Below the pieces are notes generated by a model. The model did not search any database and had not been told where the DNA came from. It saw only the letters and a list, made by a program, of their open reading frames with translations. A stretch of DNA of 64,000 nucleotides from Chloroflexota bacterium (GTDB lineage: Bacteria > Chloroflexota > Anaerolineae > UBA4142 > SHND01). Positions within the stretch are counted from its first letter, which is position 1, and each line of letters begins with the position of its first letter. The translations under genes were made by a program, and so were the position numbers. Of this stretch, positions 1 to 64,000 are shown piece after piece. The stretch spans positions 1 through 64,000 of the forward strand of contig JACQWQ010000119.1 of the NCBI GenBank assembly GCA_016209205.1, in the 5' to 3' direction.

Positions 1-14
1 ACAGTTGGCAGTTT

Positions 15-136
15 CTGTGCAGCGGTTTTTGCGAGAAATCTCAGTGTTGGCAGAGCGAGATTTCTCGTCGCAAAAACCGCTGCACAGGACTTGTCATATC
101 GAGCGGAGCGAGATATCTCACTCCGTTCGATATGAC
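15..136. repeat. Two adjacent long inverted repeats
   Basis: Positions 15-33 and 69-87 form a perfect 19-bp inverted repeat, with an inner GAGAAATCTC/GAGATTTCTC pair at 33-42 and 57-66. Immediately after, 93-108 pairs with 121-136 with one mismatch around AGATATCT. The words TGTCAT, GAGCG and GAGAAATCTC recur at 58472-58587 and TGTCATTTCGAG near 51267, so this is one dispersed family. No gene is seen before 277. Confidence 0.7.
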
Positions 137-276
137 AGTCCTGAGCCCATACAGCCCCTGCGGGCTGACCATCTCGAAATGACACTGCGTAACGTGAGTT
201 GGAAAATTTGTGTTATTCGTGTAATTCGTGGATCACAATCGAAACTGTGATGTACCGTGTCAGGTCTGGAGACGCC

Positions 277-1440
277 ATGATCGAAATCGGTCTTGAAACT
301 TTTTTGCGCGAACACGAAAGCATTTTGCGCGGACGCCGCGTGGGTTTGGTCACACACGCAGCGGCGACGACGCTAACATTCGTTTCCAGTGTTGACGCGT
401 TGCTCGAACACAAGATACGCGTCACCGCGCTGTTCGGTCCCGAACACGGATTCGACGGTGCGGGCGCAGATGGGACGGCGATTGACGACGCCACCGATGC
501 GCGCACGGGTTTGCCGGTGTTTAGTCTGTATGGCGCCTCCAAAGAACCGCGCGCGGAAATGCTGGATCGGGTTGACGTGCTCGTATTCGACATGCAAGAT
601 GTCGGCGCGCGTTTTTATACATTCATCAGCACGCTGGATTATGTTTTACGCGCGGCGGAAAAATTCGGCAAGGAAGTGATTGTGCTGGATCGCCCGAACC
701 CGATCAACGGCGCGCAAATCGAAGGACCGCTGGTGGATACCGGACTCGAATCGTTTATCAGTCACATTCCCGTACCGATTCGGCACGCGCTCACGACCGG
801 CGAGCTCGCGCGTTTTATCGCGCACGATTTTAATCGCAAGGTTGCGCTCACGGTCATTCCGATGCGCGGGTGGCGGCGCGCGATGTGGTTCGACGAAACA
901 GGACTGCCGTGGATTCCGCTTTCGCCGGGGATACCGCGTTTTGAAACGACGATTCCGTATCCCGGGATATGCTTGATCGAAGGCACGAATTTGTCGGAAG
1001 GGCGCGGGACCGCGCTGCCGTTTGAAATTGTCGGCGCGCCGTGGCTCGACGGGTACGCGCTCGCGCAGGCGCTCAATCGCCTCGATTTGCCCGGCGCGCG
1101 TTTTCGCCCCCACGCGTTCACGCCCGCCGACTCGAAACATCGCGGCGTCAAATGCGGCGGCGTCCAAATTCACGTGACCGACCGCAACGCGCTGCGTCCG
1201 GTGTACGTCGGGCTGCACGTGCTTGCCGCGTGCCGCGCGCAAAATCCCGAACGCTTTGAATTTCTCGCGACGAGTTGGGAAGGCGCGCCGCCGCACCTCG
1301 ATTTGCTCACGGGCACCGCGCGTGTGCGCGCGGGCTTGAATACAGGCGAACCCATTGACGAAATCGTTGCGGATTGGGAAACTATCGCCGCCGAGTTTCG
1401 CGATGCGCGCGAGTGCGCATTGCTGTACACGGGCAAATGA
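277..1440 (+). CDS. namZ: Exo-beta-N-acetylmuramidase, DUF1343/NamZ family
   Basis: This 387-residue protein belongs to the DUF1343 family, whose characterised member NamZ removes terminal MurNAc residues from the non-reducing end of peptidoglycan fragments. The family signature EGTNLSEGRGT begins at residue 235, and the N-terminal half carries GLVTHAA, GPEHGF and MQDVGARFYT. An ATG with GGAGA four bases upstream decides the start at 277; upstream in-frame codons lie in repeat-rich DNA. No signal peptide is visible, unlike many secreted family members, so a cytoplasmic role on imported muro-disaccharides is inferred. The regulator gene and the anhydro-MurNAc kinase that follow support a cell-wall recycling role. 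The assignment is firm at family level; the exact substrate is inferred. Confidence 0.88.
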   Translation: MIEIGLETFLREHESILRGRRVGLVTHAAATTLTFVSSVDALLEHKIRVTALFGPEHGFDGAGADGTAIDDATDARTGLPVFSLYGASKEPRAEMLDRVDVLVFDMQDVGARFYTFISTLDYVLRAAEKFGKEVIVLDRPNPINGAQIEGPLVDTGLESFISHIPVPIRHALTTGELARFIAHDFNRKVALTVIPMRGWRRAMWFDETGLPWIPLSPGIPRFETTIPYPGICLIEGTNLSEGRGTALPFEIVGAPWLDGYALAQALNRLDLPGARFRPHAFTPADSKHRGVKCGGVQIHVTDRNALRPVYVGLHVLAACRAQNPERFEFLATSWEGAPPHLDLLTGTARVRAGLNTGEPIDEIVADWETIAAEFRDARECALLYTGK

Positions 1441-1462
1441 ATTTGTCTGAAGAAATTTCCCC

Positions 1463-1491
1463 TTGACAAACCCCGTCTCCCCCATTATACT
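1463..1491 (+). promoter_or_regulatory. Sigma-70-type promoter of the GntR regulator gene
   Basis: TTGACA at 1463-1468 and TATACT at 1486-1491 are separated by exactly 17 bases. Transcription would start near 1498, inside the operator that follows, so the regulator probably represses itself. Confidence 0.8.
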
Positions 1492-1493
1492 TC

Positions 1494-1514
1494 TGGTATA
1501 GACCAGTTGTCTAT
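1494..1514. promoter_or_regulatory. Operator 1, NagR/DasR-like palindrome
   Basis: TGGTATAGACCA (1494-1505) closely resembles the TGGTCTAGACCA-type sites of NagR/DasR regulators (established knowledge). It overlaps a second palindrome, ATAGAC-5-GTCTAT (1498-1514). The site sits just after the -10 box, where a bound repressor would block initiation. Confidence 0.65.
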
Positions 1515-1523
1515 CCCTCTGTT

Positions 1524-2390
1524 TTGGCGCTTCCGAATAGCAATTTTTCGCGCGAATTTCGCCTGTTTTCTCAAATTATGCGCTCCCCCATTTCTGCCGG
1601 GCAAACCGCCACGGCCCTGGCACCTGCTTCCGTGGGTCTAGACCAATTGTCTAGTCTGCATGTTAATCGTCGCGATCACACGCCCATCTTTAAACAGATC
1701 GCGGCGCAGCTGCGCCAACAGATCGAACAGGGCAAATTACGTTTTGGCGATGTGATGCCCGGCGAGCGCGAACTCGCGGAATCATTCCGCGTGAGCCGCA
1801 TGACGCTGCGCGCGGCGATTGACGAATTGGTGGACGAAGGATTGCTCACCCGCCAGCGCGGACGCGGCACCATCGTCGCCCACGTGCGCATTAGCAAGCA
1901 AGCCCAGGTCCTCGGTTTCATGTCGTTCAGCGAAGAAATGCGCGCGCGCGGGCTGACGCCCTCTTCACGCGTGCTCGATTTCAAGAGTGAAGTCGCGAAT
2001 GCGGCGGTCGCCGCGCAGTTGGATTTGCCGCTGGGCGCGCAAGTGATTTTACTGAAACGGGTGCGTCTCGCCAACGGCGAACCGATGGCGCTCGAATGCT
2101 GTTATGTGCCGTACGAACGGTTCAAACGGCTCTTGGAATTTGATCTAGCCGCGCGCTCGCTGTACGACATTCTCGAACAAGAATTCGAGACGCGCCCGAC
2201 GCTGTGTGAAGAAACCGTCGAAGCGATTGCGCTGAATGCGCCCGAAGCGCGCGATCTCGGCTGCAAACGCGGCGCGCCCGCTTTGCTCGTCACCCGCGTG
2301 ACGCGCGATGCGCGCGGCGCATTGATCGAAGCCGAACAAACGTTGTATCGTTCCGACCGTTATCGCATGGTGTTTATGCGCGAACGTTGA
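1524..2390 (+). CDS. GntR-family (HutC/UTRA) transcriptional repressor, NagR/DasR-like
   Basis: The protein has an N-terminal winged helix-turn-helix (about residues 49-115, with PGERELAESFRVSRMTLR) and a C-terminal UTRA effector domain (about 135-285), the architecture of NagR and DasR, which sense GlcNAc-6-P or GlcN-6-P. The start is uncertain: TTG at 1524 gives 288 residues and ATG at 1578 gives 270, and neither has a clear Shine-Dalgarno sequence; the leader before residue 45 is not conserved-looking. A second operator lies at 1635-1654 within the 5' coding part. Flanking namZ and anmK suggest that it controls amino-sugar genes in response to a phosphorylated amino sugar; this effector is inferred. 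Confidence 0.85.
   Translation: MALPNSNFSREFRLFSQIMRSPISAGQTATALAPASVGLDQLSSLHVNRRDHTPIFKQIAAQLRQQIEQGKLRFGDVMPGERELAESFRVSRMTLRAAIDELVDEGLLTRQRGRGTIVAHVRISKQAQVLGFMSFSEEMRARGLTPSSRVLDFKSEVANAAVAAQLDLPLGAQVILLKRVRLANGEPMALECCYVPYERFKRLLEFDLAARSLYDILEQEFETRPTLCEETVEAIALNAPEARDLGCKRGAPALLVTRVTRDARGALIEAEQTLYRSDRYRMVFMRER
1635..1654. promoter_or_regulatory. Operator 2, NagR/DasR-like double palindrome
   Basis: GGTCTAGACC (1635-1644) is a perfect 10-bp palindrome, and CTAGAC-5-GTCTAG (1638-1654) overlaps it with the same spacing as operator 1. It lies inside the 5' part of the regulator gene, 141 bases downstream of operator 1, which would allow looping or a roadblock. Confidence 0.6.
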
Positions 2391-2392
2391 CC

Positions 2393-2512
2393 AGACCTGA
2401 CAGGTTTCCACACCAAACGCGTCACTCGCGCCTTGCGCGATGTACAGCGCGCCCGCGATATGTAAACCGTACGTTTCGCCAAACTACGGCTTGGCAAAAA
2501 CCTGTCAGGTCT
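2393..2512. repeat. Inverted repeat bracketing the regulator-anmK gap
   Basis: Positions 2393-2407 and 2498-2512 are a perfect 15-bp inverted pair (AGACCTGACAGGTTT and its complement). Shorter GC-rich palindromes lie between them. The element fills the gap from just after the GntR stop codon to just before anmK. There is no T-run, so it is more likely a mobile palindromic element than a simple terminator. Confidence 0.6.
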
Positions 2513-2529
2513 CGATTCGGTGAATCAAG

Positions 2530-3681
2530 ATGATCGTTCTGGGCATGATGTCGGGGACCTCCGCCGACGGTATCGAAGCGGTGCTGGTTGAATTCACAGC
2601 GGTGCAGGAACAATCCGCGCCGCAGTGGAAACTGCTGAAACATTCGAGCATTCCCTTCGAACCCGCGCTGCGCCAAGAAATTCTCGCGTGCGTGCGCGCG
2701 GACACGGGAACGGTGGATCGGATTTGCGCGTTGAATTTCAACTTGGGCGAAACCTACGCCGACGCGGCATGGCAGACCCTTCGCGCGGCAGGCCTCGAAG
2801 CGGCGCAGGTGGACCTCATCGGCAATCACGGGCAAACCGTCTGGCACATTCCCAAGCATTCGACGCTGCAAATCGGCTCGCCCGCCGTGATCGCCGAGCG
2901 CACCGGCATTACGACCATCAGCAATTTTCGCGCGCGCGATGTTGCCGCCGGCGGACACGGCGCGCCGATGGTCGCTTTTTTTGATGTTTTGTTTTTTACG
3001 CATCCGACCATCAACCGCGCTTGCCAAAATATCGGCGGCATCGCAAACGTAACCTATTTACCCGCCAACGCGCCGCACAATTCGTTCGCGTTCGATTCCG
3101 GTCCGGGCAATATGCTGATTGACGATTCAGTGAAACGCGCGACGAACGGCGCGCTGGAATTCGATGCGGACGGATTGATTGCCGCGCGCGGTCGCGTAGA
3201 TGAAATCCTGCTCGCGGAATTGTTGATGCATCCGTTTTTGAAACAAGCGCCGCCAAAAACCACCGGACGCGAAATGTTTGGCGCACCGTACGGCGAACAA
3301 ATGTGGCATTTTGCAGAGGCACGACGCGTTGCACCCGAAGCTGTTGTTGCCACCATGACCATGTTCACGGCGCAATCTATTGCCGATTCGTATCGCGCGT
3401 TTTTGCCCGACATGCCCGCCGAGGTCATCGTGTCGGGGGGGGGGGCGAAAAATCCGACGCTGTTGAAAATGCTTGCCGCGCAATTGCCTGCCGGGACGCG
3501 CGTGACCACCATTGACGCCTTCGGCATTCCACCCGCAAGCAAAGAGGCGCTCGCCTTTGCCGTTTTGGCGTACGAAACCTGGCGCGGTCGCGTGTCCAAT
3601 GTCCCGGCGGCGACAGGCGCGCGTCACCCCGTGATTCAAGGTGATATTACACCGGGGAGAAATTGGAAATCTGCTCACTGA
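2530..3681 (+). CDS. anmK: Anhydro-N-acetylmuramic acid kinase
   Basis: AnmK phosphorylates 1,6-anhydro-MurNAc while opening the anhydro ring, giving MurNAc-6-P. The 383-residue length is normal for the family. Signature motifs are present: GMMSGTSADG near the N-terminus, IGNHGQTVWH, RDVAAGGHGAP, the catalytic FDSGPGNMLID segment and VSGGGAKNPTL. The last is encoded across an 11-G run (3435-3445) that is in frame as sequenced. Its product needs MurQ to reach GlcNAc-6-P, and MurQ is not in the window. It lies downstream of the NagR-like regulator and upstream of the sugar importer. Confidence 0.95.
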   Translation: MIVLGMMSGTSADGIEAVLVEFTAVQEQSAPQWKLLKHSSIPFEPALRQEILACVRADTGTVDRICALNFNLGETYADAAWQTLRAAGLEAAQVDLIGNHGQTVWHIPKHSTLQIGSPAVIAERTGITTISNFRARDVAAGGHGAPMVAFFDVLFFTHPTINRACQNIGGIANVTYLPANAPHNSFAFDSGPGNMLIDDSVKRATNGALEFDADGLIAARGRVDEILLAELLMHPFLKQAPPKTTGREMFGAPYGEQMWHFAEARRVAPEAVVATMTMFTAQSIADSYRAFLPDMPAEVIVSGGGAKNPTLLKMLAAQLPAGTRVTTIDAFGIPPASKEALAFAVLAYETWRGRVSNVPAATGARHPVIQGDITPGRNWKSAH

Positions 3682-3705
3682 CGAAAGGAGGAGACCGCTT
3701 CAAAT

Positions 3706-3744
3706 TCAATCACCCAATCACCCATTCACCCAATCACCCATTCA
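3706..3744. repeat. Short tandem repeat CACCCAATCA/CACCCATT
   Basis: About four 8-10-bp units of CACCCAATCA and CACCCATT fill the leader of the binding-protein gene. The same family, in coding sequence, appears at 15093-15120 within the GH20 gene. Confidence 0.7.
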
Positions 3745-3764
3745 GATTTCGGAGGAGGAGAACG

Positions 3765-5222
3765 ATGAATAAAAAATGGATCTTGATCGGTTTGTTGGCG
3801 ACCATCGCCATGCTCGCGCTCGCCGCGTGCGGGACACCGCCGCAACCAACCGCTGCTCCACCCACCGCCGCGCCCGCACAGCCCACTGCCGCGCCCGCGC
3901 AACCGACCACGGCGCCTGCGCAGCCCACTGCTGCCAGTGGACCGACCGCAGTGCCAACGCCTAAACCCACCGTCGAACGCGCGGCAAAAGGCGGCGACAT
4001 GCGCGTGAGCAAGAGCGGCTATAAAGGCGCGCTCAGTCTCTGGGTGCTCGGTTACACCCCGGGCAACGCGTTTGCGAACCCGTTCGACAACGCGGTCGCG
4101 CAGTTTATGAAAGACAACCCGGACATCAAGGTCGAAATCACCGGCTATCCGCCCAACGACGAAGGTTTCACGAAACTGCAAACCGCGCTGCAAAGCGGTC
4201 AGGGCATTGACCTCTTGCGCTTGCCGTCGGACCGCCTGCCCGGTTTTGTGGCGAACGATTTGATCGAGCCGATTGACGACTATATGACCGACGCGGATAA
4301 AGCAGACATTCTGCCGAACATCTTGGACGTGACGCGCGTCAAAGACGGCAAAGCGTTCGCGTGGCCCCTGTGGGTCGTGCCGATGGGCATGTATTTGAAC
4401 AAAGACGTGTTCGCCGAAGCCAATGTCTCGCTCCCGCCGCCAAACTGGACGTGGGATCAATTCGTGGATGCGGCGAAAAAGACGACGTTCAAACGCGCGA
4501 ACGGCGAGCAAGTGTACGGCTGGGCGGGCTTTGTGGATCCCGGCGTCGTGAATACGTGGGGCTTGTGGATGAATCAGGACCCGAGCGTGCGCGCCATCAA
4601 CGCCGACGGCAAATACGGTTACAATACCGAAGCCGCGTTCACGGGCTTGCAGCGCATTGCCGACCTCGCGTTAGTGCACAAAGTGACGCCGCCCGATTTT
4701 GGCTCGATGAAAGACGCGGATGTCAAAGGCGGTTTCACCAACAAACAAATCGCCATGATCGTGGATGCGACGGGACCCGCAGCGCAATTCAAGGGCGCCA
4801 AAGTCAACTTTGAAATCTATCCGCTGCCCACGGTGAACGGGAACAAACTCACGGTCGGCGCGGTCGGTCTGATTGCGGTGGCGAAACAATCCGATTCGGT
4901 GAAACGCCAAGCGGCGATGGACCTGGCGCGTTATCTCACCAGCGGCGAAGTGCAAGAAGACGTGCCGCCCGGCAGCAACGTGCCCACCGGTTTCTATCTC
5001 GCGCCCGGCGCGCGCAAATCGGTCAAGGTCGTGGACCCGCTCGACAGATTCATCCCGGTCTTGCCCGACATGTGGATTACACCGCTCGTGGTGGATTGGG
5101 CAAAATTCACGCGCCTCTTCCATCCCGAATACCAAAACATTCTCTTTGGCAAGACGAAACCCGCCGACGCCATGAGCAAGATCGCGGGCGAAGCCGAACA
5201 GTATCTCGGCATCAAGAAATAG
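3765..5222 (+). CDS. Sugar ABC transporter substrate-binding lipoprotein (family 1)
   Basis: The 485-residue protein begins with a lipoprotein signal peptide ending in the lipobox LAAC, then a Pro/Thr/Ala-rich stalk of about 50 residues, then a family 1 carbohydrate-binding fold with features such as PNDEGFTKLQTALQSG and PLWVVPMGMYLNKDVF. A very strong ribosome binding site, GGAGGAGGAG at 3751-3760, fixes the ATG at 3765. It is anchored on the outer face of the membrane and delivers its ligand to the two permeases downstream. Given namZ and anmK upstream, the ligand may be an amino-sugar or muropeptide disaccharide; this is inferred from context only. Confidence 0.9.
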   Translation: MNKKWILIGLLATIAMLALAACGTPPQPTAAPPTAAPAQPTAAPAQPTTAPAQPTAASGPTAVPTPKPTVERAAKGGDMRVSKSGYKGALSLWVLGYTPGNAFANPFDNAVAQFMKDNPDIKVEITGYPPNDEGFTKLQTALQSGQGIDLLRLPSDRLPGFVANDLIEPIDDYMTDADKADILPNILDVTRVKDGKAFAWPLWVVPMGMYLNKDVFAEANVSLPPPNWTWDQFVDAAKKTTFKRANGEQVYGWAGFVDPGVVNTWGLWMNQDPSVRAINADGKYGYNTEAAFTGLQRIADLALVHKVTPPDFGSMKDADVKGGFTNKQIAMIVDATGPAAQFKGAKVNFEIYPLPTVNGNKLTVGAVGLIAVAKQSDSVKRQAAMDLARYLTSGEVQEDVPPGSNVPTGFYLAPGARKSVKVVDPLDRFIPVLPDMWITPLVVDWAKFTRLFHPEYQNILFGKTKPADAMSKIAGEAEQYLGIKK

Positions 5223-5374
5223 CGTGAAACGTGAAACGTCAAACGTCAAACGTGAGACGTGAAACGTCAAACGTGAAGCGTAAGCGAGAACGCGGACTTT
5301 ATGGACAGGATTTTCAGGATGTGCGGGATCGGGTATAAAAAGAAATCCTGTTAATCCTGTTAATCCTGTCCCAA
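5222..5374. repeat. Two short-unit repeat tracts between binding protein and permease
   Basis: From 5222 to 5284 the words GTGAAACGT and GTCAAACGT alternate; the same family recurs at 7494-7540 and 62518-62548. From 5296 to 5372 the unit TTAATCCTGT and its complement ACAGGATT appear; this second family recurs at 45717-45818. The tracts occupy most of the 190-bp gap. Confidence 0.75.
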
Positions 5375-5412
5375 AAGTTGTGCCCCGCGAAATGATTTTC
5401 GGAAAGTGAGCG

Positions 5413-6315
5413 ATGGCAATGACCGGTGTGAGAAAATTTTTCAAGCAGCATGGTTGGAGTTATCTCTTTATCCTGCCGAGTCTTGCCACGTTCGCGCTCT
5501 TTACGCTCTTCCCCGTCGTTTGGTCGTTTATCATTTCCTTTCAAGATTACTCGCTCGCACGCGGCGGTAAATGGGTCACGCCGTTTTACGCGAATTATGT
5601 CGAAGCATTCACCATACTCAACGGCATTTTCGCGGTCTCGATTCGCAACACGCTGGTCTATACCCTCTTTACCGTCACCGCCAACATTTTCATCGGTCTG
5701 ATCCTCGCGTCGCTCATTCAACCGTTGAGCAATCATCTGCGCACTTTTTTTCGCGCGGCGTATTATTTGCCCGCCGTCACCAGCGCGCTGATTATCGGTT
5801 TGACGTGGGCGTACATTTTCAATGCATCGTGGGGCTTTGCGAATTGGCCCCTGCGCGCGGTAGGCATTCCGCCCGTGCGTTGGCTTTCCGATCCCGATAT
5901 TGCGCTGGCGAGCATTACACTGTCTGCCGTATTGACGATCCCCGCCACGGCGATTGTCTTGTTCAGCGCGGCGATGGGCGCGATTCCGCAAGAGTATTAC
6001 GAAGCGGCAGAACTCGACGGCGCCGGTCCGATTCAACGCTGGTGGAACATTACCGTGCCGCTGTTGAAATCCACCACGCTGTATCTCGTCGTGCTGTACA
6101 CCATCGCGAGTTTCGAAGTGTTCGAGCGCATTTACGTCATGGTCCCCAGCGGCGTCGGCAACTCTACGCAAACCATCGTCACGCAAATCTACAACAACGG
6201 TTTCAAAGAATTTGATTTCGGCATCGCGTCCGCGCAAGCGTTCGTCCTGTTTGCCATGATCGCCGCGATTGCGGTGGCACAATTTCGCGCACTGCGTTCG
6301 GACGTGGAGTATTGA
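5413..6315 (+). CDS. Sugar ABC transporter permease (MalF/UgpA type)
   Basis: The 300-residue membrane protein has about six hydrophobic segments and the conserved cytoplasmic EAA loop (EYYEAAELDGAG, from about residue 194) that contacts the ATPase. The first segment, FILPSLATFALFTLFPVVWS, is typical of MalF/UgpA-like subunits. It pairs with the permease at 6463 and the lipoprotein upstream. No ATP-binding subunit gene lies nearby, so a shared MsmK/UgpC-like ATPase encoded elsewhere is inferred. Confidence 0.92.
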   Translation: MAMTGVRKFFKQHGWSYLFILPSLATFALFTLFPVVWSFIISFQDYSLARGGKWVTPFYANYVEAFTILNGIFAVSIRNTLVYTLFTVTANIFIGLILASLIQPLSNHLRTFFRAAYYLPAVTSALIIGLTWAYIFNASWGFANWPLRAVGIPPVRWLSDPDIALASITLSAVLTIPATAIVLFSAAMGAIPQEYYEAAELDGAGPIQRWWNITVPLLKSTTLYLVVLYTIASFEVFERIYVMVPSGVGNSTQTIVTQIYNNGFKEFDFGIASAQAFVLFAMIAAIAVAQFRALRSDVEY

Positions 6316-6445
6316 AAGTGCGATAGTGCAATAGTTTGATAGTGCGATAGTTGCGATTTACGATACACGATTTGCGCGGGGTTGAATTTCTAACTTCTAA
6401 TTTCTAATTTCGAATTTCTAATTTCGAATTTCGATTGGCGATACG
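6316..6445. repeat. AT-rich short-unit repeats between the two permease genes
   Basis: Units such as GATAGTGCGATAGT, GCGATTTACGATACACG and TTTCTAATTTCGAAT succeed one another. The last is the reverse complement of the AAATTAGAAATTCAA words found in frame inside iorA at 61232-61318, so one family occurs both outside and inside genes. Confidence 0.75.
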
Positions 6446-6462
6446 CGAACGGAGATTGATTC

Positions 6463-7347
6463 ATGGCGACCGAGACGACCAAGACGGCGATATTTACACA
6501 AGAGCAAGAAAGCTCCAAACGGCAGTTTCGATTCAACGGGCAGGGCATTCTGCGCTGGGTCGTGTTGATCGTGACGACGGTGGTCGCGCTGTTCCCGATG
6601 TATTGGCTGTTTGCGAATGCGTTCACGCCGATTTTGGCGACGCCGCCGCTCACGCCGATTCTGGTGCCCGCGTTCAAGTTGGACAATTTCGAACGGCTGC
6701 TCGTCAACAATAAATTTTATTTGAATTGGATGCTCAATAGTTTTATCGTCGCGTTCGTCGTCACCACGTTCCACGCGTTTTTCGATACGCTCGCCGGATA
6801 CGCGTTTGCCAAAAAACGTTTCCCCGGACGTAATCTGTTTTTCGTGCTCATTCTCAGCACGTTGATGATTCCGATTCACGTCACTTTCATTCCGCTCTAT
6901 ATCATCAACCGCCAATTCGGTCTGATTGATTCGCTGTGGGCGCTGATTCTCCCCGGCACTGCGTGGGTCTTTGGCATTTTCCTGATGCGCCAATACATTC
7001 AAACGCTGCCGTCGGAATTGGAAGACGCGGCGCGGATTGACGGCTGTTCGGAATGGGGCGTGTTTCGTCATGTCATTTTTCCGCTCGCGCGTCCCGGCAT
7101 CGCCGCGCTCGCGATTTTTACGTTCGTGCGCAGTTGGAATGATTTTCTCTGGCCCGTCATTGCGTTGAACAAGGCGCAAAATTACACGCTCACCGTCGGC
7201 GTCGCGAACCTGCAAGGCGAATTCATGACCGATTGGGGCATCATCTTTTCCGGCGCTGCGCTCGCCGCGATTCCGATGGTTGTCTTTTTCCTCTTTTTCC
7301 AAAAGTATTTTCTCGAAGGCGTACGGATGGGGGCGCTGAAAGGATGA
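6463..7347 (+). CDS. Sugar ABC transporter permease (MalG/UgpE type)
   Basis: The 294-residue membrane protein has a hydrophilic N-terminus of about 25 residues, about six membrane segments and the EAA loop (ELEDAARIDG, from about residue 185). The start ATG follows CGGAGA. It forms the second half of the translocation channel with the product of the gene at 5413. The 147-bp spacer between the permease genes is entirely short-unit repeat. Confidence 0.92.
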   Translation: MATETTKTAIFTQEQESSKRQFRFNGQGILRWVVLIVTTVVALFPMYWLFANAFTPILATPPLTPILVPAFKLDNFERLLVNNKFYLNWMLNSFIVAFVVTTFHAFFDTLAGYAFAKKRFPGRNLFFVLILSTLMIPIHVTFIPLYIINRQFGLIDSLWALILPGTAWVFGIFLMRQYIQTLPSELEDAARIDGCSEWGVFRHVIFPLARPGIAALAIFTFVRSWNDFLWPVIALNKAQNYTLTVGVANLQGEFMTDWGIIFSGAALAAIPMVVFFLFFQKYFLEGVRMGALKG

Positions 7348-7374
7348 AGGGTCGGGTCGGATGGTCGGTAGGGA

Positions 7375-7567
7375 CAGTAATCGGTGATCAGTGATCAGTG
7401 ATCAGTGATCAGTGATCAGTGATCAGTAATCGGTCATCAGTAGGCGATACGCGATTCGCATTTCACCCCTCAATTCTTCGGGGCAGGCAGTTTCACGCTT
7501 GACGTTTCACGCTTGACGTTTCACGCTTGACGTTTCACGATATGCAATTTGCGATAGGCGATATGCG
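7375..7567. repeat. Tandem AGTGATC array and ACGTTTCACGCTTG / GCGATA tracts
   Basis: Positions 7381-7440 hold about six copies of the 7-bp unit AGTGATC, each joint giving TGATCA. Positions 7494-7540 hold three TTTCACGCTTGACG units. Positions 7545-7570 hold GCGATAGGCGATATGCGATG, whose final ATG is the start codon of the next gene. Confidence 0.75.
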
Positions 7568-8602
7568 ATGAAGATCGGCGTCATTGGCACGGGCATTCTT
7601 GGTTCACGTCACGCGCGGGTGTGGCATGAACTACCCGATACGGAACTCGTCGCGGTGTGCGACCTCGACGCGGCGCGCGTGCAAAACATCGCGCAGCAGT
7701 ACAACGCGCGCGCATTCACCGATTACAACGCGATGCTGGCGGAAGCGGAACTCGACGCGGTGTCCGTCGCGACGCCCGATCATTTGCACCGCGCACCGGT
7801 TCTCGCCGCGCTCGCCGCAGGCAAACACGTCTTGCAAGAAAAACCGCTCGCGACGAATGCAGCTGATGCGCGCGCGATTGTGGACGCGGCGGAAAAATCA
7901 CGCGCAGGTTTTGCGCAACGTGTCGTGATGGTGAATTTCAGCCAGCGTTTTGTGACCGACCACATCTGGCTGCACGACGCGATTGCGCGCGGCGACATCG
8001 GCAAGCCGCGCATGGTTATTTCCATCAAGCACGACAACATTTCTGTGCCGACGGGCATGATTCGCACTTGGGCGCAAAACACCTCGCCGCTCTATTTCAT
8101 GTCGAGTCACGACCTCGACCTCGTACACTGGTTTCTCGGCGCTGACCCCGTGAGCGTGATGGCGCAAGAAACGCGCGGCACGCTCGACGCGCAAGGCATT
8201 CCCGTTCACGATGGGCTGAACGCGCTGATTCAATTCGGCGACAATGTGATTGCGAATTTTCATTCGTCGTGGATTCATCCGAACACCTACCCGCGCATCG
8301 CGGACGGTTTCCTACAAATCATCGGTGACGCGGGCGCGCTGACCTACACCAATCGCACGCGCACGGCGGAACTCTACAACGCGCGCGGCGGGCAAAAAAT
8401 CGAATTCACGGGTGTTCACACTGCCGATATTGTGGATGGAAAAATTAAGGGCGCGTTCGTTTCATCGCTCCAACATTTCTTGGAATGTGTGCGCACGGGA
8501 CGCGAGCCGGACACGTCGCCGCGCAGAGTGCTGGCGACGGCGCTGGCGCAGGCAGGGGTGAGGGAGAGTTTGAGAGAGGTCAAAGCGATGAGAGTGGAAT
8601 AA
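7568..8602 (+). CDS. Gfo/Idh/MocA-family NAD(P)-dependent oxidoreductase
   Basis: The 344-residue protein starts with a Rossmann motif (GVIGTGILGSRHA, residues 3-15), carries the family EKP signature at residues 91-93 and continues into the C-terminal alpha/beta domain (for example SSHDLDLVHWFLG). These enzymes oxidise, reduce or epimerise sugars and cyclitols with a bound nicotinamide cofactor. It closes the importer operon, so it probably acts on the imported sugar or a derivative; the substrate cannot be read from sequence. Its ATG lies at the end of a GCGATA short-unit repeat, with no clear Shine-Dalgarno sequence. Confidence 0.9.
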   Translation: MKIGVIGTGILGSRHARVWHELPDTELVAVCDLDAARVQNIAQQYNARAFTDYNAMLAEAELDAVSVATPDHLHRAPVLAALAAGKHVLQEKPLATNAADARAIVDAAEKSRAGFAQRVVMVNFSQRFVTDHIWLHDAIARGDIGKPRMVISIKHDNISVPTGMIRTWAQNTSPLYFMSSHDLDLVHWFLGADPVSVMAQETRGTLDAQGIPVHDGLNALIQFGDNVIANFHSSWIHPNTYPRIADGFLQIIGDAGALTYTNRTRTAELYNARGGQKIEFTGVHTADIVDGKIKGAFVSSLQHFLECVRTGREPDTSPRRVLATALAQAGVRESLREVKAMRVE

Positions 8603-8658
8603 AAGGACATTCGAGGTTTTGCGAGCTTCGCAGGGTTTCAAGTTTTCATAAGCGGGAT

Positions 8659-8687
8659 TTGACCGCGCGCGCGCGGCATGTTAGAAT
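8659..8687 (+). promoter_or_regulatory. Promoter of the methyltransferase-MBL cassette
   Basis: TTGACC at 8659-8664 and TAGAAT at 8682-8687 are separated by 17 bases that are mostly alternating GC. It lies 55 bp before the methyltransferase ATG, consistent with independent transcription of the cassette. Confidence 0.65.
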
Positions 8688-8741
8688 CCTTTCCAGTAGA
8701 ACTCGCGTTCGTCCCCGCTTATTGTAAACTAAAGAGCAAAT

Positions 8742-11474
8742 ATGAGCATAGACCTCCCAGCTCTGCCATATGAACGGATGCCGGTCGAGAGATTCGGCCC
8801 GATTCACACTGCTTTAATTCAACGCAACTTTCCCCCGAATTCGATCAAATCGAATTATGCTTTCACGTACAAGAAAGAAAGCCTCCTAGAACTAAATTGT
8901 GTCGCCTTTGCAGATACGATGCGATGGGATACAGACACATCTTCGGTTGCCGTTTACTATGACCCGAAAGAAAAGGTGCAAGATAGTCTGGCATTAGAAA
9001 AAATTGCAGTATCAGGTGCGCCAGTAGCACTCATTGGCAAAGCAAATACGGTTTCTCTATTCAAAATTACTGCTAATGGACAACCTAAAAGTACCTTGGT
9101 TCGTTCAGAAATTCCATACGAAGAAATACCATCTGTTTTTGAGCAGTACGCGCGCGACATCAATCCGACAAGAATTTTCGATGTCAAGCATGGATTAGCG
9201 CGGTTCGAGACACATGATTTTGCAGATATTGTTCCCCTACAGCTACGTCTATGGGCAGTTGAGGCAACGCGTGAGATACTGGGTGATCAATTCGATGCTG
9301 CTGCACAGGTGATTCGCCAAGAACTTGATCACCAAAATATCCAACACTTAGTTCCTAAACAACTTGATATCAAATTGGCGACGCGATTGCTTGGGGCTAT
9401 TATGCTTGCACATAAGGGAGCGTTGGAGTCTCTGCCTCAGGATCGTGATGTTTCCCTTTGGGAAATTCTCAATGCCGCGCATGCTAAATTCAGCGCCTAT
9501 TTTGATTTGAGACTCTTTGAAGAGTATCAAAGCCCAGTAGAACAAGCATATCCATATCTTCAGCAAGTCCGATATAGTAATGCCACACCGGATATATTGA
9601 ATGAATTGTATACCCGCGCGTTTCCGCGTGCTATCAGAAAGTCAGAAGGACGTTTTGCAACACCACTTCACCTGACTACGCGCATCCTACAAAATATTCC
9701 CATTGAGTTTATCCCTCCATCAGAACGCCTCATCGCAGACATTGCTTGCGGTTGGGGGAGTTTCCTTGTATCTGGATATGAACGGCTGCGTCGAATGTCT
9801 GACATGGAAGAGAGTGGACGAGCCTTAAGTGAGCATCTCTATGGCAATGATAAAGATGATTTTACTGGCGACTTGGCGAAGTTAGCATTGCTCCTTACTG
9901 CTTCGTCTGACCATTGGCAGGTAGAAAACTACGATGCTTTGACGAGCAAAAAGCGGCATAGAATCAAGCCAACCATCATGGTCGGTAATCCGCCATTTAA
10001 GGGCGACCGAAAGCAAAAGCAGATTACTTCCGAATCTGATGACCTAGAACGAACACGTACACAGGAAGCCGACAAGTTTCTTGAAGTTGCAATTGATCAA
10101 TTGCAACCCGGAGGATACTTGGCAATGATCATGCCCCAAAACTTTGGTGTTTCCCAAGCATCTCCCGAAACTCGGCGCCACCTTCTTGAAAACTGTGATA
10201 TTCAAGATCTCTGGGAATTTCCCACGGAGGTTTTCAAGGAAGAAGCGACGGTTACCTCTGTAGTTTTGTTCGCTCAAAAACGGGAACTGAACCATCGTGC
10301 ATTTTCTGGATTACCGGTTCGCACTCGAATGTTACAAAATCGAGAGGTGGACGATTTCAAGGTGGGGGGGGATTTTACAGCATCGGCACTCGCGCTAAAT
10401 CAAAGCGCTTGGAATTTGGAGTCAAGACCATCTAAACATTCCAAGACTACACATCAAATGAACTACTACTTCATTCTCTCCGAAAAGGAATGGAGCGAAG
10501 TTCACAGAAGCTCAATTCCGTGTTCACGCTTGGCAACAATTTTCCTAGGCATAATCAAGGGAACAAAACCTTTGAGGCCAGATTTTCCAGAACCAAAAGT
10601 TGTAAATTGGTTGGATTCTGCGGATGATGTTATGGAATTTTGGATCGACTATTCCAACAAGACAATAACCTATCCGAATGAACTGCAACGCCCTAGGCTG
10701 AAGAATAGAAAACTATTGGAAGATCCTAAAGTGCTAATGGTTGCTTTACCGAATACCAGTTGGGGTAAGCGCGCCAAAGTTGCGATTGAACGCAAGGGCT
10801 ATTTTGCATCCGAGAATTTTTGGGTCTTTGTGCCAAAGAATGATTCTGTTTCTCTTGAAGTGTTAGCGGCTGTATTAAGTTGGGATGTGAGTAATGCCTG
10901 GATCATTGAAGGCCTTAAGGCTCCAAAGATCCGTAAACAGACACTTGAATCAATTCCGTTTCCCCACCTTACGCCCAATGATTCTCAGCGCCTTACAAAC
11001 GCAGTTAAACAAATTGAGGATGCTATACAAAAAGGCAAAGACACGACTCGGTATCATCGTCTGATGGATGAGCTTTTGTTACATGCGTACGGATTAAGTG
11101 AATTGCAGTTTCGTCGTTTGCGCTCGGTTATGGAATGGGATAAGCGAACGCAGAAAATAATCGCACACAAAAGGCCAAGCCCAGAAGGGCTCTTCCGCGT
11201 GACAGGTCAGGTTGACCAGGTCAATGCCGATCAAGGGCACATCACACTCTGGTTCGATGGTATTCCCGGCACACACACTGTTCCTATCGTAGATTCGATG
11301 CCCGGCTGGATGCTGCGCGCGGGATCTGCCTTTCGTGCGGAAGTGTCTTACGAAGCATTACGCCATGAAAACTGGAGACAACTCAAGTGGTGGAATATTC
11401 GTCCCAAAGAATATAATTATCTGGCAGAGGACGAAGTTCTCTTGCGGCTTACAGAGGAACTTGCCATCGCCTAA
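8742..11474 (+). CDS. N6-adenine DNA methyltransferase, large (type IIG-like or stand-alone)
   Basis: The 910-residue protein contains methyltransferase motif I as DIACGWGSFL (from residue 333) and motif IV as NPPF (416-419), which identify an N6-adenine amino-methyltransferase of the gamma order. About 330 residues precede the catalytic core, and the part after about residue 580 resembles a target-recognition region (KAPKIRKQTLESIPFP) followed by a compact C-terminal domain. An N-terminal nuclease is possible, but no unambiguous PD-(D/E)xK motif was recognised. An 8-G run at 10364-10371 (residues 541-544) could slip. The gene is much more AT-rich than its neighbours, indicating transfer. Twelve bases separate it from the MBL-fold gene. 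DNA methylation is a firm call; restriction activity is not shown. Confidence 0.85.
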   Translation: MSIDLPALPYERMPVERFGPIHTALIQRNFPPNSIKSNYAFTYKKESLLELNCVAFADTMRWDTDTSSVAVYYDPKEKVQDSLALEKIAVSGAPVALIGKANTVSLFKITANGQPKSTLVRSEIPYEEIPSVFEQYARDINPTRIFDVKHGLARFETHDFADIVPLQLRLWAVEATREILGDQFDAAAQVIRQELDHQNIQHLVPKQLDIKLATRLLGAIMLAHKGALESLPQDRDVSLWEILNAAHAKFSAYFDLRLFEEYQSPVEQAYPYLQQVRYSNATPDILNELYTRAFPRAIRKSEGRFATPLHLTTRILQNIPIEFIPPSERLIADIACGWGSFLVSGYERLRRMSDMEESGRALSEHLYGNDKDDFTGDLAKLALLLTASSDHWQVENYDALTSKKRHRIKPTIMVGNPPFKGDRKQKQITSESDDLERTRTQEADKFLEVAIDQLQPGGYLAMIMPQNFGVSQASPETRRHLLENCDIQDLWEFPTEVFKEEATVTSVVLFAQKRELNHRAFSGLPVRTRMLQNREVDDFKVGGDFTASALALNQSAWNLESRPSKHSKTTHQMNYYFILSEKEWSEVHRSSIPCSRLATIFLGIIKGTKPLRPDFPEPKVVNWLDSADDVMEFWIDYSNKTITYPNELQRPRLKNRKLLEDPKVLMVALPNTSWGKRAKVAIERKGYFASENFWVFVPKNDSVSLEVLAAVLSWDVSNAWIIEGLKAPKIRKQTLESIPFPHLTPNDSQRLTNAVKQIEDAIQKGKDTTRYHRLMDELLLHAYGLSELQFRRLRSVMEWDKRTQKIIAHKRPSPEGLFRVTGQVDQVNADQGHITLWFDGIPGTHTVPIVDSMPGWMLRAGSAFRAEVSYEALRHENWRQLKWWNIRPKEYNYLAEDEVLLRLTEELAIA

Positions 11475-11486
11475 CCTTGATCCAAC

Positions 11487-12545
11487 ATGTCCCCACTCCG
11501 AATTGCATTCCTTGATGTAGGCCAAGGCGATACCACAGTCATCTATGATCCTGACTCGAAAGAAGCAGTCATTGTTGATTGTGCAAATTCGGTTTCGGCC
11601 CTTCAATTTTTGAAATCCGAAGGGATAACACGTCTCCGCGCGTTAGTTCTCACTCATCCTCATCTTGATCACTATGCAGCCGCAGTAACTCTTTTCGAGA
11701 ATTGTGGCGCTCACAATATTGTATGGGATGCTTGGATCATGAGATGGGACAAAGCCTTTGGAAGGATTCCAAGCATTCTCGTTGATGCAGACAGACATCC
11801 AGCGATGCTAGGCGATGACCGTGTACAGAAATCTGCGCTAACAAAACTTTACGCGTGGTCACGTCAAAGCGAGAACAAGAAAAAACACATTGAGCCGCAT
11901 CAACTTGCAAAAGTTCAGCGCATTACACAATCACTTGATTTCTTGCACCCACTTCATCCAGATGTGCAAGAGCTCTTTGAGACTGGTAATCTAAACAACT
12001 TGTCCTATGTCATCAAGGTGTCTGATGGTGAGAGTGCGTTGCTCGCAGGCGATATAGAACCAGCGGGATGGGAGTTCTTGCGCGCAAATCATCAAAACCT
12101 TCAGTCCGAGATCCTTAAATTTCCTCACCATGGCGGGGCGTGGGACGGGCAGAGTGTGGCAAATCTTCTTGATGAAGTGAAACCACAATTTGTGATTATT
12201 TCAGTTGGAACAAGAAATGCCTATAACCATCCCTCAGACGCCGTTTTCACAGAAATAAGACAACATCCAAAAACCCGATTGCTATGCACAGAGGCAACAC
12301 CAAAATGTGGACAGGATTTGGACATTCAGACAAAAGAGATTTTGTCATTGGTGAAAAAGAGAAATAAACTTGGAGCTTTGATAAGCCAGAGAGCTCGAGG
12401 ATGCCCCTGTGCGGGAACTATAATCGTTGAACTTGGCGACGAGGCAAAGGTGATCGATCCTGATATTCTATTCCATCAGCACCAGATTATCCGCTCCCAC
12501 CTGACAACTCCTCAATGCATCCCATTGGGTACTGCATGGTTATAA
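11487..12545 (+). CDS. ComEC-like metallo-beta-lactamase-fold hydrolase
   Basis: The 352-residue protein carries the metal-binding motif HPHLDH (residues 57-62), D189 in LLAGDIE and a HHGG motif at 214-217, as in the ComEC/Rec2-type MBL family, whose members act on nucleic acids or other phosphodiesters. The start FLDVGQGDTTVI is the family hallmark. A C-terminal segment with GCPCAGTIIVE and several cysteines follows. There are no membrane segments, so it is the stand-alone soluble form. It lies 12 bp downstream of the methyltransferase, shares its low GC and is followed by a terminator, so the two form a transcription unit. Nuclease function in defence or DNA processing is inferred. Confidence 0.85.
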   Translation: MSPLRIAFLDVGQGDTTVIYDPDSKEAVIVDCANSVSALQFLKSEGITRLRALVLTHPHLDHYAAAVTLFENCGAHNIVWDAWIMRWDKAFGRIPSILVDADRHPAMLGDDRVQKSALTKLYAWSRQSENKKKHIEPHQLAKVQRITQSLDFLHPLHPDVQELFETGNLNNLSYVIKVSDGESALLAGDIEPAGWEFLRANHQNLQSEILKFPHHGGAWDGQSVANLLDEVKPQFVIISVGTRNAYNHPSDAVFTEIRQHPKTRLLCTEATPKCGQDLDIQTKEILSLVKKRNKLGALISQRARGCPCAGTIIVELGDEAKVIDPDILFHQHQIIRSHLTTPQCIPLGTAWL

Positions 12546-12567
12546 ATGTCTCTCGACAAAGCAAAAT

Positions 12568-12605
12568 TCCGAATCCTTTCTTATACGGATTCGGATTTCT
12601 TTTTT
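12568..12605 (+). terminator. Rho-independent terminator of the methyltransferase-MBL cassette
   Basis: TCCGAATCC (12568-12576) pairs with GGATTCGGA (12587-12595), followed by a T-rich tail to 12605. It closes the cassette 23 bp after the MBL stop codon. Confidence 0.8.
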
Positions 12606-12669
12606 GAAGGAACCATTCTCCTTTCACCGTTGTATAAAAAGTGCAAACTTTTCCAATGGAGCAAATCTC

Positions 12670-13455
12670 ATGACCTGGCTCAAGTCCAGATTTTCGTGGC
12701 TGGCGTTAAATTTGTGCACCGCCGCAATCGTGGTCTTTGTCGTGACGCGCGGCGAATCCGATTGGAGCGCAACAAATCCGTTTGATCCCATGCTCGAAAG
12801 CGGGAAATGGGCGGTTCGTTTTCTGCTGATCTGTCTCGCCATGACGCCGCTGAATTCCTATTTCGGTTGGCGCAGCGTCATCAAACTGCGCAAGCCCGTC
12901 GGTTTGTGGGCGTTTGCGTTCGCGCTCGTGCACGTCGCGTATTTGATTCGCGAAGGGCGCTTGGACACGTTCCTGTATTTGATGCAGCAACCGTTCATCG
13001 CGTTGGGTGTGCTGGGCTTGGTTGTTCTCTCTGCGTTGGCGCTTACCTCGAACCGCTGGGCGATGCGACATTTGGGAAAATGGTGGAAACGGCTGCACCG
13101 GCTCGTCTGTGCGGCGGGCATCGCCGTCACGACCCATGCGGTCCTCGCGGCAACGATGAGCAAAAAGGTCATGGTGCGTGACCCGCGCTTTAATGTGGAA
13201 GGGTACGTGTATCTCGCCGTGCTCGTCGCATTGCTGGCAGTTCGTCTCCCCGTCCTGCGCCGCATCGTACAAGCCATCGCCGTGCGTGTGCGTCCACACG
13301 AAAAAGAAATTCCAATCGTACCCATTCTGCCCCGCGCTCCACGCGTACTGCCGCGAACATACTATCGCTACCCGCCAACGGTCTTGTCGAAAGAATTTTC
13401 TCGTGAGCGTAGGGCTGAAGTTTTGGAAAAGGAAATCGTCACGCACGACAACTAG
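12670..13455 (+). CDS. MsrQ-like ferric-reductase-type haem membrane protein
   Basis: The 261-residue protein has about six membrane helices and the ferric-reductase-like transmembrane domain, with candidate haem-ligand histidines in FALVHVAYL, RLHRLVC and TTHAVLA. MsrQ passes electrons from the quinone pool to the periplasmic methionine sulfoxide reductase MsrP. GGAG at 12658-12661 supports the ATG at 12670. No msrP is seen on either side, and the basic C-terminal tail of about 60 residues is longer than usual. An orphan MsrQ or another haem electron carrier are both possible. Confidence 0.75.
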   Translation: MTWLKSRFSWLALNLCTAAIVVFVVTRGESDWSATNPFDPMLESGKWAVRFLLICLAMTPLNSYFGWRSVIKLRKPVGLWAFAFALVHVAYLIREGRLDTFLYLMQQPFIALGVLGLVVLSALALTSNRWAMRHLGKWWKRLHRLVCAAGIAVTTHAVLAATMSKKVMVRDPRFNVEGYVYLAVLVALLAVRLPVLRRIVQAIAVRVRPHEKEIPIVPILPRAPRVLPRTYYRYPPTVLSKEFSRERRAEVLEKEIVTHDN

Positions 13456-13482
13456 GGCTGTGTCCGAGTCGCGTGTTGCCGA

Positions 13483-13552
13483 AAGACCCCAAGTGTTTTG
13501 CAACGAGATTGCTCATCGAATCGCGCAACGCGTCAAAAACACTTGGGGTCTT
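13483..13552. repeat. 17-bp inverted repeat between convergent genes
   Basis: AAGACCCCAAGTGTTTT at 13483-13499 pairs perfectly with 13536-13552. It lies between the MsrQ-like gene and the convergent GH20 gene. It may act as a bidirectional terminator, but no clear T-run follows on either strand. Confidence 0.6.
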
Positions 13553-13606
13553 GAGAACTTGGGCAGTGCCCTACCCGACAACCTTTAACCGCGACTCCTC
13601 CATTTT

Positions 13607-15463
13607 CTATTTTCTATACTCCTCTCGCGCTTTCTCCATCCACCCCACACTTTCCTCAAATCCCCCCGGACGATTGCGCGCGTCCCACAGCGTTTTGTAT
13701 TCCTTGATTAACGCGCGCAGGTCTTTGTCCAATGCGCGTTTCATCTCTGCCGCGCGTTTTCCATTTTTCTCGAACGCGAGAATGCCGCGCCGCGCGCCAT
13801 GGCGCGCCAAACGCACGCTGAATGCAAATTCGTGCTGAATCAATTCTCCGTCGCGCTGCGCCATGCGCGCGCGGGCGAGCGGTTTTGCCGCCTTGTCAAT
13901 GGCACGCAGCGCACGCACGAATCCTGCACGCGTTTGTCCCTCGATACTGCGAATTTCGTCGAGCGATTTATACATCACGCGAGCCAAGCCCGACGCATTG
14001 TGATAATGCACGCCGAGCGCGCGATATACATTGCCCAGCTCGTACGCCGCGCGTCCCATCACGCCCGCTTCATCGCGGAACGCAAATAGATCGAGCGCGC
14101 GCGGGAGATTCAAATCGCGATTGGCCGCCACGCCCCAGCTCAGCGCCGCGCCGTACGCCAATCCGAGATAACTGATCGGCAGCATTTGCCCGTGTCCCCA
14201 ATCGCCCCAATCGGTATTCAGCACGCCGATTGCGCCGTGTTTCAAGCCGTGCGCGGTCGCGTTGCGAATGTTTTCGATGGCATTGCCCGTGCGTCCGAGA
14301 ATCGAAATCCACGACGACGTGCCGGGACACACGTAAAAGGGAATGCCCGCGTGCGCGAATTGCGCGCCGTGCGCGTCGAACGGATGATTCGCTTCGTAAC
14401 CCCATTCCATGGCAATGACATCGTGCGGCAATTGCGAAATCAATTCGGGATGATGGGTGATAATGTCGCCCCAAAACATCATCGTCTTGCCGCGCGCCGC
14501 GACCTCCGCGTGAACTTGTTTCAAGAAATCGAGATACACCGCGCCGACGCCGCGCGCCTTCACTTCTGCTTTGCTTTTGCCCAAACCCAAATCAATCGTT
14601 TCGTCCAGACCGACGTTGAAATAACGCGATGAAAAATTCGGCAAGAGCTCGTCATACAAGCCGCGCAAAAAATCCAGCGTGCGCGGGTCGGTCGGATTCA
14701 GACCGAACGCGGACGGCGCCCACCAATGAATTTTCGTGTCGGCGTACCCTTCGGGAAATTCCGCGAGGTGCAAATACGCGGGATGCCGCAGCCAGCGGTG
14801 CGCATGTCCGAACGAATTTTGATTCGGCACCAGTTCGATGTAACGCGCCCGACAAAACGCGTCGAGCTGCAAAATATCTTGCGCGGTGAGCGGCGAAGCA
14901 TTTTCCCATACGACGCGATGCTGGCGATAGGCGAACGTGTGCTCGGTGTAAAGTTGAATTTGGTTGATCTTCCACGTCGCCAACAAATCAATCAGTTCAA
15001 ACAGCGTTTCGAGTTCCGGCACGCGCGTGCGGCTGACGTCCCACATCACGCCGCGATTTGGAAAATCGGGCGCGTCGGAAATAAAAAGACACGGGATTGA
15101 GTGATTGGGTGATTGGGTGAGGATTTGCATCAACGTGCAAACACCGTAGAAAATTCCGCGCGGCGACGGCGCGACGATTTCGACGCCCGCGCGCGTAATG
15201 TCGAGCGTATAACTTTCGGGCGATGCGTTCGCGTCGGGCGCAACGCGCAGTACAATCGCAGTCTCGGCGCCTTGCGTCGCACAGACAGTCAACCCCGTAC
15301 GCGCGTCACACTGCAATGCTTCTTGCAACCGTTCCGCCGTAAACAACAAATCTTGCGCGGGCGCGCCCAACAGCGCGATGGTTTTCCCCGATGCAATGAC
15401 GTACGTGCCGTGTTTCATTTCGAGATGGCGCGGCTGTGGAAGCCAAGTCAATTTCGTTGCCAT
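13607..15463 (-). CDS. GH20-type beta-N-acetylhexosaminidase
   Basis: The 618-residue protein has an N-terminal GH20b-like domain (about 1-130) and a TIM-barrel catalytic domain (about 135-450) with the GH20 Asp-Glu pair D287-E288 in NVGLDETIDLG, where Glu is the acid/base and Asp orients the substrate acetamido group. About 150 C-terminal residues are helical. No signal peptide is seen, so it would hydrolyse imported GlcNAc-containing sugars in the cytoplasm, in line with the cytosolic NamZ-like enzyme. A short-unit repeat lies in frame at 15093-15120 (TQSPNHSIP). It is preceded in the same operon by the double-GNAT gene. Confidence 0.88.
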   Translation of the reverse strand: MATKLTWLPQPRHLEMKHGTYVIASGKTIALLGAPAQDLLFTAERLQEALQCDARTGLTVCATQGAETAIVLRVAPDANASPESYTLDITRAGVEIVAPSPRGIFYGVCTLMQILTQSPNHSIPCLFISDAPDFPNRGVMWDVSRTRVPELETLFELIDLLATWKINQIQLYTEHTFAYRQHRVVWENASPLTAQDILQLDAFCRARYIELVPNQNSFGHAHRWLRHPAYLHLAEFPEGYADTKIHWWAPSAFGLNPTDPRTLDFLRGLYDELLPNFSSRYFNVGLDETIDLGLGKSKAEVKARGVGAVYLDFLKQVHAEVAARGKTMMFWGDIITHHPELISQLPHDVIAMEWGYEANHPFDAHGAQFAHAGIPFYVCPGTSSWISILGRTGNAIENIRNATAHGLKHGAIGVLNTDWGDWGHGQMLPISYLGLAYGAALSWGVAANRDLNLPRALDLFAFRDEAGVMGRAAYELGNVYRALGVHYHNASGLARVMYKSLDEIRSIEGQTRAGFVRALRAIDKAAKPLARARMAQRDGELIQHEFAFSVRLARHGARRGILAFEKNGKRAAEMKRALDKDLRALIKEYKTLWDARNRPGGFEESVGWMEKAREEYRK

Positions 15464-15515
15464 GTTGAAACCTCAATAATTTTTTTTTCGCGCAGAGACA
15501 CGCAGCAATTCCCCG

Positions 15516-16481
15516 TCACCCGTCACCCAATTCCTTCAGCAGCATTTGATAACTGCGGTGACGTTTGAAACCGAACCGTTCATAGTACGTCACGAGGTGC
15601 GTCCAATCAATGATGCAGCCGCGCACCCCGCGTTCGCGCAAATGTTTCAAGGTGGCGTCGAGCAGCGCGGAACCATAGCCCGCGCTGCGACGGTCCGCGC
15701 TCACGCCAATTGAACCCGCCTGTCCCCATGGGTGCGGCAGCGGCGACGGATAAAAGCGTTCGATGGGACGCTGTGAATCTTCCAACGTCACAATACAGCA
15801 CGCGTCAATTCCGCGTTCGCTTTCTAAAAGCATATAGTCCGAAATGCGCGCGCCGTCGCGCCGGTGCTGCTCGAATTCATAACGCCAGCGCCCGGGGAAC
15901 TCGCGTGCGAGAAACGCGTGCAGCGCGTCCGCGTCGCTTTCACGCGCGGGGCGCACGGTCACATCCAACGCGCGCAGAGCGGATGGCGAAACATAATCGC
16001 GCAAATCGAGTCCGAGGTCCCACGTTTCCGCGTTTTCATTCCGCGGGTGATAGCCGTGCGCGCGAAAAAAATCCGCGCCGAGTTCCGCCGCCGCGCCGGG
16101 CGCAAAGGGACGCAGCCCGCCGCCGAGCCGCGCCGTCGTGCAGCCCTGCGCGCGCAGCCACGCTTCCGCCCATTCCAGCAGCGCGCGTCCAATGCCGCGC
16201 GTTTGAAATTCCGGCGCAACCGCGAACGCGTCAATCCACCCGCTGTCGGGCGACGCGGCGCGCGGATCGTTTTGTAAAATGCTCGCGAGCACCACACCCG
16301 CGATTTGGTCGTCCACCCGCGCGAATTGTCCCACTTGCTTTGCGCCGAGACACGGGCGCGTATTGTACGCCCACGCGCGTTGTGACAACGCGAACGCGTC
16401 GCCGCACGCGCGCGTCCACACGTGCGCCGCCGACGCGAGGTCGGGTGAATCATTTGGATTTAGCAAAGAAAATTTGAACAT
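15516..16481 (-). CDS. Tandem double-GNAT N-acetyltransferase-like protein
   Basis: The 321-residue protein contains two GNAT folds: the first has AVAPEFQTRGIGRALLEWAE and the second has GVSADRRSAGYGSALLDATL, each with the R/Q-x-x-G-x-G/A acetyl-CoA loop. Both loops look intact. The ATG at 16481 is chosen over one three codons upstream, since MFKFSLL begins the first domain. It lies 52 bp upstream of the GH20 gene on the same strand, so a link to amino-sugar metabolism is possible but unproven. Double GNATs include mycothiol-synthase-like enzymes and uncharacterised acetyltransferases. Confidence 0.82.
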   Translation of the reverse strand: MFKFSLLNPNDSPDLASAAHVWTRACGDAFALSQRAWAYNTRPCLGAKQVGQFARVDDQIAGVVLASILQNDPRAASPDSGWIDAFAVAPEFQTRGIGRALLEWAEAWLRAQGCTTARLGGGLRPFAPGAAAELGADFFRAHGYHPRNENAETWDLGLDLRDYVSPSALRALDVTVRPARESDADALHAFLAREFPGRWRYEFEQHRRDGARISDYMLLESERGIDACCIVTLEDSQRPIERFYPSPLPHPWGQAGSIGVSADRRSAGYGSALLDATLKHLRERGVRGCIIDWTHLVTYYERFGFKRHRSYQMLLKELGDG

Positions 16482-16637
16482 GACACGCATCCAATTTTGG
16501 ACACAGATACCACAGGCGCCACAGATTTGAAGGGGTTTTTTCGCAAAAACCTTTGCGCTTTGGCGTGAGATTTGTGATGTACTGTGACAGTCTCAAGTCA
16601 GTCTTCATGAACGCTGTTCACCACCAGCAACGAAAAT

Positions 16638-16676
16638 CTCCCCTCGTCCCTTGGGAGAGGGGTCGGGGGTGAGGGG
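16638..16676. repeat. Dispersed GAGGGG-type hairpin repeat, copy 1
   Basis: This is a self-complementary element with core CCTTGGGAGAGGGG and end GTCGGGGGTGAGGGG. Related copies in the opposite orientation lie at 18930-18970 and 60506-60543. Confidence 0.75.
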
Positions 16677-16802
16677 TTATTTTCGAATCAGCGTAAAGGA
16701 CACACAACTGACACTATCCATAATATAATGGCATTGGGAGTCGGCGCAAAAAACATTCGCACATCGCCGCGTAAAGCGATCCCAAAGAAGGAGTGAAATA
16801 CC

Positions 16803-17000
16803 ATGAGTGTGCAAGAAATCGAAAATGCCATTACGCGTTTATCCAATGATGATGTCGCCGCGCTGCTGGCGTGGCTGGGAGAATATCACGCGCAATTGTG
16901 GGATGAACAGATTGAGCAAGATGCAGAAGCAGGGCGTCTTGATGCCCTCTTGGAGCAAGTAGACGAGGAATATGAAGCGGGCCTGAGTAAACCCTTATGA
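16803..17000 (+). CDS. Putative antitoxin of a type II module
   Basis: The 65-residue acidic protein (MSVQEIENAI at the start, EEYEAGLSKPL at the end) overlaps the next gene by four bases (ATGA) and ends in a short segment typical of antitoxins paired with RelE/ParE toxins. The start follows AAGGAG. It has no clear DNA-binding motif of its own. The call rests on gene arrangement and size. Confidence 0.65.
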   Translation: MSVQEIENAITRLSNDDVAALLAWLGEYHAQLWDEQIEQDAEAGRLDALLEQVDEEYEAGLSKPL

Positions 17001-17260
17001 GACATCGCACCCTGCCGCGCTTTTGGCGGCATTATGAGCAATTGCCAAAGGAAATCCAAGACTTGGCAGACAAGAATTTCAAATTGCTAAAAGCGAATCC
17101 GTACCATCCGTCGTTGCATCTCAAGAAAGTGAGCAGATCAAGACAGCTGTGGTCGGTCCGCGTTGGCGCAGATTATCGCGCATTGGGCAGGGAAAAACCC
17201 GATGGTATTTTGTGGTTTTGGATTGGACCACACGGCGAATATAACAAATTGATCAGTTAA
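16997..17260 (+). CDS. RelE/ParE-superfamily toxin-like protein
   Basis: The 87-residue basic protein has the RelE/ParE layout: an N-terminal helix pair (FWRHYEQLPKEIQDLADKNF), LKANPYHPSLHLKKV, then the strands WSVRVGADYRALG and LWFWIGPHGEYNKLI. Such proteins usually inhibit translation by mRNA cleavage or poison gyrase. It overlaps the upstream small acidic gene by four bases, the usual antitoxin-toxin order. Activity cannot be judged from sequence. Confidence 0.78.
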   Translation: MRHRTLPRFWRHYEQLPKEIQDLADKNFKLLKANPYHPSLHLKKVSRSRQLWSVRVGADYRALGREKPDGILWFWIGPHGEYNKLIS

Positions 17261-17265
17261 TCTTT

Positions 17266-17397
17266 ATGATGCGCGACTCCTACCCCAACTGCTACGTCAC
17301 ACCGATTCGACAGCAAATACACTATCTCACCGATTTCAAGGAAGAATTGAAAGAGGTCAAAGAACCTGTGTTTGAGCGGACACAGGAGTTTGCATAA
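17266..17397 (+). CDS. Small ORF of 43 residues after the toxin gene
   Basis: An open frame starts at ATG 17266, five bases after the toxin stop codon, and encodes 43 residues with an acidic helical C-terminal half (DFKEELKEVKEP). It ends four bases before the next gene. No family is recognised. It may be a third gene of the toxin-antitoxin unit, a remnant, or non-coding. Confidence 0.35.
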   Translation: MMRDSYPNCYVTPIRQQIHYLTDFKEELKEVKEPVFERTQEFA

Positions 17398-17401
17398 TCC
17401 C

Positions 17402-18928
17402 ATGAGCCCCTTTTCTCCGCGCGTCAGTTTCCGGCGCGCCGCGCTTGGCGCCGTTCTCTGGCTGCTCGCAATGTATCTCGCGTGCCCCGCGTACGCCGCG
17501 CCCAATGGCGCGACGTACTATGTCGCCACCGACGGCGCGGATACGAATCCCGGCACGCTCGCGTCGCCGTGGCGCACGCTGCAACACGCGGCAGATTCGC
17601 TCGCGCCGGGCGATACCGTTTATGCGCGCGGCGGCGTGTATCACGAACGCGTACGGATTACGAAATCGGGCACGAGTGCAGACGGTTTCATCACGTTCGC
17701 CGCGTACCCGGGCGAAACGCCGGTGATGGACGGTGCGGGATTCAAAGTGAAAAAAGGGTGGGACCCGCTCGTGCGCCTTCGAGACGCGAGCTATATCAAG
17801 TTCGAGGGATTCGAAATCCGCAATTTCAAAACGCGGCGCATCAATCGCATTCCGATTGGGATTCTCGTGTGGGGCGCGGGCGGATACGTTGAAATTCGCA
17901 ACAATCGCATACACGACATTAAAACGAATTATCAAGGCATGGACGGCGGCGACGCGCACGGCATTGCGGTGTACGGCACACGCGCGCCGCAATCCATCAA
18001 CAATCTCATCATTGACGGCAATGAACTGTATGCGTTGAAACTCGGTTCGTCCGAAGCGCTGGTCGTGAACGGCAACGTCGAACAGTTTCAAATCACGCAC
18101 AACGTCGTCCACGACAACAACAACATCGGGATTGACGCGATTGGTTTTGAAGGCGTCGCGCCGGATGCCGCGTACGATCAAGCGCGCGACGGCGTGATTG
18201 CCGACAACGTCGTGTACAACATTGATTCGTCCAAGAATCCCGCGTACGCGGGCGAACGCAGCGCGGATTGTTTGTACGTGGACGGCGGCACGCGCATCGT
18301 CGTCGAACGCAACCTCGCGCACCACTGCAACATCGGCGTCGAGTTGGCGAGCGAGCATCCGGGCAGGGCGACGAGTTATATTACGCTGCGCAACAATTTT
18401 ATTTATCGCAACAGCGAAGGCGGCATTTTCATTGGCGGCTATGATCGCCAGCGCGGGCGCACCGAGTATTGCAGCATTGTCAACAATACGCTGTTCGACA
18501 ATGACACGCGCGCGCAGGGGAACGGCGAACTGTATCTGCAATTCGACACGCGTTACAACGTCATTCGCAACAACATTTTTTACGCGGGCGCGCAAAATTT
18601 GTTCATCGGCAGTTGGAGCAAAAAAATGACGGGGAACGTCGTCAACAACAATTTGTATTTTACGAATGGCGCGGGGGAATGGCAGTGGAAAAATAGATAT
18701 TACGCCTCGTTCGCCGCATACCAAGCCGCAACGGGCAACGATGCGAATTCGTTCAACAGCGTTGACCCGCTGTTTCAGAGTCTCGTCACGCCCGACTTGC
18801 ATCTGCAAAACAATTCGCCCGCGATTGACGCGGGCGCGAATTTGAGCGAAGCGGGCGCGACAGACATTGACGGGCAACCGCGCGTGCAGGGCGGCGGGAT
18901 TGAGATTGGGGCGGATGAAGTGAAATAA
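17402..18928 (+). CDS. Secreted right-handed parallel beta-helix protein
   Basis: The 508-residue protein has a signal peptide (basic start, hydrophobic stretch, cleavage likely after AYA near residue 33), a DUF1565-like opening (TYYVATDGADTNPGTLASPW) and many degenerate beta-helix coils rich in Asn and Ile (for example VEIRNNRIHDI and YITLRNNFIYRNSEGGIF). The end NNSPAIDAG...DIDGQPR is the closing module seen in many pectate-lyase-like cell-surface proteins. It is probably a polysaccharide-binding or -cleaving secreted protein. No catalytic lyase residues could be assigned with confidence. Confidence 0.8.
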   Translation: MSPFSPRVSFRRAALGAVLWLLAMYLACPAYAAPNGATYYVATDGADTNPGTLASPWRTLQHAADSLAPGDTVYARGGVYHERVRITKSGTSADGFITFAAYPGETPVMDGAGFKVKKGWDPLVRLRDASYIKFEGFEIRNFKTRRINRIPIGILVWGAGGYVEIRNNRIHDIKTNYQGMDGGDAHGIAVYGTRAPQSINNLIIDGNELYALKLGSSEALVVNGNVEQFQITHNVVHDNNNIGIDAIGFEGVAPDAAYDQARDGVIADNVVYNIDSSKNPAYAGERSADCLYVDGGTRIVVERNLAHHCNIGVELASEHPGRATSYITLRNNFIYRNSEGGIFIGGYDRQRGRTEYCSIVNNTLFDNDTRAQGNGELYLQFDTRYNVIRNNIFYAGAQNLFIGSWSKKMTGNVVNNNLYFTNGAGEWQWKNRYYASFAAYQAATGNDANSFNSVDPLFQSLVTPDLHLQNNSPAIDAGANLSEAGATDIDGQPRVQGGGIEIGADEVK

Positions 18929-18929
18929 A

Positions 18930-18970
18930 CCCCTCACCCCCAACCCCTCTCCCAACGGGCGAGGGGAGAG
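18930..18970. repeat. Dispersed CCCCTCACCCCCAACCCC hairpin repeat, copy 2
   Basis: The element starts two bases after the beta-helix stop codon. The CCCCTCTCCC part pairs with the following GCGAGGGGAGAG. It is in the same family as 16638-16676 and 60506-60543. Confidence 0.75.
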
Positions 18971-19024
18971 CGTAGTGACGAATTGATTCGTCTGGTTTTT
19001 GTTTGGAGCAGAGCAGTTCACACA

Positions 19025-19030
19025 TATAAT
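19025..19030 (+). promoter_or_regulatory. Possible -10 box of the response regulator gene
   Basis: A perfect TATAAT lies 54 bp before the start codon; a TTTGGA 17 bases upstream is only a weak -35 match. Confidence 0.35.
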
Positions 19031-19083
19031 GGCGCAAAACTGGATTCTGAATCGCTCGTTCGCTTGAAAGGAGAACTGCATAG

Positions 19084-19771
19084 ATGAAGGAATGGGTTCG
19101 GGTCTTGGTCGTGGACGATTGTGCCCTGCTCTATGATGGAATCCGACGTGTGCTCGCGCACAGCGGGAGGGGGGGGGTACAAAATTATTGGCGAGACAAA
19201 CGCCGGCGCAACCGCGCTGGCGCTGATGGAACGCGAACAGCCAGAGGTTGTTTTGTTGGATTGTCGTTTACCAGATCTTTCCGGCAGAGAAATTGCGGCG
19301 CTGGCGCAAGCACACGGTTATACATCACGCCTCATCGCCTATTCCGCGCGCGAGGAATACGATGACGTGATGGGAATGCTGGAGCACGGTGTGGTGGGCT
19401 ATATCGTCAAAGACGAGTCCCCGGAAAATCTGCGGCAAGCCATCGCCACCGTCGCGCGCGGCGGGACGTGGTTCAGCCAACGTATCGCAAAAAAATTGGC
19501 GGAATGGGCGCAAGCGGCGCCAGTACAAACGCGCGGTCTCACCAATGCGGAAAAAATTGTGCTGCGTTATATGGCGGCGGGAAAATCTGACCGCGAGATT
19601 GCGGCGGACTTGCGGATTACTCCGCGCACGGTGCGTTTTCACCGGCAGAACATCTCGGACAAATTGCACCTGACGCGCCGCGAACAAATCATGTTGTGGG
19701 CGTTGGAGCATGGATACGGCAAGCAAACAGCGAGCGTGACGCCGGGATCCAATTTTGCGAAACAAAAATAG
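19084..19771 (+). pseudogene. NarL/FixJ-type response regulator, frameshifted at a G9 tract
   Basis: Joined across one frameshift, the sequence encodes a normal response regulator of about 228 residues: receiver domain with VLVVDDCALLYDGIRRVLA, phospho-acceptor Asp in VVLLDCRLPDLSG, then a LuxR-type helix-turn-helix (IVLRYMAAGKSDREIAADL, TPRTVRFHRQNI). The shift falls in a run of nine G at 19169-19177; eight G would restore a single frame. AAAGGAGA precedes the ATG at 19084, and the second frame alone has no sensible start. It is either a sequencing or assembly error, a phase-variable gene in the off state, or a new pseudogene. No partner kinase is adjacent. Confidence 0.8.
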
Positions 19772-19779
19772 CGTTGCCG

Positions 19780-19829
19780 AAAACGGCAGCTTGGAACTGT
19801 CAAAAGTGGCAGTCCCAAGCTGCCGTTTT
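19780..19829 (+). terminator. Rho-independent terminator after the response regulator
   Basis: AAAACGGCAGCTTGG (19780-19794) pairs perfectly with 19815-19829, and the right arm runs into TTTTT. Confidence 0.9.
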
Positions 19830-19914
19830 TGACAGTGACAAACGGGGAGGAGGTGTGATATAGGGAGATGCCATCGCGCGGGACGCGAGGAGTATCTCAA
19901 CATGGAGGCATGCA

Positions 19915-20715
19915 ATGAAGTGGTTTAAATTCTTGGCAGTGTTAGCAGTAGCAGTGGTGGCAGTGAGTGTCTCGCCAAATGCAGCGGAAGCGGATGACCC
20001 CATCCTGAATGGAGGTGGCAGAGACCCGAACCACGTTTACTCGGCGCAAGAATTAAAAGCGAGCGCCGCGAAAAAAGCCATGGCGAAACGTTACTTCCAC
20101 GAGCAGAGGGCTAAACTTTCTCCAGATGAAACAGAAGTCACCAACATTCTGTTTGTCCCCGAAACGGACGCGTTCAAAGAAAAAAATGACGATGCCCATC
20201 GGAACTACTGTGGTCCAGCGGCGACCAAGATCATCTTGTATACATGGGTGCAGAACAGCATTCCCCTGCCCACCATGAATGAAATTGGCGCAGCGGAGCT
20301 GGTTGACCAAGAGATTCCGGGAGTGAAAAACTGGCGTATTCGGGATTACCTCAATAATTGGCTGGCTGAACATGTGAACCCATACAATTGGGATTACGTA
20401 GAGTCCATAAACTCCACCAGAGGCGATTTGAAGAGCTTTATTCGATGGGATATTGACGCACAACGAGGGCTGGAGAGCGCGTTGTGGACTGGAGGCATGC
20501 CAGGTTGGCCAGCAGGTAAAGATGTGCGGCATATTCTTGCCATCCGTGGATATGCCACGAGCGCCAAGCGCTTTACGGTGCATTATATTGAGACTGGTCA
20601 AAAGGCGCAGGGGTATACCGGTCCTAACAATACTTTCTATCAGCAGTTACCTATGGCGGATTTCTACAATGCTGTGAATGCACATTCAGGAAGCAACAAC
20701 TCCCAAGTTTGGTAA
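19915..20715 (+). CDS. Exported C39-like cysteine peptidase
   Basis: The 266-residue protein has a signal peptide (cleavage likely after AEA near residue 26) and a papain-like C39 domain with the catalytic Cys in NYCGPAATKIIL (C99) and a catalytic His in DVRHILAIRGY (H206). Between signal peptide and domain lies the segment LNGGGRDPNHVYSAQEL, closely matched by the next gene. It is more AT-rich than the surrounding genes. C39-like enzymes cleave peptides, often after double-Gly sites. The target is unknown; the neighbouring exported beta-propeller is the natural candidate partner. Confidence 0.8.
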   Translation: MKWFKFLAVLAVAVVAVSVSPNAAEADDPILNGGGRDPNHVYSAQELKASAAKKAMAKRYFHEQRAKLSPDETEVTNILFVPETDAFKEKNDDAHRNYCGPAATKIILYTWVQNSIPLPTMNEIGAAELVDQEIPGVKNWRIRDYLNNWLAEHVNPYNWDYVESINSTRGDLKSFIRWDIDAQRGLESALWTGGMPGWPAGKDVRHILAIRGYATSAKRFTVHYIETGQKAQGYTGPNNTFYQQLPMADFYNAVNAHSGSNNSQVW

Positions 20716-20746
20716 AACTTTGATACGCATCCAAGTCAAGTTCTGA

Positions 20747-20790
20747 GCCGAGTGCTCAATAAGCTGTTACCAGCCGCTTGAGTACTCGGC
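20747..20790. repeat. Inverted repeat between the peptidase and propeller genes
   Basis: GCCGAGTGCTCAA (20747-20759) pairs with 20778-20790 with one mismatch. No T-run follows. It may attenuate read-through or protect the upstream mRNA. Confidence 0.55.
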
Positions 20791-20812
20791 ATTCCAAGAG
20801 CCAAGTGCAATC

Positions 20813-22174
20813 ATGCGAAAATTCCACCAATCTTATTACTACCACTATTTTGGGTTAAGTTCATTTTTCGCTGTTCTAGCATTGCTGGCGAGTTGTGCGA
20901 GTGCAAACACACCCGTTCTGAACGGAGGTGGGAGAGATCCGAACTATGTTCCCTCGCCAAAAGAATTGACGGCTGTCGCGCGCAAAGAAGAGATGGCAAA
21001 GCATTATATGGAAACTCGCCAAGCGGAGGACTCGAGTCAATTGCCTTCCCCTTCAGCGCCTCCTGCAGCTTCTCCTTCCCGCAATGCTCACGTGCTCGGC
21101 GCAGAACCAACCGTATTCGTCACCTCTACCCCGCCACCGGGTTCGCCTCCGATCCCGACGGCTCCAAGTTTACAGGTAATCACCGCTACAAGCCAAGTGC
21201 ATTCCATTCAAATCACAGAGGATTATGTCGCCAAGTTTGCACTAGATCAATCGTACATTTATTGGACCGGTGGACCCGATGCCGGGCTATATCGTTTTCC
21301 CATCAACGGCGGGGAGAACGAGCTGTTGGCGAGTTCACAATTCAATGAACACAGCGACGGCTATCTCTTTAGCGAATGGCTAGTGCGTACAGGCGATTGG
21401 TTGATTTTCATGGATACACGCCAGAATGACACGGGCATTTGGGCGCTCCATGCGTTGAACGTCAAGACCAAACAAGACAAGATCGTGATGCAAGAGAACG
21501 GCATAGGCGCGACCTGGTCGCCTCTGCCGTTTTACTCCGCGCAAGGTGATTGGCTCGCCTGGTCGCGCCTCGAACTGGGCAACCCCGCCGCTTGCGACCA
21601 GAGCATCCTCGGCATGACCAACCTCGCCACCGGGGAACAACGCGAGTTGGACCGCGTCTGCACAGCCGACCATTACATGTGGATTGTCCCACTAATTTCG
21701 GAAAACCATCTGATCGTGGAGCAGGATTTGCCCGATAACCAAGGGCGCAAGAACAACATCTATCTCTGGGATTGGACGACGGGCGAGCGCACGGCGCTGA
21801 CCACCAATGGCTACAGCAACATGCCCGCCGCGTCGGGCAAATGGGTCGTCTGGAAAGAGGCGCCGCGTTTCAACGAAAGCCGAAATGATGTTATCTACGA
21901 TCTCACCACCGGGCTGCGCCAATCTTTGCGAGTGCCCAAGGGTTGTTCATCAGATCCAAGGGTTAGCGGTCACTGGCTATTTACACAACCGTGCGGGAGC
22001 AGTTTTTCTGCTTACGACTTGGAACACCAGCAAATGGTCAATATCGTTCAGCTGCCCAAGGGTGAAAAAATTGACGCGGTTGGTCTGTCGGATCAATGGG
22101 CGGTTTGGGCTGTTGCGCGCGATAAATCCAAGACCGAGATTTCAACCGAGGTGCAATGGCGCAGGTTGCCGTAG
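20813..22174 (+). CDS. Exported lipoprotein with TolB-like beta-propeller
   Basis: The 453-residue protein has a signal peptide with lipobox LASC, the segment LNGGGRDPNYVPSPKEL shared with the preceding peptidase, a Pro/Ser/Thr-rich linker (about 75-130), and then repeated beta-propeller blades with TolB-like phrasing (YIYWTGGPDAGLYRFPINGG, IWALHALNVKTKQDKIV, NNIYLWDWTTGERTALTT, GKWVVWKE). Such propellers bind proteins or peptidoglycan-linked partners at the cell surface. The shared N-terminal segment suggests that both proteins use the same localisation or processing step. Confidence 0.75.
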   Translation: MRKFHQSYYYHYFGLSSFFAVLALLASCASANTPVLNGGGRDPNYVPSPKELTAVARKEEMAKHYMETRQAEDSSQLPSPSAPPAASPSRNAHVLGAEPTVFVTSTPPPGSPPIPTAPSLQVITATSQVHSIQITEDYVAKFALDQSYIYWTGGPDAGLYRFPINGGENELLASSQFNEHSDGYLFSEWLVRTGDWLIFMDTRQNDTGIWALHALNVKTKQDKIVMQENGIGATWSPLPFYSAQGDWLAWSRLELGNPAACDQSILGMTNLATGEQRELDRVCTADHYMWIVPLISENHLIVEQDLPDNQGRKNNIYLWDWTTGERTALTTNGYSNMPAASGKWVVWKEAPRFNESRNDVIYDLTTGLRQSLRVPKGCSSDPRVSGHWLFTQPCGSSFSAYDLEHQQMVNIVQLPKGEKIDAVGLSDQWAVWAVARDKSKTEISTEVQWRRLP

Positions 22175-22217
22175 CGCTGCGAGGAATTCAAAGGCAAGCG
22201 GACAGGGGCTCGCAGAT

Positions 22218-22253
22218 AAAGAAACCGCGTCTCGAGTGAGACGCGGTTTCTTT
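22218..22253 (+). terminator. Rho-independent terminator after the propeller gene
   Basis: AAAGAAACCGCGTCTC (22218-22233) pairs perfectly with 22238-22253 and ends in CTTTCTTT. It lies between convergent genes and may serve both strands. Confidence 0.88.
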
Positions 22254-22311
22254 CTTTCGCCTCTGTTCCTTCTTTTGCCGTGTGATTCCATCCCTCGGCG
22301 CGCGGCGCATC

Positions 22312-22977
22312 TCACACCCCCAGTGCCGCATTCAACCAGTCATTGAGCGGCTGGAGCGCGCGAAATGTTTGCACGACGCGTTTGGAAAAACCCGGCGCGA
22401 CGATTTCTTGGTCGGTCAGGGAAACCGTTGCCGTGAAATGTTTCTGGCGCAGTAAATCGAGCGCGGGATGGTCTGGCGCAAAACCTTTCGGCGCGGTCTT
22501 GAGCATTTCCTCGTCGTCCAAACCGCCGAACGTTTTTTTGAACGCGGCGTTTTTTAGAATGCGCCGCAGCGCCGCCGCGTCCGCGTCAATGGCGCGGCGA
22601 ATTTTCAGCAAGCGTTCCGCATCGGGTATGTAGATGCCGCCCGCGATAAAACTCGCGCCGGGCTGAAAATGCAGATAATACGCGCCGCGCGGGCTTTTGC
22701 GTCCCCCACGCGAAATCACCGCCGACATGTTGATTTTGTACGGCGACTTGTCGGGCGAAAAACGTACATCGCGGTTGATGCGAAACATGCAGTCGCGCGG
22801 CTGAACCCCACCCAAATCTTCGTAGCGGTTGAATTTGAGAATCAATTCTTCCACCAACAATTCAAACGCCGCGCGTGCCCGGTCATAGTCCGCGCGGTGC
22901 GCGTGAAACCAATCCAGATTATTGTTCGCCGCCAACGCTTTCAAAAACTCGAGTGTGACATCGAGTCGCGGTTCCAT
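22312..22977 (-). CDS. DUF2461 family protein
   Basis: The 221-residue protein matches DUF2461: TLEFLKALAANNNLDWFHAHRADYDRA near the start, then FRINRDVRFSPDKSPYK and YYLHFQPG. A GGAGGAGA Shine-Dalgarno sequence 7-8 bases before the ATG at 22977 fixes the start; longer upstream frames run into repeats. The family is widespread and of unknown function. It stands alone between convergent and divergent neighbours. Confidence 0.88.
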   Translation of the reverse strand: MEPRLDVTLEFLKALAANNNLDWFHAHRADYDRARAAFELLVEELILKFNRYEDLGGVQPRDCMFRINRDVRFSPDKSPYKINMSAVISRGGRKSPRGAYYLHFQPGASFIAGGIYIPDAERLLKIRRAIDADAAALRRILKNAAFKKTFGGLDDEEMLKTAPKGFAPDHPALDLLRQKHFTATVSLTDQEIVAPGFSKRVVQTFRALQPLNDWLNAALGV

Positions 22978-22985
22978 TTTCGATT

Positions 22986-23095
22986 CTCCTCCGTAGTAAC
23001 GTGCGATGTAGGCGATGTGCGATGTAGGCGATAGAATACATCGCACATCGCCTCATTCGTTTCGGGCTATAGGAACGATTGAAATCGTCACTACG
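22986..23095. repeat. CGTAGTAACG / GCGATGTAG repeat element
   Basis: Outer words CGTAGTAACG and CGTCACTACG face each other, with GCGATGTAGGCGATGTGCGATGT and its complement inside. The AACGATTGAAATCGT word at 23074-23088 recurs at 31078-31093. Confidence 0.65.
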
Positions 23096-23196
23096 CGGCT
23101 TCAAGCGCGGGTGTGGTTAGGGTGAGTCCCACCGTGCGGGCATTATATGGGTAACTCGGGTGTGCGTCACGTTTTGGGGTTGTGGTTACAAGCCTA

Positions 23197-23276
23197 CTGC
23201 TCGCGTGGATTTGTAATCCACGTTCGACATGCTGGATTACTCGGATGCAGTTCATCCGCCAATCCAGCGCGAGCAG
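23197..23276. repeat. Three-way-junction-like palindromic element
   Basis: CTGCTCGCG (23197-23205) pairs with 23268-23276. Inside, GTGGATT-3-AATCCAC (23205-23221) forms one hairpin, and CTGGATT (23232-23238) pairs with 23261-23267, enclosing CGGATG-5-CATCCG (23242-23258). All stems are perfect. The element lies about 75 bp before nagA. It could be a REP-like element or a structured leader RNA. Confidence 0.65.
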
Positions 23277-23348
23277 CACCTTACTCAAAATTACGACGCA
23301 CACCCGAGCAATTCAAGCTGCTTGACAAGCGCGTGTGGCTGTGGCACC

Positions 23349-24536
23349 ATGTCTGCCAATTCCACATTTATGCCAGTCCCCATGTATTTATCCGCCGCGC
23401 GTCTGGTGACACCCGCTGTCGAAATGCAAGACACCGCGCTGTGCATTCAAGGCGCGCGCATTGCCGCCGTGACCCCCCCCCATCCCCCCCCTGATGCGCA
23501 CGTCGTCGACGCGTCGAATTTCATCGTTGTTCCCGGATTCATTGATCTGCAATTGAACGGCGGCTGCGGTTTTGATTTCACCGCCGACCCGACGACGCTT
23601 TGGCGCGTCGCGCAGGAACTGCCGCGTTACGGCGTCACCGCGTTTTTGCCGACGATCATCACCGCGCCGTACGAAACCATTCGCGCCGCGCAAGCCGTTC
23701 TCCGCGCGGGCGCGCCGGAAAATTTTCGCGGGGCGACGCCGCTCGGGCTGCACCTCGAAGGACCCTTTTTGAATCCGGCAAAACGCGGCGCGCACAATCC
23801 CGCGTACATGCGCCTGCCCACCGTGAACGCGGCGCGCGAGTGGTCGCGTGAAAATTACGTGCGGCTCGTCACGCTCGCGCCCGAACTAAAAGGCGCGCCG
23901 CAGCTCATTCGCGCGTTGTGTGAACAAAACATTGTCGTGAGCGCGGGGCATTCGATGGCGACATTTGACCAAGCGCGGCGCGGTTTCGACGCGGGCATTA
24001 CCTACGGCACACACCTTTTCAACGCGATGCCGCAAATGGATCACCGCGCGCCGGGCCTCGCCATCGCGTTGTTGAACGATTCCCGTGTCACCGTTGGAAT
24101 CATTCCCGACGGCATCCACGTGCATCCCGCGCTCGTCGCGCTGGCGTTGAAACAAAAAGCGCCGCAGCAGTTGAGCGTGGTGACGGACGCGATGGCTGCA
24201 CTCGGCATGGCGCCCGGCGAATATCTGCTCGGGGATTTTCGCGTCACCGTGAATGAAAACTCGGCGCGTCTCGCCGACGGACGTTTGGCGGGGAGCATCT
24301 TGAGCATGGATCAGGCATTGCGGAACATGCTCGCGTTTACAAATTGCTCGCTGCGCGATGCTTTGGCAACCATGACGACGACGCCTGCACGTGTCTTGCA
24401 TTTGGAAAACGAACGCGGGGAAATTGCGCCGGGCTATTTTGCCGATTTGGTTTTATTGACCCAAGATTTGCGCGTCGCGGCGACGATGGTCGCGGGGCAA
24501 TGGGCGTGGCATGATCGCGGGGTCATTGCGCTATGA
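23349..24536 (+). CDS. nagA: N-acetylglucosamine-6-phosphate deacetylase
   Basis: NagA hydrolyses GlcNAc-6-P to GlcN-6-P and acetate. The family motifs are GFIDLQLNGGCGFDF, HLEGPF, AGHSMAT, THLFNAM and the catalytic TDAMAA. From 23349 the length is 395 residues, normal for the family; ATGs at 23370 and 23382 are alternatives, and none has a strong Shine-Dalgarno sequence. The frame upstream of 23349 runs through the palindromic element and is not real. Two C-runs (C9 at 23473, C8 at 23484) encode a Pro-rich turn. The stop codon overlaps the ROK kinase start by four bases (ATGA), so the two are co-translated. Confidence 0.93.
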   Translation: MSANSTFMPVPMYLSAARLVTPAVEMQDTALCIQGARIAAVTPPHPPPDAHVVDASNFIVVPGFIDLQLNGGCGFDFTADPTTLWRVAQELPRYGVTAFLPTIITAPYETIRAAQAVLRAGAPENFRGATPLGLHLEGPFLNPAKRGAHNPAYMRLPTVNAAREWSRENYVRLVTLAPELKGAPQLIRALCEQNIVVSAGHSMATFDQARRGFDAGITYGTHLFNAMPQMDHRAPGLAIALLNDSRVTVGIIPDGIHVHPALVALALKQKAPQQLSVVTDAMAALGMAPGEYLLGDFRVTVNENSARLADGRLAGSILSMDQALRNMLAFTNCSLRDALATMTTTPARVLHLENERGEIAPGYFADLVLLTQDLRVAATMVAGQWAWHDRGVIAL

Positions 24537-25474
24537 GCGACGCGTTGGCGATTGGCGTGGATGTGGGCGCGACGAAAATCGCGTCGGCGTTGGTCGCGCG
24601 CGACGGCAGCGTTCTCGCCGCGCGGCAAACGGAAACGCGCGTGCGCGACGGCGGGGACGCGCTGTTTGCGCGCATTGCCGCACAAGTGAATGCCCTCGCT
24701 TCGCAAGCGAATGCGCCTCTCGCGGGCGTCGGCGTCGGCGCGCCGGGCTGGGTGAATCCCGCACAAGGCGTCGTCTTGAACGCCGTGAACATGAATTGGG
24801 AAAACGTCGCGCTGGCGCAAGCAATTCAGACGCGGCTTGCCGTTGCAACGTCCGTGTACGTTCAAAACGATGTCAAAGCGGCGGCGCTCGGCGAATGGTT
24901 GTTTGGCGCGGCGCGCGGCGCGCGCGATTTTTTTCTGCTCACCATCGGTTCGGGCTTGGGCAGCGCGGCAATGGCGAACGGCGCACTGCTTGACGGCGCG
25001 CAGTTTCTCGCGTCCGAGTTGGGCCATTTGGCGATTGATCCGCACGGACGCCTGTGCAATTGCGGACATTCCGGCTGCGCGGAAACGGTTTTATCGGGAC
25101 GCGGCTTGATCGCAGAAACGCGCGCGGCGTTGGCGCGGGGGATTGCTTCACAGCTGCGCGATGCCGCTGCTTTGACCACGCACGAAATTATCGCGGCGGC
25201 ATTGCAGGACGACGCTGCCGCGTGCGCCGCGCTCCAAGTCATGGGCGAATGGTTGGGCATCGTGATTGCATCGGGCGTCGCGTGGTTGAATCCGGCGCGC
25301 GTGATTCTCGGCGGCGGCTTGGGCATTGCGGCGTACGACGTGTTGATGCCCATCGCGCAGCCAGAGGTCATGCGTCGCGTTTTGCCCGGCAGTGACCGTG
25401 ATTTGATGTACGCGCGGGTCCAAGTCACGTCGAGTGCGGTCGGCGCGGCGGCGCTCGCATTTCTGGCGGAGTAA
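24533..25474 (+). CDS. ROK-family sugar kinase, probably amino-sugar kinase
   Basis: The 313-residue protein begins with the ATP-binding motif GVDVGATKIASAL and has the ROK zinc motif CNCGHSGCAE from residue 175. ROK members include GlcNAc kinase NagK and glucokinase. Overlap with nagA makes GlcNAc the most likely substrate, giving the GlcNAc-6-P that NagA uses; MurNAc cannot be ruled out. There is no DNA-binding domain, so this is a kinase and not a repressor. Confidence 0.88.
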   Translation: MSDALAIGVDVGATKIASALVARDGSVLAARQTETRVRDGGDALFARIAAQVNALASQANAPLAGVGVGAPGWVNPAQGVVLNAVNMNWENVALAQAIQTRLAVATSVYVQNDVKAAALGEWLFGAARGARDFFLLTIGSGLGSAAMANGALLDGAQFLASELGHLAIDPHGRLCNCGHSGCAETVLSGRGLIAETRAALARGIASQLRDAAALTTHEIIAAALQDDAAACAALQVMGEWLGIVIASGVAWLNPARVILGGGLGIAAYDVLMPIAQPEVMRRVLPGSDRDLMYARVQVTSSAVGAAALAFLAE

Positions 25475-25479
25475 CACAC

Positions 25480-26403
25480 ATGCCTGACATTCTCGTGGTG
25501 GGCAGTCTGAACATGGATTTGATCGTGCGCACACCGCGTTTGCCCGCGCCGGGCGAGACCATTTTGGGAACGACGTTTACGACCGCGCCCGGCGGTAAAG
25601 GCGCGAATCAAGCCCTCGCAGCAGCGCGCCTCGGCGCGCCGGTAAAAATGATTGGACGCGTCGGCGCGGATGATTTTGGCAAAACTCTGCGCACGAATTT
25701 GAACGCGGTCGGCGTGGACACGCAATACGTCACACTGGACGCCGAAGCGGCGACGGGCATCGCCTCGATTTGGGTGGACGAGCACGGACAAAATTCCATC
25801 ATCGTCGCGCCGGGCGCGAACGGGCGCGTGGCGCGCAGCGATATTGACGCGGCGGCAAGCGCGTTTCGCGACGCACGCGTCGTCGTCGCGCAATTAGAAG
25901 TGCCGCTCGACGCCGTACACTATTGCTTTCAAATCGCGCGCAAAAACAATTGCCTGGTGATTTTGAACCCCGCGCCCGCGCAGCCGTTGACGCGCAAAAT
26001 CTTGGAACTGGTAGAGGTCGTGGTCCCGAATGAAACAGAGACGACACAGCTGACGGGGATTCCGGTGCAAGATTTCGAGAGCGCGCAGAATGCCGCGAAT
26101 GTTTTGAAACAAATGGGCGCGCGCCGCGTGCTCGTGACGCTGGGCGACAAGGGCGCGTTGTTTCTGGATAGCGACGCGCCCGCACAACACATTCCACCGT
26201 TTGCCGTACAAGCCGTTGACACGACCGCGGCGGGCGATGCGTTCGTCGGCGCGTTGGCGGCGGCATTGGCGCGCGATAAAGATTGGACGACGAGCTTGCG
26301 CGAAGCGAGCGCGGCCGGCGCGTTGGCGGCGACGAAACTCGGCGCGCAGCCGTCCTTGCCCACACGCGCGGAACTGGATGAATTTTTGAGCCGCTCGATT
26401 TAA
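25480..26403 (+). CDS. PfkB-family carbohydrate kinase, ribokinase-like
   Basis: The 307-residue protein has the two PfkB signatures: GGKGANQALAAARLG near residue 42 and DTTAAGDAFVGAL near the C-terminus, where the Asp is the catalytic base. The opening ILVVGSLNMDLIVR is typical of ribokinases. It lies five bases after the ROK kinase gene in the nagA operon. Ribose is the default substrate; another sugar of the locus is possible. Its stop codon overlaps that of the convergent rhamnulokinase gene. Confidence 0.85.
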   Translation: MPDILVVGSLNMDLIVRTPRLPAPGETILGTTFTTAPGGKGANQALAAARLGAPVKMIGRVGADDFGKTLRTNLNAVGVDTQYVTLDAEAATGIASIWVDEHGQNSIIVAPGANGRVARSDIDAAASAFRDARVVVAQLEVPLDAVHYCFQIARKNNCLVILNPAPAQPLTRKILELVEVVVPNETETTQLTGIPVQDFESAQNAANVLKQMGARRVLVTLGDKGALFLDSDAPAQHIPPFAVQAVDTTAAGDAFVGALAAALARDKDWTTSLREASAAGALAATKLGAQPSLPTRAELDEFLSRSI

Positions 26404-27887
26404 TCCGGCTCGTCACCCAGCAGCATTCGAAACCACGCGTAGGCGTCATCCCACGCGCCGCGGGCGCGCGGTTCGTACGTCGTCACCTCGAACGATTGGC
26501 GCAGCACCTGTCGTCCTTCGGCGAGCGAATGGATGTGCCCGAGCGCCAGCATTTGCAGCAAGACATTGCCGAGCGCGGTCGCTTCAACCGGTCCGGTAAT
26601 GACCTGTTTGCCGGTCGCATCGGCGGTGAACTGCGACAAGAGTTTGTTTTGTGCGCCGCCGCCGATGACGTGGAGGACGTCCCATTTTTTGTCGAGCAGC
26701 ATTTCGAGACGTTCGAGTTGAAAACGATATTTGAGCGCCAGCCCTTCGAGCGCGCCGCGCACCACCTCGCCGTGAGTTTGCGGCGCGGGTTGCTGCGTCT
26801 TGGCGCAATATGCCGCAATGCGCGCGGGCATGTCGCCGGGGCGCAAAAAAGATCCATCGTCGGAATCAATCAGCGCCCGAAACGCGCGCGCGCGTTCCGC
26901 ACGCGCGACCAAATCGGCATACGATAAATCCTCGCCCGCGCTGCGCCACGCGCGGCGACATTCTTGCACCAACCACAGCCCCGACAGATTCTTGCTCAGG
27001 CGAAACGTGTTTTGCACGCCGCCTTCGTTCGTAAAATTAAATTTCAAACTCGCCGCGTTGATGACGGGTTCCTTCACATTCGCGCCGAGAATAGACCACG
27101 TGCCCGAACTGATCCACGCGTAATCGTCATGCTGCGCGGGCACGGCGGCGACGGCGGAGCCAGTATCGTGACACGCGGGCGCGACGACGGTGGCATTTTG
27201 CAGACCGCATTCTTGCGCAATACGCGCGTCGAGCGCGCCGAGCACCGTACCCGGCGGAATGATTTCGGGAAACACCCGCGTCGGGATTTCCAACGCATTC
27301 AATAAACCGAATGCCCAATGTTTGGCGCGTGGGTCATAGCACTGCGTCGTCGTCGCATCGGTAAACTCACACGCCTTGCGCCCCGTCAACCAAAAGTCAA
27401 ACAGGTCGGGCATCATCAAAAAAGTGGTCGCGTGTTCGAGCGCGGGCGCGCGTTGCACTCGCATGGCAAACAATTGATACAGCGTATTGATTTCCATGAT
27501 TTGAACGCCCGTGGCTTGAAACACTTGTTCGCGCGGCACGCGTTCAAACACCGCATCCATCATGCCGATGGTGCGCTCGTCGCGATAGTGAAACGGATTG
27601 CCCAACAATTCGTCGTCGCGTCCGAGCAGCGCAAAATCCACGCCCCACGTATCCAGCCCGATCGCTGCAATATCGCGCTGTTCGTGCGCGACTTGAATCA
27701 AGCCGCGTTTGATTTCGTCGAACAAGCCCAGCGCGTCCCAGTGCAAACTGCCGCGCACGCGCACGGGCACGTTCGGAAAACGGTGCGCCTCTTGCAAAGT
27801 GATGCGCTCGCCGTCGAACGAGGCCAACATGGCGCGCCCACTTTCCGCGCCCAGATCGAATGCGACGAAATGAGTAGCTCGTGACAT
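26400..27887 (-). CDS. rhaB: Rhamnulokinase
   Basis: This FGGY-family kinase of about 495 residues opens with FVAFDLGAESGRAMLASFDG, where the AESGR motif is characteristic of RhaB, and continues with IGLDTWGVDFALL and the C-terminal ATP site VIGGGAQNKLLSQF. RhaB makes L-rhamnulose-1-phosphate, the substrate of the aldolase encoded upstream. ATG 27887 is preferred; ATG 27902 lies within the repeat array. Rhamnose isomerase is not in the window. Confidence 0.9.
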   Translation of the reverse strand: MSRATHFVAFDLGAESGRAMLASFDGERITLQEAHRFPNVPVRVRGSLHWDALGLFDEIKRGLIQVAHEQRDIAAIGLDTWGVDFALLGRDDELLGNPFHYRDERTIGMMDAVFERVPREQVFQATGVQIMEINTLYQLFAMRVQRAPALEHATTFLMMPDLFDFWLTGRKACEFTDATTTQCYDPRAKHWAFGLLNALEIPTRVFPEIIPPGTVLGALDARIAQECGLQNATVVAPACHDTGSAVAAVPAQHDDYAWISSGTWSILGANVKEPVINAASLKFNFTNEGGVQNTFRLSKNLSGLWLVQECRRAWRSAGEDLSYADLVARAERARAFRALIDSDDGSFLRPGDMPARIAAYCAKTQQPAPQTHGEVVRGALEGLALKYRFQLERLEMLLDKKWDVLHVIGGGAQNKLLSQFTADATGKQVITGPVEATALGNVLLQMLALGHIHSLAEGRQVLRQSFEVTTYEPRARGAWDDAYAWFRMLLGDEPD

Positions 27888-27895
27888 GGAGGGAG

Positions 27896-28030
27896 CAGTC
27901 ATCAGTGACCAGTAATCAGTGACCAGTGATCAGTGACCAGTGACCAGTGACCAGTAATCAGTGACCAGTAGACTGATAACTGATGACTGATGACTGATGA
28001 CTGATGACTGATGACTGATGACTGATAACC
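27896..28030. repeat. Heptamer repeat array with inverted halves
   Basis: The left part repeats CAGTGAC/CAGTAAT/CAGTGAT about ten times, and the right part repeats CTGATGA about seven times, which is largely complementary to the first. The array fills the whole gap between rhaB and the aldolase gene and could fold into a long imperfect hairpin. The AGTGATC array at 7381-7440 is the same family. Confidence 0.8.
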
Positions 28031-28032
28031 GG

Positions 28033-30111
28033 CTAGCGCACGTACGCCGCGACCAGACCACCGTCCACATTCAAAATCGCGCCCGTCGTTTTCGCGGAAC
28101 GGTCGGACGCGAAAAACAATATCGCTTCGGCAATGTCTTCGGGATACACATTTACTTTCAAGGTCGTGCGCTGGCGATACGCTTCTTCGAGTTGGTCGGG
28201 CGCGATGCCCATGCCTTTGGCGCGTGCTTCGCGCCATCCCGCATCCCAGATAGACGAACCTTGCAGCACCGCGTCGGGATTCACGACATTGACACGCACG
28301 CCCAGCGCGCCGCCCTCTTCAGCAAGCGAACGCGCGAGATGAATTTCCGCCGCTTTGGCGGAATTGTACGCCGCCGCGTTTTTGCTGGCGACGAGTCCGT
28401 TTTTGCTCGCGACAAAAATCAAACTGCCGCCCAAATTCTGCCTTTGCCAAAGTTTGAACGCTTCGCGCGCCACGAGGAAATATCCCTTGACCAAAATGTC
28501 ATAAAGCTTGTCCCATTCTGGCAGCGTCGTGTCTTGAATCGCGCTCGAGGATGCGATGCCCGCATTGCTTACGACGATGTCCACACCGCCGTACGTCGCG
28601 ACGGTTGTGCGGAACGCGTTCACCACCGCTTCTTCGCGCGTGACATTGCACGGCACGGCGAGACCGCGTAGGTGCCCAAAGCGTTTGACAATGTCTTGGG
28701 CGACCGCTTGCGCGCCTTCCAAATTCAAATCGGCGATGACGACGTGTGCGCCTTCCTGCGCCAAACGATAGGCCGTCGCGCGCCCGATGCCCGACGCCGC
28801 GCCGGTGATGAGTGCGATGCGTCCCGTGAGTTCGCGGTCGGGGGGGCGCTGCGCGAGCTTGTACAATTCGAGGGGCCAATATTCGATGGCGTACGCTTCA
28901 GCGGGAGTGAGCGAATCAAATTCGTCGAGCGCGGTGGCGCCGCCGATGACATTGATCGCGCGGTGATACAAGTCCGCGCTCACCCGGGCGAGCTGCGCGT
29001 CTTTGCCCGTCGTAATCATGCCGACGCCGGGGATAAGCACGACGCGCGGAACAGGATTGAACAGCTTGTCGCCGTCGCTCTTATTTTCCTCAAAGTACGT
29101 TTTGTATGCGGCGACATACTCGGACATTTCTTCGCGGAGATTGGAGACTAGAGATTGCAGACTTGGCCCGAGCGGCGCCGAGGGATCAGCGCCCCATTCG
29201 ACAAACAGCGGCGTGCGTTTGGTGTGCACGAGATGATCGGGGCACGCTGCGCCGACCGCTGCCAATCTCTTTGCGTGTTCGGCATTGACAAAATTCAACA
29301 CGTCGGGCGCATCGTCCAAGTGCAAAATCGAACGCGGTGCGCCCGCCGCGCCGCGCAGCACCGGCATGATTTGTTCTGCAATTTCACGACGGTCTGCGGC
29401 ATTCCATTCCGGCGCGGTGATGACGCCAAAGACGCGTTTGCCTTGCGCGCGCTGCGCGACGAAGTCTTCCGCTGTTTGAATGATCGCAATGGTGTGATCG
29501 TACGTCGCTTTCGGTTCGTCGCCCCACGTCACAAGTCCGTGCTTGCCCATCACGACACATTCGAGGTTGGGATTGCTGCGCACCGCCGTCGCAATCTGTT
29601 TCGAGAGTGTGAAACCGGGGCGAATGTAATCCACCCACGCGGCGCGGTCGCCGTAAATTTCGCGCATCCAATGTTTGCCGTTCGGCGAACACGCGAGCGA
29701 AATCACCGCGTCGGGATGGGTGTGGTCGGTGTGCGCGGCGGGAATGAAACCGTGCAGCAAGGTTTCAATGGACTGGCGCGGCATCTGCAAACCGATGAGA
29801 CATTGCGACAAATACGCGGTCATTTCTTCGTCGGGCATGGCGTCGCGTCCAAACAACAACTCGATGTCGTCCATGCGCAAGCCCGCGAAATCCTTACGCT
29901 GCATCGTCGCGAGGTCCGAGCCAGAACCTTTCACCCACAACGTGCGCACGGGACTGCCGCGAAAATCGCGCTCTATTACTTTACTGCCCGTGTTGCCGCC
30001 GTAGATGTTGCATACCGCGCGGTCTGCGCCCAACAAATGCGAGCGATACACCAACAAATCGAGCGCATCGCAGCCCGCCGCTTCCGTTTCATTCCACAGA
30101 TTTTTTGGCAT
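28033..30111 (-). CDS. Bifunctional rhamnulose-1-phosphate aldolase / lactaldehyde dehydrogenase (RhaEW type)
   Basis: The protein of about 692 residues fuses a class II aldolase domain (zinc site HTDHTHPD near residue 124, then GKHGLVTWGD) to a short-chain dehydrogenase (TGAASGIGRA near 435, catalytic YNSAK near 580). The aldolase splits L-rhamnulose-1-phosphate into dihydroxyacetone phosphate and L-lactaldehyde, which the dehydrogenase oxidises. The start is ATG 30111, or GTG 30117. It follows the thioredoxin-like gene by 15 bp and precedes rhaB in the same direction. Confidence 0.92.
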   Translation of the reverse strand: MPKNLWNETEAAGCDALDLLVYRSHLLGADRAVCNIYGGNTGSKVIERDFRGSPVRTLWVKGSGSDLATMQRKDFAGLRMDDIELLFGRDAMPDEEMTAYLSQCLIGLQMPRQSIETLLHGFIPAAHTDHTHPDAVISLACSPNGKHWMREIYGDRAAWVDYIRPGFTLSKQIATAVRSNPNLECVVMGKHGLVTWGDEPKATYDHTIAIIQTAEDFVAQRAQGKRVFGVITAPEWNAADRREIAEQIMPVLRGAAGAPRSILHLDDAPDVLNFVNAEHAKRLAAVGAACPDHLVHTKRTPLFVEWGADPSAPLGPSLQSLVSNLREEMSEYVAAYKTYFEENKSDGDKLFNPVPRVVLIPGVGMITTGKDAQLARVSADLYHRAINVIGGATALDEFDSLTPAEAYAIEYWPLELYKLAQRPPDRELTGRIALITGAASGIGRATAYRLAQEGAHVVIADLNLEGAQAVAQDIVKRFGHLRGLAVPCNVTREEAVVNAFRTTVATYGGVDIVVSNAGIASSSAIQDTTLPEWDKLYDILVKGYFLVAREAFKLWQRQNLGGSLIFVASKNGLVASKNAAAYNSAKAAEIHLARSLAEEGGALGVRVNVVNPDAVLQGSSIWDAGWREARAKGMGIAPDQLEEAYRQRTTLKVNVYPEDIAEAILFFASDRSAKTTGAILNVDGGLVAAYVR

Positions 30112-30126
30112 GTCCACCCTGTCCCT

Positions 30127-31017
30127 TTACAGTCCGCTGAATTTCAAAAACGCGGGCACGATTTCTTTTGCCGTGATGCCGCCTTCAAATTTTTCGACGA
30201 TCTTGCCGTGCTTGTCTACAAAAAAGAGCCACGGCTCGGTCTCGAGCTTCCATTCGCGCAGCGCGTCGGCAATCTCGAACGTCTCGAAATTCTTGTACAC
30301 TTCGACGTGAATGAAATTGACCTTGTCGGCATAATTTTGCGCCAGCCCCATGACGACCTGATGACTGGGCCCACACGTGCGCGTCGTGCAAAAATGCGGC
30401 GTCGCAAACAAAATCACCGTTGGCTTGCCGTTCGTCACCGCGTCGGCGATGCTGATTTGGTGCAAGCTGCTGTCGTCGTCGAGCGCCGAAGAAATTTTCG
30501 TGCGGTCGCCGTTCACATCGCGCAGCGTGGGATTTTTGGTGCGCGGCGCGTCGTCGCCGCTGCCCGGCGAAGGGTCTTGCGCCAACACCTCGAACGCGAT
30601 GCGCTGCGTTTCCGGCGCATGCCCCGTTTCATTCACCGTCGCTTCGACGCCCCAATCGCCCGCTTTGTCGAACGTCGTATGCGCAACGTACAGACCCGCT
30701 TCGCCAAGATTGTCGCCAAAGAACGGCGCATCCGTTTCATCCGTCGCCGCTGCCACACCCGAGGTGAGATCGTAAAATTTCAAATGCACTTGCGCCTCGC
30801 GCACGGAACGTCCGTCACGAATCACGCCAAACGCGAAACGGTTCGGACCGACCACGTGCGCTGAATTGGCGCTCAAGATTTCAAGACCGGGCGCAGGGCT
30901 GCCCAATCCTCGCGGCGTCGCGGCTGGCGCAGGCGTTGGCGTGGCGCTGCCGCACGCTGCGCCCAAGCCAATGAGCAATACAAATCCGCCCAGCGTCATC
31001 CATTTCTTGTAGTTCAC
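30127..31017 (-). CDS. Thioredoxin-fold lipoprotein
   Basis: A GTG at 31017 with an upstream GGTGG gives a signal peptide ending in the lipobox GAAC, then a short Pro/Thr stalk, a beta-rich domain (about 45-150) and a thioredoxin-like domain with KPTVILFATPHFCTTRTCGPS, where the two Cys lie four residues apart instead of the usual CxxC. The region WLFFVDKHGKIVEKFEGG is typical of thioredoxin folds. It probably works on the outer face of the membrane in redox or metal handling. Its place ahead of the rhamnose genes may be incidental. Confidence 0.78.
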   Translation of the reverse strand: MNYKKWMTLGGFVLLIGLGAACGSATPTPAPAATPRGLGSPAPGLEILSANSAHVVGPNRFAFGVIRDGRSVREAQVHLKFYDLTSGVAAATDETDAPFFGDNLGEAGLYVAHTTFDKAGDWGVEATVNETGHAPETQRIAFEVLAQDPSPGSGDDAPRTKNPTLRDVNGDRTKISSALDDDSSLHQISIADAVTNGKPTVILFATPHFCTTRTCGPSHQVVMGLAQNYADKVNFIHVEVYKNFETFEIADALREWKLETEPWLFFVDKHGKIVEKFEGGITAKEIVPAFLKFSGL

Positions 31018-31054
31018 TCGTTCCACCACCTTTACTCACTCTTGTCCCGCGTCG

Positions 31055-31098
31055 CAACGATTTCAATTGTTACTACGAACGATTGAAATCGTTACTAC
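31055..31098. repeat. Paired AACGATTTCAAT/AACGATTGAAATCGTTACTACG repeat
   Basis: Positions 31056-31071 and 31078-31093 are complementary except for one base. The stop codon of the following minus-strand sensor gene lies inside the element. A related copy is at 23074-23095. Confidence 0.65.
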
Positions 31099-34000
31099 GG
31101 CGCCAGCGCTTCTGCCTCGCGCACGCGCTCTACCGCCACTGCAACTTGGTCGGCAATCGTTTGCAAGAGCTGTTCCTGGGCAATGTCATACGCTTGGGGT
31201 TGCGTACTCTGCAGCGAGATAATTCCAATCACGCGTTCGCCCAACCGCATCGGTGCGCCGAGCCATGCGCGTGTGGGCACTTGGCCCACCAGCTGCGGGG
31301 GGTCGTCCGGCGGCGCGTCTCGGGTGAAATCATCCAACCGCAGCGTTTTATGCGAGCGAATGACGTGACGCGTCAAACTCGGCCCGAGCGGGCACTCGAA
31401 CGGTTCCAGCCGTTCTGCGCCCTCCACAAAAAGTTGGAAAAATACGCTCTCCTTGGCCGCATTATAGAGCGCGAAATAAAAAGCATCCGCAGGCAAAAAG
31501 AGCCGGATCTCTTGTTCGATAATCGTTCCCAATTCGTCGAGCGTGCGCGCGCCGCTGACGCGACGCGCGATCTGATTCAATAACGCCAGTTCCTGCGCGC
31601 GACGGTTCAGCGTTTCAAACAGGCGCGCGTTTTGCAAGGCGCTGGCGGCTTGATATGCCAAGCTCTCGGCGAGACGCACGACGTCGGCGGAAAAATCATG
31701 ATGGGCGTGTTGGTCCGCCAATTCCACAATCCCAATCGTCTCTTGCCCTGCCAAAAGGGGCAGCACGAGCACCGACTTCCAATAGTACGAATCCATGTTG
31801 TCAGCAATTCCAGGGTCCAGGTTCGGTTGGTTGCGATGGAGGATGAGGGTCTTTTGTGTTTTCAAAAACGCTGCCAAGTAGGCAACTTCCGAAAGATCAA
31901 ACGTTGTCCCTGCGGGAACCCGCGCGTCCGGGATGGGGTCCCGATCCAGAATGATAATCAGCTGATGGTGTGTTGGATCTATGGTCGAAATACAACACGC
32001 GTCCACACCGACCGCTTCCATAAAGAAATCTGCCAACCGCTCCAACTGGAGCGCAAACGAAAAAGTGCGATTCAGCGCCGCCCCGGCGCGATGCAAAAGT
32101 TGCGCATCGCGTAATTGGCGTTGGGTTTCGGCATAGTTGCGGACGTTCTCCAACGCAATCGCCGCCTGATCCACGAGTAATTGCAGCGCGCGCAATTCTT
32201 CCGAGTCGAACTGATGGGGATGTTCCAACGCGACGTTCAATACCGCGCGCACTTGATCGCCCCGACGCAGCGGCAAGCCGACAATCGCGCCGCCCCAGCG
32301 CCAGTTAGTGAAAAGCGGGTCCGCGTTTACATTGTCAATGACGCGCATCGAACCGGAACGCGCCACGGCGTACGTCAACCCGTCGGGGCGCGGTATAAAC
32401 ATTTCGCCGTGCGCTTGACCATCTGCCCAGAGCACGCCCCCGAATGCGAGTTGGTCGTCTTCATACAGATAAAAATGCGCGTTATCCGCCGCCACGAGGC
32501 GCAGCGCGCAATCCAAAATTTGCGAAATGAGCTGGGCGCGGTCAAAGGTCGCGGTAAATTGCAGATTGGCTTGGCGCAAAATTTCCAGTTCATGCTGCCG
32601 GCGCGCTTGGGCGTGAAACAATCGCGTCAATTCCATCGCGGCGGCGACTTGATTGGCAAACAACATCATCATGCGTTCGTCTTGGGCGTTGAACGCGGAC
32701 GGAGTGAAACTAGTCGCTTCGAGCACCCCGCGCAATTCGTTCTCGTGTTCGACGGGCGCGGCAACTGCAGACCGTACCTGATCTTCTGTCCCCAACCAAC
32801 GCGTATCCGTTCGAATGTCTGCCACCAACGCCGGAAGACGCTGCTGCGCCACCCAGCCGGTCAAGCCCTCCCCGCGCGCCACAGAAAGCGGGTGCGCGGC
32901 TAGAGCGGCTTGCACTGTGTCAGGCATTCCAATCCCAACCTCAAACACCATCGTCTGGTCATTTGGGTTGTAACGAAAAAACGCCATGCGGTCCGCGCGC
33001 AAAGTCCGCCGCGCAATTTGAAAGAGAAATTCCAGCTGCGTGCGCGCATCCAATACGCGATTCAAGGTCAGCCCGACGTCATACAACAACGACAATTGCT
33101 GCGCGCGCCGTTCGGTTTGCTGCAACAGTTCGGCGTTGTGCAACGCCGCAGCCGCAAGGTCGGCAAAGGCAGTCAAGCGTGCGCCGTGTTCCGCCTGATA
33201 TTCCCCCGGCGTGGCGCTGTCCAAACAAATCATTCCGACCGTTTCCGCGCCGACACGAATGGGGACAGCAATGTGCGAGCGAATCCAGCGGGTCTCGGGG
33301 ACGAGAAACCATTCGTCATACGCGGCGGTGTCGGGGATGACGAGCGGCGTTCCCGATTTCACGAGCGTTTGAAATTTCGGCAGCGCCAACGGCAGCGTAA
33401 AGTCCTCGATCCATTCGCCCAAGCCATACTGGTCGAAACCGCGCGCCCGCGCGACCCGCAGTTGTTCGCGCTCACGTAAATACACGGTGGCAGTTTCATA
33501 GGGGACAATGCGTGCGACCGTTTCGAGAATGCCCTCCAAGACTTGGTCGTATTCCGCCGCGCGATTCAATAACGCGGCAGCATCGCGCAGCGCTTCGGCA
33601 AACGCGCGCTGCACCTGTTCTGCGGCTTTGGCGTCGCGGCGCGCTTGCCATGCCGCTGCCTGACTCGCCAGCGCTTGCGCCGGGAGGGGCGCGGCAGAGC
33701 CGGTGGGCTGCGCTTGCGGCGGCGCATTCAATTCGGTTTGCGCTTGGTTGACCAATTGCGCCTTGACAATGACTGGCGCGCTGCGATCGGCAAGCCCCTG
33801 CAGCAAGAGTTGGTCGTCGGCGGTATACGCGGCGCCGCCGCGTGCGCGCAGAACCTCCAAAGTTCCAAGCACGCGCCCCGCATGACAAATCGGCGCGCCG
33901 AGATAGCTCGCCATGCCAAACCGTTGGATATAGTCGCGGTAGGGTGATGCTTGCCAGCGCGCCAACATCTCTGCATCCAGCGTGGGCAGCCAGAGCGCTT

Positions 34001-35267
34001 CGCCATGGGCGACGAGGCGTTCCAAGATCGAATGCGCGACCGGCAAGCGCGCGCCCTTGAGTGCGGCTTCGAGGAATGCTTGACGCTCCGGCTGCAACGC
34101 GCCAAACGCCGTCGGCGCCAGCGTCGCGCCATCCTCCGAGACCAACGCGACGACTGCCGCGTCGCCTAACGCGCCCGCGGCGACGCGCGCCACACCATTG
34201 GCGACCGCCTCCAAATCGGCGCCCGCGCGGACCAACGCAATGCTCAAGTCTTGCAAGATACTCGTGCGCAACAGATTTACTTGCATTTCGTCTTGCGCGT
34301 GCTTGCGTTCGGTCACATCCACAGACAAGAACAGAATCGCCGGCGCGCCGTGATATTCGATCAAACTTGCATTGGCTTCCAACCAGCGCGGTGTGCCATC
34401 GTTGCGCACAATCTGAAAGATAAAACGGGCGGGGATATTTTTGCCTGCCAAACGATCTTGCACGTGTTGAAAAACCGCTGCGCGATCATCGGGATGGACG
34501 AGCGCCAGAGTTTGTTCCGGCGTCAATGCCAAGAGTTCTTGCGGTGTGCACCCAAACAGTTCGGACGCGGCGCGATTCGCCAAGACATATCGCCCGTTTT
34601 GGAAAATCGAAATGCCTTCCAACGAGTGATCCACCAGATTGCGATACGCAATTTCAGATTCCTTGCTCGCCGTTATATCGCGCAGATCGCCTTGCAAAAA
34701 AGACAGCGCGCCGCGCGCATCGCGCACCGCCCGCACATGGCACAAGCACCATATATGCGCGCCGTCACAGCGGATGAGCTGTGTTTGAAAATTTTGCACG
34801 ACATCCGTCGTGTCGAACTGACGCACGAGCTCGCCGAACTTGGCGGGGTCCACAAAAATGTCTTGCGCGGTGTGGCGCGCGGCTGCAAGTAGTTCTTCCG
34901 CCGAGGCATAGCCCAATATTTTGACCAGCGTCGAGTTTGCCATCAAAAAACGCCCCTCGGGTGTACACAGAAAAACACCGACGGGGGCGTTCTCGACCAT
35001 TTCGCGGATTTGTTGCTCTGCGCGTGCAACTTGACGCCAGCGGCGCACCGCAAAAACCGCAATCCCAAATAGAATCGCCGCAGCCAGAACGAACAATCCG
35101 CCGCGCAGCGGAAGCAGTTGCAGGTCTTGTACGAACGAACGCAGCGGCATTTCCGCGAACCCGGTGAGATAGGCCAGCACGAACGCAGTCAGCGCGACGA
35201 GCACGACAATGCCCAAATCACGCAGCGGCTCCGGATACAACTGAAAAAACTTGGTTATCTTGCGCAT
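31095..35267 (-). CDS. Membrane-linked multi-PAS/GAF sensor without recognisable output domain
   Basis: From ATG 35267 the protein is 1390 residues. Two membrane segments come first (about residues 18-38 and 52-72), then two PAS domains (ENAPVGVFLCTPEGRFLMAN; DHSLEGISIFQNGRYVLAN, ending DVTERK), then about five GAF domains with repeated GTLEVLRARGG, GMICLDS, GVLEAT, AVLNVAL and GIVELAD-like strands. The sequence ends within a GAF domain (IISLQSTQ, DQVAVAVERVREAEALAP). No HisKA/HATPase, GGDEF, EAL or HD-GYP domain is seen, which is odd for a protein of this size. It may signal through a partner, or an output module may have been lost. Its stop codon lies in a repeat. Confidence 0.82.
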   Translation of the reverse strand: MRKITKFFQLYPEPLRDLGIVVLVALTAFVLAYLTGFAEMPLRSFVQDLQLLPLRGGLFVLAAAILFGIAVFAVRRWRQVARAEQQIREMVENAPVGVFLCTPEGRFLMANSTLVKILGYASAEELLAAARHTAQDIFVDPAKFGELVRQFDTTDVVQNFQTQLIRCDGAHIWCLCHVRAVRDARGALSFLQGDLRDITASKESEIAYRNLVDHSLEGISIFQNGRYVLANRAASELFGCTPQELLALTPEQTLALVHPDDRAAVFQHVQDRLAGKNIPARFIFQIVRNDGTPRWLEANASLIEYHGAPAILFLSVDVTERKHAQDEMQVNLLRTSILQDLSIALVRAGADLEAVANGVARVAAGALGDAAVVALVSEDGATLAPTAFGALQPERQAFLEAALKGARLPVAHSILERLVAHGEALWLPTLDAEMLARWQASPYRDYIQRFGMASYLGAPICHAGRVLGTLEVLRARGGAAYTADDQLLLQGLADRSAPVIVKAQLVNQAQTELNAPPQAQPTGSAAPLPAQALASQAAAWQARRDAKAAEQVQRAFAEALRDAAALLNRAAEYDQVLEGILETVARIVPYETATVYLREREQLRVARARGFDQYGLGEWIEDFTLPLALPKFQTLVKSGTPLVIPDTAAYDEWFLVPETRWIRSHIAVPIRVGAETVGMICLDSATPGEYQAEHGARLTAFADLAAAALHNAELLQQTERRAQQLSLLYDVGLTLNRVLDARTQLEFLFQIARRTLRADRMAFFRYNPNDQTMVFEVGIGMPDTVQAALAAHPLSVARGEGLTGWVAQQRLPALVADIRTDTRWLGTEDQVRSAVAAPVEHENELRGVLEATSFTPSAFNAQDERMMMLFANQVAAAMELTRLFHAQARRQHELEILRQANLQFTATFDRAQLISQILDCALRLVAADNAHFYLYEDDQLAFGGVLWADGQAHGEMFIPRPDGLTYAVARSGSMRVIDNVNADPLFTNWRWGGAIVGLPLRRGDQVRAVLNVALEHPHQFDSEELRALQLLVDQAAIALENVRNYAETQRQLRDAQLLHRAGAALNRTFSFALQLERLADFFMEAVGVDACCISTIDPTHHQLIIILDRDPIPDARVPAGTTFDLSEVAYLAAFLKTQKTLILHRNQPNLDPGIADNMDSYYWKSVLVLPLLAGQETIGIVELADQHAHHDFSADVVRLAESLAYQAASALQNARLFETLNRRAQELALLNQIARRVSGARTLDELGTIIEQEIRLFLPADAFYFALYNAAKESVFFQLFVEGAERLEPFECPLGPSLTRHVIRSHKTLRLDDFTRDAPPDDPPQLVGQVPTRAWLGAPMRLGERVIGIISLQSTQPQAYDIAQEQLLQTIADQVAVAVERVREAEALAP

Positions 35268-35430
35268 GAGCAGCTCACTGGGACAGCGCCACAACGTAGA
35301 CCTGCCTAATGATGATACATCAGACACGCGGAATTTCAAGCAGGAAAAACGGCGGATAAAAAAAGCGGATACGCGGACACGCGCGTCGCCGTATCCGTTT
35401 ATCCGCTTTCCGAGCCGTCGCTTGTCTCCT

Positions 35431-36372
35431 CTACGGATTGGGCGTTACAACACCGTCCCAGTGATAACGCGCGTTCGCGGTATTGCCGCTGATCGCGCCG
35501 GTCGCGCTCACCGCATAGATTCCGAATGGCGATCCGGGAATGACAATCCAGGTGTAATGGATCGCGCCGTCATCACCGGCTTGAAGCGTCGTCAGCAATT
35601 TCGTCGTGTTGTTCGGATACGTCAAACGCACCGCGACGTTTTCCTTGGGCGTGAAACCGCCGCCCTGCACGGTAAACGCGGGCGTAGCAAAACTGATCGG
35701 ATTGCTGGAGCGATGATTGAAAATGCCGCCCCAAAAGGTGAGAGTGTTGTACGATTCCCGCCCTGTCGTCAAACCGCGCGCGGTGAACAGGTACGGACCG
35801 TACAGCGATTCTTGGGAAAGATAGACCGGAAAGGCGAGATTGCCCCACGGGTCGGCTTGCGCGTTGGGCAGCCGATGAATTTGCGCCGCCGGGTCGGTCA
35901 TGTAGACGACGACGATTTCACTCGAACCATATCCCTGCGCGTTGTAATTCACCGCCGCGCCGCCCGGATTGCCGAGCAGGACGCCGCGACACGCGCACGG
36001 CGCGAGCGGAAAGCCGCCGCCCCCGATAGAAAACGACGCGGTGTATTCGCGCCCGCTTTTCAGACCGCGCGCGCTGGCAAAAAATCCGCCGGTGCCCCAT
36101 GTCACATCGGGGCGAAACTCAAATTCAATTTTGCCGTTGGCGTCGGCAACATACTCGCCCTGCCCGACGCGCCACTGATACGGCTTGTTCACCCACGTAT
36201 CCACATGCTCGCCGGGAATAAAACCGCTGGCGTACGCCGTATAGGTCGTGTCGTAATCACCGCTGCCGGGCGAGACCCACATCCCCGCCGCCGCGGCCGC
36301 CGCCACGAAACCAAAAAATAGCGCGGTCGAGAACAAAACCGCAAGGACACGCAGCATCGCAGAGTGAAACAT
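35431..36372 (-). CDS. Secreted protein with repeated PGE/GREY-type domains, unknown function
   Basis: The 313-residue protein has a signal peptide (cleavage likely after AAAAA near residue 28) and about three related beta-rich units of about 90 residues (YASGFIPGEHVDTWV, FFASARGLKSGREYTASFSIGGG; LFTARGLTTGRESYNTLTFWGG, VQGGGFTPKENVAVRL). The repeated GGGF-P-E pattern resembles Ig-like surface domains. AGAAAGGA precedes the ATG. It is the first of three consecutive exported protein genes on the minus strand. No function is recognised. Confidence 0.7.
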   Translation of the reverse strand: MFHSAMLRVLAVLFSTALFFGFVAAAAAAGMWVSPGSGDYDTTYTAYASGFIPGEHVDTWVNKPYQWRVGQGEYVADANGKIEFEFRPDVTWGTGGFFASARGLKSGREYTASFSIGGGGFPLAPCACRGVLLGNPGGAAVNYNAQGYGSSEIVVVYMTDPAAQIHRLPNAQADPWGNLAFPVYLSQESLYGPYLFTARGLTTGRESYNTLTFWGGIFNHRSSNPISFATPAFTVQGGGFTPKENVAVRLTYPNNTTKLLTTLQAGDDGAIHYTWIVIPGSPFGIYAVSATGAISGNTANARYHWDGVVTPNP

Positions 36373-36416
36373 AGTGGTCCTTTCTAAAACAATTGGGTAT
36401 AGGTTGTCGTTCGTTT

Positions 36417-37817
36417 TTATTTCACTGGCGCATTACTGCAAGCCAGATCAATTCCGCCGTGTCCGACCATACAGACACTCACCCCGTTGATCTTGTTGCC
36501 GCCTTGAACCGTCAGGATCACGAATTTCACAAATCCCGAAATAATGGCGCGGCTGTCTGTATTCGTTTTTGGCGTACCGTTCTGTAAGCCGACCCCGGTC
36601 ATGTTGGCGGGTGACGCATCGCCGTTCCAATAATAATTCACCGTGATCGTGATCGTGTTGTCCTGCCGCTTGGCTTCGACGCTGTGGATTCGATTTGGCT
36701 GCGGTGTCGGGGTCGGTTTGCTTTGCACAAAAATTGTAACCTGTCGTTGAACGCGATAACCGTTACAGTACGCAGCCAGCGTATAGGTCGTCGTCGCCGT
36801 CGGATTGACTTGTTGTTGCCCGGGCGTGGCGATGCCGCCGCTGCCTTGCGGTGACTCGAGCGCCACGTAATCGGCGTTGTAAACGGGTCCCCAGCTCAAC
36901 ACCGCGTGGTTGCCTTGATTGAGCGCGCTTTTGTTCGTGGTGAACGAGGTGATTTGCGGCGCGCCCTGACACCCTTGCGGCGTCGGCGTCGGCGGAACCG
37001 GTGTGGGCGTTGGCGCACCGGGCACTTGAATCAATACATAAAACGGTACACCAAAGTTCACACCCTGCGGTGTTTGCAACTGCCACACGCTCTTGTGCAG
37101 ACCGGGCACGGTGGGCGCGACAAAATTGATCGCGATGTTGATGGTTTGTCCCGGCTGCGCGGAAGGAAGCGGCGAGGGGGATGCGCCTGCCATACGTTCC
37201 CCGCTCACAAAGACCGCGTTATAGCCGACACCCCACGCGCACATGCCGTTGTTTTGCAGCGCCCAAATTTTTGTAAAGGTCGCGCCGGGGGTGATGAGCG
37301 TATAGTCGGGGATCGTCACATCCGAAATGAAACGCGCGTTCAGCGTGCATTGCTCGGGCGATGATGTGGGCGTGGGTGCAACGGGCGTGGTCGTCGGCGT
37401 AGCCGTCGGCGTTGGCGTTCGCCCGCGCACGATAATGATGACGGACGCTTCGCCGGTTTGATTTTCACTGTCGGTCGCGCGCACGGTGAGCGTGTGTTTT
37501 CCCGCGCCCTGCGCCGTCCACGTTTGCAAAACTTTGAATTGGAATTGCGGCTGATTGTTGGGCGTCAAATCGGAATCCGCCAACTTGCCGTCCACATACA
37601 AATCCACTTGGACGATGCCGACCGCGGCGGCAGAGGTAGATTCAACCGTGACCGTCGCGCCTTCGTCGTACTCCGCATTGCTCGGCGGACGATCAATAAT
37701 GACAATTGGAGTCGTGCTGTCTTGCTGGAGCGGCGCAGCCAAGCCCAGAGGCGTCAGAATTGCAACCGCGCCCAAAACCAGTGCCAGCATCAAAGAGAGA
37801 CGCAGAGTGCGTTTCAC
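36417..37817 (-). CDS. Secreted multi-domain protein with Ig-like and NBR1-type FW domains
   Basis: A GTG at 37817 with GGAGG five bases upstream gives a 466-residue protein with a signal peptide (cleavage near LGLAAP). In order it has a bacterial Ig-like domain (about 38-135), a TPTPTAT linker, an NBR1-type four-Trp domain (RFISDVTIPDYTLITPG, KIWALQNNGMCAW, HKSVWQLQTPQGVNFG), a second Pro/Thr linker, another Ig-like unit and a C-terminal beta domain. Such proteins are attached to or released from the cell surface. Their ligands are unknown. Confidence 0.78.
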   Translation of the reverse strand: MKRTLRLSLMLALVLGAVAILTPLGLAAPLQQDSTTPIVIIDRPPSNAEYDEGATVTVESTSAAAVGIVQVDLYVDGKLADSDLTPNNQPQFQFKVLQTWTAQGAGKHTLTVRATDSENQTGEASVIIIVRGRTPTPTATPTTTPVAPTPTSSPEQCTLNARFISDVTIPDYTLITPGATFTKIWALQNNGMCAWGVGYNAVFVSGERMAGASPSPLPSAQPGQTINIAINFVAPTVPGLHKSVWQLQTPQGVNFGVPFYVLIQVPGAPTPTPVPPTPTPQGCQGAPQITSFTTNKSALNQGNHAVLSWGPVYNADYVALESPQGSGGIATPGQQQVNPTATTTYTLAAYCNGYRVQRQVTIFVQSKPTPTPQPNRIHSVEAKRQDNTITITVNYYWNGDASPANMTGVGLQNGTPKTNTDSRAIISGFVKFVILTVQGGNKINGVSVCMVGHGGIDLACSNAPVK

Positions 37818-38128
37818 AATAACCTCCGGAGATACGCGTATCGCATATCGCGTGTGCCGCGTCGCTTGGAACGATCCGCGAGCTGCAATTTGGGATGCGC
37901 GGTGTGTGATTCCAGTGGTCAACGTCCATACGGATGGATTTTATCACGACTTGTACGCAGTGAACTATTCCATCTCACCAAAGATACCTAGCAAGCAGGT
38001 CAGAAACAAATCGCTTAGAAACCGCGAATCTACGCTAATCTACGCTAATGTTTTGTTCTTATTCGCGCAGATTCGCGCAGATTCGCGGTTGCCGATGTAA
38101 AGCAATTTTAGCTACTCGGAATAAAACA

Positions 38129-38165
38129 AAACACGCCACCCGTCACAAGGACGAATGGCGTGTTT
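38129..38165 (-). terminator. Duplicate copy of the LysM-gene terminator
   Basis: AAACACGCCA (38129-38138) pairs with 38156-38165. On the minus strand the stem is followed by a T-rich run. It is the copy in unit 1 of the tandem duplication. Confidence 0.75.
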
Positions 38166-38332
38166 GTGAAGCGCCGTTGCAAGCAGGTCAGAAACAAATC
38201 GCTTAGAAACCGCGAATCTTTGCGCGAACTCCGCGCGACGAATCTACGCTAATGTTTTGTTCTTATTCGCGCAGATTCGCGCAGATTCGCGGTTGCCGAT
38301 GTAAAGCAAATTTAGCTACTCGGAATAAAACA

Positions 38333-38369
38333 AAACACGCCACCCGTCACAAGGACGAATGGCGTGTTT
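38333..38369 (-). terminator. Rho-independent terminator of the LysM gene
   Basis: AAACACGCCA (38333-38342) pairs with 38360-38369, followed on the minus strand by TTTGTTTTATT. It begins 13 bp after the stop codon. Confidence 0.85.
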
Positions 38370-38381
38370 GTGAAGCGCCGT

Positions 38382-40520
38382 TTAGGGTGCGGGCGGTTCG
38401 ACGACGATTTCGACGTTGGCGGAAGGCGCGCCGCCGGTCAAGACCTTGACGCCGTTGCTGTTTTTGAACAGCAACTTGCCATCGGCGGAGATGAACGCGA
38501 TGAGCAAGTAATTGCCGCTCGGGTTGATCTGCGCACCGGCATACGGAACTGCATAGGCAAAGGGAGCTTGACTGCCGTGGCTCGTGAACGATGCGCCGCT
38601 GAGGTACGTGTACGGCGCGTCTGATTTCGACGCGTCTACGAGATAGACTTCGACGACGGTGTTATCGGGCACGGAAATCTTTTGCACGTACGTGACCGTG
38701 CCGGTGACATTGGCGGTCGCGCGTTCAAAAGTCGGCGGATTTTCACCATAGATACTCTGATCCCACTTGATCGCGGTCAGCGTGTTGTTGGTCAACTGGA
38801 ACGTGAGTGCGTCTTGAATGTTGCGGTCATCCATTTTGGTGAACGTAACGTCGGCGGTGTTTTCGCTCGTTTGCGCCCACGTGCCCGTCTCGACGACAAC
38901 GCCCTTGCCCACATAGTTGTTGTTGAGAGTAGCCGTACCGTCCTGGGCGAGCAGCAGTGTCTTGAGCAGCGCGGACGCATCGGCAGCGGGCGCGGACGCC
39001 AGGAAGGTACCGACAAAACCGGTCCCTGTGCCAAGGTTACTCGTCGCCGCGCCCGGTTGTCCTTCGACCAACGCCCCGGCTGCATTCACCGTGAACGTTT
39101 TTGTCACAGGCACCGACGGCTCGGTGGCAAAGGATTCTTCGGGTTTGCGGTCGAGGTAATTGACCTTGACGACATTATTTTCAAACGCAATTGTTTGCAC
39201 CTTGATGCGGTCGCCCAGCAGAGTCGTCAAACCTACGCCGGGTTTGCCATTGTCATTCGGCGCAACGGCGAGGTTGTAGAACGAACCACTGCCGCCGCTG
39301 CTCGTAATGAGCACGGCTGCCGCGTACGGTTTCGCATTCAACGCGCCGTTCGCGACGGGTTCGGCAAGCTGCGCGGTATATTTCGACGCGCTGCCCGGCG
39401 TGATTTCCATTTCGGCTTTGCCGTCTTTTAATGTCACTTTGCCGCCCGGCGCATCCTGAACGTTGAAGGTGGCATTGCCCAATTGCGCGAGCGTCAGCGG
39501 TGCAACGGCAGGCGCGGGTTGCGGCGCAGGCGCGGTGACCGGCGCCGTCGCCGTGGTCGCACCGATGTTTTGCACGCGGTTGAGCGTCAAACCATTGGGC
39601 CACGCCTCTTTGTTGAATTCCGTCGCGACCAGTTTTGTGCCTTGCAATTCCAAGACGAAACTTTCTTGAATGGCTTGGCCGCCTTGCTTGGTGAGATTCA
39701 CCGTCGCTTTGGTTCCGGCGGCTTGCCACGTTCCCGTCTTCTGGACGGAATCTTTGCCCGTCACATTCTCAATCCACAACACCGTGCCATCGGGCGGCAG
39801 CGTCAAACCGATGAATCGTTCGGTAGAATCGGCAGCGGTCAGGGTGACATTGTAAACTCCCGCGAGGTTGACCACATCGGCGGGCGTCTTGGTCAACGTA
39901 AATCCGACATTGCCAAATTCTTTGCTGTCGTCCTGCGTGGTGATGAGTTTGTCACCCTCCACCTTGAACACCACAACCGACGTGGACGGTTTTCCAGCGT
40001 CTTCGGTAAATGTAATCGTTACCGTGCTGCCGGTTTGTTTCCATGTGCCCTTGGCCGAAAAGTTCTCTTTGCCGAGATAGCTCATGGTGCGCACCATCCC
40101 GCCGTTCGGATCGAGCGTCAACAAAAACACTAAATAGCTGGCATCTGCGGCTGGTCCGGTTTGGGTGTACAAACCAGCAGCCGCTCCGGCAGAAGTGGGC
40201 TGCGTCGGGGCGGTCGCGCTCTTGGCGGGGATGCACAATTTCCACCCGACCTCGATGACGTTCGGGTCGCTGATGGTGGCAAAGCTCGGGTCGGTCTTGG
40301 CAGCGGCGTTCGTCGCGTCGGCGATTTGCTGATACAAGCCGTTGCTGCCCAAAAACTTGAGCGCAATCGAGCCGAGCGTGTCGCCTGCGACAACCGTATA
40401 GGTTTCCGCGCACACGGCGGTTTGCGCATTCCCTTGCGCGAGCACATAGGGCGCACCGGCAAAGGTCAGTCCGAGGACTACCAAGAATGCCAGCGCGAAA
40501 TAAGCGTGTTTGAAATTCAC
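38382..40520 (-). CDS. Secreted LysM protein with lipocalin-like repeats and YbaY-like domain
   Basis: The 712-residue protein starts with GTG 40520, eight bases after AGGAGG. It has a signal peptide (cleavage after VLAQG-like site), a LysM domain (TYTVVAGDTLGSIALKFLG), three related NlpE/lipocalin-like beta units (about 112-215, 216-320 and 500-610, each with YLGK-type and GTWKQTG phrases), one unrelated beta segment between them and a C-terminal YbaY-like domain (TGTVTYVQKISVPDNTVVEVYLVDAS, ending in the SANVEIVVEPPAP tail). The LysM part should bind peptidoglycan or chitin-like glycans. The three beta domains look like internal duplications. It has its own terminator, present in two copies. 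Confidence 0.8.
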   Translation of the reverse strand: MNFKHAYFALAFLVVLGLTFAGAPYVLAQGNAQTAVCAETYTVVAGDTLGSIALKFLGSNGLYQQIADATNAAAKTDPSFATISDPNVIEVGWKLCIPAKSATAPTQPTSAGAAAGLYTQTGPAADASYLVFLLTLDPNGGMVRTMSYLGKENFSAKGTWKQTGSTVTITFTEDAGKPSTSVVVFKVEGDKLITTQDDSKEFGNVGFTLTKTPADVVNLAGVYNVTLTAADSTERFIGLTLPPDGTVLWIENVTGKDSVQKTGTWQAAGTKATVNLTKQGGQAIQESFVLELQGTKLVATEFNKEAWPNGLTLNRVQNIGATTATAPVTAPAPQPAPAVAPLTLAQLGNATFNVQDAPGGKVTLKDGKAEMEITPGSASKYTAQLAEPVANGALNAKPYAAAVLITSSGGSGSFYNLAVAPNDNGKPGVGLTTLLGDRIKVQTIAFENNVVKVNYLDRKPEESFATEPSVPVTKTFTVNAAGALVEGQPGAATSNLGTGTGFVGTFLASAPAADASALLKTLLLAQDGTATLNNNYVGKGVVVETGTWAQTSENTADVTFTKMDDRNIQDALTFQLTNNTLTAIKWDQSIYGENPPTFERATANVTGTVTYVQKISVPDNTVVEVYLVDASKSDAPYTYLSGASFTSHGSQAPFAYAVPYAGAQINPSGNYLLIAFISADGKLLFKNSNGVKVLTGGAPSANVEIVVEPPAP

Positions 40521-40656
40521 GATCTAACCTCCTATTGAAAATGGAAATGGTACGGCACATCGAACCGGAGCAGTTGGGGAAATTGTCTGGGGATGTGCCT
40601 AGCGCGTAGGGCGCACAAAAATATTATGCGCCACAGCGTATCGTGCATGATGCCAC

Positions 40657-40687
40657 AAAAAAGCGGCGGGCCAGCTTCCCCGCCGCT
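40657..40687 (-). terminator. Terminator of the gene at 40844
   Basis: AGCGGCGGG (40662-40670) pairs with CCCGCCGCT (40679-40687); the A-run on the plus strand gives a T-run on the minus strand. Apart from this hairpin, nothing is seen in the gap 40521-40843. Confidence 0.75.
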
Positions 40688-40843
40688 CTGCATCGTTCTG
40701 CGTAGTTGAGCGTATTATACACTCAAGTCACGCGACGCAAAATAAGGACGCCGCGCCGCGCGCGGGAGTTCCACGCCATAGAATTGAATTCGTTGCGAAC
40801 CAAGTTCGTTGCGAACCAAGTTCGCGAGCAGAACATTGACCTT

Positions 40844-41203
40844 TTACTTGCCCGCTGCAATGATTTTCTTTTTGCCATTTTTGGTGTGCAAACGTTGATG
40901 CTTGCTTGACTGCTTGTCTAACCCAAATTCTACGCGCACCTGTTCGCTGGTCAAGTTTTTGCTTCGGTCTCTGTTTCGTCTCTTGCGTGGACGGCTCGGT
41001 ATGTCGGCAAGTGTCAGAACGGGCAATTTCAACGCCGCTTTGAAAGAGTCAATATCCCTTGCCAGTTCCTGCAGCGACTCGCCCATCGGTTCGACTGCGG
41101 ATTCCGTGCAAGCCACAATCGAATTATCGTCATCGTAGAATACTTCCCGAATCACATACGCCCCATCCTCTTCACGAAAGACGCGATAGTCCCAAGTCAT
41201 CAT
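40844..41203 (-). CDS. Conserved hypothetical protein
   Basis: The 119-residue protein begins TWDYRVFREEDGAYVIREVFYDDD and includes ESAVEPMGESLQELARDIDSFKAALKLPVL, a pattern seen in a widespread small-protein family of unknown function. The C-terminal 45 residues are strongly basic (RPRKRRNRDRSKN, KNGKKK), which suggests nucleic-acid contact or disorder. AGAGGAAG precedes the start. It lies next to a repeat-rich stretch and a toxin-antitoxin pair. Confidence 0.65.
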   Translation of the reverse strand: MMTWDYRVFREEDGAYVIREVFYDDDNSIVACTESAVEPMGESLQELARDIDSFKAALKLPVLTLADIPSRPRKRRNRDRSKNLTSEQVRVEFGLDKQSSKHQRLHTKNGKKKIIAAGK

Positions 41204-41314
41204 AGTTCTTCCTCTTTCCCGCGAAAGAAAATTAGTTTGCTCCTTTGCGATATTCTATCGCATGGTCTTGTCGCAGGCAACCTCCGCGCGAAGGGGATGA
41301 CGGGGAACGCCGTA

Positions 41315-41383
41315 GCAGGGCGCAATGCGGCGCAATTCAGTGTCGCAGGGCAAGACAATCTCGCGCGCCGCATTGCGCCCTGC
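41315..41383. repeat. 19-bp perfect inverted repeat
   Basis: Positions 41315-41333 and 41365-41383 are perfectly complementary (core GGGCGCAATGCGGCGC). The loop of 31 bases contains another GTCGCAGGGC word. No coding frame crosses it convincingly. Confidence 0.7.
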
Positions 41384-41481
41384 GTGTGTTCGGGCGAACA
41401 TTGCTCGCATTCGCTCGCAACGCCGCCGAACATACGCCGTGCGTTCATGCTCGCATTCGCTCGCACGTCGCACGGCTTGGC

Positions 41482-41542
41482 GATCCACGAAGGACACGAA
41501 GGGCACCAAGATTCTTCGTGTGCTTTGTGTCCTTCGTGGATC
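41482..41542. repeat. 20-bp inverted repeat with one mismatch
   Basis: GATCCACGAAGGACACGAAG at 41482-41501 pairs with 41523-41542 with one mismatch. The word ATTCGTGGATC also occurs near 225-235. Together with 41315-41383 it fills most of the gap between 41204 and 41615, in which no gene is seen. Confidence 0.7.
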
Positions 41543-41615
41543 ACTCGGTTGGCGGACATGCTGAACGCACGTCGCCAACCTCTGTATGTTTGGCGAAGTT
41601 GAATGTCTATATCTG

Positions 41616-41888
41616 CTATGCGGCTTCTTTTGCTTTCTCGGTTAACCACACGTTGATAAGGGTTTCGGTGGATACACCTTGCTTATGCGCGAGCGTCGTC
41701 AGTGTCTTCGCCAGTGTTGGCTCTAACGCCGTTAGAAACACGCGCCGCTGGATAGCTACTTCAAAGTGCGCTTCTCTGGTCAAGTCCCAGTAGTCAGCCA
41801 AATCGTGGCTGTCCCAGAACTCGGATGCTTCTTCAACGTTCTTAAAGTGCTTCGGAATCGGGTCACGTTTCACTTTACTTCTTGCCAT
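41616..41888 (-). CDS. brnA: CopG/BrnA-family antitoxin
   Basis: The 90-residue protein has the BrnA/CopG antitoxin pattern: EEASEFWDSHDLADYWDL in the middle and a C-terminal ribbon-helix-helix-like segment (LAHKQGVSTETLINVWLTEKA). It should bind DNA as a dimer and neutralise the BrnT toxin encoded just upstream, which overlaps it by 14 bp. Toxin-first order is usual for brnTA. Confidence 0.82.
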   Translation of the reverse strand: MARSKVKRDPIPKHFKNVEEASEFWDSHDLADYWDLTREAHFEVAIQRRVFLTALEPTLAKTLTTLAHKQGVSTETLINVWLTEKAKEAA

Positions 41889-42159
41889 AGGTTCTCCTTT
41901 CCTTTTTCGTCATTTCTCTGGCACTCACAATCAATGCTTCACCCGTTGCCTTGTGAACAAAGTAGACAACCAAGTAACGCCCAGACTCAGTCTGACCGAG
42001 TGCCGCGTAGAGGTCTTCACCTTCAACGTCGCCAGTCTCGATGAAACGATAGCGAGGCGAACGATTGAATACTTCTTCTACCTCGTCGGTTGTAACGTTG
42101 TGCTTCCATTGGAGTTTGTCAACGACGTTTCGTAGCCAAATGATTCCAGTGACTTTCAT
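41875..42159 (-). CDS. brnT: BrnT-family toxin
   Basis: The 94-residue protein has the BrnT fold signature: KLQWKHNVTTDEVEEVFNRSPRYRF, then GEDLYAALGQTESGRYLVVYFVHK and IVSAREMTKKERRTYGKK, with the conserved R-E-M-x-x-x-E-R end. BrnT is a RelE-like ribonuclease that blocks translation. The ATG has no strong Shine-Dalgarno sequence, so the toxin may be made weakly relative to the antitoxin. Confidence 0.85.
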   Translation of the reverse strand: MKVTGIIWLRNVVDKLQWKHNVTTDEVEEVFNRSPRYRFIETGDVEGEDLYAALGQTESGRYLVVYFVHKATGEALIVSAREMTKKERRTYGKK

Positions 42160-42208
42160 CTATGATGCCTCATTGTCTTGGGAAGAGCAATGTCGCCAAA
42201 CTAGTGGT

Positions 42209-42276
42209 TTCCCAGCCCTGTGCTGGGAAGCATACCAATTTGGGTGGATTCCCAGCACCCGGTGGTGGGAATCCAC
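42209..42276. repeat. Two hairpins with TTCCCAGC/GTGGATTCCCA stems
   Basis: TTCCCAGC (42209-42216) pairs with GCTGGGAA (42222-42229). GTGGATTCCCA (42244-42254) pairs with 42266-42276. They lie between the recombinase stop codon and brnT and may be part of a recombination or palindromic element. Confidence 0.65.
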
Positions 42277-42306
42277 GCTTTGGCTATGATGTGTCCATTA
42301 CGCCTC

Positions 42307-43504
42307 CTATAACGTCAACTTGTCCACCGGGCTTTTGATTCGCCCCAGCGCGCTTTCGCTAACGTGCGTATAGCGTTCCGTTGTGCGGATATTGCCGTGT
42401 CCCAGCAATTCTTGAATGTACCGCATATCTACGCCATCTTCCAACAGGTGCGTGGCGAAGGAATGGCGCAAGGTATGGAACGTCGCTGGTTTTGCAAGCC
42501 CGGCTTTTTTCAGCGAATCTTTGAAAACTCGTTCGGCTGAACTCTCGGCGAGATGATCGTCGCGCTCTCCGCCCGGAAACAACCAATCCTTTGGCTTGTA
42601 CGCGCGAAAATATTCGCGCAAAATCTTTAAGGTCGTTTCCGCCAACAGCGTATAGCGATCTTTCGCGCCTTTTCCCGCTGTGACTCGAATCTGCATGCGC
42701 TTGCTGTCAATCTCATTCACCTTTAACCGTACAACTTCCCCCACGCGCAAGCCCGCCGAATACGCCGTCATCAAGAGCGCCTTGTGTTTCAAATTATAGG
42801 TCACTTTCAAAAGTTTTGCGACCTCTTCGCGACTCAACACGACCGGCAGTTGTTGCGGTCGTTTCATGCGCGGCAGATCACCCACCTTGCCGCGCTGCTT
42901 GAGCGCGTGGTCGTACAGGAAAATTAGCGCCGACCGCGCGCCGCGACAATACGCCGCCGAGACGGTGCCGCTTTGCGCCAACTGCACTAGATATTCGCGT
43001 ATCTGTTCGCGTGTCGCTTGCTCCGGCGCGATTTGTTTTTCCCGAAGCCAATCAAAATAATTTCGCAAGTGCTGTCCATACGACTTGCGCGTACCATAAG
43101 CCATTCCGCGCAGCACCAGTTCATCATCCACTGCTTTGATAAAGGGATGCGGCGGATTTATCGTGAGGGGTTTGTCTTTGCCCGCAACGTAGCGATGCTG
43201 GGGTTTACGCGCAGGCGTATCGCCTTGCTTGGGTTTCACCGCCAACATTGGCGGCGGCGGCGCAGGCGGCAGCGCAACGAGTTCAGCGAGCGCGTCGCGC
43301 GTCGCGGGCGTATCGGGCAGCGACCACTGTTTGCGCTCGGGATTCTTGGAATGCGATTTTTCACGCGTAGTGCTGCGTGGAAAAATCTGCATTCCCGCGC
43401 GCGCCCGAAAATTTTTTCAATGCCGCCAATTCCGTTTCGCCAAAGTGGGTCAGGGCGACCCACACTTTGCCGTCTTGCGCGGGTTCGATTTTCAGTGTCG
43501 CCAT
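42307..43504 (-). pseudogene. Tyrosine recombinase (XerC/D-like integrase), broken by a palindromic insert
   Basis: The recombinase core is intact: SAM-like N-terminal domain (about 85-165 of the longer frame), then catalytic R in AGLRVGEVVRL, K in GKGAKDRYT, HxxR in HTLRHSFATHLL, H in LGHGNIRT and Tyr in ERYTHV. The true start is ATG 43504 (AAGGA upstream), which opens MATLKIEPAQDGKVWVALTH...FSGAR and hits a stop at 43361. Between FSGAR and NPERKQWSLPDT, a 48-bp palindrome (43348-43395) shifts the frame; related integrases read GARW-x-PERKxW here. The C-terminal frame also has an in-frame ATG at 43392, so a shortened active protein is possible. Confidence 0.8.
43348..43395. mobile_element. 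48-bp palindromic insertion inside the recombinase gene
   Basis: Left arm GGAATGCGATTTTTCACGC (43348-43366) pairs with 43375-43395 apart from two single-base bulges, leaving an 8-base loop. Removing it together with a base or two of junction restores one frame. It resembles REP/MITE-type inserts. Confidence 0.65.
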
Positions 43505-43540
43505 GAGCATTTTCCTTTACCCTATCATCTCGCCAAATAA

Positions 43541-43575
43541 AAAACGCGGTCCACGCGCGCGCGCGTCAGACCGCG
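43541..43575 (-). terminator. Possible terminator downstream of the DUF433 gene
   Basis: CGCGGTC (43545-43551) pairs with GACCGCG (43569-43575), with further ACGCG/CGCGT pairing inside. The A-run before the left arm becomes a T-run on the minus strand. Nothing else is seen between 43505 and 43790. Confidence 0.6.
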
Positions 43576-43790
43576 GGTGTCATTTTCATTTCCAGATACT
43601 GACTGCCCGGAACAAGCAATCTATCGAAAAACCAAATGCGTCGTCATGAGTGTGAGATGGGGGACATTGCGTTAGACTCCCATGCAAGAATTCAAATCAT
43701 CATGCGAGAGAATTATAGCAGAAATTGGGGCGCGCGGGGCGGTGAGTTTTGGTGAGGAGATGCCACGACATGTGTTCGTTGAGATGGAGT

Positions 43791-44096
43791 TTAGGCGGGG
43801 GCATGGGTGCCGTATTTTTCTAACCAGCGTTCGTAACTGTTTTCGTCACGCACGCGGTCAATCTCCTCTCTGTGGTCGTGATAATACGCAAGCGCGCTAA
43901 AGATTGCCGCTGGATTCAAATAGTCCCATTCGGCTAAAATATCCTCAATAGACATTCCAACTTTGTAGTAATAGCCCACGATATGCCAGACGGCAATGCG
44001 GGTGCCTTCGATAATCGCCTCTCCGCCCAGAACGCCTGCCACCTTGACGATGTGAGGATATTCAGTTTGCTGAACTATTCTCTTTTTCTCGCTCAT
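43791..44096 (-). CDS. DUF433 family protein (VapB-like antitoxin type)
   Basis: The 101-residue protein has the DUF433 pattern: GGEAIIEGTRIAVWHIVGYYYKVGMSIEDILAEWDYLNPAAIFSALAYYHDHREEID, with a winged helix-like fold. GGAGAG lies seven bases before the ATG. DUF433 proteins usually stand before a PIN-like or DUF5615 toxin; no such partner is found on either side, so this copy is an orphan. Confidence 0.85.
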   Translation of the reverse strand: MSEKKRIVQQTEYPHIVKVAGVLGGEAIIEGTRIAVWHIVGYYYKVGMSIEDILAEWDYLNPAAIFSALAYYHDHREEIDRVRDENSYERWLEKYGTHAPA

Positions 44097-44170
44097 ATCG
44101 CACTCTCCTCATATACAAATCCCACATCTCCTTTGCGATATTATCGCACAGATTTGCCGCGCGTGACCAT

Positions 44171-44286
44171 CGAATCGAATTCGACGGCAAAACAAAGCAT
44201 TGGAAGAAACAAAGCAGACGCAAAATGTGCGCGGGTCTCGCATTGCTTTTTTCCGCGCTTTGTTCAGACGTTGAATTCCATTCAAT
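44171..44286. repeat. Long imperfect inverted repeat
   Basis: GAATTCGACGGCAAAACAAAGC near 44176 faces GCTTTGTTCAGACGTTGAATTC near 44258-44279, with AGAC/GTCT and GCATTG words paired inside. It fills the gap between the DUF433 and FAD oxidoreductase genes. Confidence 0.5.
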
Positions 44287-44294
44287 GAGTGGTC

Positions 44295-45671
44295 TCAAAT
44301 CTGTCCGCTCTGATCCCAACTCGCCAATAATTTTTGATACGCCGGGTCGTCGTACCGCGACAACAGGAACGCGGGCGCATAGTCCGGTAATTTTTCCCCG
44401 ACGATGTGCGCGGCGAGCAAATCCCCCGCCGCAGCGGACGCCATCATGCCAAAGCCCGACAGCGCGCCGATGATGTATGCGCCTTGCACGGGCAGCGGTC
44501 CGACGAGCGGGCGATTCTCGCGTGTCTTGGTATAGTATCCGCCGTCCATCACAAGTGAGGGCAATCTGCCGAAATATCGCTCCAATCCCGGCAGCAGCGT
44601 AGACAGGGCGCGCAATGCGATTTCGGGAAACTGCGGGTCGAGTGGAATCGGAAATTGCGGTGTGACGGGATCGAGGTGAATCGTCCACTGCATTAAAAAG
44701 TACGGGCTTGACGCGCCGCCTTCGGAGCGCCCGTGTACGCCCGGCGGGAGTTCTCGCAGCAGCCAGCGCGTCTCCGTGTCTTGCACAAACAGTTCGCATT
44801 CCTCGTCCGACCAGGGCAAGTACTGCGGGTCAATGAAAATCAAAAGCGGTGTGTTGCGCGGCGTGACCCGCAAATCATCGCGCAAAATAACTTTGGTGTG
44901 CAGTTCCGAATAGACCGGCAAATCCAAGTCCATCATTTTTCCGATTTCACCGATGAAGGGGCCACCCGCGTTCACGACCAGCTCGGTTTCGATTTTAGAA
45001 CCATTGCTCAAATGCACCGCGCCCACGCGTCCGCCGTACGTATCAATTTTTTCGACACGCGCGTTGACGAGCCGCACACCGCATTCGCGCGCGCGTTCGA
45101 GCATGTACATGCCGTACGTTTGCGCGCTGAAATAGCCGCAGCGTCGCGCGTGAATGAGGGCGACAATTTTTGGGGACAGGTACGGAAAATGGGTTTGAAT
45201 CAGCGCGGGGTCGAGCAGCAAATCCGAACCAACGGGCTGATGCTCGAAACCTTCCGCTGCGAGCGGGCGATATGCGCCGGGACCGGGATGCACGCGCATT
45301 TCACCCGCGCCGAGTTCCGCCGCTTCTTGCCCCGCGCGTTTCAAGTCGTCAATCCGCGCGGGATCGGCGGTGGCGTAGACATAGCCGCGCCGATTGAGCT
45401 GAAACGCGTTATCACTCTCGCGCGCGAGCTCTTCTAGAATATCAATGCTGCGATTCATGAACCGAACCATCGCGTTGCCCGGACCGGGCCACCAGTTCCG
45501 ATAACATTCGGTGGATTTGTCGCTGGTCAAGGTCAGCGGCGCGCGTTCCTCAATCAACACGATATTTTTCACGCCGCGCCGCGCCGCCAGATGATACGCC
45601 GCGCTCACGCCCGCGATGCCCGCGCCGCAAATGACAAGGTGTGCTGTTTCGCTCACGTTGATGCTCTCCAA
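44295..45671 (-). CDS. FAD-dependent amine/amino acid oxidoreductase (DAO family)
   Basis: The 458-residue protein has an N-terminal FAD-binding dinucleotide motif (LVICGAGIAGVSAAYHLA), the DAO-type central domain (LLLDPALIQTHFPYL, YGMYMLERARECGVRLVNARVEKI) and the C-terminal FAD contact GPLPVQGAYIIGALSGFGMMASAAAGDLLA. Relatives oxidise sarcosine, dimethylglycine, proline or D-amino acids. The specific substrate is not evident. No partner subunit genes are adjacent. Confidence 0.88.
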   Translation of the reverse strand: MESINVSETAHLVICGAGIAGVSAAYHLAARRGVKNIVLIEERAPLTLTSDKSTECYRNWWPGPGNAMVRFMNRSIDILEELARESDNAFQLNRRGYVYATADPARIDDLKRAGQEAAELGAGEMRVHPGPGAYRPLAAEGFEHQPVGSDLLLDPALIQTHFPYLSPKIVALIHARRCGYFSAQTYGMYMLERARECGVRLVNARVEKIDTYGGRVGAVHLSNGSKIETELVVNAGGPFIGEIGKMMDLDLPVYSELHTKVILRDDLRVTPRNTPLLIFIDPQYLPWSDEECELFVQDTETRWLLRELPPGVHGRSEGGASSPYFLMQWTIHLDPVTPQFPIPLDPQFPEIALRALSTLLPGLERYFGRLPSLVMDGGYYTKTRENRPLVGPLPVQGAYIIGALSGFGMMASAAAGDLLAAHIVGEKLPDYAPAFLLSRYDDPAYQKLLASWDQSGQI

Positions 45672-45716
45672 AAAAATTGCAGTAACGAACTCGCGTTACG
45701 CACTTTGCTCACAAAC

Positions 45717-45818
45717 AATCCTGTTTTGACAGGATTAATGCGATGTAACCATCGCAATTTACAGGATTATTGCGATGGATTACATCGCCCCAATCCTGTA
45801 AATCCTGTTATTCCTGTC
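45717..45818. repeat. ACAGGATT short-unit repeats and nested inverted repeat
   Basis: AATCCTGTTTTGACAGGATT (45717-45736) is a small hairpin; GCGATGTAA and TTACATCGC words face each other around it, followed by AATCCTGTAAATCCTGTTATTCCTGT. The unit is the same as at 5296-5372. No gene is seen between 45672 and 45898. Confidence 0.7.
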
Positions 45819-45898
45819 GATTCGGTTTTCCCCTGCGTAACATGAATAACGAATTTATTCGCTGTCACAAAAAAATCGGAGCGTGCTGGCTCCGATTA

Positions 45899-46606
45899 CT
45901 ACTGCGTTGCGAGTTTCGCGACGAACGCGGCGTGTTCCGGCGTCGCAATCCCTTTTTGCAGTTCCGCCAGTACGCCCGCCAAATCGCCGTTCAACAATTT
46001 GTCCACCGCCAGCCACAAGCCCGGAAATACCTCGCTGCGAATCATGCCTTGCGCGTCCGGCTCGACGCGTTCGTATTTTCCTTCGCGCAAACGAAACCAA
46101 TCCAGCCGTTCGCTCAAGACCTGCCAAACAATATATTCCATGACGCCATTGCGCCGATACACATTCATCTTTTCGTGCAAGTCAAACGATGCGCTGGATA
46201 CGGCAACTTCGACAACCAATTCGGGCGCGCCTTGCACAAAGCGCGCCTTTGTTTCGCCGGACTGCCCACCGGATTGTTTCTTGAAGCGCAGCAGCGCATC
46301 CGGTTGTACTTCATTGTCCAAATCCAAACGCACGCTGGTATTGTCCGCGATTTCAATCTGCATACAGGTTGCGGAGTATACACCCAGCCAAGTAATGATG
46401 AGCGCGTGTGGGTTGCCATGATCGAGCGTGACAGGTGACGACATATAGACGACTCCTTCGACGAGTTCTGCTATGACCTTTTCCGGCATCGCCGCGTAAC
46501 GTTGTTCAAATTCCCACAGCGACAGATGATCCCCATTTGCCAATGGAGGAATCCGTTCGCGTGGAGTGCGCGTCGTTTCGAACTGTGGTATCGTTTTGAT
46601 AGACAT
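45899..46606 (-). CDS. Uma2-family PD-(D/E)xK nuclease-fold protein, copy 1
   Basis: The 235-residue protein has the Uma2 pattern: EFEQRYAAMPEKVIAELVEGVVYMSSPVTLDHG, QPDALLRFKK, then APELVVEVAVSSASFDLHEKMNVYRRNGVMEYIVW, in which Asp, Glu and the E-V-A-x-S/K segment form the restriction-endonuclease-like active site. Uma2 genes are abundant in Cyanobacteria and Chloroflexi; their function is unsettled. Its C-terminal 40 residues are almost identical to those of the next copy, so the pair arose by duplication. Confidence 0.85.
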   Translation of the reverse strand: MSIKTIPQFETTRTPRERIPPLANGDHLSLWEFEQRYAAMPEKVIAELVEGVVYMSSPVTLDHGNPHALIITWLGVYSATCMQIEIADNTSVRLDLDNEVQPDALLRFKKQSGGQSGETKARFVQGAPELVVEVAVSSASFDLHEKMNVYRRNGVMEYIVWQVLSERLDWFRLREGKYERVEPDAQGMIRSEVFPGLWLAVDKLLNGDLAGVLAELQKGIATPEHAAFVAKLATQ

Positions 46607-46628
46607 ACAACCTCCTTACGCAAACCAC

Positions 46629-47342
46629 TTATGCCCGGCGCGCGAGTTTCGCGACGAACGCGGCATGTTCCGGCGTCGCAAGCCCTTTTTGTAATTCCGC
46701 CAGTACGCCCGCCAAATCCCCGTTCAACAACTTGTCCGCCGCCAGCCACAAGCCCGGAAACACCTCGCTGTGAATGATTCCGTCCGCATCTGGTTCGATG
46801 CGTTCATACCTGCCCGCGCGCAAGCGAAACCAATCGAGCGCTCGGTCTCGGGTGCGCCAAACGATGTATTCTTGTACCCCGTTGCGGCGGTAGGCGCGCT
46901 TTTTTTCGTGCAGATCCCGCGAGACGGTGCTGGCAGCGATTTCCACAACCAACTCGGGTGCGCCGTCAAGATAATCATCGTCGCCAATACGCGATTGACC
47001 GCCAGCAGTAGCTTCGATTCGCAGAAACGCATCGGGTTCAACCGTGTTATCTGCATCCAAGCGCACAGTTCCGGCGCTGCTGCTCTGCACCAGAGGCGTC
47101 GCGGCTTCATACACCGATAACCATCCTACAATTACACCACTCGGATGACTATGCCGTTTAACACGAATCGGTGACGCCATAAAAACAACTCCTTCAATGA
47201 GCTCTGCGTGAATGTCTTCCGGCGTCGCCACATAGCGCTCCCAAAATTCGGCAGCCGTCAAGTGGTCGCCATTTTCCAGGGGCGGCGGCGGTTCGCGTTC
47301 CACGTCAGTAGTCGGCACGGCAGGGAATGTTTGTATCGCCAT
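46629..47342 (-). CDS. Uma2-family PD-(D/E)xK nuclease-fold protein, copy 2
   Basis: The 237-residue protein is a paralogue of copy 1: EDIHAELIEGVVFMASPIRVKRHSH, VEPDAFLRIE, APELVVEIAASTVSRDLHEKKRAYRRNGVQEYIVW. It lies upstream of copy 1 with 22 bp between them. The N-terminal halves have diverged while the C-terminal segment FPGLWLA-DKLLNGDLAGVLAELQKG is nearly unchanged, which may reflect gene conversion. Confidence 0.85.
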   Translation of the reverse strand: MAIQTFPAVPTTDVEREPPPPLENGDHLTAAEFWERYVATPEDIHAELIEGVVFMASPIRVKRHSHPSGVIVGWLSVYEAATPLVQSSSAGTVRLDADNTVEPDAFLRIEATAGGQSRIGDDDYLDGAPELVVEIAASTVSRDLHEKKRAYRRNGVQEYIVWRTRDRALDWFRLRAGRYERIEPDADGIIHSEVFPGLWLAADKLLNGDLAGVLAELQKGLATPEHAAFVAKLARRA

Positions 47343-47363
47343 ACGTACACCTCACTTGCTGTA

Positions 47364-48896
47364 TTATACATGCCGCGCCGTAATCGCGCCAACCGCTTGG
47401 AATTGTTCCTTTAACGCGGGATACAACGCACGATACACTTGATAATATTCGTCGTACACCGGCGCGTCCCGGCTTGGCATCACCGAATCGGTAACGCGAA
47501 TCGTTTGCGCGCACGCGTCCGCGACCGAAGCATAGACGCCTGCGCCAACGCCCGCGAGCAATGCTGCGCCGTACGCCGCGCCCTCGGTGATATTGACTAA
47601 CGCGATTTCAGAATGAAACACATCCGCAAGAATCTGCCGCCACAACGGGCTGCGCGCTCCACCGCCCGACGCGCGCACCTGTGTGATATTCAAGCCCAAC
47701 GCACGCAGCAATTCCAAAGAATCGCGCAAACCGTACGCCACGCCTTCCAACGTCGCGCGTACGAAATGCGGTTTCCCGTGCCGCAGTGTAATTCCAAAAT
47801 ACACCCCGCGTGCATCGGGATCCGGATACGGCGTGCGCTCGCCTGTAAGATACGGCAAAAAAATCAGACCTTCGCTGCCCGCGGGCGCCTTTGCTGCCTC
47901 CGCCGTGAGAATATCGTACGCGTCTCGTTTTTCTTCTCTCGATACTCGTTTCTCTTCTTCACCCAACGCATCGCGGAACCAACGAAACGATCCTGCCGCC
48001 GAAAGCATTACGCCCATCCAATGCCATTTGCCGGGCACGGCATGACAAAACGCGTGCAGCAAACCATTCGGCTCTAAACGGTACGCATCGGACGAGGCAA
48101 ACACAACGCCCGATGTGCCGAGCGTCGCGCTGACAATGCCTTGTTGCACAATGCCCGCGCCAACCGCCTGCGCGGCTTGATCTCCCCCCCCTCCGACGAC
48201 GGGCGTGCCTTGCAGCAATCCGGTCTCATTGGCTGCGCTTGCCGAAATTTTCGCGCTGACGACCGGCGATTCATGGACATCGGGCAGCCACGCGCGCGGA
48301 ACCTCCAACGCATGCAGCAATTCATCCGACCAGTTGCGTTTTGCCACGTCGAGCAGCGCCGTGCCTGACGCGTCGCTCACTTCGGTCGCGTACGCGCCCG
48401 TGAGTTTGTAACGCAAATAATCCTTGGGCAGTAAAACATGTGCCGCGCGTGCGTACACTGCGGGTTCGTTTTCGCGCACCCACAAAATTTTCGGCGCGGT
48501 AAAACCGGGCAATGCGGGATTGCCGATCATTTGCAAAAGATTTTTTGCGCCGCCCGCGCGCTGCGTGATTTCGTCGCATTGTTTTCCGGTGCGTTGGTCG
48601 TTCCATAGAATGCACGGACGCAGCACGTTACCGTCGGCGTCCAGCAAAACCAGCCCGTGCATCTGTCCCGTCAGCCCGATGCCCGCAATGTCGCGCGCGG
48701 GAATTTTTTCCAACACGCGGCGGATGACACTCACGCACGCGCGCCACCAATCGGCAGGATTTTGCTCCGCCCACAACGGGCGCGGCGTCACGAAATCGTA
48801 TGGATCGCTCGCCGCAGCGATCATTTCGCCGCGTTCGTCAATCACCAAGGCCTTGGTCGCGGTCGTGCTGACGTCAATGCCGAGAAGATAGGACAT
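47364..48896 (-). CDS. xylB: Xylulokinase
   Basis: This 510-residue FGGY kinase begins SYLLGIDVSTTATKALVIDERG and carries IGLTGQMHGLVLLD, the XylB hallmark, CILWNDQRTGKQCDEI, VVGGGGDQAAQAVG (encoded across an 8-C run on the plus strand at 48184-48191) and RASGGGARSPLWRQILADV. It phosphorylates D-xylulose to enter the pentose phosphate pathway. ATG 48896 is chosen since the family starts there; upstream lies a GTGACGGGTGACGGG repeat. Xylose isomerase is not in the window. Confidence 0.9.
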   Translation of the reverse strand: MSYLLGIDVSTTATKALVIDERGEMIAAASDPYDFVTPRPLWAEQNPADWWRACVSVIRRVLEKIPARDIAGIGLTGQMHGLVLLDADGNVLRPCILWNDQRTGKQCDEITQRAGGAKNLLQMIGNPALPGFTAPKILWVRENEPAVYARAAHVLLPKDYLRYKLTGAYATEVSDASGTALLDVAKRNWSDELLHALEVPRAWLPDVHESPVVSAKISASAANETGLLQGTPVVGGGGDQAAQAVGAGIVQQGIVSATLGTSGVVFASSDAYRLEPNGLLHAFCHAVPGKWHWMGVMLSAAGSFRWFRDALGEEEKRVSREEKRDAYDILTAEAAKAPAGSEGLIFLPYLTGERTPYPDPDARGVYFGITLRHGKPHFVRATLEGVAYGLRDSLELLRALGLNITQVRASGGGARSPLWRQILADVFHSEIALVNITEGAAYGAALLAGVGAGVYASVADACAQTIRVTDSVMPSRDAPVYDEYYQVYRALYPALKEQFQAVGAITARHV

Positions 48897-48972
48897 GGGA
48901 GAGAGAAAAGTGACGGGTGACGGGTGGCGGGGAAAGGTTCGGATCGTCCTTCCAACCTCCAACCGCTAGTCT

Positions 48973-49365
48973 CTAATCAATCATCGCCACCGCTTCGATC
49001 TCGATCAACAATCCCGGAAATGCCAGCGCTTGAACGCCGACGAGCGTGCTCGCGGGCGGCTGTTGTGCGTTGAAATACTGGGCGCGAATTTCGACGAGGG
49101 TCGCCCGGTCTTCCGGTTTGTAATTGGCGATGAAATAAGTTACCTTGAGTAGATCGTCAAACGTCGCGCCCACCGCCGCGAGCGCGGTTTTCAAATTTTC
49201 AAAAACCTGCACCGTTTGCGCGCGTAATCCTTCTTGGAGCTTCCCTTGTGGATCAACGCCGATTTGGCCTGAAATTAGAACCAATTTGCCGCCGTGCGCG
49301 GCGACGACGTGCGTATAACCGGTCGGTTTGGCAATCCCAGCGGGATTGATAAATTCGCGTTCCAT
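48973..49365 (-). CDS. RidA-family enamine/imine deaminase
   Basis: The 130-residue protein has the RidA fold: LVLISGQIGVDPQGKLQEG, AQTVQVFENLKTALAAVGATFDDLLKVTYFI and a C-terminal PASTLVGVQALAFPGLLIEIEAVA with the usual Glu. The RidA arginine that holds the imine carboxylate is replaced here (ASTLVGVQALA rather than AR-containing), so it may belong to a Rid subgroup other than RidA itself. AGGAGG fixes the start. It lies 16 bp after the channel-like gene. Confidence 0.85.
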   Translation of the reverse strand: MEREFINPAGIAKPTGYTHVVAAHGGKLVLISGQIGVDPQGKLQEGLRAQTVQVFENLKTALAAVGATFDDLLKVTYFIANYKPEDRATLVEIRAQYFNAQQPPASTLVGVQALAFPGLLIEIEAVAMID

Positions 49366-49381
49366 ATTTGTTCCTCCTTTA

Positions 49382-50503
49382 TTACTCCGCTGGTCGGCGG
49401 ATCCCGTGCGGCGGATTTTGGACTTTCGACCAACGCGTGGACCGATCCGACGACCGCGGCGCGTAGGGCGCCATCGTCAACGCGCACAATTCCAGCAGCG
49501 GCACGTCATAATTTACGCGCCAGCCCGCATAGTCACGCCACGCTTGCGCGCGGTCGGCTTTCAGCGGCACGCCTTGCGTCTGTAAATCAGCGCACACCTT
49601 GTCAAATTCTGTACGCGCAATACTGATTGGATCGTCGGGCTTGGGATTCTCATTATACGGGATGCGGAAAAAATCGCAGATGCGACGCAGCGCAATGTAT
49701 CCCGCTCGAATGCACAAATCGGCTTGCGGATCACGCTCAATATCGAGCACGGAACGCGCCATGGCGGCGGCATCCAAAATCGCGCCTGCCGCCGTAATCC
49801 AGGAACGTTCGGGCTGCTGCGAGCGAAAAAAAACGACGGCGAAAATTGAAGTGTGGCTTTCTTCCACATCCGCAAACCACAGTTCCCACGCGCGCCATTG
49901 TTCGGTCAAACGATCCAGCCCATGAATGCGCTGATAACGCGCCAGCATTTCCCACGCGGTCGGCGGCGAACCGGCGCGCACCTCGAGCAGATTCACCATT
50001 TGCTCGCGGCGTTGAAACGTGGCATAGATCGTCGGCAAGTAGGCAATCAACAGTGCAATCAAAATCAAACCCGTCAGCGCTTCGCTGAACGCCAGCAGGT
50101 ATCCCGGCAGCGTGTTCACAAGCACAAAGCCGAGCGTCAAGATCGAAGAACCGCTGACCTCGAGCGCCTTTTCCCAGTCGCCGTATCCGATTGCCCAGAA
50201 CATTAACGTGTACCCCAGTGTTACCAAAAAAATCCACACCGGAGGCAGCGCCAGTAAACCGACCGGCGCGAAAAAAGCCATCGCGCGGTCGCGTTCCGCG
50301 TACGTGCGTGCATTGCGCGTGAACAAGGCAAAAACCGAACGCACGCGACGAAACACAAAGCGCGTCAGCACATCCTTTGCGCTGCGCGGCAGCACGAACG
50401 TTTCGACGGCAGAATAGATGGCGCCGACGACGATCACCGCACCCGCGACAAATGCTGTGGTGTGAATCCCAATTTGGAAAACCAACTCGAGCATGAGTTT
50501 CAC
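49382..50503 (-). CDS. Ion-channel-like membrane protein, uncharacterised
   Basis: The 373-residue protein has four hydrophobic segments in its first 175 residues, with GSSILTLGFVLVNTLPGYLLAFSEALTGLILIALLIAYLP resembling the pore loop plus final helix of two-TM K+-channel-like proteins, although no canonical TVGYG filter is present. The remaining 200 residues are soluble and helical. GTG 50503 overlaps the stop codon of the preceding lactonase remnant (GTGA), supporting that start; ATG 50494 is an alternative. Function is unknown. Confidence 0.7.
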   Translation of the reverse strand: MKLMLELVFQIGIHTTAFVAGAVIVVGAIYSAVETFVLPRSAKDVLTRFVFRRVRSVFALFTRNARTYAERDRAMAFFAPVGLLALPPVWIFLVTLGYTLMFWAIGYGDWEKALEVSGSSILTLGFVLVNTLPGYLLAFSEALTGLILIALLIAYLPTIYATFQRREQMVNLLEVRAGSPPTAWEMLARYQRIHGLDRLTEQWRAWELWFADVEESHTSIFAVVFFRSQQPERSWITAAGAILDAAAMARSVLDIERDPQADLCIRAGYIALRRICDFFRIPYNENPKPDDPISIARTEFDKVCADLQTQGVPLKADRAQAWRDYAGWRVNYDVPLLELCALTMAPYAPRSSDRSTRWSKVQNPPHGIRRPAE

Positions 50504-50725
50504 CGCGTAACCGGAAGGGAAATTATTTCGCGCTGCGCCAAACGGCGCGGATTGTCAGAGTCATGCGACGGCAAATAAATTGTCGGTGTCGTGCGCGCAA
50601 AATCGAGAATCGTTTCGATGGTACGCCGTGTCCAAAAAAACGTTGATGCGTCGCGCGCTGCCTTTGGCCACTTGTTGTGCGCGTTTGATTTCAACCGTGC
50701 CAGTTTGGAGAAGATGGAGTTTCAT
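50500..50725 (-). pseudogene. Remnant of an MBL-fold N-acyl homoserine lactonase-like gene
   Basis: One frame from ATG 50725 encodes KLHLLQTGTVEIKRAQQVAKGS and RRINVFLDT, matching the N-terminus of MBL lactonase-like proteins. A second frame, ending at 50500, encodes RRTIETILDFARTTPTIYLPSHDSDNPRRLA, matching their C-terminus. The middle, including the HxHxDH metal site, is missing, and the two parts are out of frame. It is therefore a deletion remnant that still ends in a GTGA overlap with the channel-like gene. Confidence 0.65.
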
Positions 50726-50797
50726 GGGTGCAACTCGCGCGTGCGCGAAAAGCGTGACCGTTTGCAATTCGCAAACGGTCATGTTGCTATGGCGTCT

Positions 50798-51241
50798 TTA
50801 TACCGTTTCAAATTCCCCGCGTTCCTGATGAATCCGTTCAGCGAGCGCATGTGCCGCGCGCACAAGTTTTGGATGACCACTTCGCTTGGCGAAATCCTGC
50901 AAGACCTCAAGATGTAGCTGCTGCTCTGTATTCTGGAGTCGCAATTCATTCAAATAGCGTGAATCCGCTGCGTGCGGCGTAAGATAAATGAGGTCGAGCA
51001 ACGCTTTTTCGGGCGTTGCCACAAACGCAAATCGCCCGGAACTCACCTCGAGGCGTTGATAGCCGTACAGAAATGAGGGCTGCACGTGACGATAATCAAA
51101 ATTGCCAAGCCGTGTTTCCCAATAACCGGGGCGTAAGGTTGTGACGCTCGTGGTGAGCGGCGCGTATTCGGGAATCAGTCCATAATGCGCGAGCTTGGCA
51201 TAACTGTCGAATTGCTGCAATAGAATCACTATCTGGGGCAC
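50798..51241 (-). pseudogene. AbiEi-type antitoxin, N-terminally truncated
   Basis: The 147-residue frame matches the C-terminal domain of type IV AbiEi antitoxins: LAHYGLIPEYAPLTTSVTTLRPGYWETRLGNFDYRHVQPSFLYGY, ATPEKALLDLIYL, ELRLQNTEQQLHLEVLQDFAKRSGHPKLVRAAHAL. The usual N-terminal winged helix of about 60-90 residues is absent; the first residues look like a chance extension. No AbiEii nucleotidyltransferase toxin is next to it. It is likely a remnant, although a short functional protein cannot be excluded. Confidence 0.65.
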
Positions 51242-51563
51242 GGCTTTTGCAAAGTCCGGTGAATTGTCATTTCGAGATGGTCATCCCTTTTGGGATGTGT
51301 AACCACAGAAACTTTTCCAACGCGAATCAACACGAATCTTCGCCAAACCATGTCCTGAACGAACGTGAAGGATACGGCTGAAGGCTTGTCCCGAAGTATT
51401 GAGGGAATTGAGGGATGACATCCTCTTGTCAAGCGACTTTGCAAACGCCCTACTATCTGGTGATTACCACAAATGTTAAAAGGCAGTGGCAATGCAAGCG
51501 CATTGCATACTGCCGTAGGGCGACGCGCAGTCCAACTGCGCTTGAACAAGATGTGGGGAATCA
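51242..51563. other. Non-coding stretch
   Basis: No gene is recognised. It carries a TGTCATTTCGAG word of the dispersed repeat family near 51267, a small CATCCCTTTTGGGATG hairpin and otherwise ordinary sequence, perhaps remains of the missing AbiEi 5' part. Confidence 0.5.
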
Positions 51564-54500
51564 CTATCCTTTCGAATTGACGAATGATCTTTCCTGGTCA
51601 AGGAGCTCCAGGAATTCATCCACTACCTTGGGATCAAAATGCTTGCCCGATTGCGCGCGGATGTACTCGCGCACGCTATCTTCGCGCCAAGCTGGGCGAT
51701 AGGGACGATCCGAACGCAACGCATCCCAGACATCCACTACGGCAAAGAGCCGCGCCCCTAAAGGAATCTGCTCCCCTTTCAAACCGCGCGGATAACCGGC
51801 GCCGTCCCATCTTTCGTGATGACAGTACGGGATATCCAATGCCGGGCGCAGGTAGGCGATGGGCAACAACATGTCATAGGCGTATTCCGGGTGCTTGCGC
51901 ATAATCTCCCGCTCTGCGCCGCTGAACGGGCCCGGTTTCAGCAGGATATTGTCCGGGACACCCATCTTGCCAATGTCGTGCAACAGCACGCCGCGACGGA
52001 GCTGCGCCAGTTCGGTCTCGCTCAAGCCAATCACGCGGGCAAGCTTCAAGGTCATCTCGGTGACGCGCTGGGTGTGTCCTTGGGTTTCTTTATCGCGCAA
52101 TTCAAGCGCGCGCGACCAACCCTCCAATGTTGCATCATAAGCTCGCGCCAGCTCAATCGCGTCACGTTCGGTTTGTTCGTACAGGGTTGCCCGGTGGAGG
52201 GCGTTCGCACCCATGTCCGCAATGGCTGTAAGCAGGTGAATCTCGTCTTCGGTGAAAGTGTGCTCCCCGGGCAGTCCGACATGCATGACACCTATGATTT
52301 GCTCCTGGGCGCGGAGCGGTAGAGAGATCTGGCTGTGTACCATGTTCACAAATTCGATTTCGCCTGGCAGAATGCGCGCGAGCGGGTCCTGCTGGAGGTC
52401 CTGGGTGATGTAGATCTGACCGGTGGCGGCGACATGCCCGGTGATGCCATCGCCTAGGCGGTGATGCAAGTTGCCCGCTGCGTTGTTGATAACAGGAGTG
52501 TCGCCCGCCTTGTACCAGCCCTGGGCAACCAGAATCCCTGGGCGGCTCGCGCCAAGTGCATCCCATGGTTCACCATCGGCGAATTCCACGAGAAAGATCG
52601 CGCCGACAGTGCTCCCGATAACTTGAGCCGCTTTCTGGATGAGTATGGGTAGCATCTGTTCGCGGGTTTGTGCCTCCCGCAGCGCGGAGGAAACGCGGAC
52701 CAGGGTTTCGAGTTCTTCGGCGCGGCGGCGAGTTTCTTGCAGCAAGCGCGCATTGAGCACGCCGCTGGTGAGAATGTCGGCTAGACCCTCTAGCAGCGAG
52801 AGAACTTCGGCATCCAGCCGGTGAGGGCCGCGCCATGCCACATTCAAAACGCCCATTACACGCGCCTCGCGGCGCAAGGGCACTGCGGTGTGGCTCACGA
52901 TACCATCCCGTTCCAGGATTTGGCGGGCTTTGGGAGCATAGGGAAAGGTTGCAATGTCTTGGATGAGCACCGCCTCGCCCTGGGCAGCCGCCTTGCCTGT
53001 GATCGTCGAGTCTCCAATGTGGTGAACGGCAAAGTGCGCTACGTTCTCTGGGGAAAAGCCGCGCTGCGCCGCCAGCACCAATCGGTCGCTCTCTTGCTCG
53101 CGCAAATAGACGCTGGCCGCGTCCGCTGGTAGGCGGGTCAGGATACACTGTAGCGCACGTTCAAGGAGTTGGGTGAGGTCCAGGACATCGGTGGTGGCGC
53201 GAGCGGTCTCGTACAGCACCGCGAGTTGGTCCGCATCGCGCTGTACCCGGACAAGGAGGTGCGCCCGCTCATCCTCCACGCGCTTGCGCTCGGTGATATC
53301 CAGCACATAGCCGTGATAATGTGTGACCGCGCCTATGCTATTTCTCACTGGCACGGTAAAATCATACATCCACCGATATTCGCCGTCTGCCCGCGCGATG
53401 CGATACTCTTGCTCGAAACAGGCGACGTCCGCTTGGGTGTAGATGTTGACCTCTTCGGCGACCCGTGCCAGGTCATCTGGATGCACAATCGCCGCGTACT
53501 TGAATGATTCGCCAGTCAGCTCCTTCGGCGCATAGCCAAACTGCTTTTCGACGTTGGGTGACACGTACTCGACGGGCCAGCCCTCTGCGTTTCGCCATTT
53601 AAAAACGACGGTGGTGCCCCCAATGAATAGATTGCGCTCTTGATAGAGCGCCGCCTCCATTCGTTTGCGCTCGGTAATGTCTCTCGAAATTCTCAAGATG
53701 CCTGCAATTGCGCCGCTCGCATCGCGGACCGGAGAAAGTTTTGAATCCCACCAGATTTCCTTGCCCGCCCGATTGACCGAGCAGTATTCAAGAGTTACGG
53801 TCTCGCCCCGCGCCACCCGGCTAACCGCCGCTTCCAAGGCATCCTGCCCTTCCACTACGTTAGCGGCAATGCGCAACCCAACCGCTTCTGTGCAGTGCTC
53901 AAAGCCAGAGAGCACACAACCCGCAGTATTCATGCTCAGGATTTTCCCGTCGAGCGAGATGTGACAAATACATTCCTCAGAACTTTCGATGAGTGAGCGC
54001 AGGCGTTCTTCACTGTGCCGGACGGCTTGCTCGGCTTGGGTGCGCGCAGTCACGTCAAGCAGCATAAAGACAAGCCCGCTCACTTTGCCGTCGGCTTGCC
54101 TGACCGGCTCTAGACTCCAGTCCCAATAGGTCACCCCGCGTTCAGGATGCTCGGCATATTCAAACTGTCGGGTGTAGGCATAGTAGGGCTTACCGCTCTC
54201 GACCACCTGATGGAAAATTGCTTTGTTCTGCCCGTAAGGATGCAGTTCGAAATGATTCTTGCCCACGAAAAACTCGGGTGAACGTTCATCCGCGGCAGCA
54301 TAAGCTTGGTTGACGCGGACGAAATTAAACTCTAGGTCCAGGTAGGCGATCATCAAATGGGTGGTGGAAAAGATTTTTTCCAATAGCTCGTTGGAGCGGC
54401 GGAGCGTTTCCCCTGTCCGCTCCAACTTTCCGGCCATCTCGTTGAACGCTACAGCCAGCTGTCCCAGCTCATCCTTTCGATCCATCCTCACGCGATAAGA

Positions 54501-55205
54501 AATCTCCCCTTCGCCAAACCGGGCTGTCCCTTTCATGAGCGCCTTTGTTGCCGCCAGAGTCGAGTATGCCAGCATCGCACTGGCGGTGAGCGCAACCACG
54601 AACGCGATCCCGAAGGTGCCAGCAATAAAGAGCACGCTCCGCTGCTCTGCCACATCAGCAGTTGCCAATTGCTCATCCACTTCGCGGAGAGACAGGGCGT
54701 TGAGCTGGTCGAGGCGGTCCACGCCCCGCGCAATGTGAACATCGAGACGTTCTAATTCCTGTGCCACCACCGGATCTCCCATCGGGTGGGGACGCGCCAG
54801 GATGGATTCAACCAGCGGCTTGACCTGACGCCATTCTGCCAGTGCCTCTTGAACCAAAGCCCGTTCCTCTTCCAGCGCAAAAGGCGCGGTGCGGGCATCT
54901 TCGAATGTTTGATCTACTTCGTGGCTCAGCAGGGCAAAGTTCGCGCGTTCCGCCGGATCGCCATAGATCAGGTAATCGTTCACCGGCATGGGGGTTCTCA
55001 AAATAAGATTCTGGAGGCGTGCGGTAGCATGCAGTTCTCGAGCCACATTCTGTGCGACTTGGCGCAATGGTCCAAGCAGGAGAGGACGAAAATAAAACTG
55101 TCCTGCCACCAGCGCGAGCAAAAACGGAATTAGGACAGCCCCTATGGCTAGGATGAACTGATTGCGCAACGAGAGATTGTAAAGCTGTGATGGTTTTCCG
55201 ATCAT
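51564..55205 (-). CDS. Membrane PAS/GAF sensor with HD-GYP c-di-GMP phosphodiesterase
   Basis: The 1213-residue protein has two membrane segments (about residues 17-37 and 192-215) flanking an extracytoplasmic helical region, a HAMP domain, three PAS domains (one ending ISRDITERKR), two GAF domains and a C-terminal HD-GYP domain. The HD pair is in LLHDIGKMGVPDNIL (near 1073) and the GYP motif in CHHERWDGAGYPRGL (near 1126), both complete, so it should hydrolyse c-di-GMP. AGGA precedes ATG 55205. Compare the sensor at 31095, which has the same input style and no output domain. Confidence 0.9.
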   Translation of the reverse strand: MIGKPSQLYNLSLRNQFILAIGAVLIPFLLALVAGQFYFRPLLLGPLRQVAQNVARELHATARLQNLILRTPMPVNDYLIYGDPAERANFALLSHEVDQTFEDARTAPFALEEERALVQEALAEWRQVKPLVESILARPHPMGDPVVAQELERLDVHIARGVDRLDQLNALSLREVDEQLATADVAEQRSVLFIAGTFGIAFVVALTASAMLAYSTLAATKALMKGTARFGEGEISYRVRMDRKDELGQLAVAFNEMAGKLERTGETLRRSNELLEKIFSTTHLMIAYLDLEFNFVRVNQAYAAADERSPEFFVGKNHFELHPYGQNKAIFHQVVESGKPYYAYTRQFEYAEHPERGVTYWDWSLEPVRQADGKVSGLVFMLLDVTARTQAEQAVRHSEERLRSLIESSEECICHISLDGKILSMNTAGCVLSGFEHCTEAVGLRIAANVVEGQDALEAAVSRVARGETVTLEYCSVNRAGKEIWWDSKLSPVRDASGAIAGILRISRDITERKRMEAALYQERNLFIGGTTVVFKWRNAEGWPVEYVSPNVEKQFGYAPKELTGESFKYAAIVHPDDLARVAEEVNIYTQADVACFEQEYRIARADGEYRWMYDFTVPVRNSIGAVTHYHGYVLDITERKRVEDERAHLLVRVQRDADQLAVLYETARATTDVLDLTQLLERALQCILTRLPADAASVYLREQESDRLVLAAQRGFSPENVAHFAVHHIGDSTITGKAAAQGEAVLIQDIATFPYAPKARQILERDGIVSHTAVPLRREARVMGVLNVAWRGPHRLDAEVLSLLEGLADILTSGVLNARLLQETRRRAEELETLVRVSSALREAQTREQMLPILIQKAAQVIGSTVGAIFLVEFADGEPWDALGASRPGILVAQGWYKAGDTPVINNAAGNLHHRLGDGITGHVAATGQIYITQDLQQDPLARILPGEIEFVNMVHSQISLPLRAQEQIIGVMHVGLPGEHTFTEDEIHLLTAIADMGANALHRATLYEQTERDAIELARAYDATLEGWSRALELRDKETQGHTQRVTEMTLKLARVIGLSETELAQLRRGVLLHDIGKMGVPDNILLKPGPFSGAEREIMRKHPEYAYDMLLPIAYLRPALDIPYCHHERWDGAGYPRGLKGEQIPLGARLFAVVDVWDALRSDRPYRPAWREDSVREYIRAQSGKHFDPKVVDEFLELLDQERSFVNSKG

Positions 55206-55882
55206 CTATCCTGTCCCCTCAAGTTCGTCGGATTGACCAACATCACAACGCACAGCGTGTCAATCCCGAGACTTGTACTCTGCATATCCCAAAATACATC
55301 TATCACCGCAAAGAACCGCACGGCCTCACTTGCCACTTGGCACACTTTCTGCTTTAATCAGCACTACCTCGTGCGTTGGCAAGCAAATTGATGCAAACCT
55401 GTTGAGCAATACAGGGTTGCCGTGGCAAGGCAACAAAGCGCCGATGCTGATCTGGATGCGCCAATCTCTCTGCCCTGATATAGATCATAAATCGCTTGGC
55501 GATTTAATTCAATAGGCACAATACTTTGATCTCGCAGTCCAACAACGGCAGCAAAGTTCTCAATACCCAGCTTTTGCCCTGTGCATCAACAGACTACTCG
55601 GATAGGTGGGATACCCATGTATCACCACACCAAGAGATAGGCGCGTACCTTGCATGAACTACCCACGCAATCCAATGCAATTACCCCATCGCAGGTGGAA
55701 TCCTCACTGACCTGTTTCTATAATCCGCATATCGTCATAAAAACGACATATCGAAAAATTGTCATGTCCCGCGCGTCACCGATGTGAGCGCAGAAAGGGG
55801 GAGTCCGGACCCCAGAGTGAATTTTTTGCAGCCGTACCCGTCGAATGAAATTCTGATGTGAATTCTCAGAGAGGAGAGGAAC
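55206..55882. other. Long intergenic region before the TrpB2 gene
   Basis: No gene is recognised in these 677 bases. Base composition is more AT-rich than the flanks. A perfect TATAAT at 55719-55724 has only a weak -35 (TGGAAT, 17 bases upstream). GGAGAGGA just before 55883 is the ribosome binding site. No riboswitch or T-box motif was recognised. Confidence 0.5.
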
Positions 55883-57250
55883 ATGGACGACACGAAAATC
55901 CTTTTGTCGGAAAAGGACTTGCCCAAAGCGTGGTACAACATTAATGCCGATATGCCCGTTCCGCCGCAGCCGGTGCTGCATCCGGGCACAATGGAGCCGG
56001 TAACCCCCGATTTCCTCGCCGTGCTCTTTCCGATGAATTTGATCCTGCAAGAAGTTTCCACCGACCGCTGGATCGAAATCCCCGAACCTGTCCGCGACAT
56101 TTATAAATTGTGGCGCCCCACGCCGATGCATCGCGCGCATCGTTTGGAAAAAGCGCTCGATACGCCCGCGCACATTTACTACAAATATGAAGGCGTCAGC
56201 CCGGTCGGTTCGCACAAGCCCAACACTGCCGTCGCACAGGCATTCTTTAACAAAGAAGCGGGCACCAAAGCGTTGACCACCGAAACCGGCGCGGGACAAT
56301 GGGGCAGCGCGCTGGCGATGGCGTGCAATTTCTTTGGGCTTGACCTCGAAGTCTACATGGTCAAGGTCTCGTATTTCCAAAAACCGTATCGCCGCATCAT
56401 CATGGAAAATTTTGGCGCGCAAGTGTACGCCAGCCCGACCGACCGCACGCAATACGGGCGCAGCGTCCTCGCCCAAGACCCCGATTCGCCCGGCTCGCTC
56501 GGCATCGCCATTTCCGAAGCGGTCGAAGTTGCCGCCACCTCCGGCGGCGCGAAAAAATATTCGCTCGGCTCGGTGCTCGGACACGTCTTGATGCACCAAA
56601 CCGTCGTCGGTCTGGAATCCTTGCAGCAAATGGAGCTCGCGGGCGAATATCCCGATATGGTCATCGGCTGCGCGGGCGGCGGTTCCAATTTTGCCGGTTT
56701 CGCGTATCCGTTCCTGTGGAAAAAATTCACCGAAGGCAAGAACGTGCGCGTCATTGCCGTCGAACCCGCGTCGTGTCCGAGCATGACAAAAGGGAAATAC
56801 ACATTCGACTATGGCGACACCGCCGCGATGGCGCCGATTGTCAAAATGTACACGCTCGGTCACACGTTCGTCCCGCCGGGGATTCACGCGGGCGGTCTGC
56901 GTTATCACGGCATGTCGCCCAGCGTCAGCGCATTGGTGGACCACGGCGACATCGAAGCGCGCGCAGTGCCGCAAGTAGCAACCTTTGACGCAGCGGTGCA
57001 ATTCTCGCGCGCCGAGGGTATCATTCCCGCGCCGGAATCCGCGCACGCGATTCGCGTCGCCATTGACGAAGCGCTCAACTGTAAAGAGCGTGGCGAGAAA
57101 AAGGTGATCTGCTTTAACCTCAGTGGTCACGGTCACTTTGATATGACCGCTTATGAATCGTACCTTCACGGCAAACTCGAAGATTACGCGTATCCACAAG
57201 CCGCCATCGAAGAGGCGATGACCCACTTGCCGCAAGTGGCGTTCGCCTGA
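55883..57250 (+). CDS. trpB2: TrpB2-type tryptophan synthase beta-like PLP enzyme
   Basis: The 455-residue protein has the long N-terminus and motifs of TrpB2: [17 protein letters not shown], the PLP lysine K112 in [20 protein letters not shown] with the catalytic Glu, and the phosphate-binding CAGGGSNF. TrpB2 enzymes make tryptophan from indole; archaeal TrpB2 has been reported to prefer O-phosphoserine over serine (established knowledge, not shown here). No trpA is adjacent. The genes that follow can make O-phosphoserine, which fits that preference. It is preceded by a long leader. Confidence 0.9.
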
Positions 57251-57252
57251 AA

Positions 57253-57372
57253 GTGACGGGTGACGGGTGGCGGCGACGCATCATCACACATGATGTTCGA
57301 GACACGCGTGGTGTGTGATGATGCGTCGGAGTGACGGGGGAAAACCCCGTCACCCGTCACTCGTCACCTTCC
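57253..57372. repeat. GTGACGGGTGACGGG repeats around a 16-bp inverted repeat
   Basis: GACGCATCATCACACA (57275-57290) pairs perfectly with 57312-57327. GTGACGGGTGACGGGTGG and its complement CCCGTCACCCGTCAC flank it on both sides. The same GTGACGGG words occur near 48909 and 15510. Confidence 0.75.
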
Positions 57373-57379
57373 CCCTTAC

Positions 57380-58465
57380 ATGAACCTGCGCATTGTGGGA
57401 CCTACGCCGCTCCCGCCTGCCGTCTGCGAAGCGCTCGCGCGCCCGATGATCAATCATCGCGGTCCCGAATTCGCGGCAATGCAAGCGCGCATCGTCAACT
57501 CGCTCAAAACGTACTTTCAAACCGCACACGAAATACTCCTCTTTACCTGCTCTGGCACCGGCGGCTTGGAAGCAGCGGTGGTCAATCTCCTCTCGCCGGG
57601 CGATACGGTCGTGGCGGTTTCCATCGGCGTCTTTGGCGACCGCTTTGCCGAAATCGCAGAACTATTTGGCGCGCAGGTGCACCGCTTGCGCTTTGCGTGG
57701 GGCAGCGCGGCGGACCCGGACGCCCTGCGCGCCAAACTGGACGAACTCGCCAACGTGCGCGCGGTTTTGATTACACACAATGAAACTTCAACCGCGACGA
57801 CGAATCCGCTGCAAGAACTGGCGCGCGCGGTGCATGAAAGATCGGACGCGCTGCTCGTCGTGGATGCGATCAGTTCGCTCGGCGCGATCCATTTGCCGGT
57901 GGACGAATGGGGCGTGGATGTCGCAGTAACGGGGTCACAAAAGGTGTGGATGATTCCGCCGGGGCTGGCGATGCTCAGCGTCGGACCGCGCGCGTGGGAA
58001 GCGTACGCGCGCGCCAAGATGCCGCGTTTTTATTGGGATTTCAAAAAAATGCGCGACGCGATGGCGAAAGGGCAAACGGCGTTTACGCCGGGCGTGAATT
58101 TGTATTTCGGACTCGACGTCGCGTTAGAACTGATGAACGCGGAAGGTTTTGAAAACATTCGCGCGCGGCACGCGCGTGTCGCGCAGCATACGCGTGATTG
58201 CGCGCAAGCGCAAGGGTTTGAATTGTTTGCCAATCAAGCGTTCGCGTCCAACACGGTCACGGCGTTGAAAATTCCACCGGGTGTGGACGGTAAAAAATGG
58301 CGCGAAGTTTTGCGCAAAGAACACGACACGGTCATCGCGGGCGGACAAAAAGAATTGACGGACAAAATCGTACGCATTGGACATCTCGGTTGGGTCAACG
58401 AAGCGGACATTGACGCGTGTCTCCACGCCATGACCGCCGCATTGGTGTACGTGCGAGCGAGTTGA
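57380..58465 (+). CDS. Class V aminotransferase (phosphoserine/serine-glyoxylate type)
   Basis: The 361-residue PLP enzyme has the class V pattern: GPTPLPPAVCEALARPMINHRGPEF at the start, TCSGTGGLEAAVVNLLSPGD, VVDAISSLGAI and the PLP lysine K188 in TGSQKVWM. Family members include alanine-glyoxylate and serine-glyoxylate aminotransferases and archaeal-type phosphoserine aminotransferase. Its position before serA favours transamination of 3-phosphohydroxypyruvate to O-phosphoserine; this is inferred. No Shine-Dalgarno sequence is evident. Confidence 0.85.
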   Translation: MNLRIVGPTPLPPAVCEALARPMINHRGPEFAAMQARIVNSLKTYFQTAHEILLFTCSGTGGLEAAVVNLLSPGDTVVAVSIGVFGDRFAEIAELFGAQVHRLRFAWGSAADPDALRAKLDELANVRAVLITHNETSTATTNPLQELARAVHERSDALLVVDAISSLGAIHLPVDEWGVDVAVTGSQKVWMIPPGLAMLSVGPRAWEAYARAKMPRFYWDFKKMRDAMAKGQTAFTPGVNLYFGLDVALELMNAEGFENIRARHARVAQHTRDCAQAQGFELFANQAFASNTVTALKIPPGVDGKKWREVLRKEHDTVIAGGQKELTDKIVRIGHLGWVNEADIDACLHAMTAALVYVRAS

Positions 58466-58471
58466 ATTCCG

Positions 58472-58587
58472 TTGTCATTTCGAACCACTGCTGCGAGCGA
58501 AGCGTGGCAGGCTCCGTGAGAAATCTCTCTTGGCAAAACCGAGATTTCGCCGACGAACTGCGTCGGAGCATCCGCTCGAAATGACGA
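58472..58587. repeat. TGTCATTTCGA / GAGAAATCTC dispersed repeat
   Basis: TTGTCATTTCGAACC at the left and GCTCGAAATGACGAA at the right face each other, with GAGAAATCTC and GAGATTTCGCCGACGAA inside. It fills the gap between the aminotransferase and serA genes and is related to 15-136. Confidence 0.7.
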
Positions 58588-58597
58588 ATGTAAAATC

Positions 58598-59608
58598 ATG
58601 TATTCCATACTCATTGCCGATCCCATCGCGCTGGAAGGCGTACGTATTCTCGAACGCGCGGGCAGAGTGCGCGCAGACGAGACGATTACGGCGGACGCGC
58701 TGCGCGACGCGATTTCCAATTACGACGCGCTCGTGGTACGCAGCCGCACCAAGGTGACCGCGCAAATCATTGACGCGGCGAAACGTTTGCGCGTCATCGG
58801 GCGCGCGGGCGTGGGACTGGACAACATTGACGTGGACGCGGCGAAAAAACGCAACATCACCGTCGTCAACGCGCCGTACAGCGTCACCATTTCCGTCGCC
58901 GAACACACGTTAGGGTTGATGATTGCGCTCGCGCGATTTGTGCCGCAAGCGGACGCGTCGTTGCGACGCGGCGAGTGGACGAAAAATAAATTCATGGGCA
59001 TCGAGCTGCAAGGCAAAACGCTCGGCATTGTCGGTTTGGGCCGCATCGGCTCGACCGTTGCGCCGCGCGCGATTTCGATGGGCATGCGCGTGTTCGCCTA
59101 CGATCCGTACATCACGCGCGCCCGCGCGCTCAATTTTGGCGCGGCGCTCATGGATTCGCTCGACGAATTGCTGGCGGCAAGTGATTTTGTTTCCATTCAT
59201 ACGCCGCTCTTGCCCACTACGCGCGGGCTGTTTAGCGATTCCGAATTTGCCCAAATGAAGCCCGACGCGCGTTTGATATTTTGTGCGCGCGGCGGTGTGG
59301 TGGACGAGGCCGCTTTGCTGCGCGCGCTCGAAAGCGGCAAACTCGCGGGCGCGGCGCTCGACGTTTTTGAAACCGAACCGCCGGGGCAGAATCCGCTTTT
59401 GCAGCACCCGCGTGTGATTGCGACGCCGCACCTCGGCGCGATGACGCACGAGGCGCAAACCAAAGCTGCCGTCGAGGTCGCCGCGCAAGTCATCGCGATC
59501 TTGAGCCGAACTGCTGGTCTGGAGGTAAACAGGGATACAGGTAAACAGGGAAACAAGGAAACAGGTATACAGGGAAACATCGCGCAACCTGCCTACCTGT
59601 CTACTTGA
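58598..59608 (+). CDS. serA: D-3-phosphoglycerate dehydrogenase, short form
   Basis: The 336-residue protein is a D-isomer-specific 2-hydroxyacid dehydrogenase: VGLDNIDVDAAKKRNI, the NAD motif GIVGLGRIGS (near 144), and the catalytic Arg (CARGGVVDE), Glu (DVFETEPP) and His (H278 in TPHLGAM). The short form lacks an ACT regulatory domain. It makes 3-phosphohydroxypyruvate, which the aminotransferase can convert to O-phosphoserine. The last 25 residues (from about NRDTGKQGNKETG) are read from a short-unit repeat tract and are not part of the normal fold. Confidence 0.9.
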   Translation: MYSILIADPIALEGVRILERAGRVRADETITADALRDAISNYDALVVRSRTKVTAQIIDAAKRLRVIGRAGVGLDNIDVDAAKKRNITVVNAPYSVTISVAEHTLGLMIALARFVPQADASLRRGEWTKNKFMGIELQGKTLGIVGLGRIGSTVAPRAISMGMRVFAYDPYITRARALNFGAALMDSLDELLAASDFVSIHTPLLPTTRGLFSDSEFAQMKPDARLIFCARGGVVDEAALLRALESGKLAGAALDVFETEPPGQNPLLQHPRVIATPHLGAMTHEAQTKAAVEVAAQVIAILSRTAGLEVNRDTGKQGNKETGIQGNIAQPAYLST

Positions 59609-59660
59609 CTACCTGTCTACCTGTCTACTTGACTACCTGACTACCTGTCTACCTGTCTTT
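59528..59660. repeat. ACAGGTAAACAGGGAAAC / CTACCTGTCTAC short-unit tract
   Basis: Direct units AACAGGGAAACA(A/T)GG run to 59580, followed by CTACCTGTCTACTTGA units to about 59658, which are their complements. The left half lies inside serA, including its stop codon; the right half abuts the next gene start. The family recurs at 63764-63803. Confidence 0.8.
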
Positions 59661-59665
59661 TGACC

Positions 59666-60505
59666 ATGGACCCCGCCGAACTTGATCTCCGTATTGTGCC
59701 GCTGCATCGTGTACTGCTGCACGAAGGACATGACCCGCACGGCGTCGCGCGCATGGTGATGGCGCTCGAGCATGATGGAATGCTCCGCCATCCGCCCATC
59801 GTCACCCAACTCGACACAGACCCGGACGAGCCATTGTACGTCGTTCTCGACGGCGCGACGCGCACGACCGCACTGCGCAAAATGGGCAGCCGCGATATTT
59901 TGGTACAGGTCGTAGATTACGCGTCGCCGCACGTGAGTTTGAGTGCGTGGAATCATCTCTTGCAAGGCATCGCGCCGGAAGATTTACTCGCACAGATTCA
60001 CAATGTCCCCGGCGCGCACGTCGTCGAAACGGATACACATCATGCCGACGCCGCGCTGGCGGTGCGCCAATTGCTTTGCTATTTCATTCTGCGCGATCAC
60101 TCGGTATGGGGCGTGCGCGCCGACGGCGACCTTGCCGCGCAGACGGAAGTTTTGAATCAGGTTGTGAATGTGTATCGCGGGCACGCGGAATTGTTTCGCG
60201 TGGTGACGACGCAGCTGGATTTATTGCTGCACGAATATCCCGAAATGATGGCGCTGGTGGTGTTTCCGCGTTACTCGCCCGCCGAAGTTCTGCACCTCGC
60301 GCTCAGCAACGCCAAAGTGCCCATGGGCATTACGCGGCATCTCATCGGCGGGCGCGTGCTGAATGTAACAGTCGCTTTGGAAACGTTAATGTCCGACGAG
60401 CCGCTCGCCCAGAAAAACGCGTGCTTGCAGGATTGGTTGAGGCAAAAGGTTCACGCGCGCAAAGTGCGCTTTTATGGCGAGCCGCTGTTTGTGATTGAAG
60501 AGTGA
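59666..60505 (+). CDS. ParB/Srx-fold protein, SerK/SbnI-like (probable free serine kinase)
   Basis: The 279-residue protein has a ParB/sulfiredoxin-like N-terminal domain: LHRVLLHEGHDPHGVARMVMAL with E20, HPPIV, and YVVLDGATRTTALRKMG with DGATR at 62-66. In the free serine kinases SerK and SbnI a Glu near this position and a DG(H/N)HR-type motif are used in catalysis (established knowledge). There is no helix-turn-helix DNA-binding domain as in true ParB. The C-terminal half resembles the second domain of SbnI. Context (serA, aminotransferase, TrpB2) favours interconversion of serine and O-phosphoserine. Annotated relatives are often called ParB; a partition role is unlikely here. Confidence 0.72.
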   Translation: MDPAELDLRIVPLHRVLLHEGHDPHGVARMVMALEHDGMLRHPPIVTQLDTDPDEPLYVVLDGATRTTALRKMGSRDILVQVVDYASPHVSLSAWNHLLQGIAPEDLLAQIHNVPGAHVVETDTHHADAALAVRQLLCYFILRDHSVWGVRADGDLAAQTEVLNQVVNVYRGHAELFRVVTTQLDLLLHEYPEMMALVVFPRYSPAEVLHLALSNAKVPMGITRHLIGGRVLNVTVALETLMSDEPLAQKNACLQDWLRQKVHARKVRFYGEPLFVIEE

Positions 60506-60543
60506 CCCTCACCCCCGACCCCTCTCCCAAAGGGAGAGGGGAG
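60506..60543. repeat. Dispersed CCCTCACCCCCGACCCC hairpin repeat, copy 3
   Basis: The element begins directly after the stop codon of the SerK-like gene and ends 11 bases before the iorA ATG. CCCCTCTCCC pairs with GGGAGAGGGG. It is in the same family as 16638-16676 and 18930-18970. Confidence 0.75.
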
Positions 60544-60554
60544 TAGAGAACAGA

Positions 60555-62519
60555 ATGAATCAAAAAGTTGTACTGGGAAATGAAGCGTTGGCGCGCGGGC
60601 TGGTGGAAGCGGGCGTGCAAGTCGTCACGGGGTATCCCGGCACGCCGAGTTCGGAAATTATTCCGGGCGTCATTGCGTGGAAAAAACAGCTCGCGCTCAA
60701 CACCTACGTCGAATGGTCGGTGAACGAAAAAGTCGCGCTGGAAGTGGCGCTCGCCGCAAGTTGGGCGGGCAAACGCGCAGCGGTGACGATGAAGCAAGTC
60801 GGGCTGAATGTGGCGAGCGATCCGTTATTGAGCGCGGCGTACACCGGCGTCGTCGGCGGATTCGTGTTGATCGTGTGCGACGACCCCGGTCCGTATTCTT
60901 CGCAAACCGAACAAGATACGCGCTTGTTTGCGCTGTTTGCCAAAGTCCCCGTCCTCGATCCCGCGACGCCGCGTCAGGCAAAAGCAATGGTGCGCGCCGC
61001 GTTCGAACTTTCGGAAAAATTTCGCATCCCCGTCATCGTGCGCTCTTCGCTGCGCGTTTCCCACGCGCGGCAAAACATTTCGCTCGACCCGCTCGATACG
61101 ACGCACCGCGCGGCGAACTTTCATAAAGACCCCGCGCGCTGGGCAGCCACGCCGCGCTATCGTCTGTTGCTGCACAAAGAGCTGGTTGACAAGCTCGCAA
61201 GAATTGAAAACGAGTTCGAAACGTCGGGATTGAATTTGGAAATTAGAAATTCAAAATTAGAAATTCAAAATTCGGAGAATGAACAATCGAAAATCGAAAA
61301 TCGAAAATCGAAAATTCCTCTGGGGATTTTAGGCGCGGGTGTGCCGTGCGCGACGGCGCAAGAATTGTTGGACGAGTTCGGCGTCGAGATTCCGATTCTG
61401 CAAATTGGCACGGTGTACCCGCTGCCGCAAAAACGCGTGAATGAATTTCTGGCGCGCTGTGAACGGGTGTTGGTGTTGGAAGAACCCGACGCGGCAATGG
61501 AAATCCAAATCAACGATCGGCGCAAGGTGCACGGGCGGCTCGACCACACGATTCCGAACGCGGGAGAATTGTCGCCCGATGTCTTGCAGCCGATTCTGGC
61601 GCGTTTGCTGCGCGAAGCGAGTTTGATTTCTGACGCGACGGAAAGCGCGTTGCCCGCGTGGGGCGCGGCGCTGCAAAATTTACAATTGCCGATGCGGGGT
61701 CCGCGCCTCTGTCCCGGATGCAGCCATCGTTCCGCGTTTTACGTGATTCGCCGCACGTTCCCCGGCGCGTTTTACGCCAGCGACATTGGCTGTTACACGC
61801 TCGGCACAAATCTGCGCGCGGTGGATACCTGTCTCGACATGGGCGCGGCGATTACGATTGCGAGCGGCATGTATCAGGCATATCGCCTCGATAAAAAACC
61901 AAAAAGCATCGTCGCGACGATTGGCGATTCGACGTTCATTCATTCCGGGGTCACGGGCTTGGCGAATGCCGTGCACACGGGCGCGCGTTTTGTGCTGGTG
62001 ATTCTCGACAACGCGACGACGGCAATGACGGGCTTTCAACCGACTGCCGACCAAACGCGTCTCGCCGACGACGCGGAAGGCACCCGCGTCGGCATTCCCG
62101 ATTTGGTGCGCGCGTGCGGCGTAAAATTTTTGCAGCAAGCCGACCCGTACGCGCAGGATGAATTTGAAAAAATTCTCAAGCAAGCCGAAGCGTTCACGCA
62201 TGCGCCCGACGGGGGCATCGCGGTGGTGATTGCCGAACGCCCCTGTGTGTTGAATGATCGTACGCCAATTGACGAACATCCCGTGCGCGTGGAAGTGACC
62301 GACGAGTGCGACGGCTGCAAGTATTGTCTCGTCGCGTTCGAATGCCCCGCGCTCGTGATGAATGTGAAAACCAACAAGGTCGAAATCAACCGCCAAACGT
62401 GCGTGGACTGTGGGCAGTGCATTGACGCGTGCTACAAAGGTTTCATCGTCGAGTCCAAACCATTAACGATTCTCGAACTCGCGGAAAAAGTGGGAAGGGA
62501 AAATGGACGCGTGGCGTGA
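60555..62519 (+). CDS. iorA: Indolepyruvate:ferredoxin oxidoreductase, alpha subunit
   Basis: The 654-residue protein has the pyrimidine-binding domain (GNEALARGLVEAGVQVVTGYPGTPSSEI), a transketolase C-terminal-like part, the TPP-binding domain (GDSTFIHSG, LDNATTAMTGFQ) and two [4Fe-4S] ferredoxin motifs at the end (CDGCKYCLVAFECP; CVDCGQCIDACYKG). It decarboxylates aryl-pyruvates and passes electrons to ferredoxin, with IorB. ATG 60555 is preferred; the longer frame runs through the hairpin repeat. About 30 residues from 226 (NLEIRNSKLEIQNSE and following) are encoded by a short-unit repeat inserted between domains, still in frame. Confidence 0.92.
   Translation: MNQKVVLGNEALARGLVEAGVQVVTGYPGTPSSEIIPGVIAWKKQLALNTYVEWSVNEKVALEVALAASWAGKRAAVTMKQVGLNVASDPLLSAAYTGVVGGFVLIVCDDPGPYSSQTEQDTRLFALFAKVPVLDPATPRQAKAMVRAAFELSEKFRIPVIVRSSLRVSHARQNISLDPLDTTHRAANFHKDPARWAATPRYRLLLHKELVDKLARIENEFETSGLNLEIRNSKLEIQNSENEQSKIENRKSKIPLGILGAGVPCATAQELLDEFGVEIPILQIGTVYPLPQKRVNEFLARCERVLVLEEPDAAMEIQINDRRKVHGRLDHTIPNAGELSPDVLQPILARLLREASLISDATESALPAWGAALQNLQLPMRGPRLCPGCSHRSAFYVIRRTFPGAFYASDIGCYTLGTNLRAVDTCLDMGAAITIASGMYQAYRLDKKPKSIVATIGDSTFIHSGVTGLANAVHTGARFVLVILDNATTAMTGFQPTADQTRLADDAEGTRVGIPDLVRACGVKFLQQADPYAQDEFEKILKQAEAFTHAPDGGIAVVIAERPCVLNDRTPIDEHPVRVEVTDECDGCKYCLVAFECPALVMNVKTNKVEINRQTCVDCGQCIDACYKGFIVESKPLTILELAEKVGRENGRVA
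61232..61318. repeat. In-frame short-unit repeat within iorA
   Basis: Units AAATTAGAAATTCAA and AATCGAAAATCGAA repeat over 87 bases. Related words in reverse orientation lie at 6384-6432. The tract keeps the iorA frame and has no stop codon. Confidence 0.85.
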
Positions 62520-62583
62520 GACGTGAAGCGTCAAACGTCAAACGTCATGCGCGATAAGCGATTTGCGATATGCGATACGCGAT
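62519..62583. repeat. GTCAAACGT and GCGATA tracts across the iorA-iorB junction
   Basis: ACGTGAAGCGTCAAACGTC units are followed by GCGATAAGCGATTTGCGATATGCGATACGCG, which includes the iorB start codon and its first five codons. Confidence 0.8.
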
Positions 62584-63184
62584 TCTTTTAGCAGGCATCG
62601 GCGGACAGGGCGTTTTGTTCGCGCACAATGTTTTGGCGGAATGCGCGCTGGCGCAAGGACTGAATGTGACCGGCGCAGAAACGCACGGCATGAGTCAGCG
62701 CGGCGGCTCGGTGGTTTCGCATTTGAAAATCGGCGATACCTCCGCGCCGATGATTCGGCAAGCAACGGCGGATTTTGTAATTGCATTCGACGCGGCGGAA
62801 GCGTACCGCGCGCTGCCCTTTTTGAAACGCGGCGGCGCACTCGTCGTCAATGCCGCGCCCGAAAATTTTCCCGACGCGCAGGTGCAGCCGCACCTCGACG
62901 CGTGGAACATCACCGTTCGCGCGTGTGACGCCGACGCCATTGCGCGTAATTTGGAACGCGCGTCGGCGGCGAATGTGGCGCTGCTCGGCTTCGCGACGAC
63001 GTGCGAAAATTTTCCATTTACCGCCGACGCCTTGCGCGCCTCCATCGCCCGCGTCGCCCATCCGCGTTTTGTCGCGTTGAATGAAAAGGCGTTTGAGGCG
63101 GGGATACAAATTGGAAATTTGAAGTTGGAAGTTAGAGATTGGAATCCAACTTCCAACCTCCAACTTCCAACCTCCAAACCATGA
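62570..63184 (+). CDS. iorB: Indolepyruvate:ferredoxin oxidoreductase, beta subunit
   Basis: The 204-residue protein has the gamma-type oxidoreductase domain: AGIGGQGVLFAHNVLAECALAQGLNVTGAETHGMSQRGGSVVSHLKIG. It pairs with IorA. The ATG lies within the GCGATA repeat tract, and the last 24 residues (GNLKLEVRDWNPTSNLQLP...) are encoded by the repeat at 63107-63180. The stop codon overlaps the next start codon (ATGA). Confidence 0.92.
   Translation: MRYAILLAGIGGQGVLFAHNVLAECALAQGLNVTGAETHGMSQRGGSVVSHLKIGDTSAPMIRQATADFVIAFDAAEAYRALPFLKRGGALVVNAAPENFPDAQVQPHLDAWNITVRACDADAIARNLERASAANVALLGFATTCENFPFTADALRASIARVAHPRFVALNEKAFEAGIQIGNLKLEVRDWNPTSNLQLPTSKP
63107..63180. repeat. TTGGAAGTT / CCAACTTCC tract at the iorB 3' end
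   Basis: Units TTGGAAATTTGAAGTTGGAAG are followed by CCAACTTCCAACCTCC, their complement, giving a long potential hairpin. It encodes the IorB tail and ends right at the next ATG. Confidence 0.8.
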
Positions 63185-64000
63185 AACCTTTTGATTTTTT
63201 TTCGCCCCCGACCCTCGCTGAAGCATCCCGCATTCTCGCCGACTATGACGGCGCAGGGCGCGCGCTCGCGGGCGGCACCGACTTGCTGATTCGCATGAAA
63301 CGCAAACAGTGGACGCCGCGCGCGGTCGTGAGTTTGAATCGCATCGTGGGGTTAAATGACATTGCATTAAACGGCGAACTGCGACTCGGCGCGCGTGTGA
63401 CGTTGAATCAAATCATTCGTTCGCCGCTCATCTGCGCGCATTTTCCCGTTCTCGCCGCGACAGCGCGCATGATGGCGGGCGTGCAGGTGCGCGCACTCGC
63501 AACGGTCGGTGGCAATTTGTGCAACGCGTCGCCGTCCGCCGACATGGCGCCGCCGCTGATGGCATTAAACGCACGCGCCGTAATTGCGGGCGTTGACGGC
63601 GAACGCATTGTGCCGCTCGACGAATTTTTCATCGGACCGGGCAAATCGGTGCTCCAACCCGGCGAAATTTTGCGCGAGCTCCTGATTCCGTGTCCCACCC
63701 ATTCTTTTCAGGCGTCGTACGCGAAACTTGAGCATCGTCAAGCAATGGACATTGCAATGGTGGGGGTAGGGGTATACACGGAAACAGGTAGACAGGGAAA
63801 TGGCGAAGTGCCAATCTGTGTTGATGTCAAGATTGTGCTGGGCGCCGTCGCGCCGACGCCGCTGCGCGCCAAACGCGCCGAAGAAATTTTGCGCGGGTAC
63901 GGGTTGAGTGTGGAACGCATCGAACACGCGGCGCGTGTCGCGGCGGAAGAAGCGAAGCCGATTGACGATGTGCGCAGCAGCGCGTGGTATCGCCGCGAAA
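63181..64000 (+). CDS. FAD-binding subunit of a molybdo-hydroxylase (CoxM/XdhB type), partial
   Basis: The gene runs off the end of the window after about 273 residues. It has the FAD motifs LAGGTDLLIRMK and TVGGNLCNASPSADMAPPL and the later LGAVAPTPLRAKRAEE of the xanthine dehydrogenase/CO dehydrogenase medium-subunit family, which carries electrons from the iron-sulfur subunit to an acceptor. The large and iron-sulfur subunits probably follow beyond 64000. A repeat-derived stretch (VYTETGRQGNG, near residues 196-206) replaces a loop between MDIAMVGVG and CVDVKIVLG. The start overlaps the iorB stop codon, so the gene is translationally coupled. Confidence 0.88.
   Translation, partial: MKPFDFFSPPTLAEASRILADYDGAGRALAGGTDLLIRMKRKQWTPRAVVSLNRIVGLNDIALNGELRLGARVTLNQIIRSPLICAHFPVLAATARMMAGVQVRALATVGGNLCNASPSADMAPPLMALNARAVIAGVDGERIVPLDEFFIGPGKSVLQPGEILRELLIPCPTHSFQASYAKLEHRQAMDIAMVGVGVYTETGRQGNGEVPICVDVKIVLGAVAPTPLRAKRAEEILRGYGLSVERIEHAARVAAEEAKPIDDVRSSAWYRRE
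63764..63803. repeat. In-frame short-unit repeat in the FAD-subunit gene
   Basis: GGGGTATACACGGAAACAGGTAGACAGGGAAA shares the GGAAACAGGTA and ACAGGGAAA words with the tract at 59528-59580. It keeps the reading frame. Confidence 0.7.

Follow-up and report, generated by a model that had tools for sequence, protein, structure and literature searches.

The window analysed here, a stretch of 64,000 nucleotides from a Chloroflexota genome, raises the question of what a TrpB2, a predicted O-phosphoserine (OPS)-dependent tryptophan synthase beta subunit, might be doing beside genes predicted to make OPS, in a genome which also carries a trpEGDCFBA run encoding TrpB1 and TrpA. The initial annotation had proposed that its purpose was to make tryptophan without free serine, but this is not supported, given that trp operon and a full-length SerA encoded elsewhere in the genome beside a histidine phosphatase. 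We suggest instead, with a probability of about one half, that TrpB2 and the three genes after it supply OPS and capture indole at the head of a gene cluster for the anaerobic degradation of indole compounds.

TrpB2 lies in a row with an aminotransferase, SerA and a serine kinase candidate

Four genes lie consecutively between 55883 and 60505, all on the plus strand as initially annotated, with intergenic gaps of 129, 132 and 57 bases, in order. They encode TrpB2 (55883..57250), a class V aminotransferase (57380..58465), SerA (58598..59608) and an SbnI/SerK-like protein (59666..60505), for which the ATG at 59666 was adopted, the listed ORF opening at a TTG at 59660. Neither TrpA nor SerB is encoded nearby, as had been observed, the sole TrpA match in the genome being on contig C48 and the three weak serB matches on other contigs. 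A search for defence genes using PADLOC gave zero matches.

The assignment of the first gene to the TrpB2 type agrees with its model scores (TIGR01415, 635 bits, cut-off 519; NF009057, 725 bits, cut-off 366), while it scores 154 bits against the TrpB1 model, far under the cut-off of 392; the closest solved chains are 6hul and 4qys. It agrees also with an alignment in which the position of the TrpB1 Asp that contacts the serine hydroxyl is Asp in TrpB1 of this genome and Arg in 50 of 50 TrpB2 rows (including at least two second copies of the same gene). The residue at this position reportedly sets OPS use, TrpB2 being described as an OPS-dependent tryptophan synthase by Busch et al. in 2014. 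TrpB2 was found over cut-off in 220 of the 298 genomes of the class.

The aminotransferase (Pfam Aminotran_5, PF00266) is related to BhcA, its best NCBIfam model at 299 bits, under the cut-off of 650. We propose that it forms phosphoserine, as a TrpB2-aminotransferase-SerA row also occurs at 6 of 20 further TrpB2 loci, sampled at one locus per family. By Pfam and NCBIfam models, the window SerA is a 3-phosphoglycerate dehydrogenase core with substrate and NAD domains only, without the ACT and intervening domains (TIGR01327, 413 bits, cut-off 454); it retains Arg231, Glu260 and His278, which we take to be the catalytic residues, and has a repeat-like C-terminal tail. The phosphorylated serine pathway at this locus is incomplete, having SerA and an aminotransferase without a SerB-type phosphatase.

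The full-length SerA elsewhere in the genome scores 617 bits, over the cut-off, and the histidine phosphatase that it adjoins scores 163 bits as PspA, a phosphoserine phosphatase (cut-off 350), and 164 bits as alpha-ribazole phosphatase (cut-off 163). A model search of the genome for canonical serB found none over cut-off. Across the class, serB is over cut-off in 4 of 298 genomes and weaker matches of the same superfamily occur in 279 of 298, so that the presence or absence of SerB is unusable as a contrast. By the terms of the initial annotation, serB in a complete serine operon elsewhere, together with TrpB1, would speak against its reading; this is borne out in part, the TrpB1/TrpA run and the full-length SerA being there, while canonical serB does not reach its cut-off.

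The fourth protein has the fold of free serine kinases

The last gene of the row encodes a candidate free serine kinase of the SbnI/SerK family, found in 125 of 298 class genomes. It falls under both NCBIfam equivalog cut-offs (SbnI, 82 bits, cut-off 350; SerK, 31 bits, cut-off 380), a relative (L076) scoring 80 in the same test, and among solved structures the closest to it in sequence is SbnI 5uje (E 1e-14). The AF2 model (pLDDT 95.8) has the full-length two-domain SbnI/SerK fold, with Foldseek matches to SbnI and SerK at E 1e-18 to 4e-15 and a TM normalised by target of 0.77-0.82, the first ParB-family match being Noc at 0.35 over 85 columns. The suggested superposition of this ParB-like protein on SbnI/SerK thus covers the whole fold, and in the alignment the catalytic Glu, E20, is kept in SbnI and in 129 of 129 relatives. 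Thirteen residues common to SbnI, E20, D62 and R66 among them, are unvarying in all 129 aligned relatives; E20 was matched by offset to SerK E30, of which E30A and E30Q mutants appear in PDB titles, the alignment used starting after that residue. Of the two active-site features first pointed out, E20 and DGATR, the former is therefore conserved and the latter departs from the SbnI/SerK DGxHR motif, having Thr for His. None of the 82 rows keeps this His: 40 have Thr, 37 Asn and 5 Ser. Position 26 is Gly in the window copy alone and Arg in 77 of 82 rows.

Two other identities were rejected. A canonical ParB was ruled out, there being no Pfam ParB_N match and the similarity being confined to one domain. 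A kinase running in reverse as a phosphoserine phosphatase was raised because the genome's serB matches are under cut-off, but it was dropped since a phosphate ester is an unfavourable source for making ATP or ADP and the histidine phosphatase next to full-length SerA could take that role. The available excerpt of PMC12704722 describes a SerK-like archaeal protein as binding CTP rather than ATP.

Predicted OPS-making genes repeatedly adjoin TrpB2

Neighbours were counted on stop-to-stop segments with phmmer, greedy class-wide gene models often choosing antisense ORFs. The class search yielded 126 different SbnI-like domains, of which 19, the window's among them, have TrpB2 on their own strand no more than 6.5 kb away. 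In a pooled set of 171 domains of more than 200 residues, from the class search and a genome scan, 31 were TrpB2-linked, a share that is inflated because that scan used a query derived from TrpB2-linked members. An earlier pool of 181 domains, including a window-gene fragment and short pieces, gave the same counts of 31, 18, 10, 3 and 4. The proximity of TrpB2 and kinase genes is not due to chance.

IorA accompanies TrpB2 and the kinase gene in 18 of 171 cases, 14 of which have neither SerA nor the aminotransferase (for example L056, L058, L059, L062, L066 and L069). Conservation of the whole four-gene neighbourhood, as initially suggested, is found with IorA in 4 of 171 (the window, L053, L055 and L234), but the arrangement without SerA and aminotransferase is the commoner. 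A tryptophanyl-tRNA synthetase gene (TrpS), with no IorA, is beside 10 of the 31 TrpB2-linked kinase genes. In a congener (L207) the cluster has no kinase gene, and no remnant of one was found there, while TrpB2, the aminotransferase, SerA, IorA and IorB are 82-90% identical to those of the window. SbnI-like domains are fused to SerA in 35 of 129, some of these fusions being preceded by an aminotransferase; for 71 of 129, none of six queried families lies within 3.5 kb.

In quick trees, built with no bootstrap, kinase adjacency needs 6 changes on the TrpB2 tree (18 of 56 rows) and SerA-aminotransferase adjacency needs 9 (10 of 56 rows), four rows having been labelled by hand after a longer copy of their locus. 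In the tree of SbnI-like domains, 19 TrpB2-linked rows fall within one clade of 24 (SH-aLRT 93) and 35 SerA-fused rows within a clade of 40 (SH-aLRT 99). L069 is on a long branch there and its placement is unsure.

As TrpB2 adjoins SerA and the aminotransferase in some families, the SbnI-like gene in others and both in the window, its predicted link to OPS is well supported by comparison, and the original proposal that this cluster joins OPS-making genes to TrpB2 gains from such genes recurring next to TrpB2 at other loci.

The downstream genes resemble an anaerobic indoleacetate pathway

On the plus strand after the kinase gene come indolepyruvate:ferredoxin oxidoreductase alpha, IorA (60555..62519; TIGR03336, 620 bits, slightly under the cut-off of 651), and beta, IorB (62570..63184; at most 143 bits against IorB models, under their cut-offs, but 119 bits against PF01558, over cut-off), followed by a CoxM-like FAD subunit of a molybdenum hydroxylase (63181..64000, continuing beyond the window). 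The cluster extends past the window on contig C36 (L200) with CoxS (63984), CoxL (65319), a HisC-like aminotransferase (67879), an epimerase-like gene (69352), a CoA-transferase in two ORFs (69847-70886), a GGG acyl-CoA dehydrogenase (70984), two SDRs (73781 and 74642) and two thiolase-like genes (75519 and 76878). In relatives L059/L240 the cluster comprises mutase, CaiB, HyuA/B, V4R, TrpB2, SbnI-like, IorAB, CoxMSL, CaiB, HisC-like and ACAD, and L062/L241 have the same content minus the first CaiB match; lactamase and B12 mutase genes thus precede the cluster in two relatives, L059 and L062. In the window's own genome they are located off its contig, lactamase alpha (59%, cut by the contig end) and beta (73%) being 6.4 kb apart on contig C135 and the B12 mutase (71%) on a 3.5-kb contig.

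All 4 of the cluster acyl-CoA dehydrogenases with the C-terminus covered, that of the window contig included, carry the IaaF signature GGG in place of YEG, and the one ACAD located elsewhere (upstream in L247) has YEG; GGG for YEG is given as the IaaF-type motif in the available part of PMC8360864. The family III (IaaL-type) CoA-transferase is a single open frame in L059 but two partial ORFs on the window contig, with model positions 154-213 unmatched, so that the iaa-type pathway may be broken in this genome. Judged by predicted gene content, the cluster corresponds to the iaa pathway, by which indoleacetate is degraded anaerobically. In 18 of 31 TrpB2-linked cases IorA comes next, with the molybdenum hydroxylase and more iaa-like genes after it where the flank is long enough, which suggests that the TrpB2-IorAB part is one unit. 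IorAB, first remarked on in passing as fitting an aromatic theme, is present, but would rather be the entry to an iaa-type catabolic cluster.

Proposed route and alternatives

From the gene order, conservation, fold and signature residues observed, we infer the enzyme activities, the direction in which the pathway runs and its entry substrate, indole. SerA together with the class V aminotransferase would convert 3-phosphoglycerate to OPS, the SbnI-like kinase would make OPS from serine and a nucleotide, and TrpB2 would join indole to OPS, the activated alanyl donor, giving tryptophan and phosphate. Transamination, either by the HisC-like enzyme or by the class V aminotransferase using phosphohydroxypyruvate as acceptor, would then give indolepyruvate, from which IorAB would produce indoleacetyl-CoA, CO2 and reduced ferredoxin. 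The molybdenum hydroxylase, lactamase, CoA-transferase, B12 mutase, epimerase, GGG dehydrogenase and thiolase would then follow the Aromatoleum iaa pathway and carry indoleacetyl-CoA to anthraniloyl-CoA and acetyl-CoA. Carbon from serine would exit as CO2 and acetyl-CoA, so repaying the alanyl handle.

Tryptophan made here is thus likely to be a step in indole degradation rather than a building block, and it is about an even chance that anaerobic Anaerolineae capture free indole by spending OPS derived from serine or 3-phosphoglycerate, with tryptophan as a catabolic intermediate. A cluster for tryptophan or indoleacetate only would need no TrpB2, though it could carry one for another reason. 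Against the degradation reading, TrpB2 is far commoner across genomes than its pairing with the kinase is among SbnI-like domains. The TrpS-linked kinase genes, the 71 of 129 SbnI-like domains with no queried neighbour, the SbnI and SerK scores under cut-off, the replaced DGxHR His and the unusual Gly at position 26, the CTP binding of the archaeal SerK-like protein, the split CoA-transferase and the location of lactamase and mutase off the window contig also count against it. Known anaerobic indole breakdown runs via oxindole and isatin, according to the available part of PMC6221969.

It is possible, though unlikely, that tryptophan is instead salvaged or synthesised from OPS for protein synthesis and that IorAB is a separate neighbouring unit. 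The TrpS-linked TrpB2/kinase loci fit such salvage, the genome's own second kinase copy (L033) adjoins TrpS (302 bits, over cut-off), and the six sampled TrpB2-aminotransferase-SerA rows have no IorA within the flank covered; but the genome already has a trpEGDCFBA run with TrpB1 and TrpA, and the recurrence of IorA and iaa-like genes after TrpB2 argues for one unit.

A more doubtful alternative is serine assimilation, in which serine would pass through OPS and phosphohydroxypyruvate to 3-phosphoglycerate, TrpB2 and IorAB being amino-acid catabolic neighbours. Energetics favour this direction, and the SerA-SbnI-like fusions, some with an aminotransferase ahead, are in keeping with it. Such a route has been proposed for archaeal SerK: in Desulfurococcales, SerA and aminotransferase genes are found close to serK, an arrangement taken as a sign of serine assimilation in the available part of PMC5120207. 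However, serine assimilation explains neither TrpB2, which accompanies the kinase without SerA or aminotransferase in 14 of 18 IorA clusters, nor the TrpB2-aminotransferase-SerA rows without a kinase.

We think it very improbable that the ParB-fold protein, rather than being a kinase, regulates the cluster, whether by sensing nucleotides or otherwise. The NCBIfam title of SbnI is bifunctional transcriptional regulator/O-phospho-L-serine synthase, and other ParB-fold proteins act as switches (PMC12704722, in the part available). Pfam, however, finds no DNA-binding domain in the window protein, the residues shared with SbnI are invariant and SerA is covalently fused in 35 of 129. Least probable of all is a reductive direction, with IorAB and the aminotransferases building tryptophan from indoleacetate and TrpB2 as a parallel indole salvage, for although anaerobes use IorAB reductively, the GGG dehydrogenase, molybdenum hydroxylase, lactamase and mutase genes point to breakdown.

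Significance and comparison with known systems

The mechanism of anaerobic indole degradation is called a black box in the available part of a 2018 review (PMC6221969), and a cluster with a gene for every step would allow it to be tested. If true, our degradation reading would add a second anaerobic indole route beside oxindole-isatin, a bacterial role for free serine kinases besides siderophore synthesis and a clear metabolic role for TrpB2. It would also explain the bacterial ParB-fold family as phosphoserine makers and show one metabolite, OPS, supplied by two exchangeable modules. Among titles and abstract openings of the open-licence literature, no published account was found that links TrpB2 to a serine kinase or describes a SerA-SbnI fusion.

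The iaa pathway of Aromatoleum includes a molybdenum hydroxylase step. The cluster further resembles that of A. aromaticum in its GGG acyl-CoA dehydrogenase, and probably also in its CoA-transferase and B12 mutase (available part of PMC8360864) and its Hyd-type lactamase (available part of PMC5214803), but the CoA ester would be formed by IorAB instead of the ligase IaaB, and TrpB2 with predicted OPS suppliers stands at its front. The kinase candidate resembles SbnI of staphyloferrin B synthesis over the whole fold (TM normalised by target 0.78-0.82) and in Glu20, D62, G63, R66, W95, H97 and R178, but differs in identity (22-24%), in Thr for the DGxHR His and in its partners, here TrpB2 and SerA. 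It shares with Thermococcus SerK, an ADP-dependent serine kinase, the fold (0.77-0.82), and with serK of Desulfurococcales the SerA and aminotransferase neighbours, but it is 18% identical to the Thermococcus protein, and the available part of PMC5120207 describes SerK without TrpB2 linkage. The window TrpB2 is like known TrpB2 in exceeding the TIGR01415 cut-off and in the Arg at the substrate position, but unlike them it sits in a predicted catabolic cluster of a genome with a full trp operon.

A four-gene locus and the exchange of putative O-phosphoserine suppliers beside TrpB2

Four consecutive plus-strand genes at 55883-60505 of the window encode TrpB2, a class V aminotransferase (AT), SerA and a 279-residue SbnI/SerK-type protein and, as the initial annotation had it, neither TrpA nor SerB, both sought by profile searches of the genome, adjoins them. 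IorAB (indolepyruvate:ferredoxin oxidoreductase) lies directly downstream. The SerA has two catalytic domains only; short repeats at 59500-59666 encode its C-terminal tail, to which weak matches were also seen upstream of the genome's second kinase copy (locus L033).

The analysis consists throughout of sequence comparisons, mainly of metagenome assemblies, and presence counts are lower bounds because neighbours are hidden by contig ends. Neighbourhoods were compared for 171 different SbnI-like domains, 126 from a search of the Anaerolineae and 45 solely from a genome scan queried with the TrpB2-linked group of SbnI-like proteins. TrpB2 lay within 6.5 kb of 31 of the 171, with IorA also present in 18, tryptophanyl-tRNA synthetase (TrpS) instead in 10 and neither in 3; among the 126 class-search domains TrpB2 was found for 19, 9 with IorA and 9 with TrpS. 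Loci of the TrpS-linked type could be anabolic. The expectation that the four families are neighbours in relatives held, together with IorA, in 4 of the 171 (the window, L053 (= L231), L055 (= L232) and L234), but 14 others (e.g. L056, L058, L059, L062, L066 and L069) had TrpB2, the SbnI-like gene and IorA without SerA and AT. A congener's locus, L207, runs TrpB2, AT, SerA, IorA, IorB, Mo-hydroxylase, its first five proteins (TrpB2 to IorB) being 82-90% identical to the window's, with no kinase remnant at the locus and no kinase gene found in its genome (79% complete). TrpB2, AT and SerA were likewise consecutive in 6 of 20 sampled TrpB2 loci (one per family, drawn among the matches listed, excluding any TrpB2 already known beside a kinase gene). 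This swap of SerA and AT for a kinase beside TrpB2 is the strongest argument that TrpB2 needs O-phosphoserine (OPS). Busch and colleagues reportedly described OPS specificity of TrpB2 in 2014, and the solved chain 4qys, among the closest to the window's TrpB2, is presumably their OPS complex. TrpB2 scored over its cut-off in 220 of the 298 Anaerolineae genomes, much more commonly than the kinase pairing, and therefore most TrpB2 genes are unpaired with a kinase.

A candidate serine kinase

The window's SbnI-like protein scored below the cut-offs of both equivalog models (SbnI, 82 bits against 350; SerK, 31 against 380), and solved SbnI chains align with most of its length (E 1e-14). An AlphaFold2 model from an 82-row alignment had a mean pLDDT of 95.8, and its top nine Foldseek matches in the PDB (target-normalised TM 0.77-0.82) were three SbnI entries, five SerK entries and one Pyrococcus protein without a functional name, the first ParB-family protein being Noc (TM 0.35 over 85 columns). 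Thirteen positions (H19, E20, P43, D62, G63, R66, W95, H97, R178, P219, G221, R224 and R230) were invariant across all 129 relatives whose domain matched more than 200 positions of the model, with the window's own copy left aside, and SbnI has the identical letter at each. The likeness to SbnI and SerK proposed earlier thus stands for the fold and E20 and fails at the histidine of their DGxHR motif, which is Thr, Asn or Ser in all 82 rows; Gly at position 26 is peculiar to the window copy among these rows. Weighing the fold and the invariant SbnI residues against the loss of this histidine and Gly26, the predicted kinase activity is likely.

Distribution and fusions of the SbnI-like family

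SbnI-like matches occurred in 125 of the 298 genomes. The genome of the window accounts for two copies, one of them the window's and the other adjoining TrpS. Within 3.5 kb and on the same strand, TrpB2 accompanied 17 of 129 SbnI-like domains and IorA 9; 71 had none of the six queried families within 3.5 kb. In 35 of the 129 the domain is fused behind a SerA domain. The two-domain fusions (L034-L036, L038-L040, L042, L043, L046-L048 and others) follow a class V aminotransferase in some cases, and 27 of them mostly retain what we take to be the three catalytic residues of SerA (Arg in 21, Glu in 22, His in 24); such a fusion is possibly a self-contained OPS node or a serine-assimilation enzyme. 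Eight longer fusions of one family (L045, L049, L050, L052, L123, L126, L128 and L129; frames of about 905-940 aa) carry an extra N-terminal part before the SerA and SbnI-like domains, and lack the presumed catalytic Arg in 8/8; in L052, the one scanned, the extra part is a threonine/serine dehydratase-like PLP domain.

A scan of genome contigs with an SbnI-like query gave 76 loci, and every one with TrpB2 adjoining the kinase gene was titled Chloroflexota. A few ANGP1/Armatimonadetes loci had TrpB2 some 6-9 kb away, and loci from Ignavibacteria, Kapaibacterium, Eisenbacteria and others had no queried partner within the stretch covered, which was often short. At L089, L093, L106, L111 and L113 nearby genes resemble cystathionine beta-synthase/cysteine synthase, ThiS or FeS_assembly_P (a single representative of each was scanned), perhaps reflecting OPS-dependent cysteine synthesis. 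In L138, L139, L140 and L151, all of one family, the SbnI-like gene precedes genes for an ACT_7-domain protein, a small protein of unknown kind and a protein with a JAB domain.

Tryptophan and serine synthesis elsewhere in the genome

Tryptophan synthesis without free serine, as proposed, is not supported as the cluster's purpose. Another contig, C48, carries a trpEGDCFBA run in which trpE (548 bits), trpG (184), trpD (417), trpC (320), TrpB1 (631) and TrpA (262) score over their cut-offs and trpF (202) just below its 215, and thus TrpB2 is not the sole tryptophan synthase. The genome also has a full-length SerA adjoining a histidine phosphatase (L198:6665-9117), which scores for PspA and alpha-ribazole phosphatase alike; the pair is a candidate for the main serine route.

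A probable catabolic cluster and its likeness to indoleacetate degradation

Past the window, its contig (C36) carries genes for a Mo-hydroxylase, a HisC-like aminotransferase and a methylmalonyl-CoA-epimerase-like protein, then for a two-piece CoA-transferase and an acyl-CoA dehydrogenase, and then for two SDRs and two thiolase-like proteins. The large subunit of the Mo-hydroxylase is matched best, below cut-off, by the alpha subunit of 4-hydroxybenzoyl-CoA reductase. The CoA-transferase, of family III (69847-70886; L200:9848-10887), falls into two ORFs that leave model positions 154-213 uncovered, and looks broken (a pseudogene) or misassembled.

In such a cluster TrpB2 would condense indole with OPS to tryptophan, the HisC-like or class V aminotransferase would give indolepyruvate, IorAB would convert this to indoleacetyl-CoA, and steps like those of the anaerobic indoleacetate (iaa) pathway of Aromatoleum would yield anthraniloyl-CoA and acetyl-CoA. 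The alanyl unit would, by a carbon count that we infer, be returned as CO2, acetyl-CoA and reduced ferredoxin, at the price of the phosphate of OPS. Were the class V enzyme to take tryptophan and phosphohydroxypyruvate, OPS would be regenerated in the transamination itself.

The iaa pathway has been described, and its IaaF acyl-CoA dehydrogenases carry GGG instead of YEG (PMC8360864). The dehydrogenase of the window's contig likewise reads YGGGTGE, and GGG is found in all four cluster dehydrogenases with the C-terminus present (window contig, L233, L240 and L241); those of L236 and L243 are cut off, and an acyl-CoA dehydrogenase encoded upstream in L247 has YEG. The clusters L059 and L062, recovered again in the genome-contig scan as L240 and L241, carry in front a B12 mutase, a CoA-transferase, a caprolactamase-like lactamase pair and a V4R/XylR_N protein, but L062 has no match for the first CoA-transferase. 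A Hyd-type lactamase belongs to indoleacetate metabolism (PMC5214803). The window's genome has a relative of the L059 mutase (71%) on a separate 3.5-kb contig, and its contig C135 carries relatives of both L059 lactamase subunits at a distance of 6.4 kb from each other: beta (73%) and, at an end of the contig, alpha (59%).
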